Shown in pieces: positions 1 through 64,000 of a stretch of DNA of 64,000 nt (positions are counted from its first letter, which is position 1; each line of letters starts with the position of its first letter). Origin of the DNA: Candidatus Wallbacteria bacterium (lineage in GTDB: Bacteria; Muiribacteriota; JAQTZZ01). Location of the stretch: positions 1 through 64,000 of the forward strand of contig JAQTZZ010000007.1 in the NCBI GenBank assembly GCA_028687545.1, given 5' to 3'. Under the pieces are notes generated by a model, which saw nothing but the letters and a program-made list of their open reading frames with translations, was not told the DNA's origin and ran no database searches. The position numbers and the translations under genes were made by a program.

Positions 1-405
1 AGCTCCTGAACTGTCTCTCGCAGGTATGGCTCGGCTGAAGATGGGTTTCCTGAAGAAAGCATAGGCAACTGCCGCACTGAGCAGTTCCAGCTCGCCTTTG
101 TCCAGCCAGATCCCCTGACAGTCTGGGCAGTAATCAATTTCGATCCGCAGCTTATCCTTCAAATACGCTAAGACTGTCATACCGGCACCGCAGGAAGGAC
201 ATGTACAGCCTGGACCAACAAGTTGCATGTTCCGCATCATTGTCTCGTAGCGTTGAGGGTTGCTGAGAAGCTGCCCGAGTTCTCCTGAATCGAACCAGAG
301 GCCGCCGCATTGACAGCAATAATCGAGAGTAACACCTGATTTTTCTACGCATTTCAGGGGGGATTGACATCTGGGGCAATTTAGCCGCGGGCCTAGGTTT
401 TCCAT
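1..405 (-). CDS. Tandem zinc-ribbon protein (zf-TFIIB type), 3' end outside window
   Basis: The minus-strand frame opens at ATG 405 and stays open to base 1, so about 135 residues are visible and the C-terminus is missing. It contains two similar zinc ribbons. The first begins LNCPRCQSPLKC and closes with YCCQCGGLWFDSGEL. The second begins CTCPSCGAGM and closes with YCPDCQGIWLDKGELELL. The CxxC plus (C/D)CxGxWxDxGEL pattern is that of the zf-TFIIB (transcription-factor zinc-finger) family, usually small cytosolic proteins of unknown role. The start is the first in-frame ATG. There is no Shine-Dalgarno sequence before it, but a TATAAT lies seven bases upstream. Confidence 0.8.
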   Translation of the reverse strand, partial: MENLGPRLNCPRCQSPLKCVEKSGVTLDYCCQCGGLWFDSGELGQLLSNPQRYETMMRNMQLVGPGCTCPSCGAGMTVLAYLKDKLRIEIDYCPDCQGIWLDKGELELLSAAVAYAFFRKPIFSRAIPARDSSGA

Positions 406-412
406 GATTTGT

Positions 413-418
413 ATTATA
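413..418 (-). promoter_or_regulatory. -10 box (TATAAT) immediately before ATG; possible leaderless start
   Basis: On the minus strand TATAAT ends seven bases before the ATG at 405, so transcription should start at or next to the start codon. No purine-rich ribosome site fits in between and no good -35 was found. A 9-bp inverted repeat (456-464 with 469-477, one G-T pair) lies about 40 bases further upstream and could be an operator. Confidence 0.4.
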
Positions 419-618
419 TCAGAAAAATCTGTGAGCCTCTTATAAAATATTATTTAGGCTGAACTTTAGTTTAGCCTGCGTAAAAAACACACAGGAATTA
501 CTTTCTGCTTAAATCTTCGACAGCAATCCGAATTCATTAATACGCCTCACACCAGTTGTGGTTAAGCCTTTTCCAGGAGTTGGCATAGTCTTTGCTAAAA
601 AATCTCATGAAGCATAAC

Positions 619-740
619 CGGCTGTTCAAAAACGGGTAGATGCAAGGCGCGCGAATCCGCGCAAAGCGAGACGTACTTAATCGTACGACGAGCTGCGCAG
701 GAAAAGCGCAACGCAGCAGATGTCCGTTTTTCAACAGCCG
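619..740. mobile_element. MITE-like element, 122 bp, with 17-bp terminal inverted repeats
   Basis: The left end CGGCTGTTCAAAAACGG (619-635) is the inverse complement of the right end CCGTTTTTCAACAGCCG (724-740) with one mismatch. The interior holds a CGTAC/GTACG palindrome (672-687) and GC-rich arms. It has no coding capacity; the short frames crossing it are artefacts. From memory this sequence type resembles small GGCTGTT-ended repeats that are abundant in some Desulfuromonadota genomes (e.g. Geobacter), which would imply transposition in trans by an IS enzyme. Its right end lies 23 bases before the next gene's ATG. Confidence 0.65.
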
Positions 741-763
741 ACCCGCTTCTACGGAGGATAAGA

Positions 764-1411
764 ATGATAAAGCTCTTAGTCACACTATTGCTGTTCACAA
801 GCCTGCTGCTCAGCGCTTCTGACCGGCATGTCATCTACTGCAGTCCTAATGCTAAAGTCTATGTGGATCAGCTGCAATGGCAGAGAATCGACAGCGAGGT
901 CAGGGATTATCTGAAAAATCTGATCGTCAATGGCGGCGAACCGCTTGCTACAAGCAGCCGTGATGCTCTGTCTGCTATCAGATATCAGCCATACAGCCTG
1001 GTACTCGATGGGGAAACCATCTCCATTATCCTCCAGAGCGGAACTGTCTATCAGTTAGGACCTGCAGAACAATTATCTTTACTTATCAACAGGCTGATTT
1101 CCACTTCCTGCATCAGGGTCACTCGACTCGGTCCGGGCATAGAAATCAGATGGAATGTAGTAGCTGAAAACGAGAATTCATTTACCGTCACCCTGAAATA
1201 TTCAGCGGTCAGTCAGGGCAGCTGGGCAGAACCGAAGGAAATGGAAATGAGCCATGAGTTTTATGCTCAGAAAGGCATCCTCAGCGTTTCATATCTGATC
1301 CCGCAGGAAGAAACCAATGAAGGGAACATGGAATTCGTGCTGCATATCAAGACTAAGAGTTATGATTACTGGGATAATAACGAAGGTCAGAACTATTCTA
1401 TCGGTAAATAA
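764..1411 (+). CDS. Secreted protein with CBM21-like C-terminal domain
   Basis: This encodes 215 residues. Residues 1-18 form a signal peptide (MIKLLVTLLLFTSLLLSAS). The start is supported by GGAGG eight bases upstream. Residues about 110-212 resemble a family 21 carbohydrate (starch/glycogen) binding module: a beta-rich domain ending in YDYWDNNEGQNYSI, where YWDNNxGxNY is the strongest CBM21 signature. Residues 19-105 are unrecognised. The likely role is binding an alpha-glucan at the cell surface or periplasm, inferred only from that motif. The MITE at 619-740 sits just upstream and may supply or disrupt its promoter. Neighbours give no pathway. Confidence 0.6.
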   Translation: MIKLLVTLLLFTSLLLSASDRHVIYCSPNAKVYVDQLQWQRIDSEVRDYLKNLIVNGGEPLATSSRDALSAIRYQPYSLVLDGETISIILQSGTVYQLGPAEQLSLLINRLISTSCIRVTRLGPGIEIRWNVVAENENSFTVTLKYSAVSQGSWAEPKEMEMSHEFYAQKGILSVSYLIPQEETNEGNMEFVLHIKTKSYDYWDNNEGQNYSIGK

Positions 1412-1589
1412 AGCCTTATTATGCCAGTTTCCGGGCGGAGTATAGACTATGCGGTTTTGAAATCAGCTGCAATACCTCAACATAATCATGAAGGCTGATG
1501 TAATTGATCATTGGAAAGGTATCGGGTAGCTATGGATTATTGACAGATCATCGAAAATGATGATAATTAAGGTAGATGGAGGTGATTTC

Positions 1590-1847
1590 ATGCCGCATCC
1601 ACTTGAGAAAGAATTTGAATATTATCTCGCCCACCAGGATGAATTCGTCAAGAAATATAATGGGAAATTTCTTGTGATCAAAGACCAAACTATACTCCAA
1701 ACATTTGATACCATTCCAGAAGCTTACAAATTTGTATCTGACAAAGAATTTCTTGGGAAGGCTATAATTCAAAAATGCTCTCCTGGCCCGGATGATTACA
1801 CCATGACTTTCCATTCAAGAGTTAGTTTCAAATCATGCCAGATCTGA
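1590..1847 (+). CDS. DUF5678-like small protein
   Basis: This encodes 85 residues from ATG 1590. That start is chosen over the upstream in-frame ATGs because GGAGGTG lies at 1578-1584. The pattern KYNGKFLVIKDQTI followed by IQKCSPGPDDYTMTFHSRV is that of small DUF5678-type proteins, which have no known activity. Its last four codons overlap the next gene, a retropepsin-like protein, so the two are translationally coupled. Such small proteins often neighbour aspartyl-protease genes, from memory, so a partner or substrate relation is possible but not shown here. Confidence 0.6.
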   Translation: MPHPLEKEFEYYLAHQDEFVKKYNGKFLVIKDQTILQTFDTIPEAYKFVSDKEFLGKAIIQKCSPGPDDYTMTFHSRVSFKSCQI

Positions 1848-2413
1848 AGATTGAAGTAAAAACGTTCACCTCTAAAGCTCCTGCCCGATTAAATGTTTTA
1901 AAAACTGAAGCCATTATTGCAGCAGCGCACGATCATTCTCAACAGTCTAAATTTAAACATCTGAAATATATCGCCATCTGGGATACCGGAGCCACGGGAA
2001 CTGTGATCACCAATAAGGTCGCTACTGATTTAGGCCTTCCTATTATAAACTTCACTGATGTGGGCACTGCGGCGGGTGCATTCCGAATGCCTGTTTACAT
2101 GATTAATATTATTTTACCTAATGGTGTCGGATTTCAGGAATTGCGCGTGACAGAAGGCAATCTCTCCGGAACTGACATCCTGATCGGAATGGATATCATG
2201 GGCCAGGGAGATTTTGCTGTTACTAACTTTGAGGGTAAAACGGCATTCTCATTTAGACTTCCATCTTTAGAATGCATTGATTTTAATATTTCCACGCCAA
2301 AAAAGATAATTACTTCAACCGGGTTGGTGGCTGATTTGAACGGAATCCCTGCCAGGCGGCAGCCATGCCCCTGTGGAAGTGGTAAGAAATACAAGAACTG
2401 CTGTGGCAGATAA
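1835..2413 (+). CDS. Retropepsin-like aspartyl protease with C-terminal SEC-C zinc motif
   Basis: This encodes 192 residues with no signal peptide, so it is probably cytosolic. IWDTGATGTVIT gives the catalytic D-T-G of retroviral-type (dimeric, single-domain) aspartic proteases at Asp50. The flap and hydrophobic strands follow, then LIGMDIMGQGDFAVTN, the ILGMD-like motif of the family. Residues 174-192 form a SEC-C motif (CPCGSGKKYKNCC), the zinc-binding tail known from SecA and other proteins. The fusion suggests recruitment to a partner or ribosome/Sec machinery, as an inference. Its start overlaps the DUF5678-like gene by 13 bases. Confidence 0.8.
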   Translation: MPDLKIEVKTFTSKAPARLNVLKTEAIIAAAHDHSQQSKFKHLKYIAIWDTGATGTVITNKVATDLGLPIINFTDVGTAAGAFRMPVYMINIILPNGVGFQELRVTEGNLSGTDILIGMDIMGQGDFAVTNFEGKTAFSFRLPSLECIDFNISTPKKIITSTGLVADLNGIPARRQPCPCGSGKKYKNCCGR

Positions 2414-2464
2414 TTTCACCCTGGAAATTAACTTTCACTTTCCTGGGGAGGATCGCGAGGAAGG

Positions 2465-3688
2465 TTAGTAATTTACTTCTGAAACCGATCCGTTATTTCC
2501 ATCAAGGAATATCTGCATTTTATGATACCCGGTGTTGACGTTTTTGGTATACATTCCAATAGAATGCTGATCATAAAAATCACCATCGTCTTTATTCAAA
2601 TTTGTAGCATTTTCTTGTAATACCGCAGCCCGCGTATCGTCGAAAATGAAAATAAAGGCATTTCGATCATTTGCAAAATCTCTCTTCAGTATCTCTCCGA
2701 GTGCTTTCATGTCATCGTAATTACGATTCTGGTTATTTATAATAATAGCTTTCCCGTATCCTCCATTGGGAATGCTCCATGAGCGGACGGTTTTATAATC
2801 AATGGTTTTGGATGATGCTGCGTTTCTTTTTTTTATGTTATTCCAATAATCAGTATTTTCGGTAGTAATTGGCGCTATATCCGAATCTGTATATGAAGAA
2901 TTCATATATTTTTCTTTGTAAACTTCAGCGGCTGTTTTCTCATGAGGAAACATTCCATATTGATTCGCGAGAAAAACCCCGGCAAGAATAATTATCACAA
3001 CCAAACCCGAAATTGTGAGTTTTAAGCCATTTTGTTCGACTGGTGTTAGAGTATCCTTAATAATCAGGGCTTTCCCGCAGTGTCTGCAATGATTATCTCC
3101 GGGAACAAGAGGTATTCCGCATTCGAGACAATCAGTAAGTTCTTTATCATTCAATGTGTTTTCAAACGACTTTATCGCAGCAGGCCTTAATTGGACGGAA
3201 TCTTCGGGATATAAAGAATCATCTTGCATTATTTCCGTTTTGTTTCGTGTCGGGATTTTAATATAAACAACCTGTTTATCGCGTCCGGTAAGTAATCCAA
3301 TGATCAAAAAAATCAATCCCATGAAAAAACCAATAATTCCCAAAAATCCAATTATTAACCCTCCTCCTACCATTGCTCCGGCGGTCGCCGCTCCGGAATA
3401 TTCTCCGCCCTTATTTGCAGTTATAGCCGTATAAGTAGTGGAATAAAACACTCCTGCTAAGGGTAGCAAAAAAGACATGATACCCGCTGTAATTAAAATT
3501 CTTCTCCATGTTTTGGCGGTTGATGGAGCCTGAATGGCAATTAAAATTCCCACTCCCCACATAATAAACAAGGCAATAAATCCTAAAGTTGTGGAAGCAT
3601 TTTTTAATTCAGCAAAAGCGGTGACGATTAAAAAAGCACCGATCAATCCTAAAATTAATCCTCCGACAATACCAGAAAATATTTTCAT
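2465..3688 (-). CDS. Membrane protein with internal zinc ribbon
   Basis: This encodes 407 residues from ATG 3688; an in-frame TTG 18 bases upstream is less likely because AAAGGTGAAG sits just before this ATG. The N-terminus has about four membrane helices in two hairpins (residues 3-25, 32-55, 65-90 and 105-140). A cytosolic zinc ribbon follows (CLECGIPLVPGDNHCRHCG, about residue 190), then another membrane helix (about 225-245). The C-terminal roughly 150 residues form an unidentified domain containing RSWSIPNGGYGKAIII. This architecture is common among uncharacterised zinc-ribbon membrane proteins. Its ATG overlaps the stop of the S24-peptidase remnant upstream (ATGA), whose last codons supply its ribosome site. 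Confidence 0.65.
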   Translation of the reverse strand: MKIFSGIVGGLILGLIGAFLIVTAFAELKNASTTLGFIALFIMWGVGILIAIQAPSTAKTWRRILITAGIMSFLLPLAGVFYSTTYTAITANKGGEYSGAATAGAMVGGGLIIGFLGIIGFFMGLIFLIIGLLTGRDKQVVYIKIPTRNKTEIMQDDSLYPEDSVQLRPAAIKSFENTLNDKELTDCLECGIPLVPGDNHCRHCGKALIIKDTLTPVEQNGLKLTISGLVVIIILAGVFLANQYGMFPHEKTAAEVYKEKYMNSSYTDSDIAPITTENTDYWNNIKKRNAASSKTIDYKTVRSWSIPNGGYGKAIIINNQNRNYDDMKALGEILKRDFANDRNAFIFIFDDTRAAVLQENATNLNKDDGDFYDQHSIGMYTKNVNTGYHKMQIFLDGNNGSVSEVNY

Positions 3689-3890
3689 AACTTCACCTTT
3701 CTCCAAATCGCAACAACTCTGCCCATAATCACAAATCCTTCCCTTGCTTCGATGTCTTTATAATCCGGATTTTCACTGACCAGGAATATTTTGCCTTTCC
3801 TGTGCCTGCAACATTTTAACACGGCTCTTTCCATTCATCGTTCACAACCAGGATCGCGCCAGCGTCGCCCTGGCCATCGCCGTGCGTTCG
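3685..3890 (-). pseudogene. S24 (LexA/phage-repressor type) peptidase, 3' remnant 1
   Basis: On the minus strand, bases about 3826 down to 3685 encode KIFLVSENPDYKDIEAREG and then FVIMGRVVAIWRKVKL-stop, the typical C-terminal strands of S24 peptidase repressors. The preceding segment GDAGAILVVNDEWKEP (about 3828-3890) is in a different frame, so a frameshift near 3826 breaks the gene. No helix-turn-helix part or catalytic Ser/Lys could be recognised further upstream, where only scrambled sequence remains to about 4030. The stop codon overlaps the next gene's ATG by four bases (ATGA). Confidence 0.65.
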
Positions 3891-4040
3891 ATGTGAACAG
3901 CGATCAGGATGATAAAACGCGCTCCTGGACATCCAGCACCAGGTCAGGTCATAGTTCCGGTGGTCTTCGGGCCGGTCGAAAGCCAGCAATCTCAGGATCG
4001 TCATGATTGGGCGGCCCTCTCCCTTCAATCCTTCCCATCC

Positions 4041-4184
4041 CTAGGACTTGAAATAATCAAGGGCTTTCCTCTCGGGAAATTCCAACTGATACCCTATTGA
4101 CGGGTAAGGAATCTGAGTCAGGGGGACATGCAGAAACTTCAGCTGTTTTTCAAGTGGAAGATGTTCAAAACCTTCCGGGATCAT
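4041..4184 (-). CDS. Small ORF, 47 residues, in frame after the stop of the preceding gene
   Basis: ATG 4184 opens a 47-residue frame (MIPEGFEHLPLEKQLKF... ending ALDYFKS). It is in the same frame as the gene that stops at 4206. It could be a separate small gene, a former C-terminal extension cut off by the TGA, or a remnant. There is no clear ribosome site and no family is recognised. Composition looks coding-like, but support is weak. Confidence 0.25.
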   Translation of the reverse strand: MIPEGFEHLPLEKQLKFLHVPLTQIPYPSIGYQLEFPERKALDYFKS

Positions 4185-4205
4185 AGAGAAAGTATGAATC
4201 AGATT

Positions 4206-4586
4206 TCAGGATTCGTCAAGTTTGGGAGGAAGTAGTAGATTTGGGTTGCTGTTCAGAATATTTAATCTTTCTCTTACCATTTCAACAGCTTTTATCTCTG
4301 ACACATCACCCTTTTTATAAATAAACAACGGTATTGCAAATTGATCATATATAGCACGGAAGAGCCTTAAACCTTCTGATTGCGACATTCTATACTTTTT
4401 TAACGGAATACGATTCTTGTGGACTTTATGATTCCCATATCCAGGACACCACTCGCCTGAATTAGGCTCTGAACAGATGTTTATTATTTCTTCAAGGATA
4501 AACTCTTTTGAATTGGAAAACTTTTTCAGGACATCTTTCAAACCTGCGGGGAAACCGTCAGGTTGTCTGACTTCGATTGATGGCAT
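4206..4586 (-). CDS. Hypothetical protein, possible second gene of a two-gene module
   Basis: This encodes 126 residues with no signal peptide or membrane segment. The centre carries CPGYGNHKVHKNRIPLKKYR, a basic stretch, followed by an amphipathic helix (SEGLRLFRAIYDQ) and a predicted strand IPLFIYKKGD. The size and the basic-then-beta layout are reminiscent of small mRNA-interferase-like toxins, but no diagnostic motif is present and I do not assign a family. Its start overlaps the upstream gene (4558-5001) by 29 bases, so the two are co-translated. A TGA ends it, and the same frame continues as a small ORF. Confidence 0.5.
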   Translation of the reverse strand: MPSIEVRQPDGFPAGLKDVLKKFSNSKEFILEEIINICSEPNSGEWCPGYGNHKVHKNRIPLKKYRMSQSEGLRLFRAIYDQFAIPLFIYKKGDVSEIKAVEMVRERLNILNSNPNLLLPPKLDES

Positions 4587-5001
4587 TTTTGTTTGAATCT
4601 ATTTTCTGGTTTACCTGATCAAGCAAATCATGAATTTCGGCATCTGCAGCAAGATAAAAATCAAAATAATCTTCATCGAGAATTTCAGTATAATGATTTA
4701 TAAGGCGATTAAGTGGCGGGAATTTGAAATCTGGCCCCTTTTTCAAAAAAACTAAAATGTTTTTCATCTTGGGAAGCATCTTTTTCATTGAAGGATCTTT
4801 TGAGAAATCAAGATTCAGTTTTGAGGTTCGGATGCGTTTGAAGCACTTAACAAGCCCTCTAAGTTGAAAAGCAAGATAACAGCCGTAATAAAAGCATTTT
4901 ATTGCCGAATCATCTTTACTGCGTTTCATGATGTGGGATTTGTATTCAATGTTGTCAACGAAATGATTCAAAGCAAAAGGGTTACATACTGCCTGTCCCA
5001 T
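4558..5001 (-). CDS. Hypothetical protein, first gene of an overlapping pair
   Basis: This encodes 147 residues that are mostly helical and soluble. It has a Lys-rich middle (KLNLDFSKDPSMKKMLPKMKN) and an acidic C-terminal helix (DEDYFDFYLAADAEIHDLLDQV). The start is supported by GGAGG seven bases upstream of ATG 5001. It overlaps 4206-4586 by 29 bases, and such tight overlap of two small cytosolic genes fits a toxin-antitoxin or other two-protein module. That is inference from layout only. No family was recognised. Confidence 0.5.
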   Translation of the reverse strand: MGQAVCNPFALNHFVDNIEYKSHIMKRSKDDSAIKCFYYGCYLAFQLRGLVKCFKRIRTSKLNLDFSKDPSMKKMLPKMKNILVFLKKGPDFKFPPLNRLINHYTEILDEDYFDFYLAADAEIHDLLDQVNQKIDSNKNAINRSQTT

Positions 5002-5093
5002 GTTTCCTCCATCTTTTTAGCGGTCTTACGCCGCCTACACGCCGGGCCTCTGTCTTAATTATCGTCTATAACTTCACATCCGTCAAGTGTCCG

Positions 5094-5990
5094 TCATAAC
5101 TTAGAGAGATTTGTAGCCAGGTTGTAAACAAACCAGCCATCCCCTGTTTTAAATATCTGCGGTTTGGGGTTTACAGCTTCTTTACAAAAACCTATACCAT
5201 CATCATAAGGATTGAAAGTAATGATCTTCGCGAAAGGTACTTTGAAACTTTTTCCGTTACCCGTAAAATAAAAATGCTTATTGGTAACGGCGAGCAACCC
5301 AGTGGCAGTGAGATCCATAAATTGGGTTTCTACTGGATAACCACGAAATGCTGAAGTCCTATAGTAAACTCCTTTAGCGATTCTAACGCTTACCCCTGCG
5401 GACCTGCCGACATACTCCTTTTTTGATTTCTGTTCATAATATTCTGTATCGGGAAATGTCCAGATCAGAATTTCACTTTTCTGAAAATTGAAGGGCAATC
5501 CTTCCGGTGTTTTTATTCTGCTTTGGATATTACCTTCGACAACATCCCGCAGGATCGCAGCTTTGGCACATTGAATATACATCGGATTTTTCCCAACATT
5601 CAATTGAAAATGATTAATGAAATTTACCAGTTTCTTTTCTTCTTCGTTTGTGAGGATTGAATCATCTAAAAAATCATCAACAGCAGATTCGAAGGCAGAG
5701 ACAAGTTGCTGATATTGAGCTGGCTTATCGCTTATTTCTTTTGAAATTTCATTCAATTTATCATCATCGTAATTTTCCGAATGTAGTTGCATCAAGGCTT
5801 GCTGCCTATATTCTTTTAAAATACCGGTTTCTTTCAGCTTAGTCTCTTGCATCAATCTTTCAGTTTTGATTCTCTCTACCTCTTTCCTTACCTCTTCAGC
5901 TTCTTTTTTGGCTTGAAATTCTGCTTCACATTCTTTATGCCTTTTCCGAAACCATCCGGCTTCTTTTCCACAGTAAATGCAGAGTCCCAT
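5094..5990 (-). CDS. Zinc-finger, coiled-coil protein with C-terminal PH-like domain
   Basis: This encodes 298 residues from ATG 5990; the frame also has a TTG 36 bases upstream, which overlaps another coding remnant. The N-terminus (CIYCGKEAGWFRKRHKEC) is a short zinc-binding motif. A charged coiled coil rich in Glu and Lys follows (about 25-70), then a helical middle. The last roughly 100 residues, containing FMDLTATGLLAVTNKHFYF, FKVPFAKIITFNPYDDGIGF and DGWFVYNL, look like a bacterial PH/GRAM-type beta-barrel seen in short zinc-ribbon proteins. It is cytosolic with unknown function. GGAGG lies 13 bases before ATG, longer than usual. Confidence 0.6.
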   Translation of the reverse strand: MGLCIYCGKEAGWFRKRHKECEAEFQAKKEAEEVRKEVERIKTERLMQETKLKETGILKEYRQQALMQLHSENYDDDKLNEISKEISDKPAQYQQLVSAFESAVDDFLDDSILTNEEEKKLVNFINHFQLNVGKNPMYIQCAKAAILRDVVEGNIQSRIKTPEGLPFNFQKSEILIWTFPDTEYYEQKSKKEYVGRSAGVSVRIAKGVYYRTSAFRGYPVETQFMDLTATGLLAVTNKHFYFTGNGKSFKVPFAKIITFNPYDDGIGFCKEAVNPKPQIFKTGDGWFVYNLATNLSKL

Positions 5991-5998
5991 AATTTGTC

Positions 5999-6089
5999 TT
6001 ACTCCTCCCTCAAATTGCTGCGACAATAAGGACAGATCGAGGCTTTCGGATCAATCTTTTTACAATTACAAATCGGATGCAGCTTTTTT
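5999..6089 (-). pseudogene. Zinc-ribbon coding fragment in the +1 frame
   Basis: A stop-terminated minus-strand frame reads LHPICNCKKIDPKASICPYC and then RSNLREE-stop, a clean zinc ribbon with two Cys pairs. It has no start of its own and lies +1 to the end of 6066-6560, with which it overlaps. It is either the remnant of a zinc-ribbon gene or a C-terminal extension reached by frameshifting at the AAAAAAG run near that gene's end. The +1 direction is not the canonical bacterial slip, so a remnant is more likely. Confidence 0.4.
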
Positions 6090-6560
6090 GGCCTTCTCTT
6101 TATCGGCTTTGTCTTTTAATTTGAAAATCGGTTGATAAATATAAAATATCGATCCTTCTTCCGTTATTTCATTGTAATCAAGGGAAATATGAATGTTTTT
6201 TCCGGTCCAAATATATTTTTCAGGAAAAATTTGAGCTTTTTCAACCGCTCCATATTGCTCGAAAAAAGTATTTTTTATTCTTGAAAAGCTAAATAAATAT
6301 TTGAAAGGGATTTGAATCATAAAAAGTTTATTTTTATATGTAATGTAATAAACATTTTCTAAATCAGCATCCCCAATTTTAAACTTTTCGCCTATTTTTT
6401 CGTATGATGGTGTATTTCCAGGGGTTGACAGTTTCATGTTTTCTAACTTGGAAATATCCGTTCCCCAAGAAATGCCTCTAAATCCAGTAGGCTCATTTTG
6501 AAAAGCATTTGCTGAAATTGAAATGAGTAAAATAATGATGAGCGTACTTTTAAAAATCAT
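6066..6560 (-). CDS. Secreted hypothetical protein (FRGIxWGT type)
   Basis: This encodes 164 residues with signal peptide MIFKSTLIIILLISISANA. The mature protein begins with EPTGFRGISWGTDISKLENM, a pattern I know from small exported proteins of unknown function. Beta strands with YYITYKNKLFMIQIPF follow, and the tail is Lys/Ala-rich. The ribosome site AAAGGTGAAG is formed by the last codons of the S24-peptidase remnant whose frame runs ten bases into this gene. A zinc-ribbon fragment overlaps its 3' end in another frame. Confidence 0.65.
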   Translation of the reverse strand: MIFKSTLIIILLISISANAFQNEPTGFRGISWGTDISKLENMKLSTPGNTPSYEKIGEKFKIGDADLENVYYITYKNKLFMIQIPFKYLFSFSRIKNTFFEQYGAVEKAQIFPEKYIWTGKNIHISLDYNEITEEGSIFYIYQPIFKLKDKADKEKAKKAASDL

Positions 6561-6675
6561 ACTTCACCTTTCGCCATACATACATCACCCGGCCCACGAT
6601 CCTGAATCCTTCCCTGGCTTCGATGGTCGGATATTCCGGGTTGTCGCTGCATGAGGGGCAGAATTACAAGGTACT
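6550..6675 (-). pseudogene. S24 (LexA/phage-repressor type) peptidase, 3' remnant 2
   Basis: The minus-strand frame reads CSDNPEYPTIEAREG, FRIVGRVMYVWRKVKYDF, stop, equivalent to the last roughly 35 residues of S24 peptidase repressors. A stop codon a few residues upstream (about 6675) truncates it. It is clearly related to the remnant at 3685 but diverged. As in that copy, the codons for W-R-K-V-K form the ribosome site of the following gene. Confidence 0.65.
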
Positions 6676-6732
6676 GTGAATGTAAAAGCAACAACATCAT
6701 AATCCCCGCTTAAAGCGGTGGTTTTAATAAAC

Positions 6733-6758
6733 TGCGGTGCAGTTGGTCCTGCACCGCA
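6733..6758 (-). terminator. Terminator-like hairpin
   Basis: TGCGGTGCAG (6733-6742) pairs perfectly with CTGCACCGCA (6749-6758) across a 6-base loop. It lies 14 bases after the stop of the gene ending at 6773. On the minus strand it is followed only by a weak T run (GTTTATT). Confidence 0.6.
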
Positions 6759-6772
6759 TTGTAGGTTAGATT

Positions 6773-7882
6773 TTACTTGCCTTCAGTTTTCGGTTCTTCT
6801 TTTTCAACTTCCTGAGTATCCTTGCTCTTCAAAGCTTCCTTTTCCTTCTTTTCCTTGTGTACTTTCTTCAGACTCTTTTCCTTGTGAATTTTCTTGAATT
6901 CAGCCGAAGGACCAATTTTAGCGGCTCCGATCTGCTTGAGCTTCTTGTCGAATTTGAAGATCTGTCCGCAGCACATGATCACGACTCCGCCATCTTCGGT
7001 CGCGATCATTTTAGGGGCAAAGAATTTCGGCCCCATCATTTCCGGCGGAGGTGGAAGCATGGGCCGGTCTAACATCTTAGCGCATTCCGGACATGGCTGG
7101 TTGCCCTTCATCATGGCGCACCCCGGGCATTTCTGATTGTCTTTCATCATGGCGCATCCAGGGCATTTCTGATTGTCTTTCATCATGGCACATCCGGGGC
7201 ACATAGGTTTGCTGTCCATTTTCAGGCAGGGTTTGTTCATGCCGCACACGACTCCAGAGCAATTGCCCTTGCATTGTTTCCCGTATCTGCTAACCCTGTT
7301 CTCCCCATTTGGAGTCTGGCGGTCCAGGTTGTTCAGATATCTCTGTTTCCAAGTCTGGGATTTCAATTTACCATTGGCAAAAAGAGTCCGGTCCAGAGAT
7401 TTATTTTCTCCAATGAGGCAATTTCCGCTCTTGTCACAAACTTTTCCCATCCCTGCACAAGCCATATTATTCCGGCACTGCTCTATACAGGTTTGTCCAG
7501 GTTGACAGCACTTTTCTCCTGTTTCCATAACTTTAGCCTGATTAATCTTCTGCGGCCTTTCCATCATCATTTTCTTTGGCTGGGGTCCAAAATTAACAAT
7601 CGCTTTAGCGACTGGTTTCAGCTTCTTGTCGAATTTGAACAGACGGTTACCGTCCAGGATTACAATTCCTCCGTCTTCTGTACCTACTATCTCCCGTTCC
7701 TGCCTGAAAAATCTCAGGGGCATAATTTCAGGGTTTCCAGGGGGCAGCATTTCATTTTTCAGCATGGGTTTCTGCTGAACCTTTTTCCCATCGCACCCGG
7801 TGCAATTGCATGCGGGTCCTGCATAAGAAACGTTGCAGGCGATAAACAGTACACAGAGCAAAAGAATCGCGATTCTACTCAT
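6773..7882 (-). CDS. Cys-rich secreted protein with CPGCAMMK repeats
   Basis: This encodes 369 residues. A signal peptide covers residues 1-21, and AGGAGG precedes ATG 7882. The mature start has CNCTGCDGKK. Two copies of a TEDGGxVI...FKFDKKLK motif (about residues 67-91 and 290-315) bracket a Cys-rich middle with CCQPGQTCIEQC, GVVCGMNKPC and four repeats of the type CPGCAMMKDNQK. The tail is very rich in Lys and Glu. Many closely spaced CxxC pairs with Met suggest soft-metal binding (Cu, Cd, Hg) outside the cytoplasm, or a disulfide-rich surface protein; both are inferences. No family is recognised. It is divergent from the Spy-like gene at 8037. Confidence 0.65.
   Translation of the reverse strand: MSRIAILLLCVLFIACNVSYAGPACNCTGCDGKKVQQKPMLKNEMLPPGNPEIMPLRFFRQEREIVGTEDGGIVILDGNRLFKFDKKLKPVAKAIVNFGPQPKKMMMERPQKINQAKVMETGEKCCQPGQTCIEQCRNNMACAGMGKVCDKSGNCLIGENKSLDRTLFANGKLKSQTWKQRYLNNLDRQTPNGENRVSRYGKQCKGNCSGVVCGMNKPCLKMDSKPMCPGCAMMKDNQKCPGCAMMKDNQKCPGCAMMKGNQPCPECAKMLDRPMLPPPPEMMGPKFFAPKMIATEDGGVVIMCCGQIFKFDKKLKQIGAAKIGPSAEFKKIHKEKSLKKVHKEKKEKEALKSKDTQEVEKEEPKTEGK
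7089..7196. repeat. Three tandem 36-bp units
   Basis: Units begin at 7089, 7125 and 7161. The last two are nearly identical and the first is diverged. Each encodes 12 residues of the CPGCAMMKDNQK type in the Cys-rich secreted protein. In-frame unit length means copy number can change without breaking the gene. Confidence 0.75.
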
Positions 7883-7972
7883 TGATATCCTCCTGTGATG
7901 GATTCTGAAATGATTATATCACTTTCAGGTTTAACTGCAATCTTGAGCCAATCACAAAACCCGGAATCAGGC

Positions 7973-8001
7973 TTGTGAATTTTGGTATTTTATGACATAA
8001 T
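7973..8001 (+). promoter_or_regulatory. Sigma-70-type promoter for the Spy-like gene
   Basis: TTGTGA (7973-7978), a 17-base spacer and CATAAT (7996-8001) lie 35 bases before ATG 8037. The gene also has a strong GAGGAGG ribosome site. Confidence 0.5.
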
Positions 8002-8036
8002 TCTGACTGAAGAAAAGCTCACTTTGAGGAGGATTC

Positions 8037-8744
8037 ATGAAACTAATGAAAACCGGGATTGTGATTCTGCTGCTCCTGTCTTTTGCAGTTTACGCGGAAG
8101 AACCCAGAAAAGCAGGTAATCTTCTGGACATTCTCCCGGACATCAGTAAGGAACTCGGCCTTACCACTGACCAGGAAATCAAACTGACACCAATCATCAA
8201 TGCTTACCTGGAAGAGCTGAAAAAATTGAAGGAATCTGTGAAAGACGACGATGCATCCCGGAAACAGGCCATGGAAAAAATTCCTGCTCTCAAGGAAAAG
8301 CTGGTGAGCGATGCATCAACTGTTTTGAATCCAGAACAGATCACTAAGTTCAAGGAAATCCTGGCCAGGCTGGAGAAATCCCCGGTAGAAGCCATGGTGG
8401 AAAAGATCATGAACACCCTGAAACAGGAATTGAAGCTTACTGACGAAGTGGCAGGTAAAATTGAAGCCCTTTACAGAGATCAATTTACACAAATGGGAAA
8501 AATCAAGGACAATGCTGAAGCCTCGAATAACAACATTTTCGAGAAAAGCCGAATTTTAAAGCAGATGCAGGAAGTTCAAGCCGGCTGCGAAGAAAAAATC
8601 CTGGCACTGTTGAGCGAGGATCAGAAAGTTAAATTCAAGGAAATGCAGAAAGATTTCAGGGAAAACCTGAAGGATAAAGCAGGAGAACGCAAGGACAAAA
8701 AGAACCAGGAAAAAAATGAAAAGGAACAGCCAGGAAAACCCTGA
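8037..8744 (+). CDS. Spy/CpxP-like periplasmic LTxxQ-motif protein
   Basis: This encodes 235 residues with a signal peptide at residues 1-20. The mature protein is helical and highly charged with two Spy-like halves: LGLTTDQEIKLTPII with LNPEQITKFKEIL, then LKLTDEVAGKIEALY with LSEDQKVKFKEM. These match the two LTxxQ motifs of the Spy/CpxP family of periplasmic chaperones that respond to envelope stress and metals. The C-terminus is a Lys/Glu/Gln tail. It overlaps the next gene by 29 bases. The partner and inducing signal are not visible. Confidence 0.65.
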   Translation: MKLMKTGIVILLLLSFAVYAEEPRKAGNLLDILPDISKELGLTTDQEIKLTPIINAYLEELKKLKESVKDDDASRKQAMEKIPALKEKLVSDASTVLNPEQITKFKEILARLEKSPVEAMVEKIMNTLKQELKLTDEVAGKIEALYRDQFTQMGKIKDNAEASNNNIFEKSRILKQMQEVQAGCEEKILALLSEDQKVKFKEMQKDFRENLKDKAGERKDKKNQEKNEKEQPGKP

Positions 8745-9534
8745 TTTGAAAATTGATTCCGGACAACCGATTTGTCTTGCACTCGGGGGAGGCTCAGCCT
8801 GGGGATTTACTCATCTGGGCGTGCTGAAATGCCTGGACGAGAGAAAGCTCAAACCAGCAGTCATTGCCGGTTGCAGCATGGGCGCGATCGTGGCTGCCCT
8901 GTATTCGCAGCTGGGCAGTGCAGACGCAGCGATCGCAGCAGTAAAAAAAGCCTTTTCCGGCAGAACCTGGGGACTTTTTTCGATCAATCCATTTTTTTAT
9001 CCGGCTGTGTTCCGAACCGAACGAATCGGGAAGCTCTTTCAGGAGATTTTCGGCTCAAAGCTGATCGAAGACCTGCAGCTGCCTGTCATCATCACTGCCG
9101 CAGACCTGAAGACTGGTCTTCCTGTTTATTTCGAAAAAGGTCCGCTGGTAAAGCTGCTGCTCGCTTCAATGTCACTGCCGGTCGTGTTTCCGCCGGTCAG
9201 GTACAGGCAGCATCTACTGGTGGACGGCGGCATTGCTTCACTGGTGCCGGTCGAGCCATTGAAAGGCAGAGGCACACTGATCGCCTGCCACGCTTACGGA
9301 CAATATAAACCCCTGCTCCGCATCCCGAACATTTTCTCTTTCTATCTCCACAACCGCTATTTGGTAAATTACAGGATCGGCAGCCTGGAGATGGAGAAGG
9401 CAGACATAAAAGTATATCCCGATACATCAGGCACCCTGATGCATGAGTTCCACAAGCTTGACCTCCTGGCGGAACGAGGCCGGCAGGCGATGGAAGCCGC
9501 GCTTTCCGGGAGTCCGGAAAATTTATTTCCCTGA
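8716..9534 (+). CDS. Patatin-like phospholipase (RssA/NTE type)
   Basis: This encodes 272 residues. The oxyanion-hole loop LALGGGSAWGFTHLGVLK is followed by the nucleophile elbow GCSMG (Ser53) and the catalytic Asp in VDGGIAS (Asp170), so the Ser-Asp dyad is intact. Length and arrangement match the short bacterial patatin family that hydrolyses acyl esters of phospholipids. There is no signal peptide, so it probably acts on the inner face of the membrane. It starts inside the end of the Spy-like gene (29-base overlap) and ends 12 bases inside the opposite-strand gene at 9523. Coupling with Spy suggests an envelope stress or lipid turnover role, as inference. Confidence 0.85.
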   Translation: MKRNSQENPDLKIDSGQPICLALGGGSAWGFTHLGVLKCLDERKLKPAVIAGCSMGAIVAALYSQLGSADAAIAAVKKAFSGRTWGLFSINPFFYPAVFRTERIGKLFQEIFGSKLIEDLQLPVIITAADLKTGLPVYFEKGPLVKLLLASMSLPVVFPPVRYRQHLLVDGGIASLVPVEPLKGRGTLIACHAYGQYKPLLRIPNIFSFYLHNRYLVNYRIGSLEMEKADIKVYPDTSGTLMHEFHKLDLLAERGRQAMEAALSGSPENLFP

Positions 9535-11121
9535 TTCCCCGGTGTCATCGTCATTCCGTGATTCAGGCTTCACAAACTCCAGGCTGAAGGTCTGTTCAGG
9601 AGCTTTGTCAGGAAGAGTTTCCAGCATGCCTGTGCTGTCTTCAGCGCTGAAATGGTATTTTACCGTGACTTCATGGGTAATTCCCTGAATCACGGATTTG
9701 AAAATTCCTCCATTGCCCAGTTCCTTCGCCATCTGGAATCTGACTTCGTCGCTGCCTGTGGAAAAATAGAGGAATGTTTTTTCCTGGTCGACCGGGTGGA
9801 CTCCTTCCACCTTGATCTCAAGGGGAACGACTTCGCCGACTGTGGCTTTCCGCGGCCCTTCATGGGTGATTGTCAGAGGATCTGCAGGAATCGTGCGGGC
9901 CACTGCGTGCAGTGATCCGAAATAGCCGTTCACTGCGGCCACATCAAAGGTCTTGATCAGATAACCCTGCGGATAGCGTTTCTGGTTTTCCCGATTCTTC
10001 AGAGCTTCTTCAATACTTGTCTTCACGATCCCGTCATATCCACCGTAAGACGGCACAAGCACCCTCCGTCCGACGATCAGAATTTGATTGAAGGATGGAG
10101 TTACATTGTAATCGTAAAGTTTGGCGGATTTATTGACAGCAGGCATTGCAACATCAATCAGCTTGTAGGTCTGATCCAGGGCATTAGTCCAGGGCGGAAC
10201 TCCGCTAAAAGACGCCCGGATATCAATCAGCAGATTACAATTACCATTCAGAGGGCCGAATTTTCCGGCCTGGGGCGGGTCATCCCCGTCTGCGGCAGCC
10301 TGCACGGTCTCATAATGTCCCAGCATGAGACTGGTCGGATTCAAGAGCTTCATCACCACGTCGATGCTGCCTGACATTTCATGGGACAGCCTGGGCCAGT
10401 AGCCGACTTTGTGCACATTGTAGAGATCTTCGAGCCATTGCGTGAGTTGTTTGCGCTTATCGATCACGAACAGTTCCTCATCCGACACTGAAATCATGGC
10501 AGTGCATTTCAGATCGCGGATGTTTTTTAATTCAGCGTCTTCACCGCAGCTGTCGAAATCCAGGTCATCAGCCAGCTTGAAAAAAGAAGTAGGATTCACT
10601 TTCACACCAAGTTCCATCCCAAATTTCTCGTTAAAGGAATCGTCGATTGGATCCGGGTAAAACAGATCGACAATTTCGCGGTCCCCTTTCTGTGTGTAGA
10701 TCCAGGTCGGACCGTAGTCTCCAATCCAGGCTGAATTGAGCCCGCAGGAACTCTCGATGAAATGGAGATTCTCCATCTTCACTTTTTCGGAGCATAGAAG
10801 ATCTGAAACCCGTTTCAAGTCGCCTGGATTGATCCTGATCCAGACCTTATACTCTTCTGCAATAAAGCAGATCATTTGAGCGAGAAGTTTCGGCATCCCT
10901 GTATGATCGTCCCAGCAGAAAAGAGCGCCTTCAGCCTTCTCGAACTCCCCAGGGGCGTAAAAAGGAACATCCACAACCGGTTTTCCTGACGGTTCCTCCA
11001 TTTTAGGATATTCCCAGATCCCGAGGTTGAAGGCACTCAGGCCGTAATGATTGAATATTTCCTGCGGTTTGGCATTAAGAACAGCTGTAATGAGAATCAT
11101 GAGCAGCAGCATTTTTTTCAT
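9523..11121 (-). CDS. Secreted peptidylarginine/agmatine-deiminase-fold protein, catalytic residues missing
   Basis: This encodes 532 residues from ATG 11121 (GGAGGG just upstream; the frame extends 17 codons further without support). It has a signal peptide at residues 1-17. Residues about 40-425 follow the PAD_porph/agmatine deiminase layout: SAWIGDYGPTWIY for WxRDxGPxf, SGSIDVVMKLL for the HID-type strand, and GSLHAVARTIP for the GxxHCxTxQxP end. The Asp of the first motif is kept (Asp135). The usual Arg beside it is Gly, the catalytic His is Ser (252) and the catalytic Cys is Ala (406). The GGN motif is also unrecognisable. The last roughly 100 residues form a beta-sandwich-like domain. 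It is probably a non-enzymatic secreted relative. Confidence 0.65.
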   Translation of the reverse strand: MKKMLLLMILITAVLNAKPQEIFNHYGLSAFNLGIWEYPKMEEPSGKPVVDVPFYAPGEFEKAEGALFCWDDHTGMPKLLAQMICFIAEEYKVWIRINPGDLKRVSDLLCSEKVKMENLHFIESSCGLNSAWIGDYGPTWIYTQKGDREIVDLFYPDPIDDSFNEKFGMELGVKVNPTSFFKLADDLDFDSCGEDAELKNIRDLKCTAMISVSDEELFVIDKRKQLTQWLEDLYNVHKVGYWPRLSHEMSGSIDVVMKLLNPTSLMLGHYETVQAAADGDDPPQAGKFGPLNGNCNLLIDIRASFSGVPPWTNALDQTYKLIDVAMPAVNKSAKLYDYNVTPSFNQILIVGRRVLVPSYGGYDGIVKTSIEEALKNRENQKRYPQGYLIKTFDVAAVNGYFGSLHAVARTIPADPLTITHEGPRKATVGEVVPLEIKVEGVHPVDQEKTFLYFSTGSDEVRFQMAKELGNGGIFKSVIQGITHEVTVKYHFSAEDSTGMLETLPDKAPEQTFSLEFVKPESRNDDDTGESGK

Positions 11122-11216
11122 AATCCCTCCAATACTCCATGCACTCTTTGAGTTTCTATGATTATTATACACGATATTTCAGCGTTTCATCAGTTACAAA
11201 ATCCTGCATCCGGATT

Positions 11217-11245
11217 TGGACATTCCGCAAGAAGCTCTTTATAAT
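11217..11245 (+). promoter_or_regulatory. Promoter of the ABC exporter operon, leaderless configuration
   Basis: TGGACA (11217-11222), a 17-base spacer and TATAAT (11240-11245) precede ATG 11252 with only six bases between. Transcription would begin at the start codon, and no Shine-Dalgarno sequence is present. Confidence 0.6.
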
Positions 11246-11251
11246 CATGAT

Positions 11252-12007
11252 ATGATTAAAATTTCAGGGCTGTGCAAAATAATTTCAGGACATGAGATCC
11301 TGTCAGACATCAATCTGGAGATCAGTGACGGTGAAATTTTCGGGTTTCTGGGTCCGAACGGCGCTGGAAAATCAACTACAGTAAATATTTTATCAGGACT
11401 TGAACTTCCTGATTCAGGGACAGTTTTGATCAATGGCATGGAGATTGTCGCTGAGGAGGCCTCTGTAAAAAAAATCACAGGCCATCTTCCGGAACTGCCT
11501 GTTTTGTATGAAAATCTCACGGGCCGCGAATTTCTCTGGTTCATAGGCGGCCTTTATTCAATCAACAAAGCTGCTCTTTCTAAAAAAATTGAAAGTCTGT
11601 TTGGTTTTTTTGAACTGACCCCATTCGCAGATCAGCTGTCCAGGAATTATCCGAAAGGCATCCGCCAGAAATTCGGCTTGTGTGCCGCCCTGATCAACGA
11701 CCCTCAGGTACTGATCCTGGACGAGCCGACTTCATCACTGGACCCGAAAAGCGCCAAGCTGGTCAAGGTCCTTCTCAAGCGATTCAGGGATGAGAAAAAG
11801 ACCATTTTCATCACCACCCATGTGCTGGAAATCGCCGAAGCGCTCTGCGACAGGCTGGCCATCATCCAGCAAGGCCGGATCATTGCCTGCGGTACGATTC
11901 CTGAACTTCGGACACTCTCTGAAATAGAATTCCCGCTGGAAGAGATCTTTCTCAAACTGACTGGCGGGGTTGAATATGAAACTCTGCTCAGGTATCTGCG
12001 GGAATGA
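11252..12007 (+). CDS. ABC transporter ATP-binding protein (CcmA/NatA type)
   Basis: This encodes 251 residues from ATG 11252, chosen because the promoter -10 box ends six bases before it; the in-frame TTG at 11216 lies in the promoter. Walker A is GPNGAGKST, Walker B is VLILDEPTSSLDP, and the H-loop is FITTHVL. The signature motif is atypical (YPKGIRQK in place of LSGGQ), as in many export ATPases of this class. It energises the permease encoded next (4-base ATGA-type overlap) and a FecR-like secreted protein completes the operon. The substrate is unknown. Confidence 0.9.
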   Translation: MIKISGLCKIISGHEILSDINLEISDGEIFGFLGPNGAGKSTTVNILSGLELPDSGTVLINGMEIVAEEASVKKITGHLPELPVLYENLTGREFLWFIGGLYSINKAALSKKIESLFGFFELTPFADQLSRNYPKGIRQKFGLCAALINDPQVLILDEPTSSLDPKSAKLVKVLLKRFRDEKKTIFITTHVLEIAEALCDRLAIIQQGRIIACGTIPELRTLSEIEFPLEEIFLKLTGGVEYETLLRYLRE

Positions 12008-13632
12008 TGCTGCTGATCAGGAAAGACTTGCTCGAACTGAAGAATCGGAATCGCAGCGCTATCTTCTGGGTTCTGCTGCTGCTGGCAGTGTGTTTCCTGG
12101 CAGCAGTGTATTTCATGACTCTGGAAGGCTTCAGATATATCAAGACAGTCGAGGAAGTCACGGAGGCTTTCATCTGCAGGATCTATTCTCTGGTGCTGAT
12201 CCTGTTTTTTCCACTCACATTCATCAGTTCCTGCTTCATTTCCTTTTATACACTTACTGATTCAGCAGATCAGCTGATTATTTTCAAAGCTCCTGTTTCC
12301 AAAGGGGTGTTCTTTTATTACCTGATCCTGAGAAACACGGTCAAGTCTTCGCTCTTTCCTGTCCTGATTCTGTTCACATCTTTCTTCTCACTTGCGAAAG
12401 TCCTGGGCCTGGGCTGTTGGTTCCCTTATTGCTCACTGCTCGGCATTTTGCCTTTCTTCCTGATCATCAACCTGTTGTCCGCCCTCTGCATGCTGGCGCT
12501 TTTCAATCTGATGAATGTCGCCAGATTCCGGGAAATCCTGGTGGCAACCCTTCTGTTTTTGAGTATCTTGCTGATAGTGCTGCTGCGCCTCACACAGCCT
12601 GAGAATCTGGTTGATCTGAACGCTCAGAAAGAATTCATCGAAGTCGTCAATTCCATGAAAACCCCGGTTGCCCCATACCTGCCCAGCTCCTGGGTTTCCC
12701 AGCTGCTGCTCAGCTTGATCAATCAGGATGGAAAAAACCTGGTCTCAAATTTCTCGTACCTCTATTTTAGTGTTTTTCTGCTTTCAATAGCGGCCTTTCT
12801 GGCTGGTGATAAAAAATACTTCAAGGGATGGCTGAAATATTCCAGGGAAGCCAGGGAGCGACTTACACTGGCTTCATACCCATACTATTCGGAAAACAAG
12901 ATAATGCTGATGATGGAAAAAGACTGGAAACTGCTGCTGCGTGACAAGATCCAGCTGTCGCAGGTGGTTTTAATCGGAGCGCTGATCATTATCTACATCT
13001 TCAACATGTATAAGATCAAAGAGAGGATACCTGACAGCGTCACTGAACTCTGGGTGGTTCTCTTCAACATCGGTTTTGCTTCCATGATAGTGGCCTCTCT
13101 TTGTTCCAGATTCTCTTACACCTGTTTCGGGCTTGAAGGCAGGAACATAGCCTGGATCAGGACTTCTCCGTTGTCAACAGCGAGATATCTTTCCACCAAA
13201 TTCATCTATTTTCTGGTACCATTCATGCTTCTTTCGCAGGTTCTCGTGATCGGAGGGCTGTATTTCATCAGGGGGGGAATTGAAGTGCTGCTTTTTTCCT
13301 CGCTCAATTCATTTTTCCAGACCGTCGCTATCGTCAGCCTGTCGCTCGGTTTCGGAGCCAGATTCGCTGATTATTCCAGTACATCACCTGAGGAAAAAGC
13401 TTTTTCAGCCGGAGGCATACTCTACATGGTTTCAGCATTTTTCCTCTCTTTCCTCACTCTGCTCCTGCAGGCTCCCATCCTGTTCCGGATCTGCCTTCCC
13501 GGGTTCTCCCATTATCATCATCATCATTTACCGGTCTTCTGGGTATATCCAATGATTACTCTCCTGTATATCTGCGCGATTGCCTTTCCGCTCTGGGCTG
13601 CAAACAGGACACTGAAAGATCTCAGGTTATGA
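12004..13632 (+). CDS. ABC transporter permease, about 12 membrane helices
   Basis: This encodes 542 residues. Many hydrophobic segments are visible, including about 20-40, 60-85, 105-130, 150-175, 180-205, 255-275, 315-335, 345-370, 400-425, 435-460, 475-500 and 515-535. A cytosolic loop near residue 280-310 contains the basic LKYSREARERL. The two-half layout with a long middle loop fits ABC-2-like exporter subunits fused in one chain. It starts inside the stop of the ATPase gene and its own stop overlaps the next ATG. The substrate cannot be told. Confidence 0.8.
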   Translation: MMLLIRKDLLELKNRNRSAIFWVLLLLAVCFLAAVYFMTLEGFRYIKTVEEVTEAFICRIYSLVLILFFPLTFISSCFISFYTLTDSADQLIIFKAPVSKGVFFYYLILRNTVKSSLFPVLILFTSFFSLAKVLGLGCWFPYCSLLGILPFFLIINLLSALCMLALFNLMNVARFREILVATLLFLSILLIVLLRLTQPENLVDLNAQKEFIEVVNSMKTPVAPYLPSSWVSQLLLSLINQDGKNLVSNFSYLYFSVFLLSIAAFLAGDKKYFKGWLKYSREARERLTLASYPYYSENKIMLMMEKDWKLLLRDKIQLSQVVLIGALIIIYIFNMYKIKERIPDSVTELWVVLFNIGFASMIVASLCSRFSYTCFGLEGRNIAWIRTSPLSTARYLSTKFIYFLVPFMLLSQVLVIGGLYFIRGGIEVLLFSSLNSFFQTVAIVSLSLGFGARFADYSSTSPEEKAFSAGGILYMVSAFFLSFLTLLLQAPILFRICLPGFSHYHHHHLPVFWVYPMITLLYICAIAFPLWAANRTLKDLRL

Positions 13633-14537
13633 AGACCATTCTCTTTTTTCTGCTGTCTTTGATAATTTCTCAATCAGTTGCTGGCCGGGAAGTGGGTCTC
13701 GTGACTACCATGTCCGGTACAATCCGCCTTACCCATAATGGTGTGGAAAAATTCCTTAAGCCGGATTCAATTATCTGTTCGGACGATACCATCAGGACTG
13801 AATCCGATGCCTGGGCCAGAATCCTGTTTTACGATCCGGATCTCGCAGGGACGGAAATAGTCGGTTCCAGCAGGATCTTTGAGATCTCTGACCAGCTGAA
13901 CACATCCACTGCCGAGACAGCTTTCAAGGAACTCCCGAAGGAACTGCTCTACCCTTTCATCGGCCTTTCAGCCAAAACCCCTGTTTCAGTAAAGCCCTTT
14001 GCCGAAGAGCCTGCCAAATTCATTATTTTTCCAAGAGGCAGAACTGATCAGGAAATTCAGGTGATCATCTGGTATCCTGTGAAAAACGCCACTGAATACC
14101 TGCTGAAAATCACGGCAGAAACCGACAAAATCGTAACCATTCGTGAACTCCACACCCGGAAAAATTATCTGGGCTGCATTGGAGTTTTCAAAAGCGGCCG
14201 CAGGTACAATCTTTCAATCTGCGCGAGAAACAGGGGCATCCCACTCCTGGAAGAGAAAGTCGGCATCTCGGTTGAGCACTCACCTGAAATCGAATCTAAA
14301 CTTTCAGAGATCAGAAAGATCTTTCCTTCATCTGACAGTGACTGCACGGGATTGATGCTGGCAGGCAATCTTTATTTTACCCGAAGTTTATATTCCAATG
14401 CTTTTTTTGAATATTTTTCATGCCTGAGACGATTCAACAGCCAGACTGCAGAAAAGCTGCTCTATGCTGCCGCAGAAAAGCTCTCCCTGCCTGTAGACCC
14501 TGTAGCGCTCAGATACATGCCTCTGCCTGGGGAATGA
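13629..14537 (+). CDS. Secreted FecR-like domain protein
   Basis: This encodes 302 residues with a signal peptide at residues 1-19. Residues 20-95 (GLVTTMSGTIRLTHNG, LKPDSIICSDDTIRTES, ARILFYDP, SSRIFEIS) follow the FecR/SH3-like pattern of a threshold-type beta domain. The central part is beta-rich with an Ig-like look, and the C-terminal 70 residues form helical, TPR-like hairpins. ATG overlaps the permease stop (ATGA), so it is the third gene of the ABC operon. It could bind the exported substrate or a cell-wall glycan. That role is inferred from context. Confidence 0.6.
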   Translation: MKTILFFLLSLIISQSVAGREVGLVTTMSGTIRLTHNGVEKFLKPDSIICSDDTIRTESDAWARILFYDPDLAGTEIVGSSRIFEISDQLNTSTAETAFKELPKELLYPFIGLSAKTPVSVKPFAEEPAKFIIFPRGRTDQEIQVIIWYPVKNATEYLLKITAETDKIVTIRELHTRKNYLGCIGVFKSGRRYNLSICARNRGIPLLEEKVGISVEHSPEIESKLSEIRKIFPSSDSDCTGLMLAGNLYFTRSLYSNAFFEYFSCLRRFNSQTAEKLLYAAAEKLSLPVDPVALRYMPLPGE

Positions 14538-14547
14538 CCGTATAAAT

Positions 14548-14633
14548 CGTAGGGGCAACGCTTGCCGTTGCCCGATCTCAGGTGGATACATTCGACACCA
14601 ACAGTTCGGGCACCCGCGAGGGGTGCCCCTACG
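14548..14633. repeat. Dual-hairpin palindromic repeat, copy 1 (BIME-like)
   Basis: It begins CGTAGGGGCAACG and ends GGGGTGCCCCTACG. Two hairpins are present: GGGCAACG/CGTTGCCC and GGGCACCC/GGGTGCCC, each with a 5-base loop. It fills the space between two convergent genes, so it probably acts as a two-way terminator. A second copy in inverted orientation is at 32581-32650. Confidence 0.8.
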
Positions 14634-14636
14634 TAA

Positions 14637-16241
14637 TCAATGGAATAATTGCAGCTGAGGACCTTCTTCTTCCCCTGGCTGAACCTTGTGCTTGCCTAAA
14701 ATGAAATTCGAAAATGGATACATGTCGATCGTGCATTTAGCTCTCATCAGTACCTGCTGGAAAGGCAGCAGTCCACCTCCGAAAACCGCCTTGTCGCCCT
14801 TAGAGGTGAAAGTGTGTCCGTCACCGTCGTTTCCAGTGCATGACCATTCCCAGCTCAGCAGGCTTTTCGGCACAGGCACATCCCTGCCGTCCCTGTAAAT
14901 GAGTTTACAGGTGAATTCCTGTGATTCACCCGGCTTCACATCTTCAACTTCCGGCAGGATCTGCACGCTGATCATGTCCCAGATCTTGCTCTCAGCAATA
15001 GTTCGCTGCTCGCTGATGTCTGTTTCCTGAGTGCCGTGGAAATCCACGATCACTCGAGCCAGATACTTCAAGCCCATGCTGTAATCTCTTTTGTTGAGAT
15101 AGCAGTTTGACATTCCGATCAGAGAAACCACTTTATCATAATCAGTAGAAGTGTTTTTATAGATGAATTTATAGACATCCAGTGCATCGTCGTATTTATG
15201 CAGTAGGAAAAGGCAGCTGGAGAGGTTAGAATAGGCAAAACCCATCCAGCGGCTGTTTTTGTCAGTAGTGATGAGTTCACGGTAGCAGGTGACTGCGTGT
15301 TCGAAATCCAGTTCTGACTGGTAACTGTATCCCGAAACCATTAACGTCTCGTTGCGGAATTTTTTGATATCAGGAAACCTTTCCCTGAATTTCCCGCAAA
15401 AATCGCGAGCCTGCTGATTATATTGCTTGAGGCGGAAGTAGTCACTGTAAACCTGCTTGTACATTTTGCCGAGATTGTGCAGGGCTATCCCGGATGCAAG
15501 AAATGATTCGGCCTGAATTTCCGGCTTGGCTTCCGGATAATGCTGGATCTTGTCGAACAGATTCTGAGCCTTGAAAACATCACCTTGAAAGTTCATCAGA
15601 TTCATGTTGTCGATCTCGGTCTGGGCCAGCTGCAGATAAGCATAGCCCTGAAGAAGCATGGAAAGTTCTTTCTGGACTCCTGTATATTTCTTCAAGACAA
15701 TCGAATCGAAAGCAGCCAGTGCATTGAGGAAGCAGTTTCTGGCTTCCGGAATGTCTTCTTTAATGAAATTCTGGTAATACCCTAAAGCCTGCCAGATCAT
15801 GGCTGCCAGGAAATCAGCCTGATTTTCCGAGGCTGCTTCAGGGTACATGGATTTGAGGATTCTCAGTTCATTCAAGCCTGAATTGCAGCACTGTTCCAGA
15901 GTATCTCCCTGGATCAGATAAGCAAGCCAGATGAAATCCCGGGCTTTAGCCAGTCTCATGCCTGCCCTGCCGAATTCTCCCGGGTAGTTTTCCTGGAATT
16001 CTTCGGTAATGTTTCTGGTCAGGAACTCGATCTGCCTGGTTTCCCTGGTCTCAGCCAGCACAACTCCTTCGTAAAAAGATGCGTTCTGCTCAATCGACGG
16101 AACAATCCGCTCGAACTCGAATTCCAGCACAGGAAGACGGCCTTCCAGGTAGTCCATGATCTTGCTTTCGGCAGTATCCATGGCTGCCTGGGCAGAGGAC
16201 ATCAGGAAAATGATAAAAATCATTGCCAGTATCTTGTTCAT
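14637..16241 (-). CDS. Secreted TPR-repeat protein
   Basis: This encodes 534 residues from ATG 16241 (AGG just upstream). A signal peptide (MNKILAMIFIIFLMSSAQA) starts it. The middle is a run of helical hairpins with TPR character, for example SRWMGFAYSNLSSCLFLLHKYDDALDVYKFI, split here as SRWMGFAYSNLSSCLFLL plus HKYDDALDVYKFI, and then NCYLNKRDYSMGLKYLARV. The last roughly 110 residues are beta-rich, with DVKPGESQEFTCKLIYRDG resembling a Big-like domain. It is likely a periplasmic scaffold. It follows recG by 26 bases on the same strand, probably in one transcript. No function is assigned. Confidence 0.65.
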   Translation of the reverse strand: MNKILAMIFIIFLMSSAQAAMDTAESKIMDYLEGRLPVLEFEFERIVPSIEQNASFYEGVVLAETRETRQIEFLTRNITEEFQENYPGEFGRAGMRLAKARDFIWLAYLIQGDTLEQCCNSGLNELRILKSMYPEAASENQADFLAAMIWQALGYYQNFIKEDIPEARNCFLNALAAFDSIVLKKYTGVQKELSMLLQGYAYLQLAQTEIDNMNLMNFQGDVFKAQNLFDKIQHYPEAKPEIQAESFLASGIALHNLGKMYKQVYSDYFRLKQYNQQARDFCGKFRERFPDIKKFRNETLMVSGYSYQSELDFEHAVTCYRELITTDKNSRWMGFAYSNLSSCLFLLHKYDDALDVYKFIYKNTSTDYDKVVSLIGMSNCYLNKRDYSMGLKYLARVIVDFHGTQETDISEQRTIAESKIWDMISVQILPEVEDVKPGESQEFTCKLIYRDGRDVPVPKSLLSWEWSCTGNDGDGHTFTSKGDKAVFGGGLLPFQQVLMRAKCTIDMYPFSNFILGKHKVQPGEEEGPQLQLFH

Positions 16242-16267
16242 CACATACCTATCGGAAAAAATAACAT

Positions 16268-18319
16268 TTAACCCATTCTGTCGTGAAAGCAATGGTACTT
16301 GCGAAGCAAAAATTCCTTCAGCACAGGCGACAGCCTCGTCCCATCAGGGTCTGTCGAAAGATAATTCCTGGCAGCTTCAATGGACTGCAGCAAGATCTCC
16401 CTGTCCCGCATGATGTCTGCAAACTTGAAATCCAGCCTGCCATGCTGTCTGTTTCCTAGAAATTCTCCAGGGCCACGGATTCTGAGGTCTGTTTCAGCCA
16501 GCTCGAATCCGTCCGAGCTGTTGACGAGAGCCTGCAGCCGTTCAGACTGTAAATTTTCAGACACCAGTACTGCATAAGATTGCAGATCAGAGCGGCCGAC
16601 TCTCCCTCTCAATTGATGCAGCTGAGATATTCCAAACCTTTCCGCATCATAAACCACCATCACTGTTGCCTCAGGTACGTCAACTCCGACCTCTATCACA
16701 GTAGTGGAAACCAGGATTTCAATTTCACCTGAACGGAAGCGATCCATCACACCTTCTTTTTCAGACGCTTTCATTCTGCCGTGCAGCAGACCCAGTCTGC
16801 AGTTTTTAAAGCTGCCTCGCTTCAGCTCTTCAAAAAGGCCTGTGACATGGCTCAAAGTCAATTTTTCAGACTCCTCGATCAAAGGACAGACGAGATAGGC
16901 TCGATTCCCATGTCCCACTTCTTCCCTGATAAAATCATAAACCCTCGGCAGAGCCTCGGGAGTCCGGACAACGGTTTTGATTTTCCGCCTGCCGTGCGGA
17001 AGTTCCCTAAGGTAGACTACATCCAGCTCCCCGTAGATCGTAAGTGTGAGTGTCCTCGGGATGGGGGTGGCAGTCATTACCAGCAGATGGGGCTGCCTGC
17101 CTTTATTCACAAATTTTTCCCGCTGTGCCACACCAAAGCGATGCTGTTCATCGATCACAGCCAGGCCAAGTTTAGAAAATTCCACGTCCTCTTCCAGCAG
17201 GGCATGTGTGCCGATCAGGAGTTTCAGTTTACCGGAGCGGATTTTTTCCTTGATTTCCGAATTTTCCACTCCCCGTATGGATCCGGTCAGCAAGCCAACT
17301 TCAATCACGTCTCCCAGCATTTGACTGATTTTAAGATAATGCTGCTCAGCCAGCACTTCAGTGGGAGCGAGAAATGCCGCCTGATACCCGGACTCAATTG
17401 CATGCAATGCTGCGATCAGAGACACAACTGTCTTGCCTGAACCGACATCTCCCTGCAGCAGGGTGCGCATAGGACGTGTCAGCGAAATGCTTTTCAGGAT
17501 CTCTGCTCTGGCAGTTTCCTGAGATACTGTAAGCTCGAACCCCAGTTTCTGCCTGAGGCGGCCTTCCAGCTCCCCGGCTGAAGAAAGTGACGGTGAACTT
17601 TCTTTCTGCATGCGGGAACGGTTGTACAGAATTCCAAGCTGAAAGTAAAACAGTTCTTCAAAAACCAGCCTTCTCTTCGCAGCTTCTGCCAGCACCAGAC
17701 TCTTAGGGAAATGTAGATTTCGCAAAGCCAAATCATATTCGATCAGCAGCTGGGCTGCAGAAATTTCGGGCGGCAGCAGGTCCTGTTCCCCAGGCCGAAG
17801 TTCGAGTAAGGTTTCCATGCATTTCCTGACCAGCCGCTGGTTCAAACCATCGGTCAGCGGATAAATCGGTACGATCCGGCCTGAAACTTCTTCCCCCTTT
17901 TCCAGCATTTCAAGCTCAGGGTGAGTGATCTGCAGGCGGCCGGCGTGAGTTTCCAGCTTTCCGAAGGCTGAAACCCTGTCTCCTGGTTTCAGTTTTTCGG
18001 CAAGGAAATTCCGATTGAAAAAAACCAGCTGCACCCATCCGGAATCGTCGGTCGCACGGAGCTCCAGCAGCATCCTCCGGCCGATGCGGCGGGTTTTGTT
18101 TGAAAGTATGGTCAGGATGAAAAGGGATTCTTCGTTTTCAGCTGCGTAAGCGATTTTAACGGTCAGGCTTCTGTCCTGATGCCGCAGCGGTTGATGATAC
18201 AGCAGATCCCCGCAGGTTTCGATGCCGAGATTTTTGAACAGCAGGCAGCGCTTGGGTCCGATCCCCTTCAGGTATCTGAGTTCCTTACGATAAAATTCGG
18301 ATTCGGAGTAGGGCAGCAT
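16268..18319 (-). CDS. recG: ATP-dependent DNA helicase RecG
   Basis: This encodes 683 residues, the usual RecG length. The N-terminal wedge/OB domain (about 1-200) includes GDRVSAFGKLETHAGRLQ. The helicase core shows Walker A LQGDVGSGKTVV, motif Ia LAPTEVLAEQH, DEQHRFGV (the DEQH box typical of RecG), the SAT-type motif MTATPIPRTL and motif VI QLRGRVGRSD. The C-terminal TRG-like part is FELAETDLRIRGPGEFLGNRQHG. RecG remodels stalled replication forks and Holliday junctions in the cytoplasm. It is the first gene on its strand here and the TPR gene follows. There is no strong ribosome site before ATG 18319. Confidence 0.95.
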   Translation of the reverse strand: MLPYSESEFYRKELRYLKGIGPKRCLLFKNLGIETCGDLLYHQPLRHQDRSLTVKIAYAAENEESLFILTILSNKTRRIGRRMLLELRATDDSGWVQLVFFNRNFLAEKLKPGDRVSAFGKLETHAGRLQITHPELEMLEKGEEVSGRIVPIYPLTDGLNQRLVRKCMETLLELRPGEQDLLPPEISAAQLLIEYDLALRNLHFPKSLVLAEAAKRRLVFEELFYFQLGILYNRSRMQKESSPSLSSAGELEGRLRQKLGFELTVSQETARAEILKSISLTRPMRTLLQGDVGSGKTVVSLIAALHAIESGYQAAFLAPTEVLAEQHYLKISQMLGDVIEVGLLTGSIRGVENSEIKEKIRSGKLKLLIGTHALLEEDVEFSKLGLAVIDEQHRFGVAQREKFVNKGRQPHLLVMTATPIPRTLTLTIYGELDVVYLRELPHGRRKIKTVVRTPEALPRVYDFIREEVGHGNRAYLVCPLIEESEKLTLSHVTGLFEELKRGSFKNCRLGLLHGRMKASEKEGVMDRFRSGEIEILVSTTVIEVGVDVPEATVMVVYDAERFGISQLHQLRGRVGRSDLQSYAVLVSENLQSERLQALVNSSDGFELAETDLRIRGPGEFLGNRQHGRLDFKFADIMRDREILLQSIEAARNYLSTDPDGTRLSPVLKEFLLRKYHCFHDRMG

Positions 18320-18617
18320 CTTTTAAATCAATTCCAAAGTTCCGCTTTCTCTTTCTTCCAGGTTCTCCTCAGATGCGAAATGTAGAACTTCAAGTGCAGT
18401 TCCCAATCCTCAAGTTTTCAAGACCTGTAAATTTGATTTCCATTGAGCGGGTTTTTTCAGGATTCGAAGATTTTGTCCAACCGGAGTTTCCGTATTTTCA
18501 TACATCAAGTATTGCAGATAGCGGCACCAAACGCAAGTTAAATTGCGTTTGGTACAAAAGTGAGATGCTTTTTGGTAGTTGAAAATCTTATCTTCAAGGC
18601 TAATCATCAAAGTAGAA
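18320..18617. other. Intergenic stretch with one strong hairpin and no convincing gene
   Basis: This lies between the recG start and the end of the PIN toxin gene. It holds a perfect 10-bp inverted repeat CCAAACGCAA/TTGCGTTTGG (18527-18536 with 18543-18552), without a T run on either side. Short open frames on both strands have no ribosome site or family resemblance. Confidence 0.5.
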
Positions 18618-18995
18618 TCAAGGCTTGAAAGGGATCAGTTCGATTTCACTTATCACTTTGTAATGTCTTGTATTTCCTGTGCAGAGAGGCAGACTGTGCT
18701 CCGCTGCTGTGGCTGCGATCAGGGCATCGGCAAGGCAGATTCCATGGCTCAGAACATATTCCTCGACATAGACTGCAGCTCGATGACCGATGTTTTCGGT
18801 GATGGGCAGGATCTGAAAACCGCAGTCATTCAAGAACCTTTTACAGATTCTGATTTCATCGCGGTTACGCGCTCCCTGCAGCAATTCAATGAATGATACT
18901 ATGGACAGTTGATGATCAGAAGCACGATCCAGAGTTCTGGCAGCTTTGGCATTGCCGCGCAAATACCAGATCAGAACATCTGTGTCAAAAATCAT
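18618..18995 (-). CDS. vapC: PIN-domain toxin (VapC type)
   Basis: This encodes 125 residues. The PIN fold acids are present: Asp4 and Asp6 in MIFDTDVLIW, Glu37 in SFIELLQG and Asp90 in ICLADALIAATA. These coordinate the metal of the RNA-cleaving site. The length fits VapC. The gene overlaps the upstream antitoxin by 11 bases, the standard layout in which the antitoxin is translated first. It should act as a site-specific RNase, typically on tRNA or rRNA. The exact target cannot be predicted. Confidence 0.9.
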   Translation of the reverse strand: MIFDTDVLIWYLRGNAKAARTLDRASDHQLSIVSFIELLQGARNRDEIRICKRFLNDCGFQILPITENIGHRAAVYVEEYVLSHGICLADALIAATAAEHSLPLCTGNTRHYKVISEIELIPFKP

Positions 18996-19236
18996 TGAAA
19001 CGTCCCGTACGCAGATTTCTTACATGCTTGGCAACATCTTTTTTATCTTCATGTTCTTTCCAAAGGCCGAAAGCAGGATGATCTGCAAATTTCATTCCGT
19101 TCTTCCTATCAGCTTTCGACGGCAGCATTATCGCGCGTTCCTTGCCGTGATATAGAATGGTGACAGGCTCATTCCTGTCCAGAGCCCCGAAGATATCCTT
19201 CATCTTCCGCCTGAGGTCAAGAATCGTTGCTCTCAT
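18985..19236 (-). CDS. Antitoxin of the PIN toxin (Phd/YefM-like)
   Basis: This encodes 83 residues. The N-terminus MRATILDLRRKMKDIFGALDR, here split as MRATILDLRRKM and KDIFGALDR, and then EPVTILYHGKERAIMLPS are the Phd/YefM DNA-binding pattern. The C-terminal part (HPAFGLWKEHEDKKDV) should wrap the toxin. Here the toxin is a PIN protein rather than RelE or Doc, a known mix-and-match. AAGGAG precedes ATG 19236. Direct repeats overlapping the promoter suggest self-repression. Confidence 0.85.
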   Translation of the reverse strand: MRATILDLRRKMKDIFGALDRNEPVTILYHGKERAIMLPSKADRKNGMKFADHPAFGLWKEHEDKKDVAKHVRNLRTGRFNDF

Positions 19237-19254
19237 GATCTTCTCCTTGTAAAA

Positions 19255-19294
19255 TGTTCACTTTAATTGTACACTTTGACTATCATAAAATCAA
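19255..19294 (-). promoter_or_regulatory. Promoter and direct-repeat operator of the toxin-antitoxin pair
   Basis: On the minus strand TTGATT (19289-19294), a 17-base spacer and TACAAT (19266-19271) form the promoter. Two direct repeats, AAAGTGTACA (19268-19277) and AAAGTGAACA (19255-19264), 13 bases apart, cover the -10 and the transcription start. This is the expected place for antitoxin autorepression. Confidence 0.6.
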
Positions 19295-19300
19295 GTTAAA

Positions 19301-19333
19301 AAAAATCCACTCGTTAACTCCGAGTGGATTTTT
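19301..19333 (-). terminator. Rho-independent terminator of the pil operon (bidirectional)
   Basis: A 13-bp perfect stem (19301-19313 with 19321-19333, 7-base loop) has a T-rich run on either side. On the minus strand it lies 22 bases after the pilQ stop and is followed by a run of T residues. It also insulates the toxin-antitoxin promoter. Confidence 0.85.
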
Positions 19334-19355
19334 CTTTCATCTCATCTTCTAATAC

Positions 19356-22145
19356 TCAGCGCAGCTTCTTCTTCAACTGCTCCATGTATTCAGCATAAGA
19401 CCTGTCTGTCAGATCAGCCTGCTTGATCTTCTCCAGCTTGTCGTCAAAATCCTTGTTAACTATATACGGGGTGATCAGGATCACCATTTCCACCCTGCTC
19501 TTGTCAGACTGATTGTGATTAAACAGCCTGCCGATGATTGGCATCCTGTTCATGATCGGAGTTCCGAGATCAGAATCTGTTTGATTTTCAGAGATCAAGC
19601 CGCCCAGAATAATTGTTTCACCATCCTTCATCCTGATATCAGTATTGTACTTTCTGGTTTCAAGCACATCCGGTTTGGAAACAACGAGTTCTCCAGGATA
19701 TGCCAGATAAGCCCTGATGTCGTCTTCAGAACCGTTGGCTCCTTTATCTGTTTGAGTCAAATTGATTCCAAGAGTAACTTCGCTGTTTTCATGCACGATC
19801 GGGACTATTTTCATTTCAATGCCTGACTGGATCGTTTCATATACCCACATGTTGACCCAACGCTGATTCTGCTGAAAACTCTGTGTGTTTCCGCCGCCTA
19901 CAGGTTCTGATTCAAGCACCTGTTTCAGTTCCGCATGCTTGGCTGTGCGTGACTTGCCGGACTGAACGACACCGACTGCCCCATCGAGCGCCCTGATCGT
20001 TGGATTCGACAGGGTTTTCAGATACTGCTTTGATTCCAGGAAATCAAGCGTGGCATCCAGCTGAATCCTGGACATGTTTCCCAGTTTTTTCATCTGGATT
20101 TTATTCGTTTCACCATCAAATGTAGGTAACAGCCCGAGTTTCTGATTGACTGAAGTATTTACATCGATGATTTTCACCACAATCATTACCTGCGGGCGCT
20201 TCAGATCGAAATCCTGCACAAGTTTTTCCAGTAATTTCAGATTCTCTTCACTCTCATACACAAGCAGCGCTTTAACTTTTCGGGAAGGCAGAACAGTCTT
20301 GTTCAGCTCAGCTCCCTGGGAATTGAAATTCTTAAAATCCCTGGTGTAAGGATTTACAGTGTTGCTGCTGGAAATAACACTATCCTGATTTGGAATGCTT
20401 GGATTGACTCGCTTGGAAATATTCTGCTGCTCTCCCTCGAGCCTGATCAGATCTTCTGTTTTCTTTTGCTCAGCCTTCTGCTCTTCCTTTGCAGCGACTT
20501 CTTCGATAGCGGTGGTTTCGGTTTCTGCCGCTTTTTTCTTAACTGCCTGCTGATTCGTTGGATTCAATTTCTCCAGTTTTTCCTTGATCGATGTGACAAG
20601 TTCAAGGTCGTCTTTGCTGTATTTTGTTTTGTAAACCATGGTAGGAGTAGTGGCAATGATGTTGCTGTTCTCATCCAGATCAGCTACCACTATGTTTGAG
20701 AAATCCAGTCTCTGATTGAGTTCACTCATGCTCTTGATGATACCGAGAAATTCCTCAGGTTCGATGTTGGCAAACTTGAAGACTCTGAAATGTCGGTCCT
20801 GATAATTATATTGCTTGGCGATACTCTTGGGTGCGATAAAGAAAGTATTCTGGTTGTAAGCAACTTTCACCAGGTCGTTGTTCTTCAGGATCAGGTCAAA
20901 GAGTTCATCTTTGCCGATGTTGGCGTTGCTGATATTCAGATTGACGGACTTTTCCATGTCGATTTCCGGATTCAGGATCACATTGATGTTCAGGAGTTCT
21001 GCCAGAGCCTTCAGAGTGTTACCGAGCGGCAGGAAAAGTTTCAGGCCGTTGACCAGGTCATTAGGCAGCACGGCCTTTCTGATATTTACAATTCCTTCCT
21101 TGATTTCGTATTCCAGATGGTTTTTTTTGAACAGCGAAGCAATCAGGTCGTCGAGAGTGGCGTCCTGAAGGGAAAGAGAAATTCTCAGGTCTTTGTCTCC
21201 CAGATAATTAAAGCGCATCCCGGTTTCCTTCGAAAGAGCGTAAAGCACATCTTCGATCGGTTCTTCGTTGCAGGTGAAGGTCAGCCTGGAAACGCCCCAT
21301 TTCAGCTTCTGATAGTCTTCGGACTTTCTGAGCAGGTCCAGAATCTCTTCTTTATTGTCGTAAACAGGATTCAGCTCCAGGATTTTATTGCCTTCGCGGA
21401 CTGCGAATTCGTAATTCCTGGTCTTGAAATAAGTTTTCATCAGAAGTTCGCGGGCTTCCAGAAAGTCCGGATATTTATTCACCATCACTTCAAGGATCTG
21501 CAGGGTTTTCTCGTATTCAGCCGAGGCGTAATATTTCTGAGCATCAGTGAACTCAGTCTGCATTCCCTGGAATTTATTCAGCTTGGTCTGGCAGATGTTG
21601 TAGGCTTCGACGATCCGGCTGTTGTCAGGCGCTTTGGCTTTGGCATCTTCGAGATACTGAAGGGCCCTGTCCCATTCCTTCACTTTCATCAGTTCCAGAG
21701 CTCTCAGATAATATTTTCCAGCCACAGCTTCGCCGTCGACCGCTTCTTTTTCGGCTGTTTTGACAGGTCCGTAAACTTCCGAATCACCGATTTTGATGGT
21801 GAGTGCAGATCCATTCTCCTCGATCACAGGTTCCACGCTCTTAAACAACACAACTTTCACGCGTAAAAGCTTTTCTTCAGGCAGCGGGATTATGCGATAA
21901 AGTTTCAGATTATTCTTATAGACAGGATATGTCTTTTCACCGTCGAATTCTCCGTCCATGAAATCAATCTGGAGGAATTCTCCAGCGTTGATGGTCTTAT
22001 AAACAGGCAGTTTGGACTTGAATTCCAGCTTGAGGATTGCCGATTTCCCAAGGGTCAGGACATCTGTCTTGGTCAGTTCCTCGCAGAAAGCCGCACTGAT
22101 GAGGCTCAGGAAAATCACCAACATGATTCGCGCTGGAATTTTCAT
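19356..22145 (-). CDS. pilQ: Type IV pilus secretin PilQ with AMIN and TPR parts
   Basis: This encodes 929 residues. A signal peptide (1-21) is followed by an AMIN-like beta domain (about 25-125) and TPR hairpins (about 145-275). An STN/N0 domain (about 285-360, FNYLGDKDLRISLSLQDATL) and N-domains come next. A Lys/Glu-rich linker is at about 530-580, and the C-terminal secretin barrel is at about 690-905, with RTAKHAEL, DIRMKDGETIILGGLISE and MPIIGRLF. It forms the outer-membrane channel through which the pilus leaves. The internal TPRs are not universal in PilQ. GGAG precedes ATG. It is the last gene of the pil operon and a terminator follows. Confidence 0.9.
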   Translation of the reverse strand: MKIPARIMLVIFLSLISAAFCEELTKTDVLTLGKSAILKLEFKSKLPVYKTINAGEFLQIDFMDGEFDGEKTYPVYKNNLKLYRIIPLPEEKLLRVKVVLFKSVEPVIEENGSALTIKIGDSEVYGPVKTAEKEAVDGEAVAGKYYLRALELMKVKEWDRALQYLEDAKAKAPDNSRIVEAYNICQTKLNKFQGMQTEFTDAQKYYASAEYEKTLQILEVMVNKYPDFLEARELLMKTYFKTRNYEFAVREGNKILELNPVYDNKEEILDLLRKSEDYQKLKWGVSRLTFTCNEEPIEDVLYALSKETGMRFNYLGDKDLRISLSLQDATLDDLIASLFKKNHLEYEIKEGIVNIRKAVLPNDLVNGLKLFLPLGNTLKALAELLNINVILNPEIDMEKSVNLNISNANIGKDELFDLILKNNDLVKVAYNQNTFFIAPKSIAKQYNYQDRHFRVFKFANIEPEEFLGIIKSMSELNQRLDFSNIVVADLDENSNIIATTPTMVYKTKYSKDDLELVTSIKEKLEKLNPTNQQAVKKKAAETETTAIEEVAAKEEQKAEQKKTEDLIRLEGEQQNISKRVNPSIPNQDSVISSSNTVNPYTRDFKNFNSQGAELNKTVLPSRKVKALLVYESEENLKLLEKLVQDFDLKRPQVMIVVKIIDVNTSVNQKLGLLPTFDGETNKIQMKKLGNMSRIQLDATLDFLESKQYLKTLSNPTIRALDGAVGVVQSGKSRTAKHAELKQVLESEPVGGGNTQSFQQNQRWVNMWVYETIQSGIEMKIVPIVHENSEVTLGINLTQTDKGANGSEDDIRAYLAYPGELVVSKPDVLETRKYNTDIRMKDGETIILGGLISENQTDSDLGTPIMNRMPIIGRLFNHNQSDKSRVEMVILITPYIVNKDFDDKLEKIKQADLTDRSYAEYMEQLKKKLR

Positions 22146-22159
22146 ATCTTCTCCTTGGC

Positions 22160-23386
22160 TTATTGCTGTGTACTTTTCATTACTGCGCTCGATATCTTGA
22201 ATATCGGCAGAAACATGGAGATTACTATAGAACCGACCACACCACCGAGGAATACGATGAACAGCGGTTCCACGAGTGCAGTCATATTATTGACCAGGTT
22301 GTCGACTTCTTCCTCATAAAATTCTGAAATGTTGTCAAGCATTGCCTCCAGCGTACCTGTGGTGTCACCCACATTGATCATCTCAGAGACCATGAACGGA
22401 ATGCAGGAAGCTCTCTTGAAAGCCGGGGAGATACCCACGCCGGCCTCGATATCGACCTTGACTGTAATGATCTGGTTTTTAATGATGATATTATCGATCG
22501 CAGAGACAGTGATTTCCAGAGCTCTGGAAATCGGGATTCCGCTCCGCAGCAATACTGCCAGGTTTTTAGTGATGTCATTGATGGCTGATTTCAGGGCCAG
22601 TGTGCCTACAACCGGAAGCTTCAGGACCAGTCCGTCCAGGAAATACTTGCCTGCAGCTGTTTTGCTTAGATATCTGAAAGTAAATATTGCAGCGCCAATC
22701 ACAAGCAGGATCAGGACGATATGGGCTTTGAAAAAATCGGAAACTGCGATCAGAATTCTGGTAGGCATCGGCAGGTCCGCACCGAAACTCTGGAACATCT
22801 TGGCGAATCTCGGAATTACGAAAGTCAGCAGGAAACATACGATACAGAAAGCCACGCTCATGATGACAGCCGGATACATCATTGCACCCTTGACCTTGCG
22901 CTTAAGCGTATTGGCTTTTTCCATGTATTTGGCCAGCCTCAAGACCATCTCGTAGAGCAGCCCAGATTCTTCGCCGACTTTGAGCAGGCTGCAGTACATA
23001 GGTGTGAATATGTCGGGAAAAAGTTCGAATGCCTGATGCAGGGAGGATCCGCTTTCCACCTTGGCAATGATCTTGCTCAGGCGCCGCCTGAAACGGAGAT
23101 TTACAGTCTGGTCCCTTAAAATCGAGAGACCCTTGATCACTGGAATTCCTGCCTTGAGGACGATTGCAAAATATTTAGTGAACAGGAAGATGTCTTTTGT
23201 GCTGATACTGAAAGAACCGGAGGTCAGCATTTCTTTCAGCGTCAGTTCAGGGCAGGGTTTGATTTTAGTAGGAGAAATCCCCTGACGGTCGAGAATTTTC
23301 TTAATTTCTTCTTTGTTGAGGGCTTCCAGCCGCCCCTGGATGGTCACTCCATTCTTGTTCGTACCTTCATAGATGAAGTCAGCCAT
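22160..23386 (-). CDS. pilC: Type IV pilus inner-membrane platform protein PilC
   Basis: This encodes 408 residues of the T2SF/GspF family: two cytosolic helical bundles alternating with three membrane segments (about 170-195, 220-245 and 375-400). Family motifs include LFTKYFAIVLKAGIPVIKGL, LLKVGEESG, MMYPAVIMSVAF and MISVGDTTG-like MINVGDTTGTLEAML. It anchors the assembly ATPase and adds or removes pilins at the inner membrane. It lies between the pilP-position gene and pilQ with tight spacing (3 and 14 bases). Confidence 0.95.
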   Translation of the reverse strand: MADFIYEGTNKNGVTIQGRLEALNKEEIKKILDRQGISPTKIKPCPELTLKEMLTSGSFSISTKDIFLFTKYFAIVLKAGIPVIKGLSILRDQTVNLRFRRRLSKIIAKVESGSSLHQAFELFPDIFTPMYCSLLKVGEESGLLYEMVLRLAKYMEKANTLKRKVKGAMMYPAVIMSVAFCIVCFLLTFVIPRFAKMFQSFGADLPMPTRILIAVSDFFKAHIVLILLVIGAAIFTFRYLSKTAAGKYFLDGLVLKLPVVGTLALKSAINDITKNLAVLLRSGIPISRALEITVSAIDNIIIKNQIITVKVDIEAGVGISPAFKRASCIPFMVSEMINVGDTTGTLEAMLDNISEFYEEEVDNLVNNMTALVEPLFIVFLGGVVGSIVISMFLPIFKISSAVMKSTQQ

Positions 23387-23389
23387 CGC

Positions 23390-24292
23390 TTATTTGTTCT
23401 CCTTGCCGGTCTGGCTCAGTTCGAAATCCAGGCTCAGCTTCTTATTCTCAGCAATATTTGTCATCTGAACATTTTCAGGGGCAATGGTGTCGATCTTGAA
23501 ATTATTGTATTCGTTGACATTGATTGAATCCCCCTCTTTCACATTAATATACTGTTTCGTAGTACCTTCGATGATTCCGCTCGCACTCCTGATCATAAGC
23601 AGGATAGCTACTTTCTGTTCCCCAACATTGTAAAAGCCTTTGTATTTGAAGGTGATCGTTTCCCGGATCAGTTTTTCCAGAGTGTTGACATTCATGGATT
23701 CGCAAAGGTTGACAGCCTTGTAGGCGTAATTCTCAGCCTCCAGATAACTGCCGTCAGCAAAATTCTTGTCCGCGAGATCCACATAATTCTTGGGAGACTC
23801 CAGGTATTTTTCCATGGCGCGTCGATTGGTCTCCCTGAGCTTGGAGATAACAGCCATCAGATTGCTGATGGCTTCGTCGGCCTTCAACCGGGCAGCCTTG
23901 GCTTTGTTTTTCTGCTCCAGCGATCTCTTAAAGTCCTGGAACACATTCTGGATCACTTCGATCTGGGTTTCAACCGTGATCTCGGAACTTGACTGAAATA
24001 CATCGTTTATCTGAGAATACCCGTGAAACTCACGTTTGACCGGAGGTTTAGTCTGTGACGGCGCTCCAGGCTGCGCGGCCTGTGGTTTGGGAGGTACCGG
24101 ATTCACCGCAGTTTGAGGGGTGATGTTTCTCAGGGATGTCTGGGGAGCTTCAGCAACCGGGGCAGGCGCCTGGGCTCCGGTCATATCTGCGGTATCGACT
24201 GCGTTTTTGCGCAAAACCGTGAATTTCAGGATGATTACAATAATCACCAGGAGACCAAGACCGCCGTAAATGATCATCTTTTGCTTCGGCAT
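23390..24292 (-). CDS. Single-pass membrane protein in the PilP position
   Basis: This encodes 300 residues. One N-terminal membrane helix (about 7-25) is followed by a Pro/Ala/Gln-rich linker (45-85), a coiled-coil helical region (about 100-190) and a C-terminal beta domain. That domain contains YINVKEGDSINVNEYNNFKI, with ENKKLSLDFEL near the end. Gene order (pilM, pilN, pilO, this, pilC, pilQ) puts it where pilP normally lies, and the N-terminal helix, linker and C-terminal beta layout is PilP/GspC-like. Sequence identity to PilP is not obvious, so I call it functionally PilP-like only. It probably links the inner-membrane PilNO complex to the secretin. Confidence 0.6.
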   Translation of the reverse strand: MPKQKMIIYGGLGLLVIIVIILKFTVLRKNAVDTADMTGAQAPAPVAEAPQTSLRNITPQTAVNPVPPKPQAAQPGAPSQTKPPVKREFHGYSQINDVFQSSSEITVETQIEVIQNVFQDFKRSLEQKNKAKAARLKADEAISNLMAVISKLRETNRRAMEKYLESPKNYVDLADKNFADGSYLEAENYAYKAVNLCESMNVNTLEKLIRETITFKYKGFYNVGEQKVAILLMIRSASGIIEGTTKQYINVKEGDSINVNEYNNFKIDTIAPENVQMTNIAENKKLSLDFELSQTGKENK

Positions 24293-25093
24293 CTATGTAT
24301 CCTTCCTGAAATATGTGATCAGGATCAGTTTGACTTCGAGCTTGTCGTCCATCAGCAGCCCTTCCCTGTATGTGGTGAAGGTATTCAATTCCAGAGTATC
24401 GAGTTTGATTTCCTGCGTACCTTGGTTCGGCCCACCCGCGGCAGGGGCCGGGCCAGCGTTTGGAATCGCCGGTCCGTAAAACCTGGTGTTCGGGTCAACC
24501 AGAGTTAATCCTCCCTCGCGTGGAATCGTCACTATGAATCTCCATTGCCTGCTTTCATCCTTGACGTCTTTCAGTTCCATTACTGTGTCCAGATAGCTGA
24601 TCAGTTTTTTGATCGAGGCATATTCCCCTGCAATCTCCATTGAAAATTCCAGCGGGAAAAAGTCCAGGTTCGAAAATTCTTCGGGAGTGACTTCTCTTGC
24701 GCTGTATTTCAGTACATCAATATTCAGCAATTTGGCTTTCTCAAGAATGCTCTTGCGCAGAAGTGATTTCATGTAGATTGGTGGAATTTTCTGGATGATT
24801 TCACCAATCTCCTTCTTTTTTTTCTCGAAATCAGCTTTTTCCTGAGAAATTTTGCTTTGCTTATCCTTCAATTGTGCGTTTAAACCCTGGATCTGAGCCT
24901 TGACTTTCGAAAGCTCCTGGGACAACTGGTTTTCCTTGCTTGCCATTTCTTCTTTTCTGGCCTTCAGTTCGGAAATCTTGGTGGAATAGCTGCGGTAGGT
25001 GATAAAGGCTCCCAGAAGGCTGATCAGTATCGCTCCTATGATTCCTCCATAGATTGCGTACTTTTCAGATAAAGAGGTACTTCTTGTTCTCAC
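24293..25093 (-). CDS. pilO: Type IV pilus assembly protein PilO
   Basis: This encodes 266 residues. A short cytosolic N-terminus and a membrane helix (about 13-32) lead into a long charged coiled coil (35-95). A PilO-type ferredoxin-like domain (about 95-200) contains PLEFSMEIAGEYASIKKLIS followed by YLDTVMELKD. The last 60 residues include a Pro/Ala/Gly linker and a strand pair. PilO dimerises with PilN at the inner membrane and aligns the secretin with the platform. It starts three bases after pilN stops. Confidence 0.85.
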   Translation of the reverse strand: MRTRSTSLSEKYAIYGGIIGAILISLLGAFITYRSYSTKISELKARKEEMASKENQLSQELSKVKAQIQGLNAQLKDKQSKISQEKADFEKKKKEIGEIIQKIPPIYMKSLLRKSILEKAKLLNIDVLKYSAREVTPEEFSNLDFFPLEFSMEIAGEYASIKKLISYLDTVMELKDVKDESRQWRFIVTIPREGGLTLVDPNTRFYGPAIPNAGPAPAAGGPNQGTQEIKLDTLELNTFTTYREGLLMDDKLEVKLILITYFRKDT

Positions 25094-25096
25094 GCT

Positions 25097-25669
25097 TTAT
25101 TCTCCGCAGTAATCGAAAGACATCCTGAAAACAATTGCCATGTTTTTTTTATCAAGTACTGTATCACCCAGAAAGACATTCTTGAAAAATTTGCTGTCCA
25201 GCATCATCTGCTGTTCGAAGACGATCGGGAGAATCTGATCGGCTGATTCGCAGACCATCGTGAAATGAGGGAGACTGGTAATATCAAAGGCCTTGATCCA
25301 GACACGTTTCGGGATAGCCTGTTCCAGGCGGTTGAAAAATCTGCTCCAGGCAAAGCCTTTGCCGATTCTGTTGAAAGCCTCGATCTCATCGTTCAGGTGC
25401 AGCTGTCCTTCAGCATCAAACGAGATGGCACTCAGACGCTCTTTCAAACCGTCTGCCTGCTGGTTGGAACTGGAGAGATCTGATTCCATCCTTGCTACAT
25501 CAGACTGGATGGAACTTTCAAGTACTTTGTAATATGTGTGCATGGACAAAAAGACCAGCAAAGTCAAAGTGCTTCCGGCGGCAACGGTAAAAACGAGCAG
25601 TGCGATTGCAAGATAATCCCGCTTTTCGCATTTGTACTGGATTGGAAGCAGATCCATCATTATCTTCAT
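25097..25669 (-). CDS. pilN: Type IV pilus assembly protein PilN
   Basis: This encodes 190 residues. The cytosolic N-terminus MKIMMDLLPIQYKCEKRDYL is equivalent to the INLLP motif that docks into PilM. It is followed by one membrane helix (20-45), a coiled coil and a ferredoxin-like periplasmic domain. That domain carries FNRLEQAIPKRVWIKAFDIT, the typical PilN L..iP..vwl.. pattern. It overlaps pilM by four bases and pairs with PilO, encoded next. Confidence 0.9.
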   Translation of the reverse strand: MKIMMDLLPIQYKCEKRDYLAIALLVFTVAAGSTLTLLVFLSMHTYYKVLESSIQSDVARMESDLSSSNQQADGLKERLSAISFDAEGQLHLNDEIEAFNRIGKGFAWSRFFNRLEQAIPKRVWIKAFDITSLPHFTMVCESADQILPIVFEQQMMLDSKFFKNVFLGDTVLDKKNMAIVFRMSFDYCGE

Positions 25670-26781
25670 GATTCCCTGAGCAGACCTCCAACAGCAGAAG
25701 AAAACAGATTCTTGTCGTTTTCGAGCATTTCATTACCCTGAAACTTGAAATTCAGCAGTTCTGATCCGTTCTTGGCAGGAATATTGAGATGTCTGTGAAT
25801 CAGAAATCTGATGTTGGTAAAATTGGCTGCCCCTCCGGAAAGTATGATTTCATGAATCTTGAACTCCCTGAATTTAGCCAGATAATGATCGAATGAATCA
25901 TACATTCCTTTGATCAGTTTTCCGAAACTGGGTTTGATGATGTTGTAATTTTCGTTCTTATTCTGGTCTTCCGAGGCGTCGGAGAGGAAAAACAATTCCT
26001 CGTGCTTGTATTTTTCGGCATCTTCAAAGGTCAATCCCTTGCTTTCCATGATGTTCTGGGTGAAATCCCTGCCGCCGACACCAAGGCTTCGCAGGTTCTT
26101 CAACACCCCTTCCTTGAAAATCATCACAGTGGTATTGTTGTGTCCCATATTGACTACTGCAATGTTCTTTTTAGCGTTCTCAGCCTCCATCAGATATTTA
26201 TGAAATGAGTTCACGACGTTGAATGAACTGATGTCTATGGAAACCGGGTTGAAACCAGTGCGCTGCATCAATTTTCCAAACTCGAACAGATTGTTCTTCA
26301 GCATCGCCTCACTGATGATCACCTTGGAATCCTTTTTTTCCTCGAGTACTGCGAAATCGACAAACCATTCGCTGACCGGAACAGGCAGGAACGTCGAGAG
26401 TTTTTCCAGCACAAGATTCTGAATCACATCAGTGGGACCGGGATTCAAGCTCAGCCAGTTGATGATCACCGTGGAATCGTATAACACCAGGTTCGTGTCG
26501 CGGTTTTTAAGGCTGCAGGAATTAGACAGATACTCAAGTGCATCCTGGATGGCTCCCGGATTCACGACCGGATTTTCGGTATATGTCGCCAGCAGACTGT
26601 CGTTGGGTGTAGGAATAGATTTGAAGTTCAACACTTCGATCGGATCAGTTGTGTTTTTTGGTTTCTTGATCTCGATGTATTTGATGCTTCTGGTTCCGAT
26701 ATCAATTGCGATTTTTTCGTTGTTGGGAAAAATCAACGATTTCAGCATAGCAATTTTAGAGTATTTTTTTAAGTTTTCCAT
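25666..26781 (-). CDS. pilM: Type IV pilus assembly protein PilM
   Basis: This encodes 371 residues of the actin/FtsA-like ATPase fold: phosphate loop IAIDIGTRSIKYIEIK, an NTP-binding strand VVNMGHNNTTVMIF with LGVGGRDFTQNI, and the adenosine motif IILSGGAANF. PilM is cytosolic and binds the N-terminal tail of PilN, linking the ATPase side to the inner-membrane complex. It follows pilB by three bases and overlaps pilN by four. Confidence 0.92.
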   Translation of the reverse strand: MENLKKYSKIAMLKSLIFPNNEKIAIDIGTRSIKYIEIKKPKNTTDPIEVLNFKSIPTPNDSLLATYTENPVVNPGAIQDALEYLSNSCSLKNRDTNLVLYDSTVIINWLSLNPGPTDVIQNLVLEKLSTFLPVPVSEWFVDFAVLEEKKDSKVIISEAMLKNNLFEFGKLMQRTGFNPVSIDISSFNVVNSFHKYLMEAENAKKNIAVVNMGHNNTTVMIFKEGVLKNLRSLGVGGRDFTQNIMESKGLTFEDAEKYKHEELFFLSDASEDQNKNENYNIIKPSFGKLIKGMYDSFDHYLAKFREFKIHEIILSGGAANFTNIRFLIHRHLNIPAKNGSELLNFKFQGNEMLENDKNLFSSAVGGLLRES

Positions 26782-26784
26782 GTG

Positions 26785-28539
26785 TCAGTCAACTATGTAG
26801 TCTGCAACCTCTGCCAGGCTGGTGATTCCTGCCTGAGCCTTTTCAAAAGCGGCTTCCATCAGAGTGTTGAATCCCTGCTTGCGCGCTATTCTCCCGATCT
26901 CATAAATATTCTCACCGGTCAGGATCATTTCCTTGATTTCGGAAGTCACGTTCAGGATTTCGTAAATCGCGATTCTTCCCTTGTAACCCACACTGCTGCA
27001 TTTTTCACAGCCTACAGGCTTGTAAAACACTTTGTCCTTTTGCTCTTCATAATTCAATCCCAGATTCTGAAACGTCTGCTGTGACACCTCTTCCTGCTGC
27101 TTGCATGTACATAGCCTGCGCATCAGCCGCTGGGCGATCACCATGTTCAGCGCGGAACTCAGGAGATATTTTTCTACGCCAAGGGTCGCGAGTCTCGCGA
27201 TCACGTCCAGGGAGTTGTTGGCGTGGAGAGTGGAGAAAACAAGATGACCGGTAAGGGCTGCGTTGATGGCGATCTCAGCAGACTCATTGTCTCGAATTTC
27301 TCCGATCAGCACCACATCAGGGTCATGCCTCAGGATCGACCTCAAACCTGAGGCAAAGGTCAGCGACCGCTGCGGGTCATTTTTATTGATAAAGACCTGC
27401 ACCTGCTGGACACCAGCCAACTGATACTCGACCGGGTCCTCAACCGTGATGATTTTGATCTCAGGATCCTTGATCTCATTGAGAGCTGCATAAAGCGTAG
27501 TTGTTTTTCCGGATCCTGTAGGTCCGGAAGTAATGTTCATTCCATATGGTTTCTTGATATTTCTGGTGAAAATTTCATACTGCTTCTGGTTGAAGCCGAG
27601 CGTCCTCAAGTCAAGCAGGATGTTTTCCCTGGACAGAATACGCAAAACTACATTTTCACCGTGGATCGAAGGCAGGATCGAGAGACGGAAGTCCACCTTG
27701 CTCTTTCCGAAAATCACTGTGAAGGCTCCGTCCTGGGGAAGCCTGCGTTCAGCGATGTCGAGGTTGGCCATGATCTTGATCCTGGAGACTATCGCGCCCA
27801 TCGCTTTCTTGGCGATCGGCATTTTGTTGTAAAGATTCCCGTCGATACGGTAGCGGACTTGAAGAATATCCTCTTCAGCCTCGATGTGAATGTCTGACGC
27901 GCCTTCCTTGATCGCTTCCAGCAGAATTTTGTTGACCAGGGCTATGATCGGCTTCTGATCTGCAGCTGCCAGCAGATTTTCCTTCTTTTCACGGTCTCCG
28001 CTCGCAGCACCTTTTCCATCCTTGGCCATCTCCACGTTCACGTCATCAAGGATATCATTCACTTGCACGTCATTGAGGGTTTTCTGCTCTTCGGTGCTGA
28101 CAGTGTAAAAATCCTCAATGGTCTTCCTTAATTTGGATTCAGGTGCGACCAGATAATCGATCTCCATGCCTGTGACGATATGGATAGCGTCGAACATCGC
28201 CACATTGCCCGGATCGTAGACAATGATGGTCATCCGGTTGTCCGTAACTGTATATGGCACAAAATTATAAAGCTTGATCAGGTCTTCGGGCAGCATTTCC
28301 ACAAGCTTGGGATCAACAAAGAATTCTTCCAGATCATGGAACTGTACACCGAACTGTTTAGCCAGGGCGCGCGCCAGTACGACATCATCGAAACATCCCA
28401 TTTCGATCAGGGTTCGTCCGATAAGCTGGCTGGATTCCTTCTGCTTTTCTAAGGCTTCAGCCAGAACATCCTGGGAAATGACACCCATTTCCAGAAAGAT
28501 CTGGCCGATCTTTTTGCGCCCAATAAATTCAGAGAGCAT
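26785..28539 (-). CDS. pilB: Type IV pilus assembly ATPase PilB
   Basis: This encodes 584 residues from ATG 28539, which has GGAGG five bases upstream; the frame extends eight codons further without support. The N-terminal MshEN/GspE-N domain (IGQIFLEMGVISQDVLAEAL and similar) is of the cyclic-di-GMP-binding type. The core has Walker A TSGPTGSGKTTT, Asp box RSILRHDPDVVLIGEIRD (Walker B and Glu), His box TGHLVFSTLHAN, and the tetracysteine zinc site (CTCKQQ ... CEKCSSVGYKGR). It drives pilus extension from the cytoplasmic face. A retraction ATPase (pilT) and pilins are not in the window. Confidence 0.93.
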   Translation of the reverse strand: MLSEFIGRKKIGQIFLEMGVISQDVLAEALEKQKESSQLIGRTLIEMGCFDDVVLARALAKQFGVQFHDLEEFFVDPKLVEMLPEDLIKLYNFVPYTVTDNRMTIIVYDPGNVAMFDAIHIVTGMEIDYLVAPESKLRKTIEDFYTVSTEEQKTLNDVQVNDILDDVNVEMAKDGKGAASGDREKKENLLAAADQKPIIALVNKILLEAIKEGASDIHIEAEEDILQVRYRIDGNLYNKMPIAKKAMGAIVSRIKIMANLDIAERRLPQDGAFTVIFGKSKVDFRLSILPSIHGENVVLRILSRENILLDLRTLGFNQKQYEIFTRNIKKPYGMNITSGPTGSGKTTTLYAALNEIKDPEIKIITVEDPVEYQLAGVQQVQVFINKNDPQRSLTFASGLRSILRHDPDVVLIGEIRDNESAEIAINAALTGHLVFSTLHANNSLDVIARLATLGVEKYLLSSALNMVIAQRLMRRLCTCKQQEEVSQQTFQNLGLNYEEQKDKVFYKPVGCEKCSSVGYKGRIAIYEILNVTSEIKEMILTGENIYEIGRIARKQGFNTLMEAAFEKAQAGITSLAEVADYIVD

Positions 28540-28672
28540 GTTTCCTCCCCCGGTCTCCAGCACCGGTTATTTGTTTTATCGGCTCAAAATGATAAAAAGA
28601 AAATATAAAATCTCATCCGAATCTCAAAATCAAAATGACCGGTAGACCAATTATAAGTTCATGACAGTGATA

Positions 28673-28948
28673 TCAATTCTCGTCGGAGTCCTCGGACTGA
28701 TCGCCGGTTCCGTCGGAGTCTTCATACTGGAACAGGTTTTTCACCTTCTTGCCGGCCACAATGGTGGAAATGGCATGCTTGAAAATCAGTTCCTGCTTTC
28801 CAAGCACTTCAACCACCAGCGTGAAACTGTCAAAGCCTTTCACCATGCCTTTGATTTTGGCCCCGTTAGTCAGGAAGATCGTAACTTCCATGCCGTCCTG
28901 ACGCACCTGATTCAAGAAGTTGTCCTGTAGATTGATCTTTTTGGCCAT
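28673..28948 (-). CDS. hfq: RNA chaperone Hfq
   Basis: This encodes 91 residues. It has Sm1 (NFLNQVRQDGMEVTIFLTNG, AKIKGMVKGFDSFTLVVE) and the Sm2 motif FKHAISTIV, followed by an acidic tail (EDSDGTGDQSEDSDEN). The hexameric ring binds small RNAs and U-rich mRNA ends. The GGGGG ribosome site precedes ATG 28948. It follows miaA by 30 bases, the classic miaA-hfq order, and pilB starts 133 bases downstream. The acidic C-terminus matches the known self-regulatory tail in other Hfq proteins. Confidence 0.95.
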   Translation of the reverse strand: MAKKINLQDNFLNQVRQDGMEVTIFLTNGAKIKGMVKGFDSFTLVVEVLGKQELIFKHAISTIVAGKKVKNLFQYEDSDGTGDQSEDSDEN

Positions 28949-28978
28949 TTATTCCCCCTGTATATTATTAACTTTATC

Positions 28979-29887
28979 TTAAATCTTTCCGGATTGGAAT
29001 TCTCTGCAAAGGCTTTCCACTTTTTTCAGAGTTTCTCCGGGCTGCCGGTTGTCCGTCAACACCCCATGGGGGAATTTGTTGAACCAGGTCAGCTGGCGTT
29101 TGGCATAGGCACATGTCTTCTGTTTAATCAGGTCTTTCAGCTGTTTCAGGTCTATCAAGCCGCGGAGATGGCGGCAGATTTCCCTGTAGCCGATGGCCTG
29201 TCGGAAGCCGTATGAATCTTCAGGGTAATGTTCCAGAAGATTTCTGACTTCCTCCACCCAGCCGTTAGAAAACATTGACTCTACTCGAAATTTTATTTTA
29301 TTATAAAGTTCGTCTCTCGGAATTGTCAAATTAATCATCAGGTACTTCTGACGCAGCACGGTCTTTTCGTCAGAATGGATCCAGGAGGAATATTTTCTCC
29401 CTGTATGCAGGATGATGGACAGTGCCCGCTCCTGCCGCTTCCTGTCGTGAGCTGAGATCCTGGCTGAAGTTACCGGGTCCGCTTTCAGCAATTCAGTACT
29501 AAGTTCAGTCATAGTCATTTCAGAAACCATTAATTTAAGACGTTCAGGTATCGGAGGAAAATCGTGGATCCCGTTGATCAGGCTGTAAAGATAAAGGCCT
29601 GTACCGCCGGCTACGACCGGGAGGCTCGTATTGTTTTCTGCCAGAATTGCCAGGCATTCATGTACAAAATCGCCTGCGCTGAAACGCTCTGCGAGATTGC
29701 ACCGATCAAGCAGAAAATGTCGGCAGAGTTTGAGATCCGTCGCTCCAGGCTTCGCGGTCCCGACATCCATACCCCGATACACCTGCATGGAATCGGCCGA
29801 AATCACATAGGACCCGAATCTACGGGCAATTTCAGCCGCCAGGGAGGTTTTACCAGATGCTGTCGGGCCGTAGATGATTAAAATCAT
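28979..29887 (-). CDS. miaA: tRNA dimethylallyltransferase MiaA
   Basis: This encodes 302 residues, the normal family length. The P-loop is GPTASGKTSLAAE. Family motifs ISADSMQVYRGMDVGTAKP, VVAGGTGLYLYSLING and FRQAIGYREI are intact, as is the C-terminal TCAYAKRQLTWFNK. The enzyme transfers an isoprenyl group to A37 of tRNAs reading U-starting codons. No Shine-Dalgarno sequence is visible before ATG 29887. It is the first gene of the miaA-hfq unit. Confidence 0.95.
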   Translation of the reverse strand: MILIIYGPTASGKTSLAAEIARRFGSYVISADSMQVYRGMDVGTAKPGATDLKLCRHFLLDRCNLAERFSAGDFVHECLAILAENNTSLPVVAGGTGLYLYSLINGIHDFPPIPERLKLMVSEMTMTELSTELLKADPVTSARISAHDRKRQERALSIILHTGRKYSSWIHSDEKTVLRQKYLMINLTIPRDELYNKIKFRVESMFSNGWVEEVRNLLEHYPEDSYGFRQAIGYREICRHLRGLIDLKQLKDLIKQKTCAYAKRQLTWFNKFPHGVLTDNRQPGETLKKVESLCREFQSGKI

Positions 29888-29965
29888 ATTTCATTGTTTT
29901 ACAAACGATCGCTTCTTTCACGAACGAAGTTGACATGTTTGTATGTTAGTAGGTTGTAAGAAAAT

Positions 29966-30005
29966 CATACAAACATACTAACATACCAACATACAAACAT
30001 ACTAA
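29966..30005. repeat. Five tandem octamers CATACNAA
   Basis: Units CATACAAA, CATACTAA, CATACCAA, CATACAAA and CATACTAA run without gaps. The sequence just before (about 29935-29951, TTTGTATGTTAGTA) is their inverse complement, so a hairpin can form. A related, inverted and more diverged run is at 40690-40724. It lies between miaA and a TPR gene. Confidence 0.75.
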
Positions 30006-30052
30006 CCTCAAGCAGTGAACAAGCGATTGAATTGAAAGATGCATCCTTAATG

Positions 30053-31498
30053 CTAAAACGAATAACTATCCGACGAGGAACTTCCACTGTTTGAATCGTC
30101 CTGGATGGTGGATGGAGGATTGACCTGCTTATAATAGAGATCCTGCCATTTGGCAAGCTCACCTTTCAGGTACTCCTTCTTGGCTTCGTCGGCAAGGGTA
30201 AGAGCTTTCTGATAAATCTCAATCGCCTGTGCGAAATAGCCATTTCCAGCCAGCATCTGTCCATAGCGTTCATAAAGTTCCATGCTTGCATTTCCTTTCT
30301 GATAGAGCATGGAGTAGATGGCAAAAGCTTTTTCGTTCTGGGACTGCTTTTCATAGATCTGAGCCAGATAGATATTGGCTATGTAATTATAGGTATCGTA
30401 CTTTACGATCCGCTCTGAATAATCCTTGGTCTTTTCATAGTTGGCCATCTGCCAGTAAAATTCGCACAATACGATCTGAGCCCTGATATTCTGAGGGTCA
30501 TTCAACACCAGCTTGTCCAGAATATCGATCCCCAGATTCCGCTGGTTTTCAGCCATCAGGAGCACGCCCTTCACCAATTGATATTCCTCAAGACCCTCAT
30601 TGGTCTTGAATCTGTCCAGGATCAATTCCGCATCAGTGATCTCGCCTTTCTTGGTTTTGACGAACGCCAGATTCATCATTACAGGTAACGAATCAGGGTG
30701 CATGTCTGCCAGAATATTGAAGTATTTAAGGGCATTCTCGTATTCGCGATGCAGAAGAGCGATTTCTCCAAGATATCCAAGGACTTCTTCATTTTTCAGA
30801 TCAATCTTCAACCCCTCCTGTAAATACTGCTCAGCCAGGTTGTAATTGCCGAAACGCATGTAATAGTATCCTATCTTGGCTCTGAACATCACATTTGTCT
30901 GAGCCAGATGAATCGCTTTGTCCATAGCTTCAAACCCTTCCTTGGTTTTCCCCAGGGTTTGCAGAGCCACTCCTTTGTAATACCAGGAAAAAGGATTTTT
31001 CGGTTCAATTTCCAGGGTCTTTTCGAAAAATGTCAGCGCATCAGCAGGTTTGCCAAGGTTGATATAGATAATTCCGCTCTGATAGTATGACTTCGGATAC
31101 CTGGGAACCAGCTTGATCATCTCCTTGAGGAGCTCAAGGGCTTTTCCATAATCCCCGACACTGATCAGCTCACTGACCCGGCCTTCTCTTTCGTTTACAA
31201 TTTTCTGCTCATAGACAGACAGCACAATTTCAACAGTACCTTCGTTCTGAGTAGTACCCTTGGAGTTCTCTCCTATTTTCTTGTATTTTTCCAGCAGCTG
31301 GATTGCTTTTAGATTTTCAGGGTCGCGTTTCAGGATTTCCTGCAGTTTCTGGATTGCTTTGTCATACTGCTCGGACCTGGCATAGAATTTCGCCAGAGTG
31401 AAAAGCAGATTAATGCTGTTTTCGGGAGAGATCTGCTGCTCAGCAGAAAATACACTTACAACAATGGCTAAAATAAGCAGAATCAATAACTTCTTCAT
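30053..31498 (-). CDS. Secreted TPR protein
   Basis: This encodes 481 residues with a signal peptide (MKKLLILLILAIVVSVFSA). About eleven TPR hairpins follow, for example AKFYARSEQYDKAIQKLQEI, YINLGKPADALTFFEKTLEI and YYMRFGNYNLAEQYLQEGL, and the tail is Ser/Asp-rich (SNSGSSSSDSYSF). It is a periplasmic or surface scaffold of unknown partner. Lying upstream of miaA, hfq and the pil operon on the same strand, it may serve pilus assembly (PilW/PilF-like role), but that is context inference. It has no ribosome site; TATAAT lies eight bases before ATG. Confidence 0.7.
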   Translation of the reverse strand: MKKLLILLILAIVVSVFSAEQQISPENSINLLFTLAKFYARSEQYDKAIQKLQEILKRDPENLKAIQLLEKYKKIGENSKGTTQNEGTVEIVLSVYEQKIVNEREGRVSELISVGDYGKALELLKEMIKLVPRYPKSYYQSGIIYINLGKPADALTFFEKTLEIEPKNPFSWYYKGVALQTLGKTKEGFEAMDKAIHLAQTNVMFRAKIGYYYMRFGNYNLAEQYLQEGLKIDLKNEEVLGYLGEIALLHREYENALKYFNILADMHPDSLPVMMNLAFVKTKKGEITDAELILDRFKTNEGLEEYQLVKGVLLMAENQRNLGIDILDKLVLNDPQNIRAQIVLCEFYWQMANYEKTKDYSERIVKYDTYNYIANIYLAQIYEKQSQNEKAFAIYSMLYQKGNASMELYERYGQMLAGNGYFAQAIEIYQKALTLADEAKKEYLKGELAKWQDLYYKQVNPPSTIQDDSNSGSSSSDSYSF

Positions 31499-31506
31499 TT
31501 GAGTAG

Positions 31507-31528
31507 ATTATACCAGAATATTTTTATT
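31507..31528 (-). promoter_or_regulatory. -10 box TATAAT eight bases before ATG; leaderless candidate
   Basis: On the minus strand a TTGTTT-like -35, about 16 bases and TATAAT (31507-31512) precede ATG 31498. The expected transcription start is within one or two bases of the ATG, and no Shine-Dalgarno sequence exists. Confidence 0.5.
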
Positions 31529-31621
31529 AAACAATCCGTACCGTCCGCTGCCTGAAACAACTATAGACAGATATTACTGTTAAAGATTGAGAAAAACAAT
31601 TCAACTGTATATCATTTTCTC

Positions 31622-32584
31622 ATGAAATTTCTTCAAGCAGGCAAAATTTTTCTGCGTAGGCTGCTGGGCAGGCAGCTCCCCTTTTCCGTTAAACTAACGC
31701 TGTCAGAAAGCAGGATCCAATATCTCTCAAAACCTGGCAGTATCTCTGAACGGATACCGGTGAACATTTTTCTCGATGTGATACCAGAGCTCAAGAAACT
31801 CGGTGTCTTCAAGGTTATACTGGAAGGCCTGTCTGAAATCCCAGTAAGTGAATCAGGTCCTCTTCTTCAGGAATTGATAAAAAACGGGATCACCATCACC
31901 GCCACTTCTTATGGTTGCCTGCTTGACTCACTGGGAGAGCTGAGGAACAAGCTGGACCATGTGAATTTCCTGCTGGACGGCACTGAGGAAGTGAATGACC
32001 GTCTATTTTTTCCAGGCAGTTTCAGCGGGATCATCAGGGAAATGGAGACCTGCGATACAGAGGGCATCAGATTCCACATCACCACTACCCTCAACCGCCT
32101 CAATATCAATAGATTGACTGAAATTGTGGATCTGGCAGGCATCTACGGTACTTTTGTAGGTTTTCAGCCATTGAAGCATCACGGCATTACCTTTTTACGC
32201 GAACTTGAACCTGCTAAGGCAGAGTTCAAGAATGCCCTTGATCAGCTGATGATGATGAAAACAACTGCCAGGTCAGGTTTTATCAGAAATTCGCTGACTG
32301 GCCTTCTGCATATTTATTCCAGCCCGGATTTTGGAAAACTTTCCTGCAGCGCAGGCAAGCTTTTTTTCAGTATCCGCAGCGATGGTAAAATCACTCCCTG
32401 CGAATTTTCCGATCAATCACCAAGCGACCTGCCTTCGATCACTGAACAGGACTGGGTCAAGAAGATCGCAGGCCTCTCAGATATGAACGAATATTGTAAT
32501 GGTTGCGGTTTCTGCGGTGAACTGGAGACGAATCTGTTCCACAACGGGAAATATCTGCCGCTGCTGCATCTGGGGAAATTGTAG
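31622..32584 (+). CDS. Radical-SAM-fold protein lacking the CX3CX2C cluster site, SPASM-like C-terminus kept
   Basis: This encodes 320 residues. The layout follows peptide-type radical SAM/SPASM proteins, with a start LPFSVKLTLSESRIQYLSKP where others have an LTxxCNxxCxxC motif. In that register the three Cys are Ser28, Ile32 and Leu35, so no radical-generating 4Fe-4S cluster can form there. The barrel strands (VNFLLDGTEEVNDRL, FHITTTLNRLNI, TFVGFQPL) persist. The C-terminal auxiliary-cluster pattern is intact: Cys242 (CSAGKLFFSIRSDG), Cys260 (KITPC), and Cys292, Cys295 and Cys298 (CNGCGFC). It is perhaps a peptide- or partner-binding pseudoenzyme. A palindromic repeat supplies its stop codon. 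A full radical SAM gene follows at 33218. Confidence 0.65.
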   Translation: MKFLQAGKIFLRRLLGRQLPFSVKLTLSESRIQYLSKPGSISERIPVNIFLDVIPELKKLGVFKVILEGLSEIPVSESGPLLQELIKNGITITATSYGCLLDSLGELRNKLDHVNFLLDGTEEVNDRLFFPGSFSGIIREMETCDTEGIRFHITTTLNRLNINRLTEIVDLAGIYGTFVGFQPLKHHGITFLRELEPAKAEFKNALDQLMMMKTTARSGFIRNSLTGLLHIYSSPDFGKLSCSAGKLFFSIRSDGKITPCEFSDQSPSDLPSITEQDWVKKIAGLSDMNEYCNGCGFCGELETNLFHNGKYLPLLHLGKL

Positions 32585-32650
32585 GGGCACCCCTTGCGGG
32601 TGCCCGAACTGCCATGGGGCAAACGGGTAACGGCGAGCGTTACCCCTACG
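32581..32650. repeat. Dual-hairpin palindromic repeat, copy 2 (inverted relative to copy 1)
   Basis: It begins GTAGGGGCACCCC and ends CGTTACCCCTACG. Hairpins are GGGCACCC/GGGTGCCC and GGGTAACG/CGTTACCC. Its reverse complement aligns along its length with 14548-14633. The TAG in its first bases is the stop codon of the preceding gene (32582-32584). Confidence 0.8.
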
Positions 32651-32692
32651 GTTGGATTATCTGAGAATTTTATAATTGAGTTATCCCGCTCA

Positions 32693-32776
32693 GTTCCTCC
32701 GCACTCTGCGGTGGAACTTCGGGGATTTTAAACAGTAATAACCCCCTCGCATGGAGCTCGGGTTTTATAACTGTTT
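32693..32776 (+). other. Two adjacent strong hairpins
   Basis: Hairpin one is GTTCCTCCGCA/TGCGGTGGAAC (32693-32703 with 32707-32717, one T-T mismatch, 3-base loop). Hairpin two closes with AAACAGT/ACTGTTT (32730-32736 with 32770-32776) around an inner ACCC/GGGT stem. Together with the repeat before and the folded segment after, they make an unbroken run of stems from 32581 to 32901. Confidence 0.55.
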
Positions 32777-32788
32777 ACAAAAAAAAGA

Positions 32789-32901
32789 GGCAACCTTTGC
32801 GGGTGCCGGTAATCCAGGCAAACAACGGGAGCGAAAAAGGCAGGTTAAAAACTCCCGTATACGTCTGGGCTACCGAGTACTTCTAGCAAAACCAGGTTGC
32901 C
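32789..32901 (+). ncRNA. Structured RNA candidate with nested stems
   Basis: The outer stem is GGCAACCT (32789-32796) with AGGTTGCC (32894-32901), extended by TTTGC with GCAAA across a small bulge. The next stem inward is CGGTA plus CCAG (32807-32817) with CTGG plus TACCG (32865-32875). The innermost stem is ACGGGAG (32825-32831) with CTCCCGT (32852-32858) and a 20-base A-rich loop. A U-rich stretch (CTTTTATCTAAATTTT) follows the outer stem. The strand is assumed from that and from the downstream + gene. No known class was recognised; riboswitch, small RNA or mobile-element end are all possible. Confidence 0.5.
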
Positions 32902-33191
32902 AACTTTTATCTAAATTTTAGCAGTTAACGCTTTAGTCATTAAACTAGTATAAATTCAAGTATTGAGTTTTAGTAAAACACGCTTTAGCAATGATTATTT
33001 AGCAATAATTGTACCAATCTTATTTTCTGTTTCAAATAATGCATTTCAATGCCTTTAATTAGAAATCCGAACTAAACAGATTCGTTTATTTTTTACCGTA
33101 TAATGCTTCTTAACGGGTAAATATTTCCCGTAAAATGAATTTGCATTTTTACCAAAAGTCTTTCTTTTTTCCATGAAATCCTTCATCTGAT

Positions 33192-33219
33192 ATCTTTCCA
33201 TGTGATAAGATGGAAAGAT
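33192..33219 (+). promoter_or_regulatory. Hairpin sequestering ribosome site and start codon
   Basis: ATCTTTCCAT (33192-33201) pairs perfectly with ATGGAAAGAT (33210-33219) across an 8-base loop. The right arm contains the only ribosome-site-like sequence (GGAAAG) and the first two bases of ATG 33218. A TATAAT at 33099-33104 may be the -10 of this gene, giving a leader of about 110 bases. Confidence 0.55.
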
Positions 33220-34570
33220 GAAAGTGATCCTGATCAATCCTCCCTCTCCCAGCAATGGCGAACATCTCCATGAGTACCGTCAATATCCGCATCTTGGTCT
33301 CGGGTACCTTTGTGGGGCATTGCGTTCCAGGAAGCATGACTGCAAGATCATAGACTCCAAATTCAACGGATTTTCCACAGCCCAGGCGATCCAGGCCTGC
33401 AGAGTTGAAAAGCCGAATCTCGTCGGCATTACTTCTCGAACTTTCGATTTTTCCCGCGGTCTCGTGATAGCCAAAGCTCTCCATGAAGCCGGCATCCCCG
33501 TGATTTTCGGGGGCAGCCATGCCAATGCCATGCCCAGGCAGCTGCTTTCTTATTATCCCTTCCTCGACTTTGTTGCAAGAGGGGAAGCAGAAGAAACTGT
33601 GAGCGATACCTGCGATAAATTATCTTCATCTGAATTCTGCAGGATTCCCAATCTCTTTTACCGCGAGCAGGGAGTTGTTTATCACGGCCCTCTTGTGAAG
33701 GCTTGCAGTGATACAGACAAGCTGCCTCTTCCCGATTACAGCGGATATACCGGCCATTTCAGAAAAATGTTCGTGATGACCTCCCGGGGCTGCCCTTTTT
33801 CCTGCATTTTCTGCGGATCTGTACTTGGCAGGAATCTGCGCAGGAGAACTCCTGAAAATGTCGCAAGCGAAATCGCGACACTGCTCCGTGATTACAGCTT
33901 CGATTATCTGGAATTCGCAGATGAATCCTTCACTTTGGACAGAGAATATACACTGCAGTTGCTGGCTGCCATCAGAAATCAAAATCTTCAGCACAAGTTG
34001 AAATGGGCGGCTTCCACCAGAGCAGATCTGCTGGATCAGGAACTTTTATCTGAGATGAAGGTTTCAGGCTGCTGGCAATTGATCATAGGCGCGGAAAGCG
34101 GTGATCCTGGAATCTTAGAGGAATGGAAAAAAGGGATAACCAGAAATCAGATTCTGTCTGCGGCGAAAATGGTGAAACAGGCTGGAATTTCTCTTGACCT
34201 CAATTTCATTCTTGGAGCTCCAAACGAAGATCTCTACTCTATTTTGAAAACAATGACCCTGATCGGCAAAACCAATCCGGAGATGGCATCAATTTCCATC
34301 GGTACTCCTTATCCTGGTACTGTTTATAATGTTCTCGCGGCCATGAATTACGGAGGTCTAAGACTGATCACCCGCAGATTTTCGGATTACAACAATCAGC
34401 TTGGTAATGCTCTGGAACTTGATAATTTATCCCGCCGCACTCTGGAACTGTTTCAACTCAGCTCTTATCTTTATCTTTATCTGCGCAATCACAGATTCAG
34501 GGACCTGCTCAAATTTCTATTTGAATTCAGAAAAGAAGGCTGGTATTTCCTCAAGAAATTCTTGTCTTGA
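33218..34570 (+). CDS. B12-binding-domain radical SAM protein
   Basis: This encodes 450 residues. The N-terminal cobalamin-binding Rossmann domain (about 1-140) starts MKVILINPPSPSNGE and has LGLGYLCGALR and VIFGGSHANAMP. The radical SAM core follows with the cluster motif SRGCPFSCIFC (Cys192, Cys196, Cys199). It continues with FADESFTLDREY and IGAESGDPGILEEWKKG. Such proteins methylate or rearrange unactivated carbons, e.g. in lipid, bacteriochlorophyll or hopanoid biosynthesis. The substrate here is unknown. Its neighbour upstream is a radical-SAM pseudoenzyme with a SPASM-like tail, so the two may cooperate. Translation may be gated by the hairpin over its start. Confidence 0.85.
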   Translation: MKVILINPPSPSNGEHLHEYRQYPHLGLGYLCGALRSRKHDCKIIDSKFNGFSTAQAIQACRVEKPNLVGITSRTFDFSRGLVIAKALHEAGIPVIFGGSHANAMPRQLLSYYPFLDFVARGEAEETVSDTCDKLSSSEFCRIPNLFYREQGVVYHGPLVKACSDTDKLPLPDYSGYTGHFRKMFVMTSRGCPFSCIFCGSVLGRNLRRRTPENVASEIATLLRDYSFDYLEFADESFTLDREYTLQLLAAIRNQNLQHKLKWAASTRADLLDQELLSEMKVSGCWQLIIGAESGDPGILEEWKKGITRNQILSAAKMVKQAGISLDLNFILGAPNEDLYSILKTMTLIGKTNPEMASISIGTPYPGTVYNVLAAMNYGGLRLITRRFSDYNNQLGNALELDNLSRRTLELFQLSSYLYLYLRNHRFRDLLKFLFEFRKEGWYFLKKFLS

Positions 34571-36085
34571 TTAAAATATCCTGATCTTGCCTGCGATGTC
34601 CTTGAAGATCGGAAAATAGGTTTCAAAGGACGACGGCTCAGAGCAGAATGTGAATGAAAAAACTTTGTTATCCTTGACAATCCTGATTATCAGGGCTTCT
34701 ATCTCTACTACTCCCATCCTGTATGTCGCCACCATCCAGTGCGAAGGATAACCGAAAATATTATCCTCTCCTCTGCTGTAAACAGTGAATTTCTGAAGCA
34801 TGGCCTGCAGGTTGCGGTTTTCGTTTTTTAGAAATTCAGCCTCTGAAATTCCTGCAGGGATCTCTTCCAGGATCAGATTGAAATATTCCCGGAAAGTATC
34901 ATTATCACCTGCCGGCTGGCTTACTACCATGATCTGTGTTCCCATCACGCCTTGATTGAGTTCCCAGTCAGGTGGATAGCTCACGCTGAAACCCAGGTCA
35001 TAATTTTCATAGTATCCCGAAATCCTGATTTCGTTGCTGTGATTGAAAACCCTGGTCTCCTCAGTCCTGAAAGTGGAAAACGATTTTTCGAATACAGCTC
35101 TGTATTTTCCAAACGCCTTCGGTTCAGAAGCATACGTAGCCAGAACGGCTTTGCCTTCATGCAATAAAAAGAATTGCATCGCCTGTATTTCAAGCTTGCC
35201 CATCAGATATTTCAAAACCATGAATCTGGCTTTTAAACCCCCGGCTGAGATCTCGCCGGAATCAATGATTTCAACATCGCTCAGAAGGTTTCTGATTCCA
35301 GAGTAGGTCCTTTCAGAATAACGTTCCAGTGATACTTCTCCCGTGGTTTCGCAGTTGAGATTCATGTTTTCCTGTAAAGCATCCATAGCTCCGTCCGGAG
35401 GAGCCACTGCCGAAAAAATGAAGCCCATGAACTTGGGAGGTCTAGCCCAGCCTGTCGGGGGTTCGAGCGAAAATCCATATCTGTAATTGTAATATCGTCC
35501 GTCTCTGTAAGCGTCCACTTCCATGCTCCCGCTTCTGCCGGATTCCTGGACCCTGGTGAACTTGAAAGTCAAAAAAATCCGGCGGAAAAGAGGCAGAGCC
35601 CGGGCAAACCGCCATTCCTCGGCAGTGGCAGTGACTACATACGCTCTCCTGTCTCTGAGCGTGATCCAGGTATTCACTTCCAGGGTCAGGGAACCGAGAT
35701 TGTACATGAACAGCATGCAGACACCAGTCTGATCAGAGATTTTGATCTCCTGCGTTGACAGCAGCCTGTATCCGGTAAACTGTCTGATTTCAGATTCGGA
35801 ATCAGTCAGATATTCATTGAGTGTCATTCCCACAGGCACCCTCTCTGTGCGGACGCTGAATTTGCGGGGCATCGACTCCAGTGTGTCTTCCTTTGGAGCC
35901 AGCACCTGAAACGCGGAACCCGGCTGTTCAGTATGGGAGAGCCAGTCTGGAGGAGTTTTCAGCGAAAAATCCATCCCTGGTGGCGTGTTTTCAATCCAAC
36001 CGGATTCAAGCTCGCCTGTCTGTGCAGCATAAAGACCGGATCTTGACACCAGAAGCATTATCAAGAAAAAGATTGTTTTTATCAT
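34571..36085 (-). CDS. Secreted protein with three PsbP/DcrB-like repeats
   Basis: This encodes 504 residues from ATG 36085 (AAGGGG upstream; the long N-terminal extension of the frame has no signal). A signal peptide is at residues 1-20. Three similar domains of about 140-150 residues follow. They begin FSLKTPPDWLSHTEQPG, YGFSLEPPTGWARPPKF and LGFSVSYPPDWELNQG, each ending in a phenylalanine-rich strand (IFLTFKF, SFSTFRTEE, IAGKIRIF). The pattern of GFSLxxPxxW with a later helix is that of PsbP/DcrB-like beta-alpha domains. It is periplasmic with unknown function. It converges with the radical SAM gene (adjacent stops) and diverges from the alr operon. Confidence 0.65.
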   Translation of the reverse strand: MIKTIFFLIMLLVSRSGLYAAQTGELESGWIENTPPGMDFSLKTPPDWLSHTEQPGSAFQVLAPKEDTLESMPRKFSVRTERVPVGMTLNEYLTDSESEIRQFTGYRLLSTQEIKISDQTGVCMLFMYNLGSLTLEVNTWITLRDRRAYVVTATAEEWRFARALPLFRRIFLTFKFTRVQESGRSGSMEVDAYRDGRYYNYRYGFSLEPPTGWARPPKFMGFIFSAVAPPDGAMDALQENMNLNCETTGEVSLERYSERTYSGIRNLLSDVEIIDSGEISAGGLKARFMVLKYLMGKLEIQAMQFFLLHEGKAVLATYASEPKAFGKYRAVFEKSFSTFRTEETRVFNHSNEIRISGYYENYDLGFSVSYPPDWELNQGVMGTQIMVVSQPAGDNDTFREYFNLILEEIPAGISEAEFLKNENRNLQAMLQKFTVYSRGEDNIFGYPSHWMVATYRMGVVEIEALIIRIVKDNKVFSFTFCSEPSSFETYFPIFKDIAGKIRIF

Positions 36086-36134
36086 GTCTGCCCCTTTTAT
36101 CATCATACACTCAGAATAGTAAAATTTCCAAATT

Positions 36135-36163
36135 TTGACAAACACCTTTTCCCCTGTTAAAAT
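36135..36163 (+). promoter_or_regulatory. Near-consensus sigma-70 promoter of the DUF1858-alr-AsmA operon
   Basis: TTGACA (36135-36140), exactly 17 bases, then TAAAAT (36158-36163). ATG 36191 is 28 bases further on, with an AGGAGG ribosome site in between. Confidence 0.8.
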
Positions 36164-36190
36164 CCACCCATCTGCAGCAGGAGGAAAACC

Positions 36191-36391
36191 ATGATCAACA
36201 AAGACATGACTATAACAAGCATTCTCGAGAAATATCCTGAAGCCATCGCCTTCTTTTCCCAGCACAACCTGGGGTGCATCGGCTGTTTCGCTGCGACTTT
36301 CGAGAGTCTCAAGGACGGACTGGTTGCGCATGGCTTCGAGGTGGACACTTTCGTAGACGATTTGAACACATTTCTCAAACTTTCAAAATGA
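36191..36391 (+). CDS. DUF1858-domain protein
   Basis: This encodes 66 residues. KDMTITSILEKYPEAIAFF and HNLGCIGCFAATFESLKDG match the DUF1858 family, with its CxxC pair (Cys29, Cys32). These small proteins are usually linked to hybrid-cluster/hydroxylamine reductase or redox contexts and probably have a disulfide-active role. Here it starts an operon and its stop overlaps the alr start (ATGA), so translation is coupled. The link to alanine racemase is unexplained. Confidence 0.85.
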   Translation: MINKDMTITSILEKYPEAIAFFSQHNLGCIGCFAATFESLKDGLVAHGFEVDTFVDDLNTFLKLSK

Positions 36392-37527
36392 TTCAGCTCA
36401 CCAGAGCCTATATCCATGTAAACCGCTTCCGCCAGAATCTCGAGGCCATCAAGAAGAAAATCGGCCCGCACTGCCGGATCTGTGTGGCTCTGAAGGCTAA
36501 TGCCTACGGACATGGCGCAGTTCCACTTGCCCATGAAGCACAGAAATCGGGAATTGTGGATTACATCGGAGTGGCGACAATCCCTGAAGGGATTGAGCTC
36601 AGGGAAGCAGGGATCCATCTGCCGATCATGAAGTTCAGCCCCTGCCTGCCTGAGGAGATTTTAGTGGCCCTGCAGCATGACCTTGAGATTTCAGTAGCTG
36701 ATACTTCGCTGGCTGTTGATATCGACAGGCAGGCCAAACTTCTCGGAAAAACAGCTAAGATTCAAATCAAGCTTGATACCGGGATGGGGCGCATCGGCTT
36801 CCACAGCAGCAGATGTGTTCAGGAAATCCAAGGAATCGCAAACTTGAAGAATTTGCAGATCGCAGGGATCATGACTCACTTCCCGGTTTCCGATGTCAAA
36901 GATAAGACATTTACTTTGGAACAACTTGAAATTTTCCATTCGATCTGTGAAAAACTATCCGAATCCGGGCTTTCCATCAAATTGCGGCACACTGCGAACA
37001 GCGGTGCGATCCTTGATCTTCCGGAGACCTATCTGGAGATGGTGAGACCAGGCATCATGCTTTACGGATATCCGCCTTCCGGAGAAGTCAGCGGATCAGT
37101 GCCGATTGAACCTGTAATGACGCTGGTCACCAGGATCAGTTTCATCAAGCGCTGCTATCCCGGCGAAACCATCAGTTATGGGCGCACACACCAGATAGAG
37201 CGTGAGACCTGCGTAGCCACTCTGCCGGCCGGTTATGCGGATGGCTACAACCGTCATCTTTCGGGCAAAGGGAAGGTGATCATCAGGGACAGATTCTACC
37301 CGCAGATCGGCAGGGTCTGCATGGACCAGATCATGGTGGACATCGGACCTGATCCTGATTTTTCAACCGGAGAACCGGTGATTTTGATGGGAAAAAGCAG
37401 AACCCTGCGTTTCGACGCCTTTGAGTGGGCAAAAATCGCGGGAACCATCAGCTATGAAATCACCTGTAATATTAATCAAAGAGTAGCGAGGGTTTTTCTT
37501 TATGAAGAAACTTCTGATCTTTCTTAG
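36388..37527 (+). CDS. alr: Alanine racemase
   Basis: This encodes 379 residues from ATG 36388, which overlaps the DUF1858 stop (the frame extends 38 codons upstream inside that gene and is not used). The PLP lysine lies in VALKANAYGHG (Lys36). KLDTGMGRIGF, HTANSGAIL, MVRPGIMLYGYPP, the second catalytic Tyr in GETISYGRT (about 262) and IGRVCMDQIMVDIG are intact. It supplies D-alanine for peptidoglycan. The length is typical. Its last 26 bases overlap the AsmA-like gene. Confidence 0.95.
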   Translation: MIQLTRAYIHVNRFRQNLEAIKKKIGPHCRICVALKANAYGHGAVPLAHEAQKSGIVDYIGVATIPEGIELREAGIHLPIMKFSPCLPEEILVALQHDLEISVADTSLAVDIDRQAKLLGKTAKIQIKLDTGMGRIGFHSSRCVQEIQGIANLKNLQIAGIMTHFPVSDVKDKTFTLEQLEIFHSICEKLSESGLSIKLRHTANSGAILDLPETYLEMVRPGIMLYGYPPSGEVSGSVPIEPVMTLVTRISFIKRCYPGETISYGRTHQIERETCVATLPAGYADGYNRHLSGKGKVIIRDRFYPQIGRVCMDQIMVDIGPDPDFSTGEPVILMGKSRTLRFDAFEWAKIAGTISYEITCNINQRVARVFLYEETSDLS

Positions 37528-40500
37528 CGTGATCGCCGTTGTTTTCTGTCTTGTCCTGGCTGGAGCTTATTACCTTGTCCCCAAGGATAAGATCAAGGAA
37601 ATGGCAATCGCCAGGATTTCTGAGCAGTTGAAACGCAACATCACGATTGAAAGCCTTGATATCACACCTTTCCCGCTCTCCGTCAATCTGGCAGGAGTTA
37701 AAGTAGGTGAAAAGGGTGACAGCGAAAATTTCATCTCCTGTCAGAGCCTTTCTTTGAAGCTTTCTATTTCAGCTCTGATCCAGAAGAAAATCCAGGTGAC
37801 TGAACTTTTGTTTCAGAATCCGGATATCAGGCTGAAAAAGCTGCAGGATGGGAAATACAACTTTTCCGATCTGCTTGGCGAACTGCCTCATCAGCAGCTG
37901 GCGCTCTGCTCGCTGACAGCTTCAGCCGGTGATTTTTCACTGAATTTCAGCGACATCCGGATCCGCAAGGGCAGAGTCACTTATCAGGACTCCGGCCTCG
38001 GAGTGTATCTCACCCAGTCGGCGCTGACCCTCGAAAACATCAACTCCAGCCTGTCCCTTGTCGACAACAAACTGAAAGCTGACGGCAACCTGGATGTTTT
38101 CAAAAATCAAGTTTCCTTCAATCTGAACACGGATATGTCATCAAAGGACAGCTCTCTCAAGCTGAGCAGTAAAAAAATCGACCTGGGCAAACTGCCGGTA
38201 AAAAAAGCAATGCAGCTAGCAGCAAATGGAAATACCGGCTTTGATCTCGCTGCAGCCAATCTGGCAGAACCCGAAAAACTCACTCTGCAGGGAAGCATCA
38301 GCCTGGACAATGCCTCTTTCAGAATCCCTGATTACGGCGTACAACTGGAAAACATCAGCGGACAGGTCAAACTTGACAGTAAGAACATCTCCACTCCCGG
38401 CTTGACTGCACAGATTTTCGGCAACAAGCTTAAGCTGTCAGGGAACATTTCCGACTATCAGGGAAAAGGAGAGTTAAACTTCAATCTCGATGCTGATAAT
38501 TTCAATATCACGAATGATATCATGAGGATGGTAAAAATATTTGCAGATCTAAATAAATCCGACATCATGGAAACTCTCGGATCAGATTTCAAACTCTCTG
38601 GAGCAGTTTCCCTCAAAACCGACCTCAAGGGAATGCTCAAGAATGAAAAAGGCTCCTTTGAAATCAGCATCAATTCTTTGGATATGAACGATTCTACCCT
38701 GAGAATATCGGTCCCGAAGTTCTATCCACAGCAGCTTAGCATCGCAGCAAAGTGCAGGATAGAGAAAAATGCCTGCAACATTTCCAGTCTGAAGCTGGAA
38801 ACCCCTGACGGCAATCTGGATGTATCCGGTACTGTCACCAATTTTTCCAAGCCTGTGCTGAACCTGAAAATCAAGAGCTCCCAACTGGTGATGGAAAAGC
38901 TCAGTTCTTTCATTCCCAAGGGATACAAGCCGATCCTCGATCAATATAAACCTGCTGGCAAAGTGACCCTTGATTTCGAGGTCAAAGGCAGCCTCCCTCC
39001 CGCAGGCGCTAAAACCGGTGCGCTTAAACTGCCGGATTATTCAGGGACTGTCGCTGTCAGGGATTTCTCTTTCATACCCCCGAATTTTAAGAACAGACTT
39101 GAAATACCCAAGACAGACATAGTTGTCAGCGGCCGGGGAGTTAAAATCCCTCAGACAACAGTAAAGCTTTTGAATAGTACGGCTACTGTTTCCGGAGACA
39201 TCACGGATTTCAGAATCCTCAATTTCATTTTCCAGATTCCAGGCTACAATCTGGCGGAACTCCCGCAGAATTTCGCATTCGGCGGTCTGAACTTCACCGG
39301 TGAAGCCAATGCAACAGGGAGTCTCAAGGGTGACATCCTCGACTTTCTGATCAATGCAGACCTTAAATCCGATTCCTTGGGAATCATCTATCCCAAGGCA
39401 CCCGGCGAGAATCTGCTGTGTCCGATTTCTGAGCTATCCGCCAAATGCTCCTTTGCCTATAAAACATGGCTGCTGCATATCAGGGACTTGAAATTCAATA
39501 CATTCAAGGGTACTTCAGTGGGCGAGGGTACAGTTGAAGTCAATAAAACCCCGATTGGATACGATTTCAGGGTCAGCCTGAAAGATGCTGATGTCAACGA
39601 TTTTCTCTCCCTTAATACTCCGCTCCGGAACAACATCCTGGGCACGGTGAGTGTCGATAACAGCAGAATTTCCGGCAGCGGCTCCGATATCAAGACCGTC
39701 ACAGGCAAGATGGATTACCAGGTCAGCAAAGGAACTATCCAGTCCCTGCCGGTTCTGGTCAAGCTGTCCCAGATGCTAAGCAAATATTTCAAGGCCGATT
39801 TTCTGGAAAAAATCACGACTTCCGAGTTCGCGGGGAACGTTGCAATCGCTAATGGCATACTTTCCAGCCAGAACAGCAGAATCGACTCCGACATGCTCGC
39901 GATCACTACTCATGGAAACATGGACCTGGCCTGGAACATGAACGCAGAGGCAGAAATTACTTTCAAGCAGAAACTGATTGAACAGATGAAACTTACCGAT
40001 AAACTCGGCTCAAAAGACTTTACATTTCCCTTCAGCATCAAGGGAACGCTGACTGCGCCCGACCTTAATCTGGCGGAAAACCTGATCAATATCAGCAAAA
40101 AAGTGGCGATCAACGCAGCTGTGGAAACAGGGAAAAAGAAACTGCTGGATCTGCTCCTGAAAAAAAACAAGAAAGAGGAACCTCAGCCAACTGCTCCAAC
40201 GACCCCGACCACTACTCCATCCCAGCCTGAACCCACCACTGCCCCGGCCCCAGCTCAGACGGCTACTCCTCAAGGTACGCCTGCTCCTCAAAATACAGTT
40301 CCGCAGCAGACCTCTACCGCAGCACAACCTCAGGTCCCTGTGCCTGCAGCAACTGCGGAAACTGTTTCAGCTCCTGCTCAGCCAGCTGAAACCGTCAGAC
40401 CAGTCGAACAGCCGAAAAATGAGCCGCCCGCTCCTGCTGTTCCACAGCCTCAGCCTGTGAATACTGTTCAATCCCCGGAAGTTCCTGCAGCTCCTGCGGT

Positions 40501-40651
40501 TCCTTCTGCCACCAGTGAGATCCTGCTTGGAACTGTGGAAACAACCGTTGAGACAACCACAGAAACAACGATTGAAACTTCTGCTCAGGCGGATGCTGCA
40601 GCCACGGCAGAAATCAAATCATCCGGGGAAGTGAAATCAGGGACACTTTAG
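37502..40651 (+). CDS. AsmA-family envelope protein with Pro/Thr/Ala-rich tail
   Basis: This encodes 1049 residues. An N-terminal membrane helix (3-24) anchors a very long beta-strand-rich chain. KRNITIESLDITPFPLSVNL is the AsmA/DUF748 opening, followed by recurring strands such as FNLNTDMSSKDSSLKLSSK. The end of the AsmA_2-like region is about residue 885. The last about 150 residues are Pro, Thr, Ala, Gln and Val rich, probably disordered, and unusual for this family. AsmA proteins bridge inner and outer membranes and carry phospholipid. The gene starts inside alr, so it is the third gene of this cell-envelope operon. Confidence 0.75.
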   Translation: MKKLLIFLSVIAVVFCLVLAGAYYLVPKDKIKEMAIARISEQLKRNITIESLDITPFPLSVNLAGVKVGEKGDSENFISCQSLSLKLSISALIQKKIQVTELLFQNPDIRLKKLQDGKYNFSDLLGELPHQQLALCSLTASAGDFSLNFSDIRIRKGRVTYQDSGLGVYLTQSALTLENINSSLSLVDNKLKADGNLDVFKNQVSFNLNTDMSSKDSSLKLSSKKIDLGKLPVKKAMQLAANGNTGFDLAAANLAEPEKLTLQGSISLDNASFRIPDYGVQLENISGQVKLDSKNISTPGLTAQIFGNKLKLSGNISDYQGKGELNFNLDADNFNITNDIMRMVKIFADLNKSDIMETLGSDFKLSGAVSLKTDLKGMLKNEKGSFEISINSLDMNDSTLRISVPKFYPQQLSIAAKCRIEKNACNISSLKLETPDGNLDVSGTVTNFSKPVLNLKIKSSQLVMEKLSSFIPKGYKPILDQYKPAGKVTLDFEVKGSLPPAGAKTGALKLPDYSGTVAVRDFSFIPPNFKNRLEIPKTDIVVSGRGVKIPQTTVKLLNSTATVSGDITDFRILNFIFQIPGYNLAELPQNFAFGGLNFTGEANATGSLKGDILDFLINADLKSDSLGIIYPKAPGENLLCPISELSAKCSFAYKTWLLHIRDLKFNTFKGTSVGEGTVEVNKTPIGYDFRVSLKDADVNDFLSLNTPLRNNILGTVSVDNSRISGSGSDIKTVTGKMDYQVSKGTIQSLPVLVKLSQMLSKYFKADFLEKITTSEFAGNVAIANGILSSQNSRIDSDMLAITTHGNMDLAWNMNAEAEITFKQKLIEQMKLTDKLGSKDFTFPFSIKGTLTAPDLNLAENLINISKKVAINAAVETGKKKLLDLLLKKNKKEEPQPTAPTTPTTTPSQPEPTTAPAPAQTATPQGTPAPQNTVPQQTSTAAQPQVPVPAATAETVSAPAQPAETVRPVEQPKNEPPAPAVPQPQPVNTVQSPEVPAAPAVPSATSEILLGTVETTVETTTETTIETSAQADAAATAEIKSSGEVKSGTL

Positions 40652-40689
40652 TACAGATGATATCTGTTACTGCCTGTTCATGAATTGAA

Positions 40690-40724
40690 GTTTGTCTGTT
40701 GGTAAGTTAGTAAGTTGTTATGTA
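40690..40724. repeat. Degenerate octamer repeat, inverted relative to 29966-30005
   Basis: TTTGTCTGTTGGTAAGTTAG continues as TAAGTTGTTATG. On the minus strand this reads as octamers CATAACAA, CTTACTAA, CTTACCAA and CAGACAAA, close to the CATACNAA units elsewhere. It lies between two convergent genes. Confidence 0.5.
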
Positions 40725-40737
40725 GGAAAAATTCATT

Positions 40738-41964
40738 TTACTGATGTCTTTTTTTCATGATCCGCTCGAAAAGCCGCAGGTACCTTCGTCCCAGGGCTTC
40801 ACGACTGTATTTCTGTTCTACGTAGGCACGGCCTTTCCGGCCCATCACAGCCAGCTCTTCCCTGTGATGATAATAATAGTGAAGCCTTCCGGCCAGTTGA
40901 TCGGCTCTTCCAAAACCCAGCGCCTCGCCTCCCCCGGATTTCTCGAAATAACTTCTTGTCTCGCCGTCCAACAGTGCCAGAACCGGTTTTCCCGCTCCGT
41001 TTGCTTCATAAATTTTCGACGGCAGAGCTCCTGAAAAAAGCGGGAGATCCTTCAGTGCAAGCACTAAAGTGTCGGCAACAGACAGAAGTCCGTCCATTTC
41101 CTCCATGGGAACAGGCGGTACCACAATCACGTTTGAGAGTTTAAAAGCCAGAGCCCTGATCTCCTCAAACCTTGCCCCTCCGCCGACCAGCAGAAACTTC
41201 AGATCAGGCAGCTTGAATTCCAGCCTGCTGGCCGCTTCAATAATCAGTTCCAGCGGATGAGCGAGTCCAAAAGTCCCGGCATACAATGCAATAAAATCCG
41301 TGCTGGTAAGCCCGAATCTATCAAGAGTCAGGCTGCATTTATCAGCTCGCACTGTGATCCGGTCGAGGTCCACACCGTTTGGGATGAATGCGAGCCTCTT
41401 GAATCCTCTGCGCTTGAGATTCCGGTGAATCCCCTTTGTAACAGCCACAATAGCGGCAGAGCGGTGGTAGATGAATTCCTCGATCCATTCAAGCATCTTC
41501 AAGCAGCTCTCATTCTTCAAAGCCCCGAGTTCCCTGATGCTGTCGGGCCAGAGATCAGATACGTGAAACACCATCCGCGATTTTTTGAAGATTCGGGCGA
41601 ACACCCCGGTCAGGCCCAGAAACAGCGGCGGTGATTCCACGATCAGCAGGTCAAGCTGCGGCGAAAAAACTAGTGCTATGCTTGAACTTAGCATGAACGA
41701 AAGATGGGATGCCAGTCGATCAAAGATCCCGGGATCCGTTCGGAAATGGGAATAACTGCGGATTATTCTGATTCCGTTGATTTCATTTTTGAATAAAATC
41801 TGATCATACTTCCCTTTCAACCTGCCATCCGGGTAATTCGGAAATGTAGTGAACACTGTCACTGAATGCCCGTTTTTTACGAAAAAATCAGCAAGTTCGG
41901 ACAGTCTGCGCTGGGGAGCGCCAACTTCCGGGGGGTAATACATGGTTAGAATGCCGATTTTCAT
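40738..41964 (-). CDS. Glycosyltransferase family 4 (WbuB-like)
   Basis: This encodes 408 residues from ATG 41964 (a TTG two codons upstream is the alternative). The N-domain has TMYYPPEVGAPQRRLSELA, the standard GT4 glycine-like loop region with PPEVGAP. The C-domain has AIVAVTKGI, FIPNGVDLDRI, LYAGTFGLAHPLELIIEA, VPMEEMDGLLSVADTLVLAL and PSKIYEANGAGKPVLA, whose Glu is the EX7E donor-site residue. It probably adds a sugar in lipopolysaccharide, capsule or exopolysaccharide synthesis at the inner membrane. It lies alone between convergent and downstream genes. The acceptor is unknown. Confidence 0.85.
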   Translation of the reverse strand: MKIGILTMYYPPEVGAPQRRLSELADFFVKNGHSVTVFTTFPNYPDGRLKGKYDQILFKNEINGIRIIRSYSHFRTDPGIFDRLASHLSFMLSSSIALVFSPQLDLLIVESPPLFLGLTGVFARIFKKSRMVFHVSDLWPDSIRELGALKNESCLKMLEWIEEFIYHRSAAIVAVTKGIHRNLKRRGFKRLAFIPNGVDLDRITVRADKCSLTLDRFGLTSTDFIALYAGTFGLAHPLELIIEAASRLEFKLPDLKFLLVGGGARFEEIRALAFKLSNVIVVPPVPMEEMDGLLSVADTLVLALKDLPLFSGALPSKIYEANGAGKPVLALLDGETRSYFEKSGGGEALGFGRADQLAGRLHYYYHHREELAVMGRKGRAYVEQKYSREALGRRYLRLFERIMKKRHQ

Positions 41965-42019
41965 AATCAATAACCAACGTAATGTAGTGATCTTCCCACT
42001 TCCAGCGCATAACTATCAG

Positions 42020-42036
42020 GGCAAGTGTAACTTGCC
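42020..42036 (-). terminator. Short hairpin after polC
   Basis: GGCAAG/CTTGCC (42020-42025 with 42031-42036) lies six bases after the polC stop on the minus strand. There is no T run, so it is weak as a terminator. Confidence 0.35.
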
Positions 42037-42041
42037 AGCTG

Positions 42042-45000
42042 CTAAAAGAAACACAATTGCTCAGTCTCAGGCAGATCACGGAAGACATGAGCCTTTTTCA
42101 AGTGTTCGATCACGGTATTGTTGAGCTTGGCCCTGATCTGCAAGTCTTCCACAGAACTGAACGGTTTTTCCTTCTTGGCTTCGACGATATTGATCGCAGC
42201 CTGAGATCCGACCCCATCCAGGGCTGAAAACGGGCAGGTCAGACCTTCATTCCTGACGATAAACTGGTTCGAATCCGATGACTCCAGGGAAATCGGCAGG
42301 AAATCGAAACCTCGCTCACACATCTCAAAAGCCACTTCCAGGATCCCCGACAAATCCTCGTATCGTTTGGTTTTTTCTTCCTTGGAAAGAGTGCTGATAT
42401 AATTGATTTTTTTCCTGATCCCCTCACGACCGCAGATCACACTCTCATAATCAAAAACGTCCGGCCTGATCGAAAAATAAGTGGAATAAAAAGCCAGCGG
42501 ATGATGGACTTTGTAATAGGCGATCCGGAACGAGGCTACCGCGTAAGCCACCGCGTGAGCCTTGGGGAAAAGATACTTGATTTTCCTGCAGGACTCTATG
42601 TACCACTCAGGAACGCCATTTTCCTGCATTAATGCAATCTGTTCCGGCTTAAGTTTGTTGAATTTACCCTTTCTTACAAATTCCATGATCTCGAACGCTG
42701 TCTTTTCAGGAAGTTTCATTGAAACCAGATATTTCAGAATGTCGTCCCTCATGGTGATTACACTGGAAAATTCCTTGCCCTTTTCCACCAGGTTTTTAGC
42801 ATTGTTGAGCCAGACATCCGTGCCGTGGGTAAGTCCGCAGACCCTGACAATGTCGCCGAAATTCTTGACCTTGACGTCTTCCAGCACCTGGCGTACGAAT
42901 GAAGTGCCGAATTCCGGGACTCCCAGAGTCTTCACGTCCTGAAAAAGTTTCAGAGTTTCCCTGTCGTCAAGAGGGATCTGATCTGCTTTAAGACCGGTGG
43001 TTTCCTCTAGCATCTTGATGATCGTGGGATTGTCGTGCCCCAACAGGTCCAGCTTAACCAGCTGCTTATCCATCACATGATAATCGAAATGAGTGGTGAT
43101 CACTTGCTTGCCCTTGTCATCAGCGGGATGCTGCACAGGGCAGAAATCGAAAATCTCCTTGTCTTCCGGAAGCACGATGATTCCACCTGGATGCTGGCCG
43201 GTGGTACGTTTGATGCCTACGCATTCATTGATCAGTCTCCTGACCTCAGCCTTACGCAGCGGGATCCCCTTTTCCCGGACATATTTATCGATACAGGCTT
43301 TGACTGCCTTGTCCTGGAATGTGTTGATAGTGCCTGCTTTGAAACTCTTATTGGCTCCGAAGAGGCTTTCCGTGTAACGATGGACCTCTGCCTGAATCTC
43401 CCCTGAAAAGTTCAGGTCTATATCAGGCACTTTGTCGCCCTCGAAGCCCAGAAAGACTTCGAAAGGAATCAGAAAGCCTTCCTTTTGACACCTCACCCCG
43501 CATTTCGGGCAATTCCTGTCAGGCAGATCTGCTCCACATTCAACTGCGATTCCATGCTCAAAGTCGGAATATCCACAATCCATGCATAAATAATGCGGGG
43601 GCAGCGGGTTGACTTCAGTGATGTCGGCCATCGCTGCAACGAAAGAGCTTCCGACAGACCCCCTTGAACCAACCTGATAGCCTCTGTTAACTGAAAATTT
43701 CACTATCTTATGTGCAATGTAATACAGATCGGAAAATCCATGTTTGCAGATGGGTGTCAATTCTTTTTCCAGACGCTTTGCCACGATCTCTGGAAGCTTA
43801 TCGCCATAACGCATCCTGGCATTTTCATAGACTATCTTTTTCAACTCCTCCTCTGCATTGGCGATCTTTGGCGGGTAGAAACCCTTGGGGATCGGGGCAA
43901 TCTCCTCGATCTGCGCCGCGATCAATGCAGGATTGACAATCACTGCCAGTCTGGACATTTCTTCACCCAGGTAATTGAATTCAGCGAGCATTTCGTCTGT
44001 AGTGCGGAAAAATAACCCGGCTTGATTGGAGGATTCTTCATATCCCTGAGTAAATTGTATGATTTCACGGTTGATCGCATCATGGGGGTGGATGTAATGG
44101 GAATCTCCGGTCGCCACGCAGAGCTTTCCCGTATCCAGCGCCAGCTGGAAGAATGCCTGATTCATCCTTTCCAGGTCTTGTTCAGAGTGCAGCTTGCCTT
44201 CCCGTATCAGAAACAAATTGTTGGATTTGGGCATGATTTCCAGAAAATCGTAGAATCCTGCAATTGAGCGGAGGCGATCGGTATTTTCCGGGCTTTCCAG
44301 ATAAGCTCTGGTCAATTCTCCGGCTTCGCAGGCCGTACCCAGGAGCAGCCCCTCACGGTGAGAGAGCAGCAGGCTCTTCCTGATGCGCGGTTTCTTGTAG
44401 AAATCGTCAAGATGGGAGTAAGAAACCAGTTTATAAATATTTTTCAGGCCGGTCCTGTTCTTGACCAGGATATTGATATGATTACGCCTGGCGCTTTTCA
44501 GGTCGCTCTTCTTGTCTGAATCGTCGATCAGATAACCTTCCATGCCGAAAATCGGCTTGAGTCCCGCCTCCCTAGCTTTTTCGTAAAAATCAGGATAACC
44601 CTGTACAACCCCATGATCAGTGAGAGCAATGGCCTTGTGCCCGAATTCCCTGGCAGTGGCAACAATTTCTCCAATGTCGCTCATGCCGTCCATCGCGGAC
44701 AGCTTGCTGTGCATATGCAGCTCAACCCTTTTTTCCGGGGCAGTATCCACCCTCTTCGCGGGTTCGGAAGCTTCGATCCTCTGCGCCAGGATTACCTGCT
44801 CCTGTTCAAATTTGTCGAATTCCACCTTGCCGCGCACCATTACGAAATCGCCCTTTTCACTCGAAAAATTATCCTTCTTGAATGTTTTCACGCAAATGGA
44901 ATCGGTAAAATCATAGACATCCAACTTTATGAAACTGGTACCGCTCTTAGTCTCGATCTTTTCAATCTGAGTTATCTCCCCGTAAATCGTGACCTGCTTG

Positions 45001-45374
45001 CCTTCAAAATCAGCGAGTTCGGAGATCATTATCGCCCGTTGAGAAGAGGAATTTTTTTTCTGCTGGGGGGTTGCTTTCTCTGCCGTAGGTTTGACGGTCG
45101 GAAACGAAGGTGTTTCTTTCTTCCGATATGAGAGCCTGACCTCCTTATAACCCGGGAAAATCTCGGCGAGTGCCTTTTTCAGAAACAATTCTGCCTGATT
45201 GGAAATGTTGTCCTGCAGGTTCAGCCGGAAAGTAAGCAAAGATTCGTCCGAATCATAAGTGATGAATTCGATCGAGCATTTCCTGAGATTGTCCTCAGGG
45301 GTTTCAGGTTGAAACTTTTCCAGGGCTTTATCGAAACATTCAGTGTGCGTCGGTTTCAAATTATAAACAGGCAT
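42042..45374 (-). CDS. polC: DNA polymerase III alpha subunit, PolC type, without the inserted exonuclease
   Basis: This encodes 1110 residues. The order is N-terminal domain (1-110), OB fold (about 115-200), and PHP domain starting VELHMHSKLSAMDGMSDI (about 217). The PHP domain runs directly from GMEGYLIDD (about 278-285) to HINILVKNRTGLKNIYKLVS (299-318). In classical PolC a roughly 180-residue DEDD exonuclease interrupts the PHP at this point (TYVVFDVETTG and onward) and it is absent here. A zinc finger (CMDCGY, CPKCGVRC, about 598-630), the palm acids PDIDLNFSGEIQ (about 650), TTGQHPGGI and FPKAHAVAYA are intact. It is the replicative polymerase of this genome. It lies nine bases after the UvrD-like gene. 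Confidence 0.92.
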   Translation of the reverse strand: MPVYNLKPTHTECFDKALEKFQPETPEDNLRKCSIEFITYDSDESLLTFRLNLQDNISNQAELFLKKALAEIFPGYKEVRLSYRKKETPSFPTVKPTAEKATPQQKKNSSSQRAIMISELADFEGKQVTIYGEITQIEKIETKSGTSFIKLDVYDFTDSICVKTFKKDNFSSEKGDFVMVRGKVEFDKFEQEQVILAQRIEASEPAKRVDTAPEKRVELHMHSKLSAMDGMSDIGEIVATAREFGHKAIALTDHGVVQGYPDFYEKAREAGLKPIFGMEGYLIDDSDKKSDLKSARRNHINILVKNRTGLKNIYKLVSYSHLDDFYKKPRIRKSLLLSHREGLLLGTACEAGELTRAYLESPENTDRLRSIAGFYDFLEIMPKSNNLFLIREGKLHSEQDLERMNQAFFQLALDTGKLCVATGDSHYIHPHDAINREIIQFTQGYEESSNQAGLFFRTTDEMLAEFNYLGEEMSRLAVIVNPALIAAQIEEIAPIPKGFYPPKIANAEEELKKIVYENARMRYGDKLPEIVAKRLEKELTPICKHGFSDLYYIAHKIVKFSVNRGYQVGSRGSVGSSFVAAMADITEVNPLPPHYLCMDCGYSDFEHGIAVECGADLPDRNCPKCGVRCQKEGFLIPFEVFLGFEGDKVPDIDLNFSGEIQAEVHRYTESLFGANKSFKAGTINTFQDKAVKACIDKYVREKGIPLRKAEVRRLINECVGIKRTTGQHPGGIIVLPEDKEIFDFCPVQHPADDKGKQVITTHFDYHVMDKQLVKLDLLGHDNPTIIKMLEETTGLKADQIPLDDRETLKLFQDVKTLGVPEFGTSFVRQVLEDVKVKNFGDIVRVCGLTHGTDVWLNNAKNLVEKGKEFSSVITMRDDILKYLVSMKLPEKTAFEIMEFVRKGKFNKLKPEQIALMQENGVPEWYIESCRKIKYLFPKAHAVAYAVASFRIAYYKVHHPLAFYSTYFSIRPDVFDYESVICGREGIRKKINYISTLSKEEKTKRYEDLSGILEVAFEMCERGFDFLPISLESSDSNQFIVRNEGLTCPFSALDGVGSQAAINIVEAKKEKPFSSVEDLQIRAKLNNTVIEHLKKAHVFRDLPETEQLCFF

Positions 45375-45383
45375 CTAATAAAC

Positions 45384-48300
45384 TCACATCTTCTGCAGCG
45401 GCGCGTATTTCATCATCAGTTTTTTCTGACCTTCGTTCTCAAACTCGATCGTCAGCATGGCTTCTTCACCTGACCCGTCGATCTGAGTGATCACGCCGCG
45501 ACCCCACATCCTGTGAGATACCATGTCTCCGATCTGAACCCCGGCTTTAATGTTTTTCTTACCGGCGTCAGCCACTGCTTTTCTGGTATCTGCGGACTGT
45601 TCTTCTTTTTCCTCCGTAAAAATCTTGCCCAGACACTTGGAGAGGAAAGGTGTCAATTTTCCACTGCTCTGCTCCCCAGGGAGCCTGCGATAGGAAGCGT
45701 AACTGAGAAAAATCCGCTCCCTCCCACAAGCCAGAGCTCTCAGGAACAGATCCATTTCTCTTTTACTTTCCTGGGAAAGCCTGTAGGGTGTAATCCCGTC
45801 TTCAAGCCCGGGCAGGAAAAGCACCGGAAAATTCAATTGGTGGACTATCGAATAATCAGTAAGCAGGATCGCATTTTCCTCGCAATAATCATCAAGCGGA
45901 TTCTGGATCACTAGGTAATCCAGAAAATCGATCAGACTACGATCGGCATGGCCTTCAAAAAAGGCGCGCATTTTTTCAGGGAACAGTTTGACATTGCTGA
46001 TCGCATCAAAGGACTTGTTGCTGTTGACTTTGGAGATCTCACTGATCACATCACTCTTTTTGATCATTACATCAACAAACTCGGTCGGGGAAAATTTTCC
46101 TGAATCCACGATCAGTTCCTCAATCAGGTCCCTGAAACCTTCGACCTGTTTCACGAATCTGAGGGGAAATTCTTTCAGCTGCAGCACGGCTTTCAGAGAG
46201 TCATAAAAAGACGAGCCGGTTTTCTTCATGTTTTCTTCGATCAGGTCAATGGTCCGTTCCCCGATTCCACGCCGTGGTACATTAATGATGCGCTTCAGGC
46301 TGAGATCATCTTCAGTATTGAAAATCACACGCAAATATGAGATGAGATCCTTGATTTCTTTATAGATATAATAATTTTCGCTGCTGATGATCCGGTGGGG
46401 AATGCCTTTCTTATTGAATTGTTCCGCGAAAACGTCAGCCTGGCGGGGCAGGCGGTAGAGAATCCCGAAATCTGCATAAGCCCGGCCTTCTTTGAAAATA
46501 ATGGCCTGGATCTTGTCGATGATATAATTTACTTCACCATGCTCGTCGTGGGCATTATAAAGAACGATTCTGGATTGAGGTTCGGATTCCTCAGTCTGGG
46601 AAGATATCATTTTTTCCTCTCGGAATTCATTTGCAAAAGACAGTATCTGCGGATTGTTCCTGTAATTCCTGGTAAGCTTCCGGGTTTTCAGATTTGGAAA
46701 ATCCTTTATAAGGGCATTCAGGGAGTTGAACTGCCCCTTGAATCCCGCAGGAGAAGAATTATGGACCACAATTCCTTCCACCACGAAATTTCTATAATCA
46801 GGAAGGTTCAGGTCAAATACTTCACCGTTGTATTCCATCCAGTCCACTGATGCAACGGTATCTTCTTTGATCCTGTCCCCGCATACTACCGGGATCCACA
46901 TGCCGGATTGGACATGGCTTGCCGGCATGAACTGGAACGGGGCTCCGTCTGTGGCCTTGATCAGTTTGAGGGTTTCCAGGGTTTCGATTGAACTGAGCGT
47001 TGCGCCGAACTTCAAGGCATCCTCGAATTTCTTCTTTTCAGTCTGGACATACCAGTTTTCACCCTTGGATTTGATGGGCTTAAGATCGCGATCGAAAATC
47101 TTGGGATCAGCGTTCAGTTTAAGCAGATGCTGATGCCAGCGTTCCTTGAATTCACCGCCGAAAAAAATCATTTTCAGATGCTTGCCGTCAGGACCCTGTA
47201 ATGCATAATGGGGATAAGAATCATAGAGGAAAAAGTCCCGTTTGAGGCGTTCCACTTTCTGATCCAGTTCCAGGGCTTCCTTAAATTTGAGAACCTCGCT
47301 TGATTTCAACCGCTGCACTGTCGAAAAAAACGGGATCCCGTAAAGGCAGGAAAGATATTGTTGATAATAAAGGGCTTTGGAGGAATCCCGGAAAGTCCTT
47401 AAAATCCAGATTCTGACTATGGCTTCTTTTTTTTTGGAATGGTTGCGTTCAAAATCGTGTTCAAGCAATGAAAGCCAGCTGCCGTTTTTGTCCCTGACCA
47501 GAGCGACTCTATATCCTTCACCCTCGCTCATGCGGGCAAACATTAGATGGTTCGGGGTTACCACAACCTCTCTGCCGCCTTTGGTAGAAATTCTGATTAC
47601 CAGTCCCTGATAATTCTTCTTCTCTATTTCCTCGACTCGTCCCTCGCTGATCTTGCCGAATCCGGCAGCGCATTTGAGCCGCTCACCTTTACGGGCTTCA
47701 GTAATGGAGATGTCTTTTCTGGCTGTGGAAAGTCTGCTGCCTGCTGTAATGCAATATTCCCCGTCTGTAGTGACCCAGATTTTTTTGCCGTCTGCGATTG
47801 TTTTGAACAGTTCGTATTCGGCAGGTGTCAGTAATTCCAGTCCGTCCAGGATCAGGAATTCCTTTTCCAGGAAAAAATCATCCAGCTTCTTCTTTTCAGA
47901 ATGATAGGCGTCATAGATCAGTTTTTCCGGTACAGAGATGCTCAGTTTGCTGAGTTTTTCTTCAAATTCCTGCCTGATTTTCTGAAATTCCTCGTCTTTT
48001 GAGATATCACCACCACTCTGGTAAAAGTTCAACCAGTTTGAGAGAAATTCTTCACGTTTCTTTTCGTTCAGTTTGAGCAGCAGTTCCGAATTTTCGCAGA
48101 GATCTGCATAACCGTAAACCGTACCTTTTTTTCCGCTCAGGAACCGGTAAAAATCAATTGCCAAAGCTGAAATGGTGGAAAATTTGATCCTGGAGAGTGA
48201 AGAAGCGAGAAAGAGTTCCATTTCCTCTTTAAGGCAGCGGATCGAAAACAGGTCAGGGGCAATCACCAGGATTTTCTCAGGAGCAATTTTCCTTGATTCG

Positions 48301-48428
48301 ATCAGGTGGATTATTTTATAGATGAGAGATCTGGTTTTTCCGGCTCCTGCACCTGCAGAAACTGCAATGTCATCTTCGAGTACGCAACTCTTCTGATCAT
48401 CTTCAAGGTAATCCAGAAACTTATACAT
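45384..48428 (-). CDS. UvrD/PcrA-like protein with intein and degenerate helicase motifs
   Basis: This encodes 1014 residues: 682 of extein and a 332-residue intein (226-557). The extein has Walker A SAGAGAGKT (24-32), motif IV LTRNYRNNPQIL, RRGIGERT and VLFLPGLEDGITPY. A C-terminal PcrA/UvrD-type Tudor-like tail (GDMVSHRMWGRGVITQIDG) is known to bind RNA polymerase in PcrA. Motif II is LDGLELL instead of VDEYQDT. Motif III (split by the intein) is TTDGEY/SSPAGFKG instead of GDxxQSIYxFRG. The HxxKGLEF of motif V and the TR of motif VI are missing. It can probably bind but not normally hydrolyse ATP. It is just upstream of polC. Confidence 0.8.
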   Translation of the reverse strand: MYKFLDYLEDDQKSCVLEDDIAVSAGAGAGKTRSLIYKIIHLIESRKIAPEKILVIAPDLFSIRCLKEEMELFLASSLSRIKFSTISALAIDFYRFLSGKKGTVYGYADLCENSELLLKLNEKKREEFLSNWLNFYQSGGDISKDEEFQKIRQEFEEKLSKLSISVPEKLIYDAYHSEKKKLDDFFLEKEFLILDGLELLTPAEYELFKTIADGKKIWVTTDGEYCITAGSRLSTARKDISITEARKGERLKCAAGFGKISEGRVEEIEKKNYQGLVIRISTKGGREVVVTPNHLMFARMSEGEGYRVALVRDKNGSWLSLLEHDFERNHSKKKEAIVRIWILRTFRDSSKALYYQQYLSCLYGIPFFSTVQRLKSSEVLKFKEALELDQKVERLKRDFFLYDSYPHYALQGPDGKHLKMIFFGGEFKERWHQHLLKLNADPKIFDRDLKPIKSKGENWYVQTEKKKFEDALKFGATLSSIETLETLKLIKATDGAPFQFMPASHVQSGMWIPVVCGDRIKEDTVASVDWMEYNGEVFDLNLPDYRNFVVEGIVVHNSSPAGFKGQFNSLNALIKDFPNLKTRKLTRNYRNNPQILSFANEFREEKMISSQTEESEPQSRIVLYNAHDEHGEVNYIIDKIQAIIFKEGRAYADFGILYRLPRQADVFAEQFNKKGIPHRIISSENYYIYKEIKDLISYLRVIFNTEDDLSLKRIINVPRRGIGERTIDLIEENMKKTGSSFYDSLKAVLQLKEFPLRFVKQVEGFRDLIEELIVDSGKFSPTEFVDVMIKKSDVISEISKVNSNKSFDAISNVKLFPEKMRAFFEGHADRSLIDFLDYLVIQNPLDDYCEENAILLTDYSIVHQLNFPVLFLPGLEDGITPYRLSQESKREMDLFLRALACGRERIFLSYASYRRLPGEQSSGKLTPFLSKCLGKIFTEEKEEQSADTRKAVADAGKKNIKAGVQIGDMVSHRMWGRGVITQIDGSGEEAMLTIEFENEGQKKLMMKYAPLQKM
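46758..47753 (-). other. Intein in motif III of the UvrD-like protein (332 residues)
   Basis: The first residue is Cys226 (block A CITAGSRLST). Block B is GREVVVTPNHLMFARM with the TxxH. The C-terminal block is FDLNLPDYRNFVVEGIVVHN, ending in His-Asn (557), and the first C-extein residue is Ser558. All residues for splicing are present. There is no LAGLIDADG motif. The insert (about 303-375: GYRVALVRDKNG, IWILRTFRDSSKALYYQQYL) has the spacing of a GIY-YIG-like domain but with weak key residues, so any homing endonuclease is probably decayed. Confidence 0.85.
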
Positions 48429-48611
48429 AGAGCCTCTTACAAAAGAATCAATCTGCAGATAAATTTACTAAAACGCCACCAGATAGTCAAGAAAATCGGC
48501 AATTCCCCTGTATGTTGCCTGAAATTTCTTTGGTAGTCGGGTGCAGTAAAATTAAATCCAGATGTTCCGATAAAATACTAAAGAGTCTTAGATTTACTTT
48601 TGGAGGATTAC

Positions 48612-48764
48612 GTGTCGCAAAAAAAGAACTTTGACCCGGCCCTGCTTAATAAACTGTTGCGCGAAATCGCGGTCGGCCAGAAAAAAAACTGTTCGGTCTG
48701 CGGCAAGGAAGCTCTTCCTCACTGGAAATTCTGTCCAAATGACGGAGAAATCCTCAAACCCTGA
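48612..48764 (+). CDS. 50-residue zinc-ribbon protein, GTG start
   Basis: The frame GTG 48612 to TGA 48762-48764 encodes 50 residues: MSQKKNFDPALLNKLLREIA, then VGQKKNCSVCGKEALPHW and KFCPNDGEILKP. CxxC, a spacer, then CPNDG is a short zinc ribbon. A GGAGG site lies eight bases before GTG and a terminator follows its stop. It is a stand-alone transcription unit, small enough for standard gene calling to miss. It could be a regulator or an adaptor for RNA or protein binding. No closer family was recognised. Confidence 0.7.
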   Translation: MSQKKNFDPALLNKLLREIAVGQKKNCSVCGKEALPHWKFCPNDGEILKP

Positions 48765-48780
48765 TCTGAAATTTCATTGA

Positions 48781-48816
48781 AAATCAGCCCGTCTGTGTCT
48801 GGAAGGTCTGATTTTT
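48781..48816 (+). terminator. Intrinsic terminator after the small zinc-ribbon gene
   Basis: AAATCAG (48781-48787) pairs with CTGATTT (48808-48814), with an inner CC/GG pair, and a T-rich run (TTTTTCATTTTTC) follows. It starts 16 bases after the TGA. Confidence 0.7.
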
Positions 48817-48876
48817 CATTTTTCTTCATAAAATTTGTCTCGAATAGTTTTCAGATTGATTCTTGATCATTGTTTA

Positions 48877-48905
48877 GATTATCCTTAATCAGATTACCTT
48901 AATCA
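48877..48905. repeat. Tandem pair of 14-15 bp repeats upstream of the giant gene
   Basis: GATTATCCTTAATCA (48877-48891, sharing one base) is followed at once by GATTACCTTAATCA. It lies 32 bases before ATG 48937 in an AT-rich leader. It could be a regulator-binding pair; no -10/-35 could be fixed nearby. Confidence 0.5.
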
Positions 48906-48936
48906 TTATTTTAAAATTTATTTTTTGGGAGGCGAA

Positions 48937-51900
48937 ATGCAGGCCAGGACAAATATTAAAATCGCATCGATCATCTTTTCTTTTCTGATCCTGATCTCGC
49001 TGATAATTTACGGCTGTGGCGGAGGCGGTGGCGGTGGCATTCTAAGCGACCTGGTATCAACCACTCCTCAGATAGAAGTTCCGGTCAAAATCAACCTTGA
49101 ATTTACCCAGGCTTCATACCTCAAAAACGGAGCAAGCCAGAAAACTCCGGTAAATCTAGCCAAAATAATCCTGATTTTCTGGCATCTTTCTCCTGTCACT
49201 GGAGAAGTAAGCGCAGAACAGTTTGATCCTACTCTCTCTCCCTCAGCTTATTACGGAAAAAAGATGAGAAACGGGGATTACCTGATGACGTTCGGAGGGT
49301 TCGCTGATTTCAATTACAGCCTGCACAGCGGTGAAGTGAAAGTACTGGCAGGAAACAGCTATACCCTGTTCGCAATCGCCCTGGACGACCAGAATCAGCC
49401 TCAGTATTGCGGACTGAAGGGGAAAATCAACGTGCTTCCCGGTACTGTCAATGACTCAGGCACCACAAACCTCTATCAGGGCAACAGTTTCGCCACCACA
49501 CAGCTCGCTGAGGCTGGTATAGACTATGGTTTCAACCAGAGTTCAGTGCTCGGCACATCCGATAAAGTCACTTTGCATCAGCCGCAATTTATCGCACTGC
49601 TGGCCACTCTGCCTGAACAGAGTCTTTACCCGGCAGACAGTCTGGATCTCTCTTCAACCCGCGTGATCGGAGTTTTCGACGACTACGGCACAGTGGAGAT
49701 CATGAATTTCAACTGGAGCGTTAAATCAGGCGGAGGCAGCATTGCGAACAATTTATATACTGCTCCTGATTCTCCAGGCACAGTTGTCCTGACATTGTCG
49801 GCTGACCTGGCAGGCACTATCTGCAGCCTGGACCTGACGCTGCATGTGCTGGCACCAGTCCCGCCCAGCGGCAACTGGCGGCTTGCTTACAATCTGCTGT
49901 CCGGTCCATCTTCCGAGATCTGCCTCAGCAGCTCTGACGGACTGCAGCAGACGCAGCTGACCTCAAATTCCTGGATCGACGGATTCCCATCCTTCTCCCC
50001 TGACGGAAACAAACTGATCTTCCAGAGTAACCGCAATCTGGATGGTCAGATTTTCAAAATGTATATCGACGGTACTCTTGTGACTGCCCTCACCTCAGGG
50101 TCTGACGACGGACAGCCTGTTTATTCCCCTGACGGATCTAAAATCGCCTTTGTCAGAAAAACTGCAGGGATCGGCGAAATCTTTCTGATGGACTCTGACG
50201 GAGGAAATCAAGTGAATCTGACCGGCAATCCGGCAGACGACGAATATCCTGGATTCTCTACTGACGGGCAGAAATTAGTATTCAGCTCAAACCGGGATGG
50301 AAACAATGAAATCTATCTGATGCGGAATGACGGCAGCGCAGTGACCAGGCTGACCGACAATTCAGCATCAGAGATTGAGCCGCGCTTTTCAGTTGACGGC
50401 AAGATTGTATTTGTCAGTAACCGCAGCGGGAACAATGAGATCTATCTGATGCACGGGGACGGGACTCAGCTCACGCGTCTGACCAATAATGCTGCTGACG
50501 ACAGAAACCCCAGCTTTTCGCCTGACGGGACTCTGGTCGCATTTACAAGCGACCGCTCTGGAGCCGACAACATTTTCATCATGCACTCGGACGGCACCAG
50601 CCCTCAGCGCTTCATAAGCAGCTCCAGCGCCGGCAGCAGCCCTGTCTTCGGCACAATCGGACAGCCATTTCTTTCCTATATCTCACTTTCATCCACCAGT
50701 GAAACCGTTTTTCCTGATGCAGTGATCGACCTCTCCCAGATCACTGTCAGCGCCCATTATTCAAACGGCAGCTCTGCCACCGCATCAGGTATTTCCTATA
50801 CTCTGTCAGGCAGCGGTCAGCTGTCAGGATCCACCTACACTGCAACTGCAGTCTCAGGGACAGCGGAAATCACCTTTATCAGTACTGACGGCGATATCAC
50901 AAGAACTGCTCCTTTCATGATCAATATTGTTCAGACTCCGCTGAACCTGACTGTCACACTTCCCAAAACCACTCTGCTGCCAGCCGAAACTCTCAGCCTT
51001 CCTGCTTCAGGCGAAGTAGTGTATGACAGCGGCAGGACCATTGAAGCAGGCCTGAGCTGGGCGGTCAAGGCAGGGCCGGGCAGCCTGGCAGGTCTGATCT
51101 ATACTGCCGCAGCCTATCCCTGCACAGCTGAAATTACTGCTGCCTGTGTAACAGACACAATTACACTGACCAGGAATTTTGTGCTGACAGTATCGGCCTG
51201 GCCGGTTCATCTGCTGACAGTCAATCTCATTCCTGTAGAAGCGGTGACTGCAGGAGCCCAATGGAGCCTGGACAGCGGAAACACATGGAAATCAAGCGGA
51301 ACCACAGCTGAAATTGCCGAAACCTCGACCTATGAAATCTCTTTCAAAAACATAACAGGCTATGCGACTCCAGCGAATCTGCTCAAAACCATGGGAAATT
51401 CGGATACAGTGGAAACAGTGAACTATCTGCCTGTCTATCGTGTGCTGACAGTCAACCTCATTCCTGGTTCTGCAATCGCAGCCGGCGCGCAATGGAGCCT
51501 GGATTCAGGTACTACCTGGCGGAACAGCGGCGCTACAGCCGAGATTCAGCAGGCCTCAAGCTATGAAATCACCTTCAAACCGGCAGCAAATTTCAACACG
51601 CCACCAGTGATCACTGGCGTAATGAGCGGCAGCGATGAGGTGAAAACAGGGGATTATGCAGCGATTTACCATATCCTGACTGTCAATCTCTCCACTGCCG
51701 GGGCCGTATCTGCCGGCGCACAGTGGAGCCTGGACAGCGGCACAACATGGAAAAACAGCGGTTCAACCCTGGAAATCCAACAGGGTACTAGTTATGAAAT
51801 CACCTTCAAACAGATTGCAAATTTCAATACTCCTTCTGCGATCACAGGCGCAATCGCCAGCGATGAAGTGAAAACCGGGGATTATGCGGCGATTTACCAT

Positions 51901-54900
51901 GTTCTGACAGTCAATCTCTCCCCTGTCGGGGCTGTCACTGCCGGTGCACAGTGGAGCGCTGATAGTGGTACTACTTGGAAAAATACTGGAGCTACAGTTG
52001 AAATTCAGCAGGCCTCAAGTTATGAAATCACCTTCAAAACAGTCCCGAATTTCAATCCACCTCAGTCAATTACTGGCGCGATGAGCGGCAGCGATGAGAT
52101 AAAGACAGGGGACTATTCTGCGATCTTACATGTTCTGACAATAAATCTGTCACCTGCAGGTGCTGTTGCAGCAGGTTCTCAATGGAGCTCAGATGGCGGG
52201 GCGACCTGGAAAAACACAGGAACTACAATTGAAATCCAGCAGGGTTCAAGCTATACCATCGAATGCAAAACTCTCTCCAACTGGACCAGGCCAGGGGTTT
52301 ATTCTGCGATCATGCCTGGAGCTGACAGTATCGAGATCCGATCTTACTCAGCTATTTACGGTGCTTCCTGGAGCATGGCTGTCGCTGCAGCACCCTGGGA
52401 TAGCCGTGGAGCCCATACAAGCTTAAATTACAACGGGAAAATGTGGGTGATCGGTGGCGGAGGCACATCGGATAAAAATGATGTCTGGTCATCCACTGAT
52501 GCAATCTCCTGGGTCCAGATCGCGACTTCTTCAGACTGGAGCCCAAGATGCGCACATGCAAGTGTTGTTTTCAATAATAAAATGTGGGTTCTGGGTGGCT
52601 GGGAAAGCGGAACTACCGCTAAAAACGATGTCTGGTATTCGGCAAACGGCAGCAGCTGGACACAGGCTGCGACTGCTGGATGGAGCGCCAGATGGGGTCA
52701 TTCATGCCTGGTATATCAGGGCAAAATGTGGGTGATCGGTGGTTACGACGGCAGTCTCAATCACAATGATGTCTGGTGTTCTGTAGACGGGGCCAGCTGG
52801 GATCTTGTTACAGCCAGCGCAGGTTTCAGCGCCAGAAACAATCATTCCAGCATTGTTTACGATAATAAGATGTGGGTAATCGGCGGCAGCGGTTCCGGTA
52901 ATTTAAACGACGTTTGGTGCTCCACTGACGGCAAATCGTGGACTCTGGTCACTTCAGGAGCTGCCTGGACTCCAAGATGGGGTCAAGCAGGTTTTGCTTT
53001 TGACAACAAGTTATGGATCTGTGGCGGTTACGCCACCAGCGGTTTGAACGATATCTGGTATTCCATTGACGGCGCAAGCTGGACCCAAACAACTGCTGCA
53101 GCTGAATGGAGTGCACGGCAGGACCTTCCCTGCATCGTTTTCTATGACAGAACATGGGTGATCGGAGGCAGCAACGGCTCTGCTGTTACAAAAGATGTCT
53201 GGTACAGCGAAACCACTGCTCTGGATTTTCCGGTCAATCTGCCGCTCGCGCAGAAGTCGCAGACTATCGAAGTCAATTCAATCCTGACACTGCCTTCCAC
53301 TGCTGAGATCCAGTATAATGATGGATCATTCCTCGTTCAGAACATCAGCTGGAGCAATCCTTCACTCAAGGGAACGCTGTCAGGCAACAGCTACAAAGCC
53401 CCGGGAACTACTGATACCATTGAACTGCAGGCCAGTTACACTGAAAACCTGGTCACTCTCAACACGACTATGGAAATCAAGGTTGTCAGCCAGGGTTCGC
53501 TTTGGCATCAGGCTGCAGCAACCGCGGAATTTCCTGCTCGATCTGATCATGCAAGCCTTGCCTATGACAGCAAAATGTGGGTGATCGGAGGAAATGATAA
53601 CGAGTATAAAAATGATGTCTGGTATTCAACTGACGGTGCAAATTGGACTCAGAAACAAACTACCAATGATTTTTCTGCTCGTTCTAATCATTCGTGCCTG
53701 GTCTTTCAGAATAAAATGTGGGTGATCGGTGGCAGCTATGGGGCTGGCTGTTTTTACAACGATGTCTGGTGCTCAGAAGATGGCGCAGATTGGACTCTGA
53801 CGTCAGAATCCGCAGCATTCCCCGCACGCGGCAGCCACTCAAGCCTGGTCTTTGACAATAAAATGTGGGTGATCGGCGGTCAGGATTACTCCAGCCCCAT
53901 GAAGGATATCTGGTTTTCCGCGGATGGAATTAACTGGTCCCAGGCAGCAGATCCACCTTTTACAGCAAGATTTGGTCATTCCAGCATAGTCTATGACAAC
54001 AAAATGTGGGTGGTCGGAGGGAAAGATATCAACGGCTGTTTGCATGATGCCTGGTATTCGACTGACGGGGAAAACTGGACCTGCGCCACAACAAGTGCAA
54101 ATTTTTCTGCAAGAAACAAGCATTCCAGCATGATTTACGATAATAAAATGTGGGTGATCGGTGGCAGTTCATCAGCGGGTATGCCTGCCTCCCCATCCGG
54201 GCCAGTTTCTATGGACATGTCTGGGAATTCTTCCAACAATGAAGCCTGGTATTCCACGGATGGAGTGAATTGGATACAGGCTACAGCGAATGCGGATTTT
54301 TCCGCCAGAGACTGCCATGCAAGTATAGTTTACAACAGTAAAATGTGGGTGATCGGAGGGAAAGATATCAACGGCTATTTAAATGATGTCTGGTACTCAG
54401 GCAATGGCACAGCAATGGTCACACCAGTGAATCTTGCCCTGTCCACCCGCGAAGCCACGATCGAGCTTAATACTTCCTATACTCTGCCTTCCACTACTGA
54501 AGTCTATTACAATGACGGTTCATGCACTGTTCATGACATCATCTGGAGCAAAGTTTCAGGCAGCGGCAGCTATGCCAGCAATGTTTACACAGCTTCAGAA
54601 ACCACAGGGGAAGCGGTACTTTCCGCAACTTATTCCACTCTCACTTCGACAATGGAAATCCGGGTCGTAGGCCAGGGTGCAGTCTGGCATCGGGCAATAG
54701 AAAGTGCAGATTTTTCCCCGCGTGTATCTCATTCCAGCATGGTTTTCCAAAACGAAATGTGGGTGATTGGCGGACAGATAGCTGAAGACCCATATTTAGT
54801 AAATGACGTCTATTCCTCGGCAGACGGAAAAGTCTGGAATCTCCATACACCAGGAGGCAGTATTTTTTCCGAACGTTACTGTCACACCAGCCTTGTCTAT

Positions 54901-57900
54901 GATGATAAGATGTGGGTGATAGGTGGCGCCTGGGATGGTTATTTGAACGATGTCTGGTGTTCCCCGGATGGCGCAAGCTGGACTCAAGTGCCACCTGCCG
55001 GAGATGGTTTTTCTGCGCGTGGCAGCCACTCAAGCCTTGTCTATGACAACAAAATGTGGGTGATCGGTGGTATTGGCGACGGTTACTTGAACGATGTCTG
55101 GTACTCAACAGATGGCGCAAACTGGGTTCAGTTGCAGCCTGTCGGAAATGGTTTTTCTGCCCGTAGCAGCCACTCAAGTCTTGTCTATGACAACAAAATG
55201 TGGGTAATCGGAGGATATTGCTACGGTGAAGGCGGAGCTTATTATAATGATGTCTGGTATTCAACCGATGGGGCAAACTGGGTTCAAGCTACGGACAATG
55301 CTGCATTTTCCCCTCGCTGCGCCCAGACCAGCTTTGTCTATGATGATAAGATGTGGGTGATAGGCGGCTGTGATGAATCCAATTGCTTTAACGATATCTG
55401 GTATTCCACTGATGGAGTGAATTGGGTTCAAGCCACTGCCAGTGCGGATTTTACACCTAGGAGCTTGCATACCGGTTTCGTCTATGAAAATAAAATGTGG
55501 TTGATTGCAGGGCAGGATGACAACGGTGATTATCTTCAGGATGTCTGGTACTCAGACAGCGGCACTGTAGAAGTCACGCCTCTTTACATGACGCTGAATC
55601 TGGTTACTCTTGAAACTTATGCAGGCTGTACCAGCAATCTTGCTTCGATTTCCGCCACAATCTACGATTCCAATGGGACCAGCTCTGAAACAGGCAGCTT
55701 GAGTTTTGCGGCAGAGGTAGGAAACGTCACTACCGGCATCTACACTGCACCGAATCCGGCAGTGGACACGATCGAGGTCAGCTACACCGGAAACGGCAAA
55801 ACAATCACCGCGCATCTGCTGGTTCGCCAGCTCTGTTCAGATTGGATACAGGCAACCGCAGGCGCAGCATTTTCTAAGCGGCAAGCTCATTCCAGTCTGG
55901 TATTCAATAACAAGATGTGGGTGATCGGCGGGACATTGATGGTAGATGGGATGGTCAGCAGCCCAAAGAACGATGTCTGGTCTTCCACTGATGGAACTGC
56001 CTGGACTGAAGTCAAAACAAATTATCCTGGAGCAGGTTTTTCCGCCAGAGGTTATCATTCCAGCGTAGTATTCAACAATCTGATGTGGCTGATCGGCGGT
56101 ATGGAACAATATAACTACAAGAAAAATGATGTCTGGTATTCTGCAGATGGCTGCACCTGGACATCCGCTACTGCAACAGCGGGCTTCTCAGCACGTGCAT
56201 TCCATGCTTCCCTTGTTTTTGACAATAAAATTTGGGTGATCGGCGGAAATGATGGGGAAATCGATAAAAATGATGTCTGGTACTCGGCTGACGGAATAAA
56301 TTGGACACAGGCAACAGGGAATGCTGATTTTTCCGCCAGAAGCTATCATTCCAGCATAGTTTATGACAACAGAATGTGGGTGATCGGTGGATATTCCGGA
56401 GAAACCGGGGATCTGCATGATGTCTGGTATTCGACAAACGGCATCAACTGGACACAGGCTACAGCCAGCGCAGCCTGGAGCGCCAGAAGCTGCCTTGCCA
56501 GCCTGGTTTACGACAATAATATTTGGGAAGTCGCAGGAGTAACGGACGGGGCCCAGAAAAACGATGTCTGGCATTCTATCAATGGAGTGGATTGGGTTCA
56601 GGCTACTGCCTATGCCGCTTTCCCCCCAAGAGACACTCATACGAGCCTTGTGTTTGACAACAAAATGTGGGTAATCGCAGGAGATTCCAGCGGCGAGAAA
56701 AATGACGTCTGGTATTCGGAACTGTCCGGTGCTGCGAAAACACCGGTGAATCTGGCTCTATCCACCCATGAAGCAACGATTGAGGTCAGTACTTCCTATA
56801 CTCTGCCTTCCACTACCGAAGTCTATTATAATGATGGAACCTCTGTTGTCCGGAACATCACCTGGACCAAAACTTCCGGCAGCGGCAGTTTGGTGGGCAA
56901 TCTCTATACAGCTCCAGGTGCTGTTGAAGAAGCGGTTTTCACAACCACTCACACCGAAGGAGCGGTTACGCTCAATGGGACCATAGAAATCAATGTGGTC
57001 GTTTACACGCTGACAGTCAACCTGACGCCGGATCTGGCCGTTACGCAAGGTGCGCAATGGCGACTGGCCGGCGAAGGATCCTGGCGCAACAGCGGCACGA
57101 GCGCGCCGGTTTCGGGAGGATTTCCTGCCACCATCGAGTGCAAAGCGACTACCAACTGGAACACCCCGGCAACCAAGGAGATAACAATGCCTTTAGGTGA
57201 CAGCGTGGAGAGCATGGCATTTTCTGCGATTTACGGAGCAGTCTACACTTGCGAAACTTCTGCAACCGGTTCATACGCCGTTGACCACCAGAGTTTAGTT
57301 TACAATAACAAAATGTGGGTGATCGCGGGATTTGACAACAGTAGCTATACAAACAATGTTTGGTCATCATCAGATGGTAAAACCTGGACTTTAGTCACTT
57401 CAAACGCGGCATTTTCTAAACGCATATCTCATACCAGCTTAGTGTTTGACAATAAAATGTGGGTCATAGGTGGCGTGACTGCGCCAAATAATGATGCTAG
57501 TAACGATGTCTGGTATTCAGTTGATGGAGCAACCTGGACTCAGGCGACTGCGAGTGCTGCTTTTGCAGCCAGATCTGGACACACCAGCGTGGTGTTTGAT
57601 AATAAAATGTGGGTCATCGGGGGATATTATCTGAGTTACCATAACGATGCCTGGTACACAGTTGATGGAATCACTTGGACCAAGGCCACGACCAGCGCTA
57701 AACTTATACGAACAAACCACCAGAGCCTTGTTTACAACAACAAAATGTGGGTTATCGGTGGCAGCAACGATTCTGCTGTTTGGAATGATGTTTACTACTC
57801 GACAGACGGTGTCACCTGGACTCAGGCCACTGCCAGCGCTTCATTTTCTCCAAGATGTCAACATTCTAGTATTGTGCTGGACAACAAAATGTGGATAATC

Positions 57901-58392
57901 GGGGGAATCGCCGATACTTGGTCAGGTCCCTATAAAAACGATATCTGGTTCTCCACTGATGGCTCAAACTGGACTGAGGCTACGCCAACAGCTGCTTTTC
58001 CGATACGGGCCGGACATACCAGTCTTGCATTCAATAACAAAATCTGGGTGATCTGCGGCGGTGGAACTACGGGTAATAACCGCAAAAATGATGCCTGGTC
58101 ATCTTACACCAATGGTGAAGTCACACCAATTTACATGGAAACCAGCCCGAAGACACTCGAAGTTCAGGCCAGCACGGGCTATGATTGCGGGGTTAATCTG
58201 CACAAATACGTGTTCTACTCAAGCAACAGCTCCAGCGAAGTGTCAGCAGTGAGTTACGCCGCAGTGCGTGGCAGCTTTGCCGTCAATACTTACAATGCTC
58301 CGGGAACTCCAGGAGTCGATACGATCGAAATTACATATATTGAGGGAGGCAAGACTATCACGACACATGTGAGCGTGACGAACAGTCCGTGA
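48937..58392 (+). CDS. Giant multi-propeller surface lipoprotein (3151 residues)
   Basis: Start ATG 48937 has GGGAGGCG just upstream (an in-frame TTG 12 bases earlier is not used). The signal peptide ends in the lipobox LIIYGC. Order: paralogous N-module (about 48-213; YYGKKMRNGDYLMTFGGFA, YCGLKGKINVLPG), Big-like domain, TolB/WD40-like propeller (about 308-575; FSPDGxKLxFxSNR blades), two Big-like domains, and five 77-residue LTVNLxPxxAVxAGAQWS modules. Five groups of six kelch repeats then alternate with Big-like domains. A sixth LTVNL module lies before the last propeller and a Big-like tail ends it. No wall-sorting or secretion-tag signal is seen at the C-terminus. It is likely a surface or outer-membrane adhesin or glycan-binding protein. 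Confidence 0.85.
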   Translation: MQARTNIKIASIIFSFLILISLIIYGCGGGGGGGILSDLVSTTPQIEVPVKINLEFTQASYLKNGASQKTPVNLAKIILIFWHLSPVTGEVSAEQFDPTLSPSAYYGKKMRNGDYLMTFGGFADFNYSLHSGEVKVLAGNSYTLFAIALDDQNQPQYCGLKGKINVLPGTVNDSGTTNLYQGNSFATTQLAEAGIDYGFNQSSVLGTSDKVTLHQPQFIALLATLPEQSLYPADSLDLSSTRVIGVFDDYGTVEIMNFNWSVKSGGGSIANNLYTAPDSPGTVVLTLSADLAGTICSLDLTLHVLAPVPPSGNWRLAYNLLSGPSSEICLSSSDGLQQTQLTSNSWIDGFPSFSPDGNKLIFQSNRNLDGQIFKMYIDGTLVTALTSGSDDGQPVYSPDGSKIAFVRKTAGIGEIFLMDSDGGNQVNLTGNPADDEYPGFSTDGQKLVFSSNRDGNNEIYLMRNDGSAVTRLTDNSASEIEPRFSVDGKIVFVSNRSGNNEIYLMHGDGTQLTRLTNNAADDRNPSFSPDGTLVAFTSDRSGADNIFIMHSDGTSPQRFISSSSAGSSPVFGTIGQPFLSYISLSSTSETVFPDAVIDLSQITVSAHYSNGSSATASGISYTLSGSGQLSGSTYTATAVSGTAEITFISTDGDITRTAPFMINIVQTPLNLTVTLPKTTLLPAETLSLPASGEVVYDSGRTIEAGLSWAVKAGPGSLAGLIYTAAAYPCTAEITAACVTDTITLTRNFVLTVSAWPVHLLTVNLIPVEAVTAGAQWSLDSGNTWKSSGTTAEIAETSTYEISFKNITGYATPANLLKTMGNSDTVETVNYLPVYRVLTVNLIPGSAIAAGAQWSLDSGTTWRNSGATAEIQQASSYEITFKPAANFNTPPVITGVMSGSDEVKTGDYAAIYHILTVNLSTAGAVSAGAQWSLDSGTTWKNSGSTLEIQQGTSYEITFKQIANFNTPSAITGAIASDEVKTGDYAAIYHVLTVNLSPVGAVTAGAQWSADSGTTWKNTGATVEIQQASSYEITFKTVPNFNPPQSITGAMSGSDEIKTGDYSAILHVLTINLSPAGAVAAGSQWSSDGGATWKNTGTTIEIQQGSSYTIECKTLSNWTRPGVYSAIMPGADSIEIRSYSAIYGASWSMAVAAAPWDSRGAHTSLNYNGKMWVIGGGGTSDKNDVWSSTDAISWVQIATSSDWSPRCAHASVVFNNKMWVLGGWESGTTAKNDVWYSANGSSWTQAATAGWSARWGHSCLVYQGKMWVIGGYDGSLNHNDVWCSVDGASWDLVTASAGFSARNNHSSIVYDNKMWVIGGSGSGNLNDVWCSTDGKSWTLVTSGAAWTPRWGQAGFAFDNKLWICGGYATSGLNDIWYSIDGASWTQTTAAAEWSARQDLPCIVFYDRTWVIGGSNGSAVTKDVWYSETTALDFPVNLPLAQKSQTIEVNSILTLPSTAEIQYNDGSFLVQNISWSNPSLKGTLSGNSYKAPGTTDTIELQASYTENLVTLNTTMEIKVVSQGSLWHQAAATAEFPARSDHASLAYDSKMWVIGGNDNEYKNDVWYSTDGANWTQKQTTNDFSARSNHSCLVFQNKMWVIGGSYGAGCFYNDVWCSEDGADWTLTSESAAFPARGSHSSLVFDNKMWVIGGQDYSSPMKDIWFSADGINWSQAADPPFTARFGHSSIVYDNKMWVVGGKDINGCLHDAWYSTDGENWTCATTSANFSARNKHSSMIYDNKMWVIGGSSSAGMPASPSGPVSMDMSGNSSNNEAWYSTDGVNWIQATANADFSARDCHASIVYNSKMWVIGGKDINGYLNDVWYSGNGTAMVTPVNLALSTREATIELNTSYTLPSTTEVYYNDGSCTVHDIIWSKVSGSGSYASNVYTASETTGEAVLSATYSTLTSTMEIRVVGQGAVWHRAIESADFSPRVSHSSMVFQNEMWVIGGQIAEDPYLVNDVYSSADGKVWNLHTPGGSIFSERYCHTSLVYDDKMWVIGGAWDGYLNDVWCSPDGASWTQVPPAGDGFSARGSHSSLVYDNKMWVIGGIGDGYLNDVWYSTDGANWVQLQPVGNGFSARSSHSSLVYDNKMWVIGGYCYGEGGAYYNDVWYSTDGANWVQATDNAAFSPRCAQTSFVYDDKMWVIGGCDESNCFNDIWYSTDGVNWVQATASADFTPRSLHTGFVYENKMWLIAGQDDNGDYLQDVWYSDSGTVEVTPLYMTLNLVTLETYAGCTSNLASISATIYDSNGTSSETGSLSFAAEVGNVTTGIYTAPNPAVDTIEVSYTGNGKTITAHLLVRQLCSDWIQATAGAAFSKRQAHSSLVFNNKMWVIGGTLMVDGMVSSPKNDVWSSTDGTAWTEVKTNYPGAGFSARGYHSSVVFNNLMWLIGGMEQYNYKKNDVWYSADGCTWTSATATAGFSARAFHASLVFDNKIWVIGGNDGEIDKNDVWYSADGINWTQATGNADFSARSYHSSIVYDNRMWVIGGYSGETGDLHDVWYSTNGINWTQATASAAWSARSCLASLVYDNNIWEVAGVTDGAQKNDVWHSINGVDWVQATAYAAFPPRDTHTSLVFDNKMWVIAGDSSGEKNDVWYSELSGAAKTPVNLALSTHEATIEVSTSYTLPSTTEVYYNDGTSVVRNITWTKTSGSGSLVGNLYTAPGAVEEAVFTTTHTEGAVTLNGTIEINVVVYTLTVNLTPDLAVTQGAQWRLAGEGSWRNSGTSAPVSGGFPATIECKATTNWNTPATKEITMPLGDSVESMAFSAIYGAVYTCETSATGSYAVDHQSLVYNNKMWVIAGFDNSSYTNNVWSSSDGKTWTLVTSNAAFSKRISHTSLVFDNKMWVIGGVTAPNNDASNDVWYSVDGATWTQATASAAFAARSGHTSVVFDNKMWVIGGYYLSYHNDAWYTVDGITWTKATTSAKLIRTNHQSLVYNNKMWVIGGSNDSAVWNDVYYSTDGVTWTQATASASFSPRCQHSSIVLDNKMWIIGGIADTWSGPYKNDIWFSTDGSNWTEATPTAAFPIRAGHTSLAFNNKIWVICGGGTTGNNRKNDAWSSYTNGEVTPIYMETSPKTLEVQASTGYDCGVNLHKYVFYSSNSSSEVSAVSYAAVRGSFAVNTYNAPGTPGVDTIEITYIEGGKTITTHVSVTNSP
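51205..52360 (+). repeat. Five tandem 77-residue LTVNL-type modules in the giant lipoprotein
   Basis: Each module reads roughly LTVNLxPxxAVxAGAQWSxD, SGxTWxNSGxTxEIQQ, SSYEITFK, then a Gly/Asp turn and DYAAIY. The second to fourth are the closest to each other. A sixth copy is at about 57004-57237, and six diverged copies form the C-terminus of the 60141 gene (62335-63715). Confidence 0.85.
52360..58110 (+). repeat. Thirty kelch repeats in five groups of six
   Basis: Groups lie at about 52360-53215, 53498-54410, 54680-55565, 55839-56730 and 57239-58110. Each has six blades of roughly 48 residues of the type HSSLVYDNKMWVIGG...NDVWYSTDGxxW. Six kelch blades make a complete propeller, so five propellers are expected, separated by Big-like domains of about 95 residues. 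The DNA of the KMWVIGG segment is nearly the same in many blades. Confidence 0.85.
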
Positions 58393-58460
58393 AGGGGAAT
58401 TGGACATTTAATTAGTATTTCTTTATCATGAATATTAATTATTATGAAAAGCGGGGAAAT

Positions 58461-60098
58461 ATGAACAGAATATCCGGACAGAAATTGTTCCCATCAATAT
58501 TTATCATTACCCTATTTACTTTGGCTTCGATCTGTTTTTACGGTTGTGGAGGTGGCGGAAGCGTACTTTCTGATCCTCTCGGATCGAACTCTGCTCCGGC
58601 TGAAAAGACCAAAATGCGGGTTGGAGTGCAGTTGTGTTCCGCCAACCACGCGCTCCAGGGCGCAGCGCTTAAAGCAGGCAGCCCTGAAAAGATCTTTTTT
58701 ATCCTGTGGCAGCTGGTACAAGCTACAGACAGCCAGGAATTGAATGTCCTGGATCCTACAACCAATCTTGATTCCTGTTATGGGAAAAAAATGATACTGG
58801 GCGGCTTAGTCGGAACTTTCGGCGGTTATGCGAATTTTGATTACAGCCAGCGGGAAGGCGATCTGACTGTATTGACAGGACAGAGTTATTATCTTTTTTC
58901 AGTGGCAACAGACAGTGCCGAGAATCCGATCTACTGCGGATTGAAAGGCCAGATCAACGTATTGCCGGGTGTGATGAACGAAGCAGGGACTCTGGAACTG
59001 TATGCCGGCAGCTGCCTGACAACAGATCAGTTAAACGGAGCAGGCATGACTGCAGGCTTCGATCAGACCAAGCTGTTCGGTTGTACCGCGTCCATCATTA
59101 CCTCATTTCCGACTTTAACCTCGCTTTCGATTGTTCCTTCAGCGATTTCAATGGCTGCAGGCGCGACAAAGAATCTATTGAATATACCTCTGATCGCCGG
59201 ATACAGTGACCACGGCACACTGGAAGCGAAGAGCAGCAGCTGGTCGATCAAAAACGGAGGCGGAACGCTTGCAAACGGGTATTTTACAGCCCCTGCGAGC
59301 GGCAGCGCGATTTTGACCTGCTGCTACTCTGAAAACGGAAACGCGAAAACCGCTGACCTGACTGTGACAGTCCTCTCCGGAGGAGGAGCGAACAACCCGG
59401 GCGATCACAAAACAGTCAGCCTGAGCAATGAAGTGTCAATGGAGTTCGTCTGGATACCTGCAGGCACGTTCTATATGGGCAACCCCGATGGAGTTGGTGA
59501 AGCTAATGAACATCCCCAGCATCAGGTGACTCTCACCCAGGGTTTCTGGATCGGGAAATATGAGGTGACCCAGGCTCAATGGCAGCAGGTGATGGGAAGC
59601 AACCCAAGTTATAGTCAGGGACCTACTCTTCCTGTGGAAAGCGTTTCCTGGACCGGTTGTCAGGAATTCATTACTGCAATCAATCATCTAGGGAAAGGAA
59701 CCTTTTCACTACCCACAGAAGCGGAATGGGAATATGCCTGCAGGGCAGGCAGCTCCTCCCTGTTTTACTGGGGCGATACTGCTGAAGCCGACTACTGCTG
59801 GTATGATGAAAACAGCCAGGACATCACTCATGCCGTGGGAGGCAAGCTTCCCAATGCCTGGGGAGTGTATGACATAATAGGAAATGTCGACGAATGGTGC
59901 CAGGACTGGTATGGAGATTACGGAAGTTCAGCTGCAACCGATCCGACTGGACCGGAAAGCGGGAGTTATCGAATTTTAAGAGGCGGCTATTGGGGTTGGG
60001 GAAGTTATCACCTGTACAGCGCTTTCCGCTTCAATATCAGTCCTGATTTCAGTGATAACGGCTGCGGATTGCGCTTGCGTCTGCAACCAGGGACCTGA
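58461..60098 (+). CDS. Paralogous lipoprotein with SUMF1/FGE-like C-terminal domain
   Basis: This encodes 545 residues from ATG 58461 (GCGGGG upstream; an ATG 33 bases earlier lacks a site). The lipobox ends ASICFYGC. The N-module (about 35-195) has CYGKKMILGGLVGTFGGYA and YCGLKGQINVLPG, as in the giant gene. A Big-like domain follows (about 215-300), and residues about 315-545 form an FGE-sulfatase (SUMF1) domain: FVWIPAGTFYMGNPDG, GKYEVTQAQWQQVMG, FSLPTEAEWEYACRAG, GNVDEWCQDWY and RILRGGYWGWGSYH. The two active-site Cys of formylglycine-generating enzyme near RGGxW are absent, so a binding rather than a formylglycine-forming role is likely. Confidence 0.8.
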   Translation: MNRISGQKLFPSIFIITLFTLASICFYGCGGGGSVLSDPLGSNSAPAEKTKMRVGVQLCSANHALQGAALKAGSPEKIFFILWQLVQATDSQELNVLDPTTNLDSCYGKKMILGGLVGTFGGYANFDYSQREGDLTVLTGQSYYLFSVATDSAENPIYCGLKGQINVLPGVMNEAGTLELYAGSCLTTDQLNGAGMTAGFDQTKLFGCTASIITSFPTLTSLSIVPSAISMAAGATKNLLNIPLIAGYSDHGTLEAKSSSWSIKNGGGTLANGYFTAPASGSAILTCCYSENGNAKTADLTVTVLSGGGANNPGDHKTVSLSNEVSMEFVWIPAGTFYMGNPDGVGEANEHPQHQVTLTQGFWIGKYEVTQAQWQQVMGSNPSYSQGPTLPVESVSWTGCQEFITAINHLGKGTFSLPTEAEWEYACRAGSSSLFYWGDTAEADYCWYDENSQDITHAVGGKLPNAWGVYDIIGNVDEWCQDWYGDYGSSAATDPTGPESGSYRILRGGYWGWGSYHLYSAFRFNISPDFSDNGCGLRLRLQPGT

Positions 60099-60140
60099 AA
60101 CTGTTTTATTGGAAGTTTCAATTGATTCTTCGGGATTTCG

Positions 60141-63100
60141 ATGAAAATTAGCAGATTCCTGCCTGTTTTGATTCTGATTGCGGCTCTTTATTCGGGTCTC
60201 CATTTTTTCAGAATGCTGATCGCTCCTAAACAAGTGCTGACCCAGGTCAGGGTCAACCTTGAATTCGATAAGTCCAAAAAGGGTGGTTTGAAAAAGAGCG
60301 ATCTGACTAAAACATATCTCTCATTCTGGCAGCTCACTCCAATTACCGTCGAGGTCAGCGCTGAAATCTTCGACCCGGCAGACCCGGCTCCGAATTATGG
60401 GAAAACAATGAGGAACGGCGATTACATGATGTCATTCGGAGGTTTTGCAGCTTTAAACGGGAATCAGGACAGCGCTGAGATTCCAGTTCTTACAGGAAGC
60501 GATTATTTCCTGTTCGTGATGTCTTTAGATAAAAAAAATAAACCCGGATTCTGCGGATTGAAAAGCGGAATCAGAGTGCTGCCTGACGCAGTCAATTCCG
60601 TGAACATCATGCTCAATCGCAACGAAAGCCTGGCTCTTTCAGAACTCGCAGCAGCCGGCATCGACCATGTTTTTTCCCAGAATCTGGTATTCGGCTCTGC
60701 GGTGAAAAAGCTGCCAAAGGAGAAACTGATAAGCCTGCTTGCCTCGCTGCCGGCATCCATCATTCATCCCGGCAACACCATCGATCTGTCCAATTCCAGG
60801 ATCATCGGAATCTATGAAAACGGCGCTACTATAGAAATCACTACTGTGGACTGGAAAATCAAATCCGGAGGCGGAACCCTTACCGGAAACATCTATACTG
60901 CCCCCCAGAAACCCGGAAAAGTAGTTCTGACCATGAATTACCAGGCTCCAGAAAATTATTCCGCAGACCTCGCGCTGACTGTCGCAAGCACTGGTCCGCT
61001 CTCTGGAAACTGGCGTCTGGCTTTTGTCACCATCGCTCCCAGTACTGATGAAATTGTGCTTTCCTCAATCGACGGAACACAGTTGACGCAACTTACTGTA
61101 AACTGGGACTTCGACAGCTTTCCCTGCTTCTCTCCTGACGGGAACCGCCTGATTTTTCAGAGTAACAGAAATGGCCATCAGCAGATTCTCCGGATGAGCA
61201 TCGATGGAGGAGATGTTGCTGCATTGACCCAGGGCCAGACAGATGACCTGATCCCTGCCTACTCTCCTGACGGAAGCAGGATCGCCTTTACCAGGCTGGA
61301 TGGCGGTAAGGGTGAGATTTATCTGATGGATGCGGACGGGGGCAATCAGAGCAACCTCACCCACAATCCTGCTGATGATTATTATCCAAACTTTTCACCG
61401 GATGGAAACCAGATCGTCTTTGTCTCGGACCGCGACGGGATCCGCTCTCTTTATTCAATGCAGAAAGACGGCAACTCGGTTCAGCGGCTTACGACTCCAG
61501 AAGTATGGGAGGACATCGAACCGCGCTGGTCCCCTACCGGAGATAAAATAATTTTCTCATCTAACAGGGACGGTAATTATGAACTGTATCTCATCAACCG
61601 GGACGGATCAAATCCGGTCAGACTTACCGAAAACAGAGCTGATGACACATATCCTGCTTTTTCTCCAGACGGAGGCCTGATCGCCTTCACCAGTGACAGA
61701 GACGGCCGCAGCGACATTTTCCTGATGCATTCTGATGGTTCCGGACCGCAGCGCATCACGAACAGCGCGATCGGAGATTATTATGCTGTTTTTGGAACCA
61801 TCGGTTCTCCCCTGATCTCATCAATCAGCATTGCGAAGACCTCAGAAACTGTTTTTCCCGGCTCCACCCTGGATCTCGGAAGCCTCACTGTCGCCGCGCA
61901 TTTCGCGGACGGCAGCACCAGGCTTGTGAATGCCGCTTCTTACCTTCTCACAGGCCCCGGCCAGATCAACGGCTCCATTTACTCAGCTCCGCTAATCCAG
62001 TGCACAGCGGAAATCACGGTTAATTATCTGACAGGCAGTATCTCCCGCAGTACGATTATTCCTCTTTTTATCAGGCACTCCCCTCAAAAACTCTCCCTGG
62101 TTACTCCCAAAACGGTCTTTCCAAATCAATCCATTAGCCTGCCTGCTAACGGCGAAGTCCGCTACGACAGCGGACTCACTGCCGAAGTACCCGTCACCTG
62201 GATCCTCAAATCCGAGGGCACACTGACCGGCAATCTGTTCAAAGCGCCGGCCAGACCCGGCAGCGCCAGACTTTCCGCCACCTATTCAGAAAACACCCCT
62301 GTCAGCAAAGATTGTACGATTACTGTTTCTTCCCAGCCATTTCATTATCTGAAAGTACTGCTCAACCCGAAAGAAGCGGCAGAAGGCAGGTGGAGCCTGG
62401 ACAAGGGCCTGACCTGGAAAGAAAGCGGGGAATCGGTAGAGGTTGCAGTTGGCGCAAACTATGAAATCCGCTGCCTGCCGATTACAGGATTCATCGAACC
62501 AGGCAGAATCAGAAAAGTCATGAAACGCTCCGATACGACTGAAATAGTCTCATACACTCGTATCAAACACCTTCTGACGATCAACATCGCACCCCCGAAG
62601 GCAGGAAAAACAGGCCGCTGGAGCTTGAACGAAGGAACAACCTGGCGCTTGAGCGGTACTTCCGCTGAAGTCTATGAAGGAGCGAGCTTTGAGGTCATTT
62701 TCAAGCCGGTCCCGGGATTTACTACGCCTCCCGATTTTTCGGGCATCATGAGTGGGACAGACGAAGCAAGATCAGCTGACTATAGTGGAATTTCCCATAT
62801 CCTGACCGTGGCCATTGCTCCGGAAGACGCCAGCTGCCTGGGCGCCTGCTGGACACCGGATGGAGGTGCCAATTTCAAAGCGAGCGGAGAAACCATGGAG
62901 ATACAGGAAGGGACCAGCTACGAAATCCAATTCAAAGCTGTTCCTGGTTACTCTACTCCAATGAACATTCTGGGGATCATGTGCAATTCCGATACCTGCG
63001 AATCAGTCACCTATTCCTCAATTTACAGAATCCTGACAGTGAGCATGCTGCCTGATGATGCCGTTTCATCTGACGCTCAGTGGAGCGTAGACGGATCAAC

Positions 63101-63737
63101 CTGGCACAGCAGTGGCGCTACAGTAGAAATAGCCAAAGCTTCAAGCTGCGAAGTGACTTTCAAACCTGTAGCTGGTTTCATCACCCCCAGGGTGGTTGAA
63201 GTCCCTGCTTCCCCTGCTGATGTGTCCATAACAGCAGACTACAGTGGAGCATTCCACTCGCTGACTGTCAGTATCACACCTGAAGCAGCGGTCACAAGTG
63301 GTGCCTGCTGGAGCTGCGATGGCGGCGAGGGCTGGAATGACAGCGGGGCTTCCATCGAAGTTCAGGAAGGAGCTACTTTGGAAATCAGCTTCTATCCGGT
63401 CCCGGATTTTTTAGCCCCTGCGGACATCACTCTTGAGATGGGCAGTACTGACTGCACCGAATCCATTGTCTACCTTCAGCTTACCCACATACTTACAGTG
63501 ACCATCTCCCCGGCAGAAGCCGTGGCTGTCGGCTGCGGCTGGAGGCTTTCCGGCGAGAACTGGTGGAGGAAAAGCGGGGAAACAGTGGAAATTGCCGAAT
63601 CAGCTCCCTACACTATCGAATGCATGACCGTGGCAGGCTGGAATACTCCTACACCAATAGCCGGAGTGATGCCTGAATCAGATACCAGCGGAACCGTGAT
63701 TTATACACCAGCACTGGCAGCACCAATGGGCAGGTAG
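60141..63737 (+). CDS. Paralogous exported protein with TolB-like propeller and six LTVNL modules
   Basis: This encodes 1198 residues. The N-terminus is a signal-anchor helix (about 5-22) with no lipobox Cys, unlike its two paralogues. The N-module (about 33-185) contains NYGKTMRNGDYMMSFGGFAA and FCGLKSGIRVLPD. A Big-like domain leads to a six-bladed TolB/WD40-like propeller (about 285-555; FSPDGNRLIFQSNRNG, YSPDGSRIAFTRLDGG and similar). Two Big-like domains and six LTVNL-type modules (about 730-1190) follow. It equals the first third of the giant lipoprotein without kelch propellers, so it reflects duplication and domain gain or loss. The ribosome site is weak (GGGATTTCG). Confidence 0.82.
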   Translation: MKISRFLPVLILIAALYSGLHFFRMLIAPKQVLTQVRVNLEFDKSKKGGLKKSDLTKTYLSFWQLTPITVEVSAEIFDPADPAPNYGKTMRNGDYMMSFGGFAALNGNQDSAEIPVLTGSDYFLFVMSLDKKNKPGFCGLKSGIRVLPDAVNSVNIMLNRNESLALSELAAAGIDHVFSQNLVFGSAVKKLPKEKLISLLASLPASIIHPGNTIDLSNSRIIGIYENGATIEITTVDWKIKSGGGTLTGNIYTAPQKPGKVVLTMNYQAPENYSADLALTVASTGPLSGNWRLAFVTIAPSTDEIVLSSIDGTQLTQLTVNWDFDSFPCFSPDGNRLIFQSNRNGHQQILRMSIDGGDVAALTQGQTDDLIPAYSPDGSRIAFTRLDGGKGEIYLMDADGGNQSNLTHNPADDYYPNFSPDGNQIVFVSDRDGIRSLYSMQKDGNSVQRLTTPEVWEDIEPRWSPTGDKIIFSSNRDGNYELYLINRDGSNPVRLTENRADDTYPAFSPDGGLIAFTSDRDGRSDIFLMHSDGSGPQRITNSAIGDYYAVFGTIGSPLISSISIAKTSETVFPGSTLDLGSLTVAAHFADGSTRLVNAASYLLTGPGQINGSIYSAPLIQCTAEITVNYLTGSISRSTIIPLFIRHSPQKLSLVTPKTVFPNQSISLPANGEVRYDSGLTAEVPVTWILKSEGTLTGNLFKAPARPGSARLSATYSENTPVSKDCTITVSSQPFHYLKVLLNPKEAAEGRWSLDKGLTWKESGESVEVAVGANYEIRCLPITGFIEPGRIRKVMKRSDTTEIVSYTRIKHLLTINIAPPKAGKTGRWSLNEGTTWRLSGTSAEVYEGASFEVIFKPVPGFTTPPDFSGIMSGTDEARSADYSGISHILTVAIAPEDASCLGACWTPDGGANFKASGETMEIQEGTSYEIQFKAVPGYSTPMNILGIMCNSDTCESVTYSSIYRILTVSMLPDDAVSSDAQWSVDGSTWHSSGATVEIAKASSCEVTFKPVAGFITPRVVEVPASPADVSITADYSGAFHSLTVSITPEAAVTSGACWSCDGGEGWNDSGASIEVQEGATLEISFYPVPDFLAPADITLEMGSTDCTESIVYLQLTHILTVTISPAEAVAVGCGWRLSGENWWRKSGETVEIAESAPYTIECMTVAGWNTPTPIAGVMPESDTSGTVIYTPALAAPMGR

Positions 63738-63748
63738 TATCGCTAAAG

Positions 63749-64000
63749 CTATTTCCTCTCCCCGATAAAATCCCTGATCAGATAGGAACAATACAGAAAA
63801 ATTATCAAAAGGTACAAAGCCCAGGAATTCCCAAGAGACCATTTTTTTACCAGATAATCCTTTTCGAATTCCTTTTTGAACTTGTGACTGAAATCAAAAT
63901 ACTGCACTTCACGCCCTGAAAAGAGCCTGGCAAAATACTCCCTGTTGAATCCGATGTTCCTCAATTCATCCGATTTGTGCACGAAAACTTCCACTTCCCA
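63749..64000 (-). CDS. C-terminal part of a membrane-associated protein, start outside window
   Basis: The minus-strand frame runs off the window end and stops at TAG 63749-63751; about 83 residues are visible (WEVEVFVHKSDELRNIGF onward). It has a charged region FDFSHKFKKEFEKDYLVKKW followed by one membrane helix (WALYLLIIFLYCSYLI) and a short basic tail RDFIGERK. A C-terminal helix with a positive tail suggests a membrane anchor. No family is recognised. It converges with the last paralogue, 11 bases away. Confidence 0.6.
   Translation of the reverse strand, partial: WEVEVFVHKSDELRNIGFNREYFARLFSGREVQYFDFSHKFKKEFEKDYLVKKWSLGNSWALYLLIIFLYCSYLIRDFIGERK

Follow-up and report, generated by a model that had tools for sequence, protein, structure and literature searches.

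PolC-type replicases are described as always co-occurring with DnaE1 or DnaE3 (PMC3919608), and a DnaE-type catalytic subunit is reported from every species (PMC12926913). In B. subtilis, where PolC carries an exonuclease (Exo) domain and is paired with a DnaE3 whose PHP domain is disrupted, RNA primers are not extendable by PolC and the polymerase activity of DnaE is essential (PMC5627055). PolCs without the DEDDh Exo insert in the PHP domain, with an intact core and an intact DnaE1 partner, make up 6% of PolCs and come from the Clostridia and Negativicutes (Firmicutes), save for one extra copy in Thermotogae (Timinskas et al., PMC3919608). Since exo-less PolCs have already been published, a missing Exo domain alone is not new, and the initial annotation of the locus studied here was too strong in assigning the insert to every classical PolC; the new part is the genomic context. 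In M. tuberculosis, the proofreader of DnaE1 is a nine-ligand, trinuclear-zinc PHP exonuclease (PMC5636811), and the motif HHDHEH[C/H]DH is used for calling a PHP domain "active" (PMC12926913).

The window, i.e., the whole stretch of 64,000 nucleotides analyzed here, belongs to a 4.54-Mb genome (G000; 97.4% complete) of a lineage named 'Candidatus Walliibacteriota' at NCBI. Comparisons were made with 'Candidatus Wallbacteria bacterium STB_16' of the same family (G001; sequence L006; ~92% complete), whose PolC is ~60% identical to that of the window, with Muiribacterium halophilum (G002; sequence L007), with a sister family, f4 (G004, G008, G011, and G014), and with a phylum sample of 40 genomes, of which 17, G000 and G001 among them, are good. 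The features of the polC gene are as follows, with the basis of each in parentheses.

42042..45374, minus strand: polC, an exo-less PolC-type DNA polymerase III alpha of 1110 aa (family models, Pfam, AF2 model)
44772..44993, minus strand: N-terminal OB domain, residues 128-201 (Pfam)
44481..44525, minus strand: junction at the usual DEDDh exonuclease insertion site, residues 284-298, a 16-residue loop (9qpc and PolC alignments)
44097..44717, minus strand: PHP metal site H220, H222, D229, H254, E279, H299, C349, D424, H426 (HHDHEHCDH), complete (alignment)
43047..43424, minus strand: polymerase catalytic aspartates D651 and D653 (PDIDLNF) and D776 (KLDLLG), all intact (alignment)
42045..42059, minus strand: C-terminal clamp-binding motif QLCFF, residues 1106-1110 (comparison with QxxLF)

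The protein was identified as PolC at equivalog level (NF001688, 1315 bits against a cut-off of 873; TIGR01405, 1238 bits against a cut-off of 1043). Its reading frame (45374..42042, minus strand) begins with ATG and has an in-frame stop immediately 5', so the chain is not extendable N-terminally. Pfam detected OB (128-201), PHP (218-373), DNA_pol3_alpha, finger, and HhH domains, with OB before PHP, the PolC-specific order. When aligned with the 1474-aa PolC chain 9qpc, query residues 287|291 corresponded to chain residues 433|633; hence, ~200 aa are absent precisely at the junction, where the PHP domain had been noticed to run through without a DEDD exonuclease, an observation that our alignments bear out. 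The junction measures 16 residues here and 16-22 in other exo-less PolCs, versus 191-216 in the exo-positive PolCs tabulated with coverage at this place. An alignment check for an exonuclease elsewhere in the chain, as had been proposed, found none: Pfam gave no RNase_T match anywhere along the 1110 aa, ruling out relocation of Exo inside PolC. The initial annotation also considered the protein otherwise complete, at 1110 against roughly 1400 residues. While the polymerase, zinc finger, OB, and PHP parts are indeed all there, the segment preceding the OB domain comprises 123 aa compared with ~240 in a typical PolC. Exo, therefore, accounts for ~200 aa of the deficit, but a further ~120-145 aa is due to a shortened N-terminal region, from which roughly one subdomain is gone. 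An AF2 model built with 18 sequences (pLDDT 84.7) has a normal PolC core, the closest fold being PolC 3f2b_A (E 3e-101, TM 0.84/0.93).

Using PolC, PF07733, and TIGR00594 searches, we found one further C-family protein in the window's genome (C9:3994-6834, 947 aa). Neither a second PolC nor a PolB was found. A second full PolC or DnaE gene had been named at the outset as counting against the initial reading; a second C-family gene does exist, but its polymerase site is destroyed. When compared with E. coli DnaE by phmmer and two MAFFT alignments, PDIDIDF is replaced by LDFQINL and KIDFLG by PKISVTG, and in the orthologue from STB_16 (35-36% identity, open frame of 931-936 codons) the same motifs read LDFSFHL and PRIHISG. 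Both proteins have thus lost catalytic aspartates two and three, together with the GRGS loop, the PHP HxH, and the finger motif NKSHSAAY, while the D401 equivalent is kept; no catalytically intact DnaE was present among the C-family matches in either genome. Divergence between the two genes at the three codon positions is 0.51/0.37/0.69, and this, together with the open frame, makes the dead DnaE look still constrained as a protein; dS is saturated, so that constraint is read from codon-position divergence and intact frames rather than from dN/dS. The AF2 model (pLDDT 74.5) still aligns with structures of Pol III alpha over its whole length.

In both genomes, the dead DnaE gene is neighbored by AsnRS, GlmM, and two cNMP-binding genes (names read by eye). 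GlmM also lies near the active DnaE of the sister family, and a cNMP-binding gene adjoins the active DnaE of Muiribacterium (names likewise read by eye). Because this neighborhood is common to the active DnaEs of relatives, the dead DnaE is most simply a positional orthologue of a working DnaE and not an extra paralogue. The DnaEs of the sister family (L106-L109) have lost their PHP metal residues and kept the polymerase aspartates, plausibly an intermediate state toward the dead DnaE. No relative of the dead DnaE was found in viral contigs. A clamp-like QSSLF at residue 720 of the STB_16 protein has no counterpart in the window's genome and hence is not evidence. In the open-licence literature, we found no report of an inactive DnaE alongside PolC.

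We also searched for exonucleases that could serve an exo-less PolC. PF00929 (RNase_T) is present in 33/40 genomes of the phylum sample and in 15/17 good ones, the two good genomes without it being those of the window and STB_16, where there were zero matches (at E<=10 in the window's genome). A custom DEDDh profile built from 20 exonucleases, E. coli DnaQ and the Exo domains of PolCs among them, likewise retrieved nothing at E<=10 from either genome, while 2-3 matches each were obtained in the positive controls G002, G006, and G008. Neither profile thus revealed a stand-alone DnaQ in the window's genome, and the DEDDy domain of PolA is the sole DEDD-type domain found in these two genomes. All nine PHP ligands are present in PolC, which answers the question raised earlier about the completeness of its metal residues. 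The full motif occurs in 7/7 exo-less PolCs of the group versus 15/29 exo-positive ones (Fisher p 0.03, a guide only, since the sequences are related and the count is descriptive). The initial annotation had left three options, i.e., a separate DnaQ-like protein, the PHP domain, or no proofreading at all. The first finds no support in the genome-wide search. Of the other two, the PHP domain is the better fit, given its full set of nine ligands, and a lack of proofreading is the less likely. With a DEDDh exonuclease not found in either genome, PolC probably proofreads through its own PHP domain, its exonuclease activity being predicted from the metal site.

PHP sites in C-family polymerases can, however, be structural, and they are often inactive. 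PolC here might then work without any proofreading, its PHP domain a structural element and fidelity a matter of base selection and mismatch repair. MutS is encoded in both genomes, and other exonuclease sites have eroded in them: PolA (L125 on C40 in the window's genome; L124 on C362 in STB_16) reads HNAKYE, with Glu replacing the residue equivalent to E. coli D424, where Muiribacterium PolA retains Asp, and the PHP metal site of DnaE is gone. Yet the PHP site of PolC has been fully kept while that of DnaE was lost, so its ligands look selected, and we regard a PolC with no proofreading as unlikely. Much the same standing is given to proofreading in trans, by an exonuclease that was undetected or unassembled or by PolA, whose DEDDy domain might act in this way. 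The sister family pairs its exo-less PolC with a stand-alone DnaQ of 264-266 aa, and both assemblies are incomplete; a gene for DnaQ or for another DnaE might be hidden in the 2.6% of the window's genome or the 8% of STB_16 that is unassembled, or be too divergent for detection. Against this, DEDDh matches are absent from two independent genomes by two methods, and the D424 equivalent of PolA is Glu in both, which makes a helper exonuclease improbable as well.

The incompleteness of the assemblies (97% and 92% complete) is also what an ordinary PolC plus DnaE system would have to rely on, with the active DnaE unassembled and the dead gene a decaying extra paralogue. This we consider very unlikely, for the dead gene occupies the locus of the relatives' active DnaE, a second gene is seen in neither genome, and the chance of missing an active DnaE in both is ~0.026 x 0.08 = ~0.002 if the two are independent. 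It is just as hard to believe that the DnaE remnant has kept polymerase activity through rearranged active-site residues and extends RNA primers: its open frame, the whole C-family fold predicted for it, and the retained D401 equivalent speak for such activity, but at the positions of aspartates two and three the window's protein has Q and S and that of STB_16 has S and H, and both proteins lack the GRGS and finger motifs.

Our preferred reading, which we hold to be probable though far from settled, is that PolC is the only competent replicase, that it proofreads with its PHP domain, and that a dead DnaE has been kept. In this Wallbacteria family, no C-family polymerase other than the exo-less PolC would have an intact active site. 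This PolC would carry out the bulk of chromosome synthesis, tethered to the sliding clamp by its C-terminal QLCFF and proofreading most likely with its own PHP domain and complete nine-ligand metal site. The former DnaE, polymerase-dead and PHP-dead, would persist at its ancestral locus, probably retained as a non-catalytic component of the replisome. Four elements of this reading are inferred from sequence: that the PHP domain acts as an exonuclease, that PolC is the sole replicase, that it extends primers, and what role the dead DnaE plays. More tentatively, at somewhat less than even odds in our judgment, a PolC that is the only functional C-family polymerase, extends RNA primers, and proofreads by PHP only, with DnaE as a dead replisome scaffold, may constitute a fourth replicase set beside DnaE1-only, PolC+DnaE1, and PolC+DnaE3.

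An only DnaE that lacks its catalytic residues would conflict with the published rule of a catalytic DnaE in every bacterium (PMC3919608, PMC12926913), and also, if PolC here resembles that of B. subtilis, with the requirement for DnaE in RNA-primer extension (PMC5627055). The lineage therefore makes it testable whether PolC can start from RNA primers and whether the PHP domain of PolC can be the only proofreader; with Exo naturally gone, the PHP activity of PolC would be measurable without domain deletion. A conserved dead DnaE would parallel, within the C family, the dead subunits known among Y-family polymerases (ImuB).

The exo-less PolCs of Clostridia and Negativicutes (PMC3919608) share with the present one the absent DEDDh insert and the intact core; here, however, the protein belongs to another phylum and has a shortened N-terminus, DnaE is dead, and a DEDDh exonuclease was not found. 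Like B. subtilis (PMC5627055), the window's genome combines PolC with a DnaE whose PHP domain is disrupted, but its PolC lacks Exo and its DnaE lacks the catalytic residues. With M. tuberculosis DnaE1 (PMC5636811), the likeness is that the prime candidate for proofreading is a PHP site of nine metal-binding residues, although that enzyme is DnaE1 and not PolC, and its exonuclease activity has been demonstrated, whereas here it is predicted. Muiribacterium halophilum and the sister family share an exo-less PolC with an intact PHP domain but, unlike the window's genome and STB_16, have an intact DnaE polymerase site and RNase_T-family exonucleases.

A mixture-model tree gathers every exo-less PolC into a single clade (support 75) with one change in Exo state, while simple-model trees scatter them with low support, and a DnaE-rooted tree places the window's family as basal (support 36). 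Loss of Exo in a common ancestor of the exo-less PolCs would be the simplest reading, with primitive absence as the alternative. The stand-alone DnaQ-like protein of the sister family (264-266 aa; L070:1213-2004, L068, and L069) is ~40% identical to PolC Exo over the exonuclease and has an N-terminal extension of ~90 residues. Together with the exo-less PolC of that family, it is a candidate case of outsourced proofreading; that this DnaQ is an excised PolC Exo is not claimed, the exonuclease tree being without resolution.

The gene upstream of polC in the window is the following.

45384..48428, minus strand: UvrD/PcrA-like gene with an intein (intein ~46758-47753) (Pfam, family models, comparison)

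It ends 9 bases from polC, with which it likely shares an operon, and STB_16 (L006) has the two genes in the same order. The intein (~residues 226-557, C...HN/S) has the same position in L006:2382-5489, and in both genes the Walker B "DE" is "DG"; this ATPase, too, may be dead. Upstream of polC, Muiribacterium halophilum encodes a stand-alone protein of 353 aa whose sequence resembles an intein/Hint domain (L007:3824-4885, plus strand); in the window's family, the corresponding place is taken by the intein-bearing gene. Elsewhere in the window, positions 48925-58392 (plus strand) hold a 3155-aa open reading frame rich in kelch-like "MWVIGG" repeats, its N-terminus resembling that of a lipoprotein.
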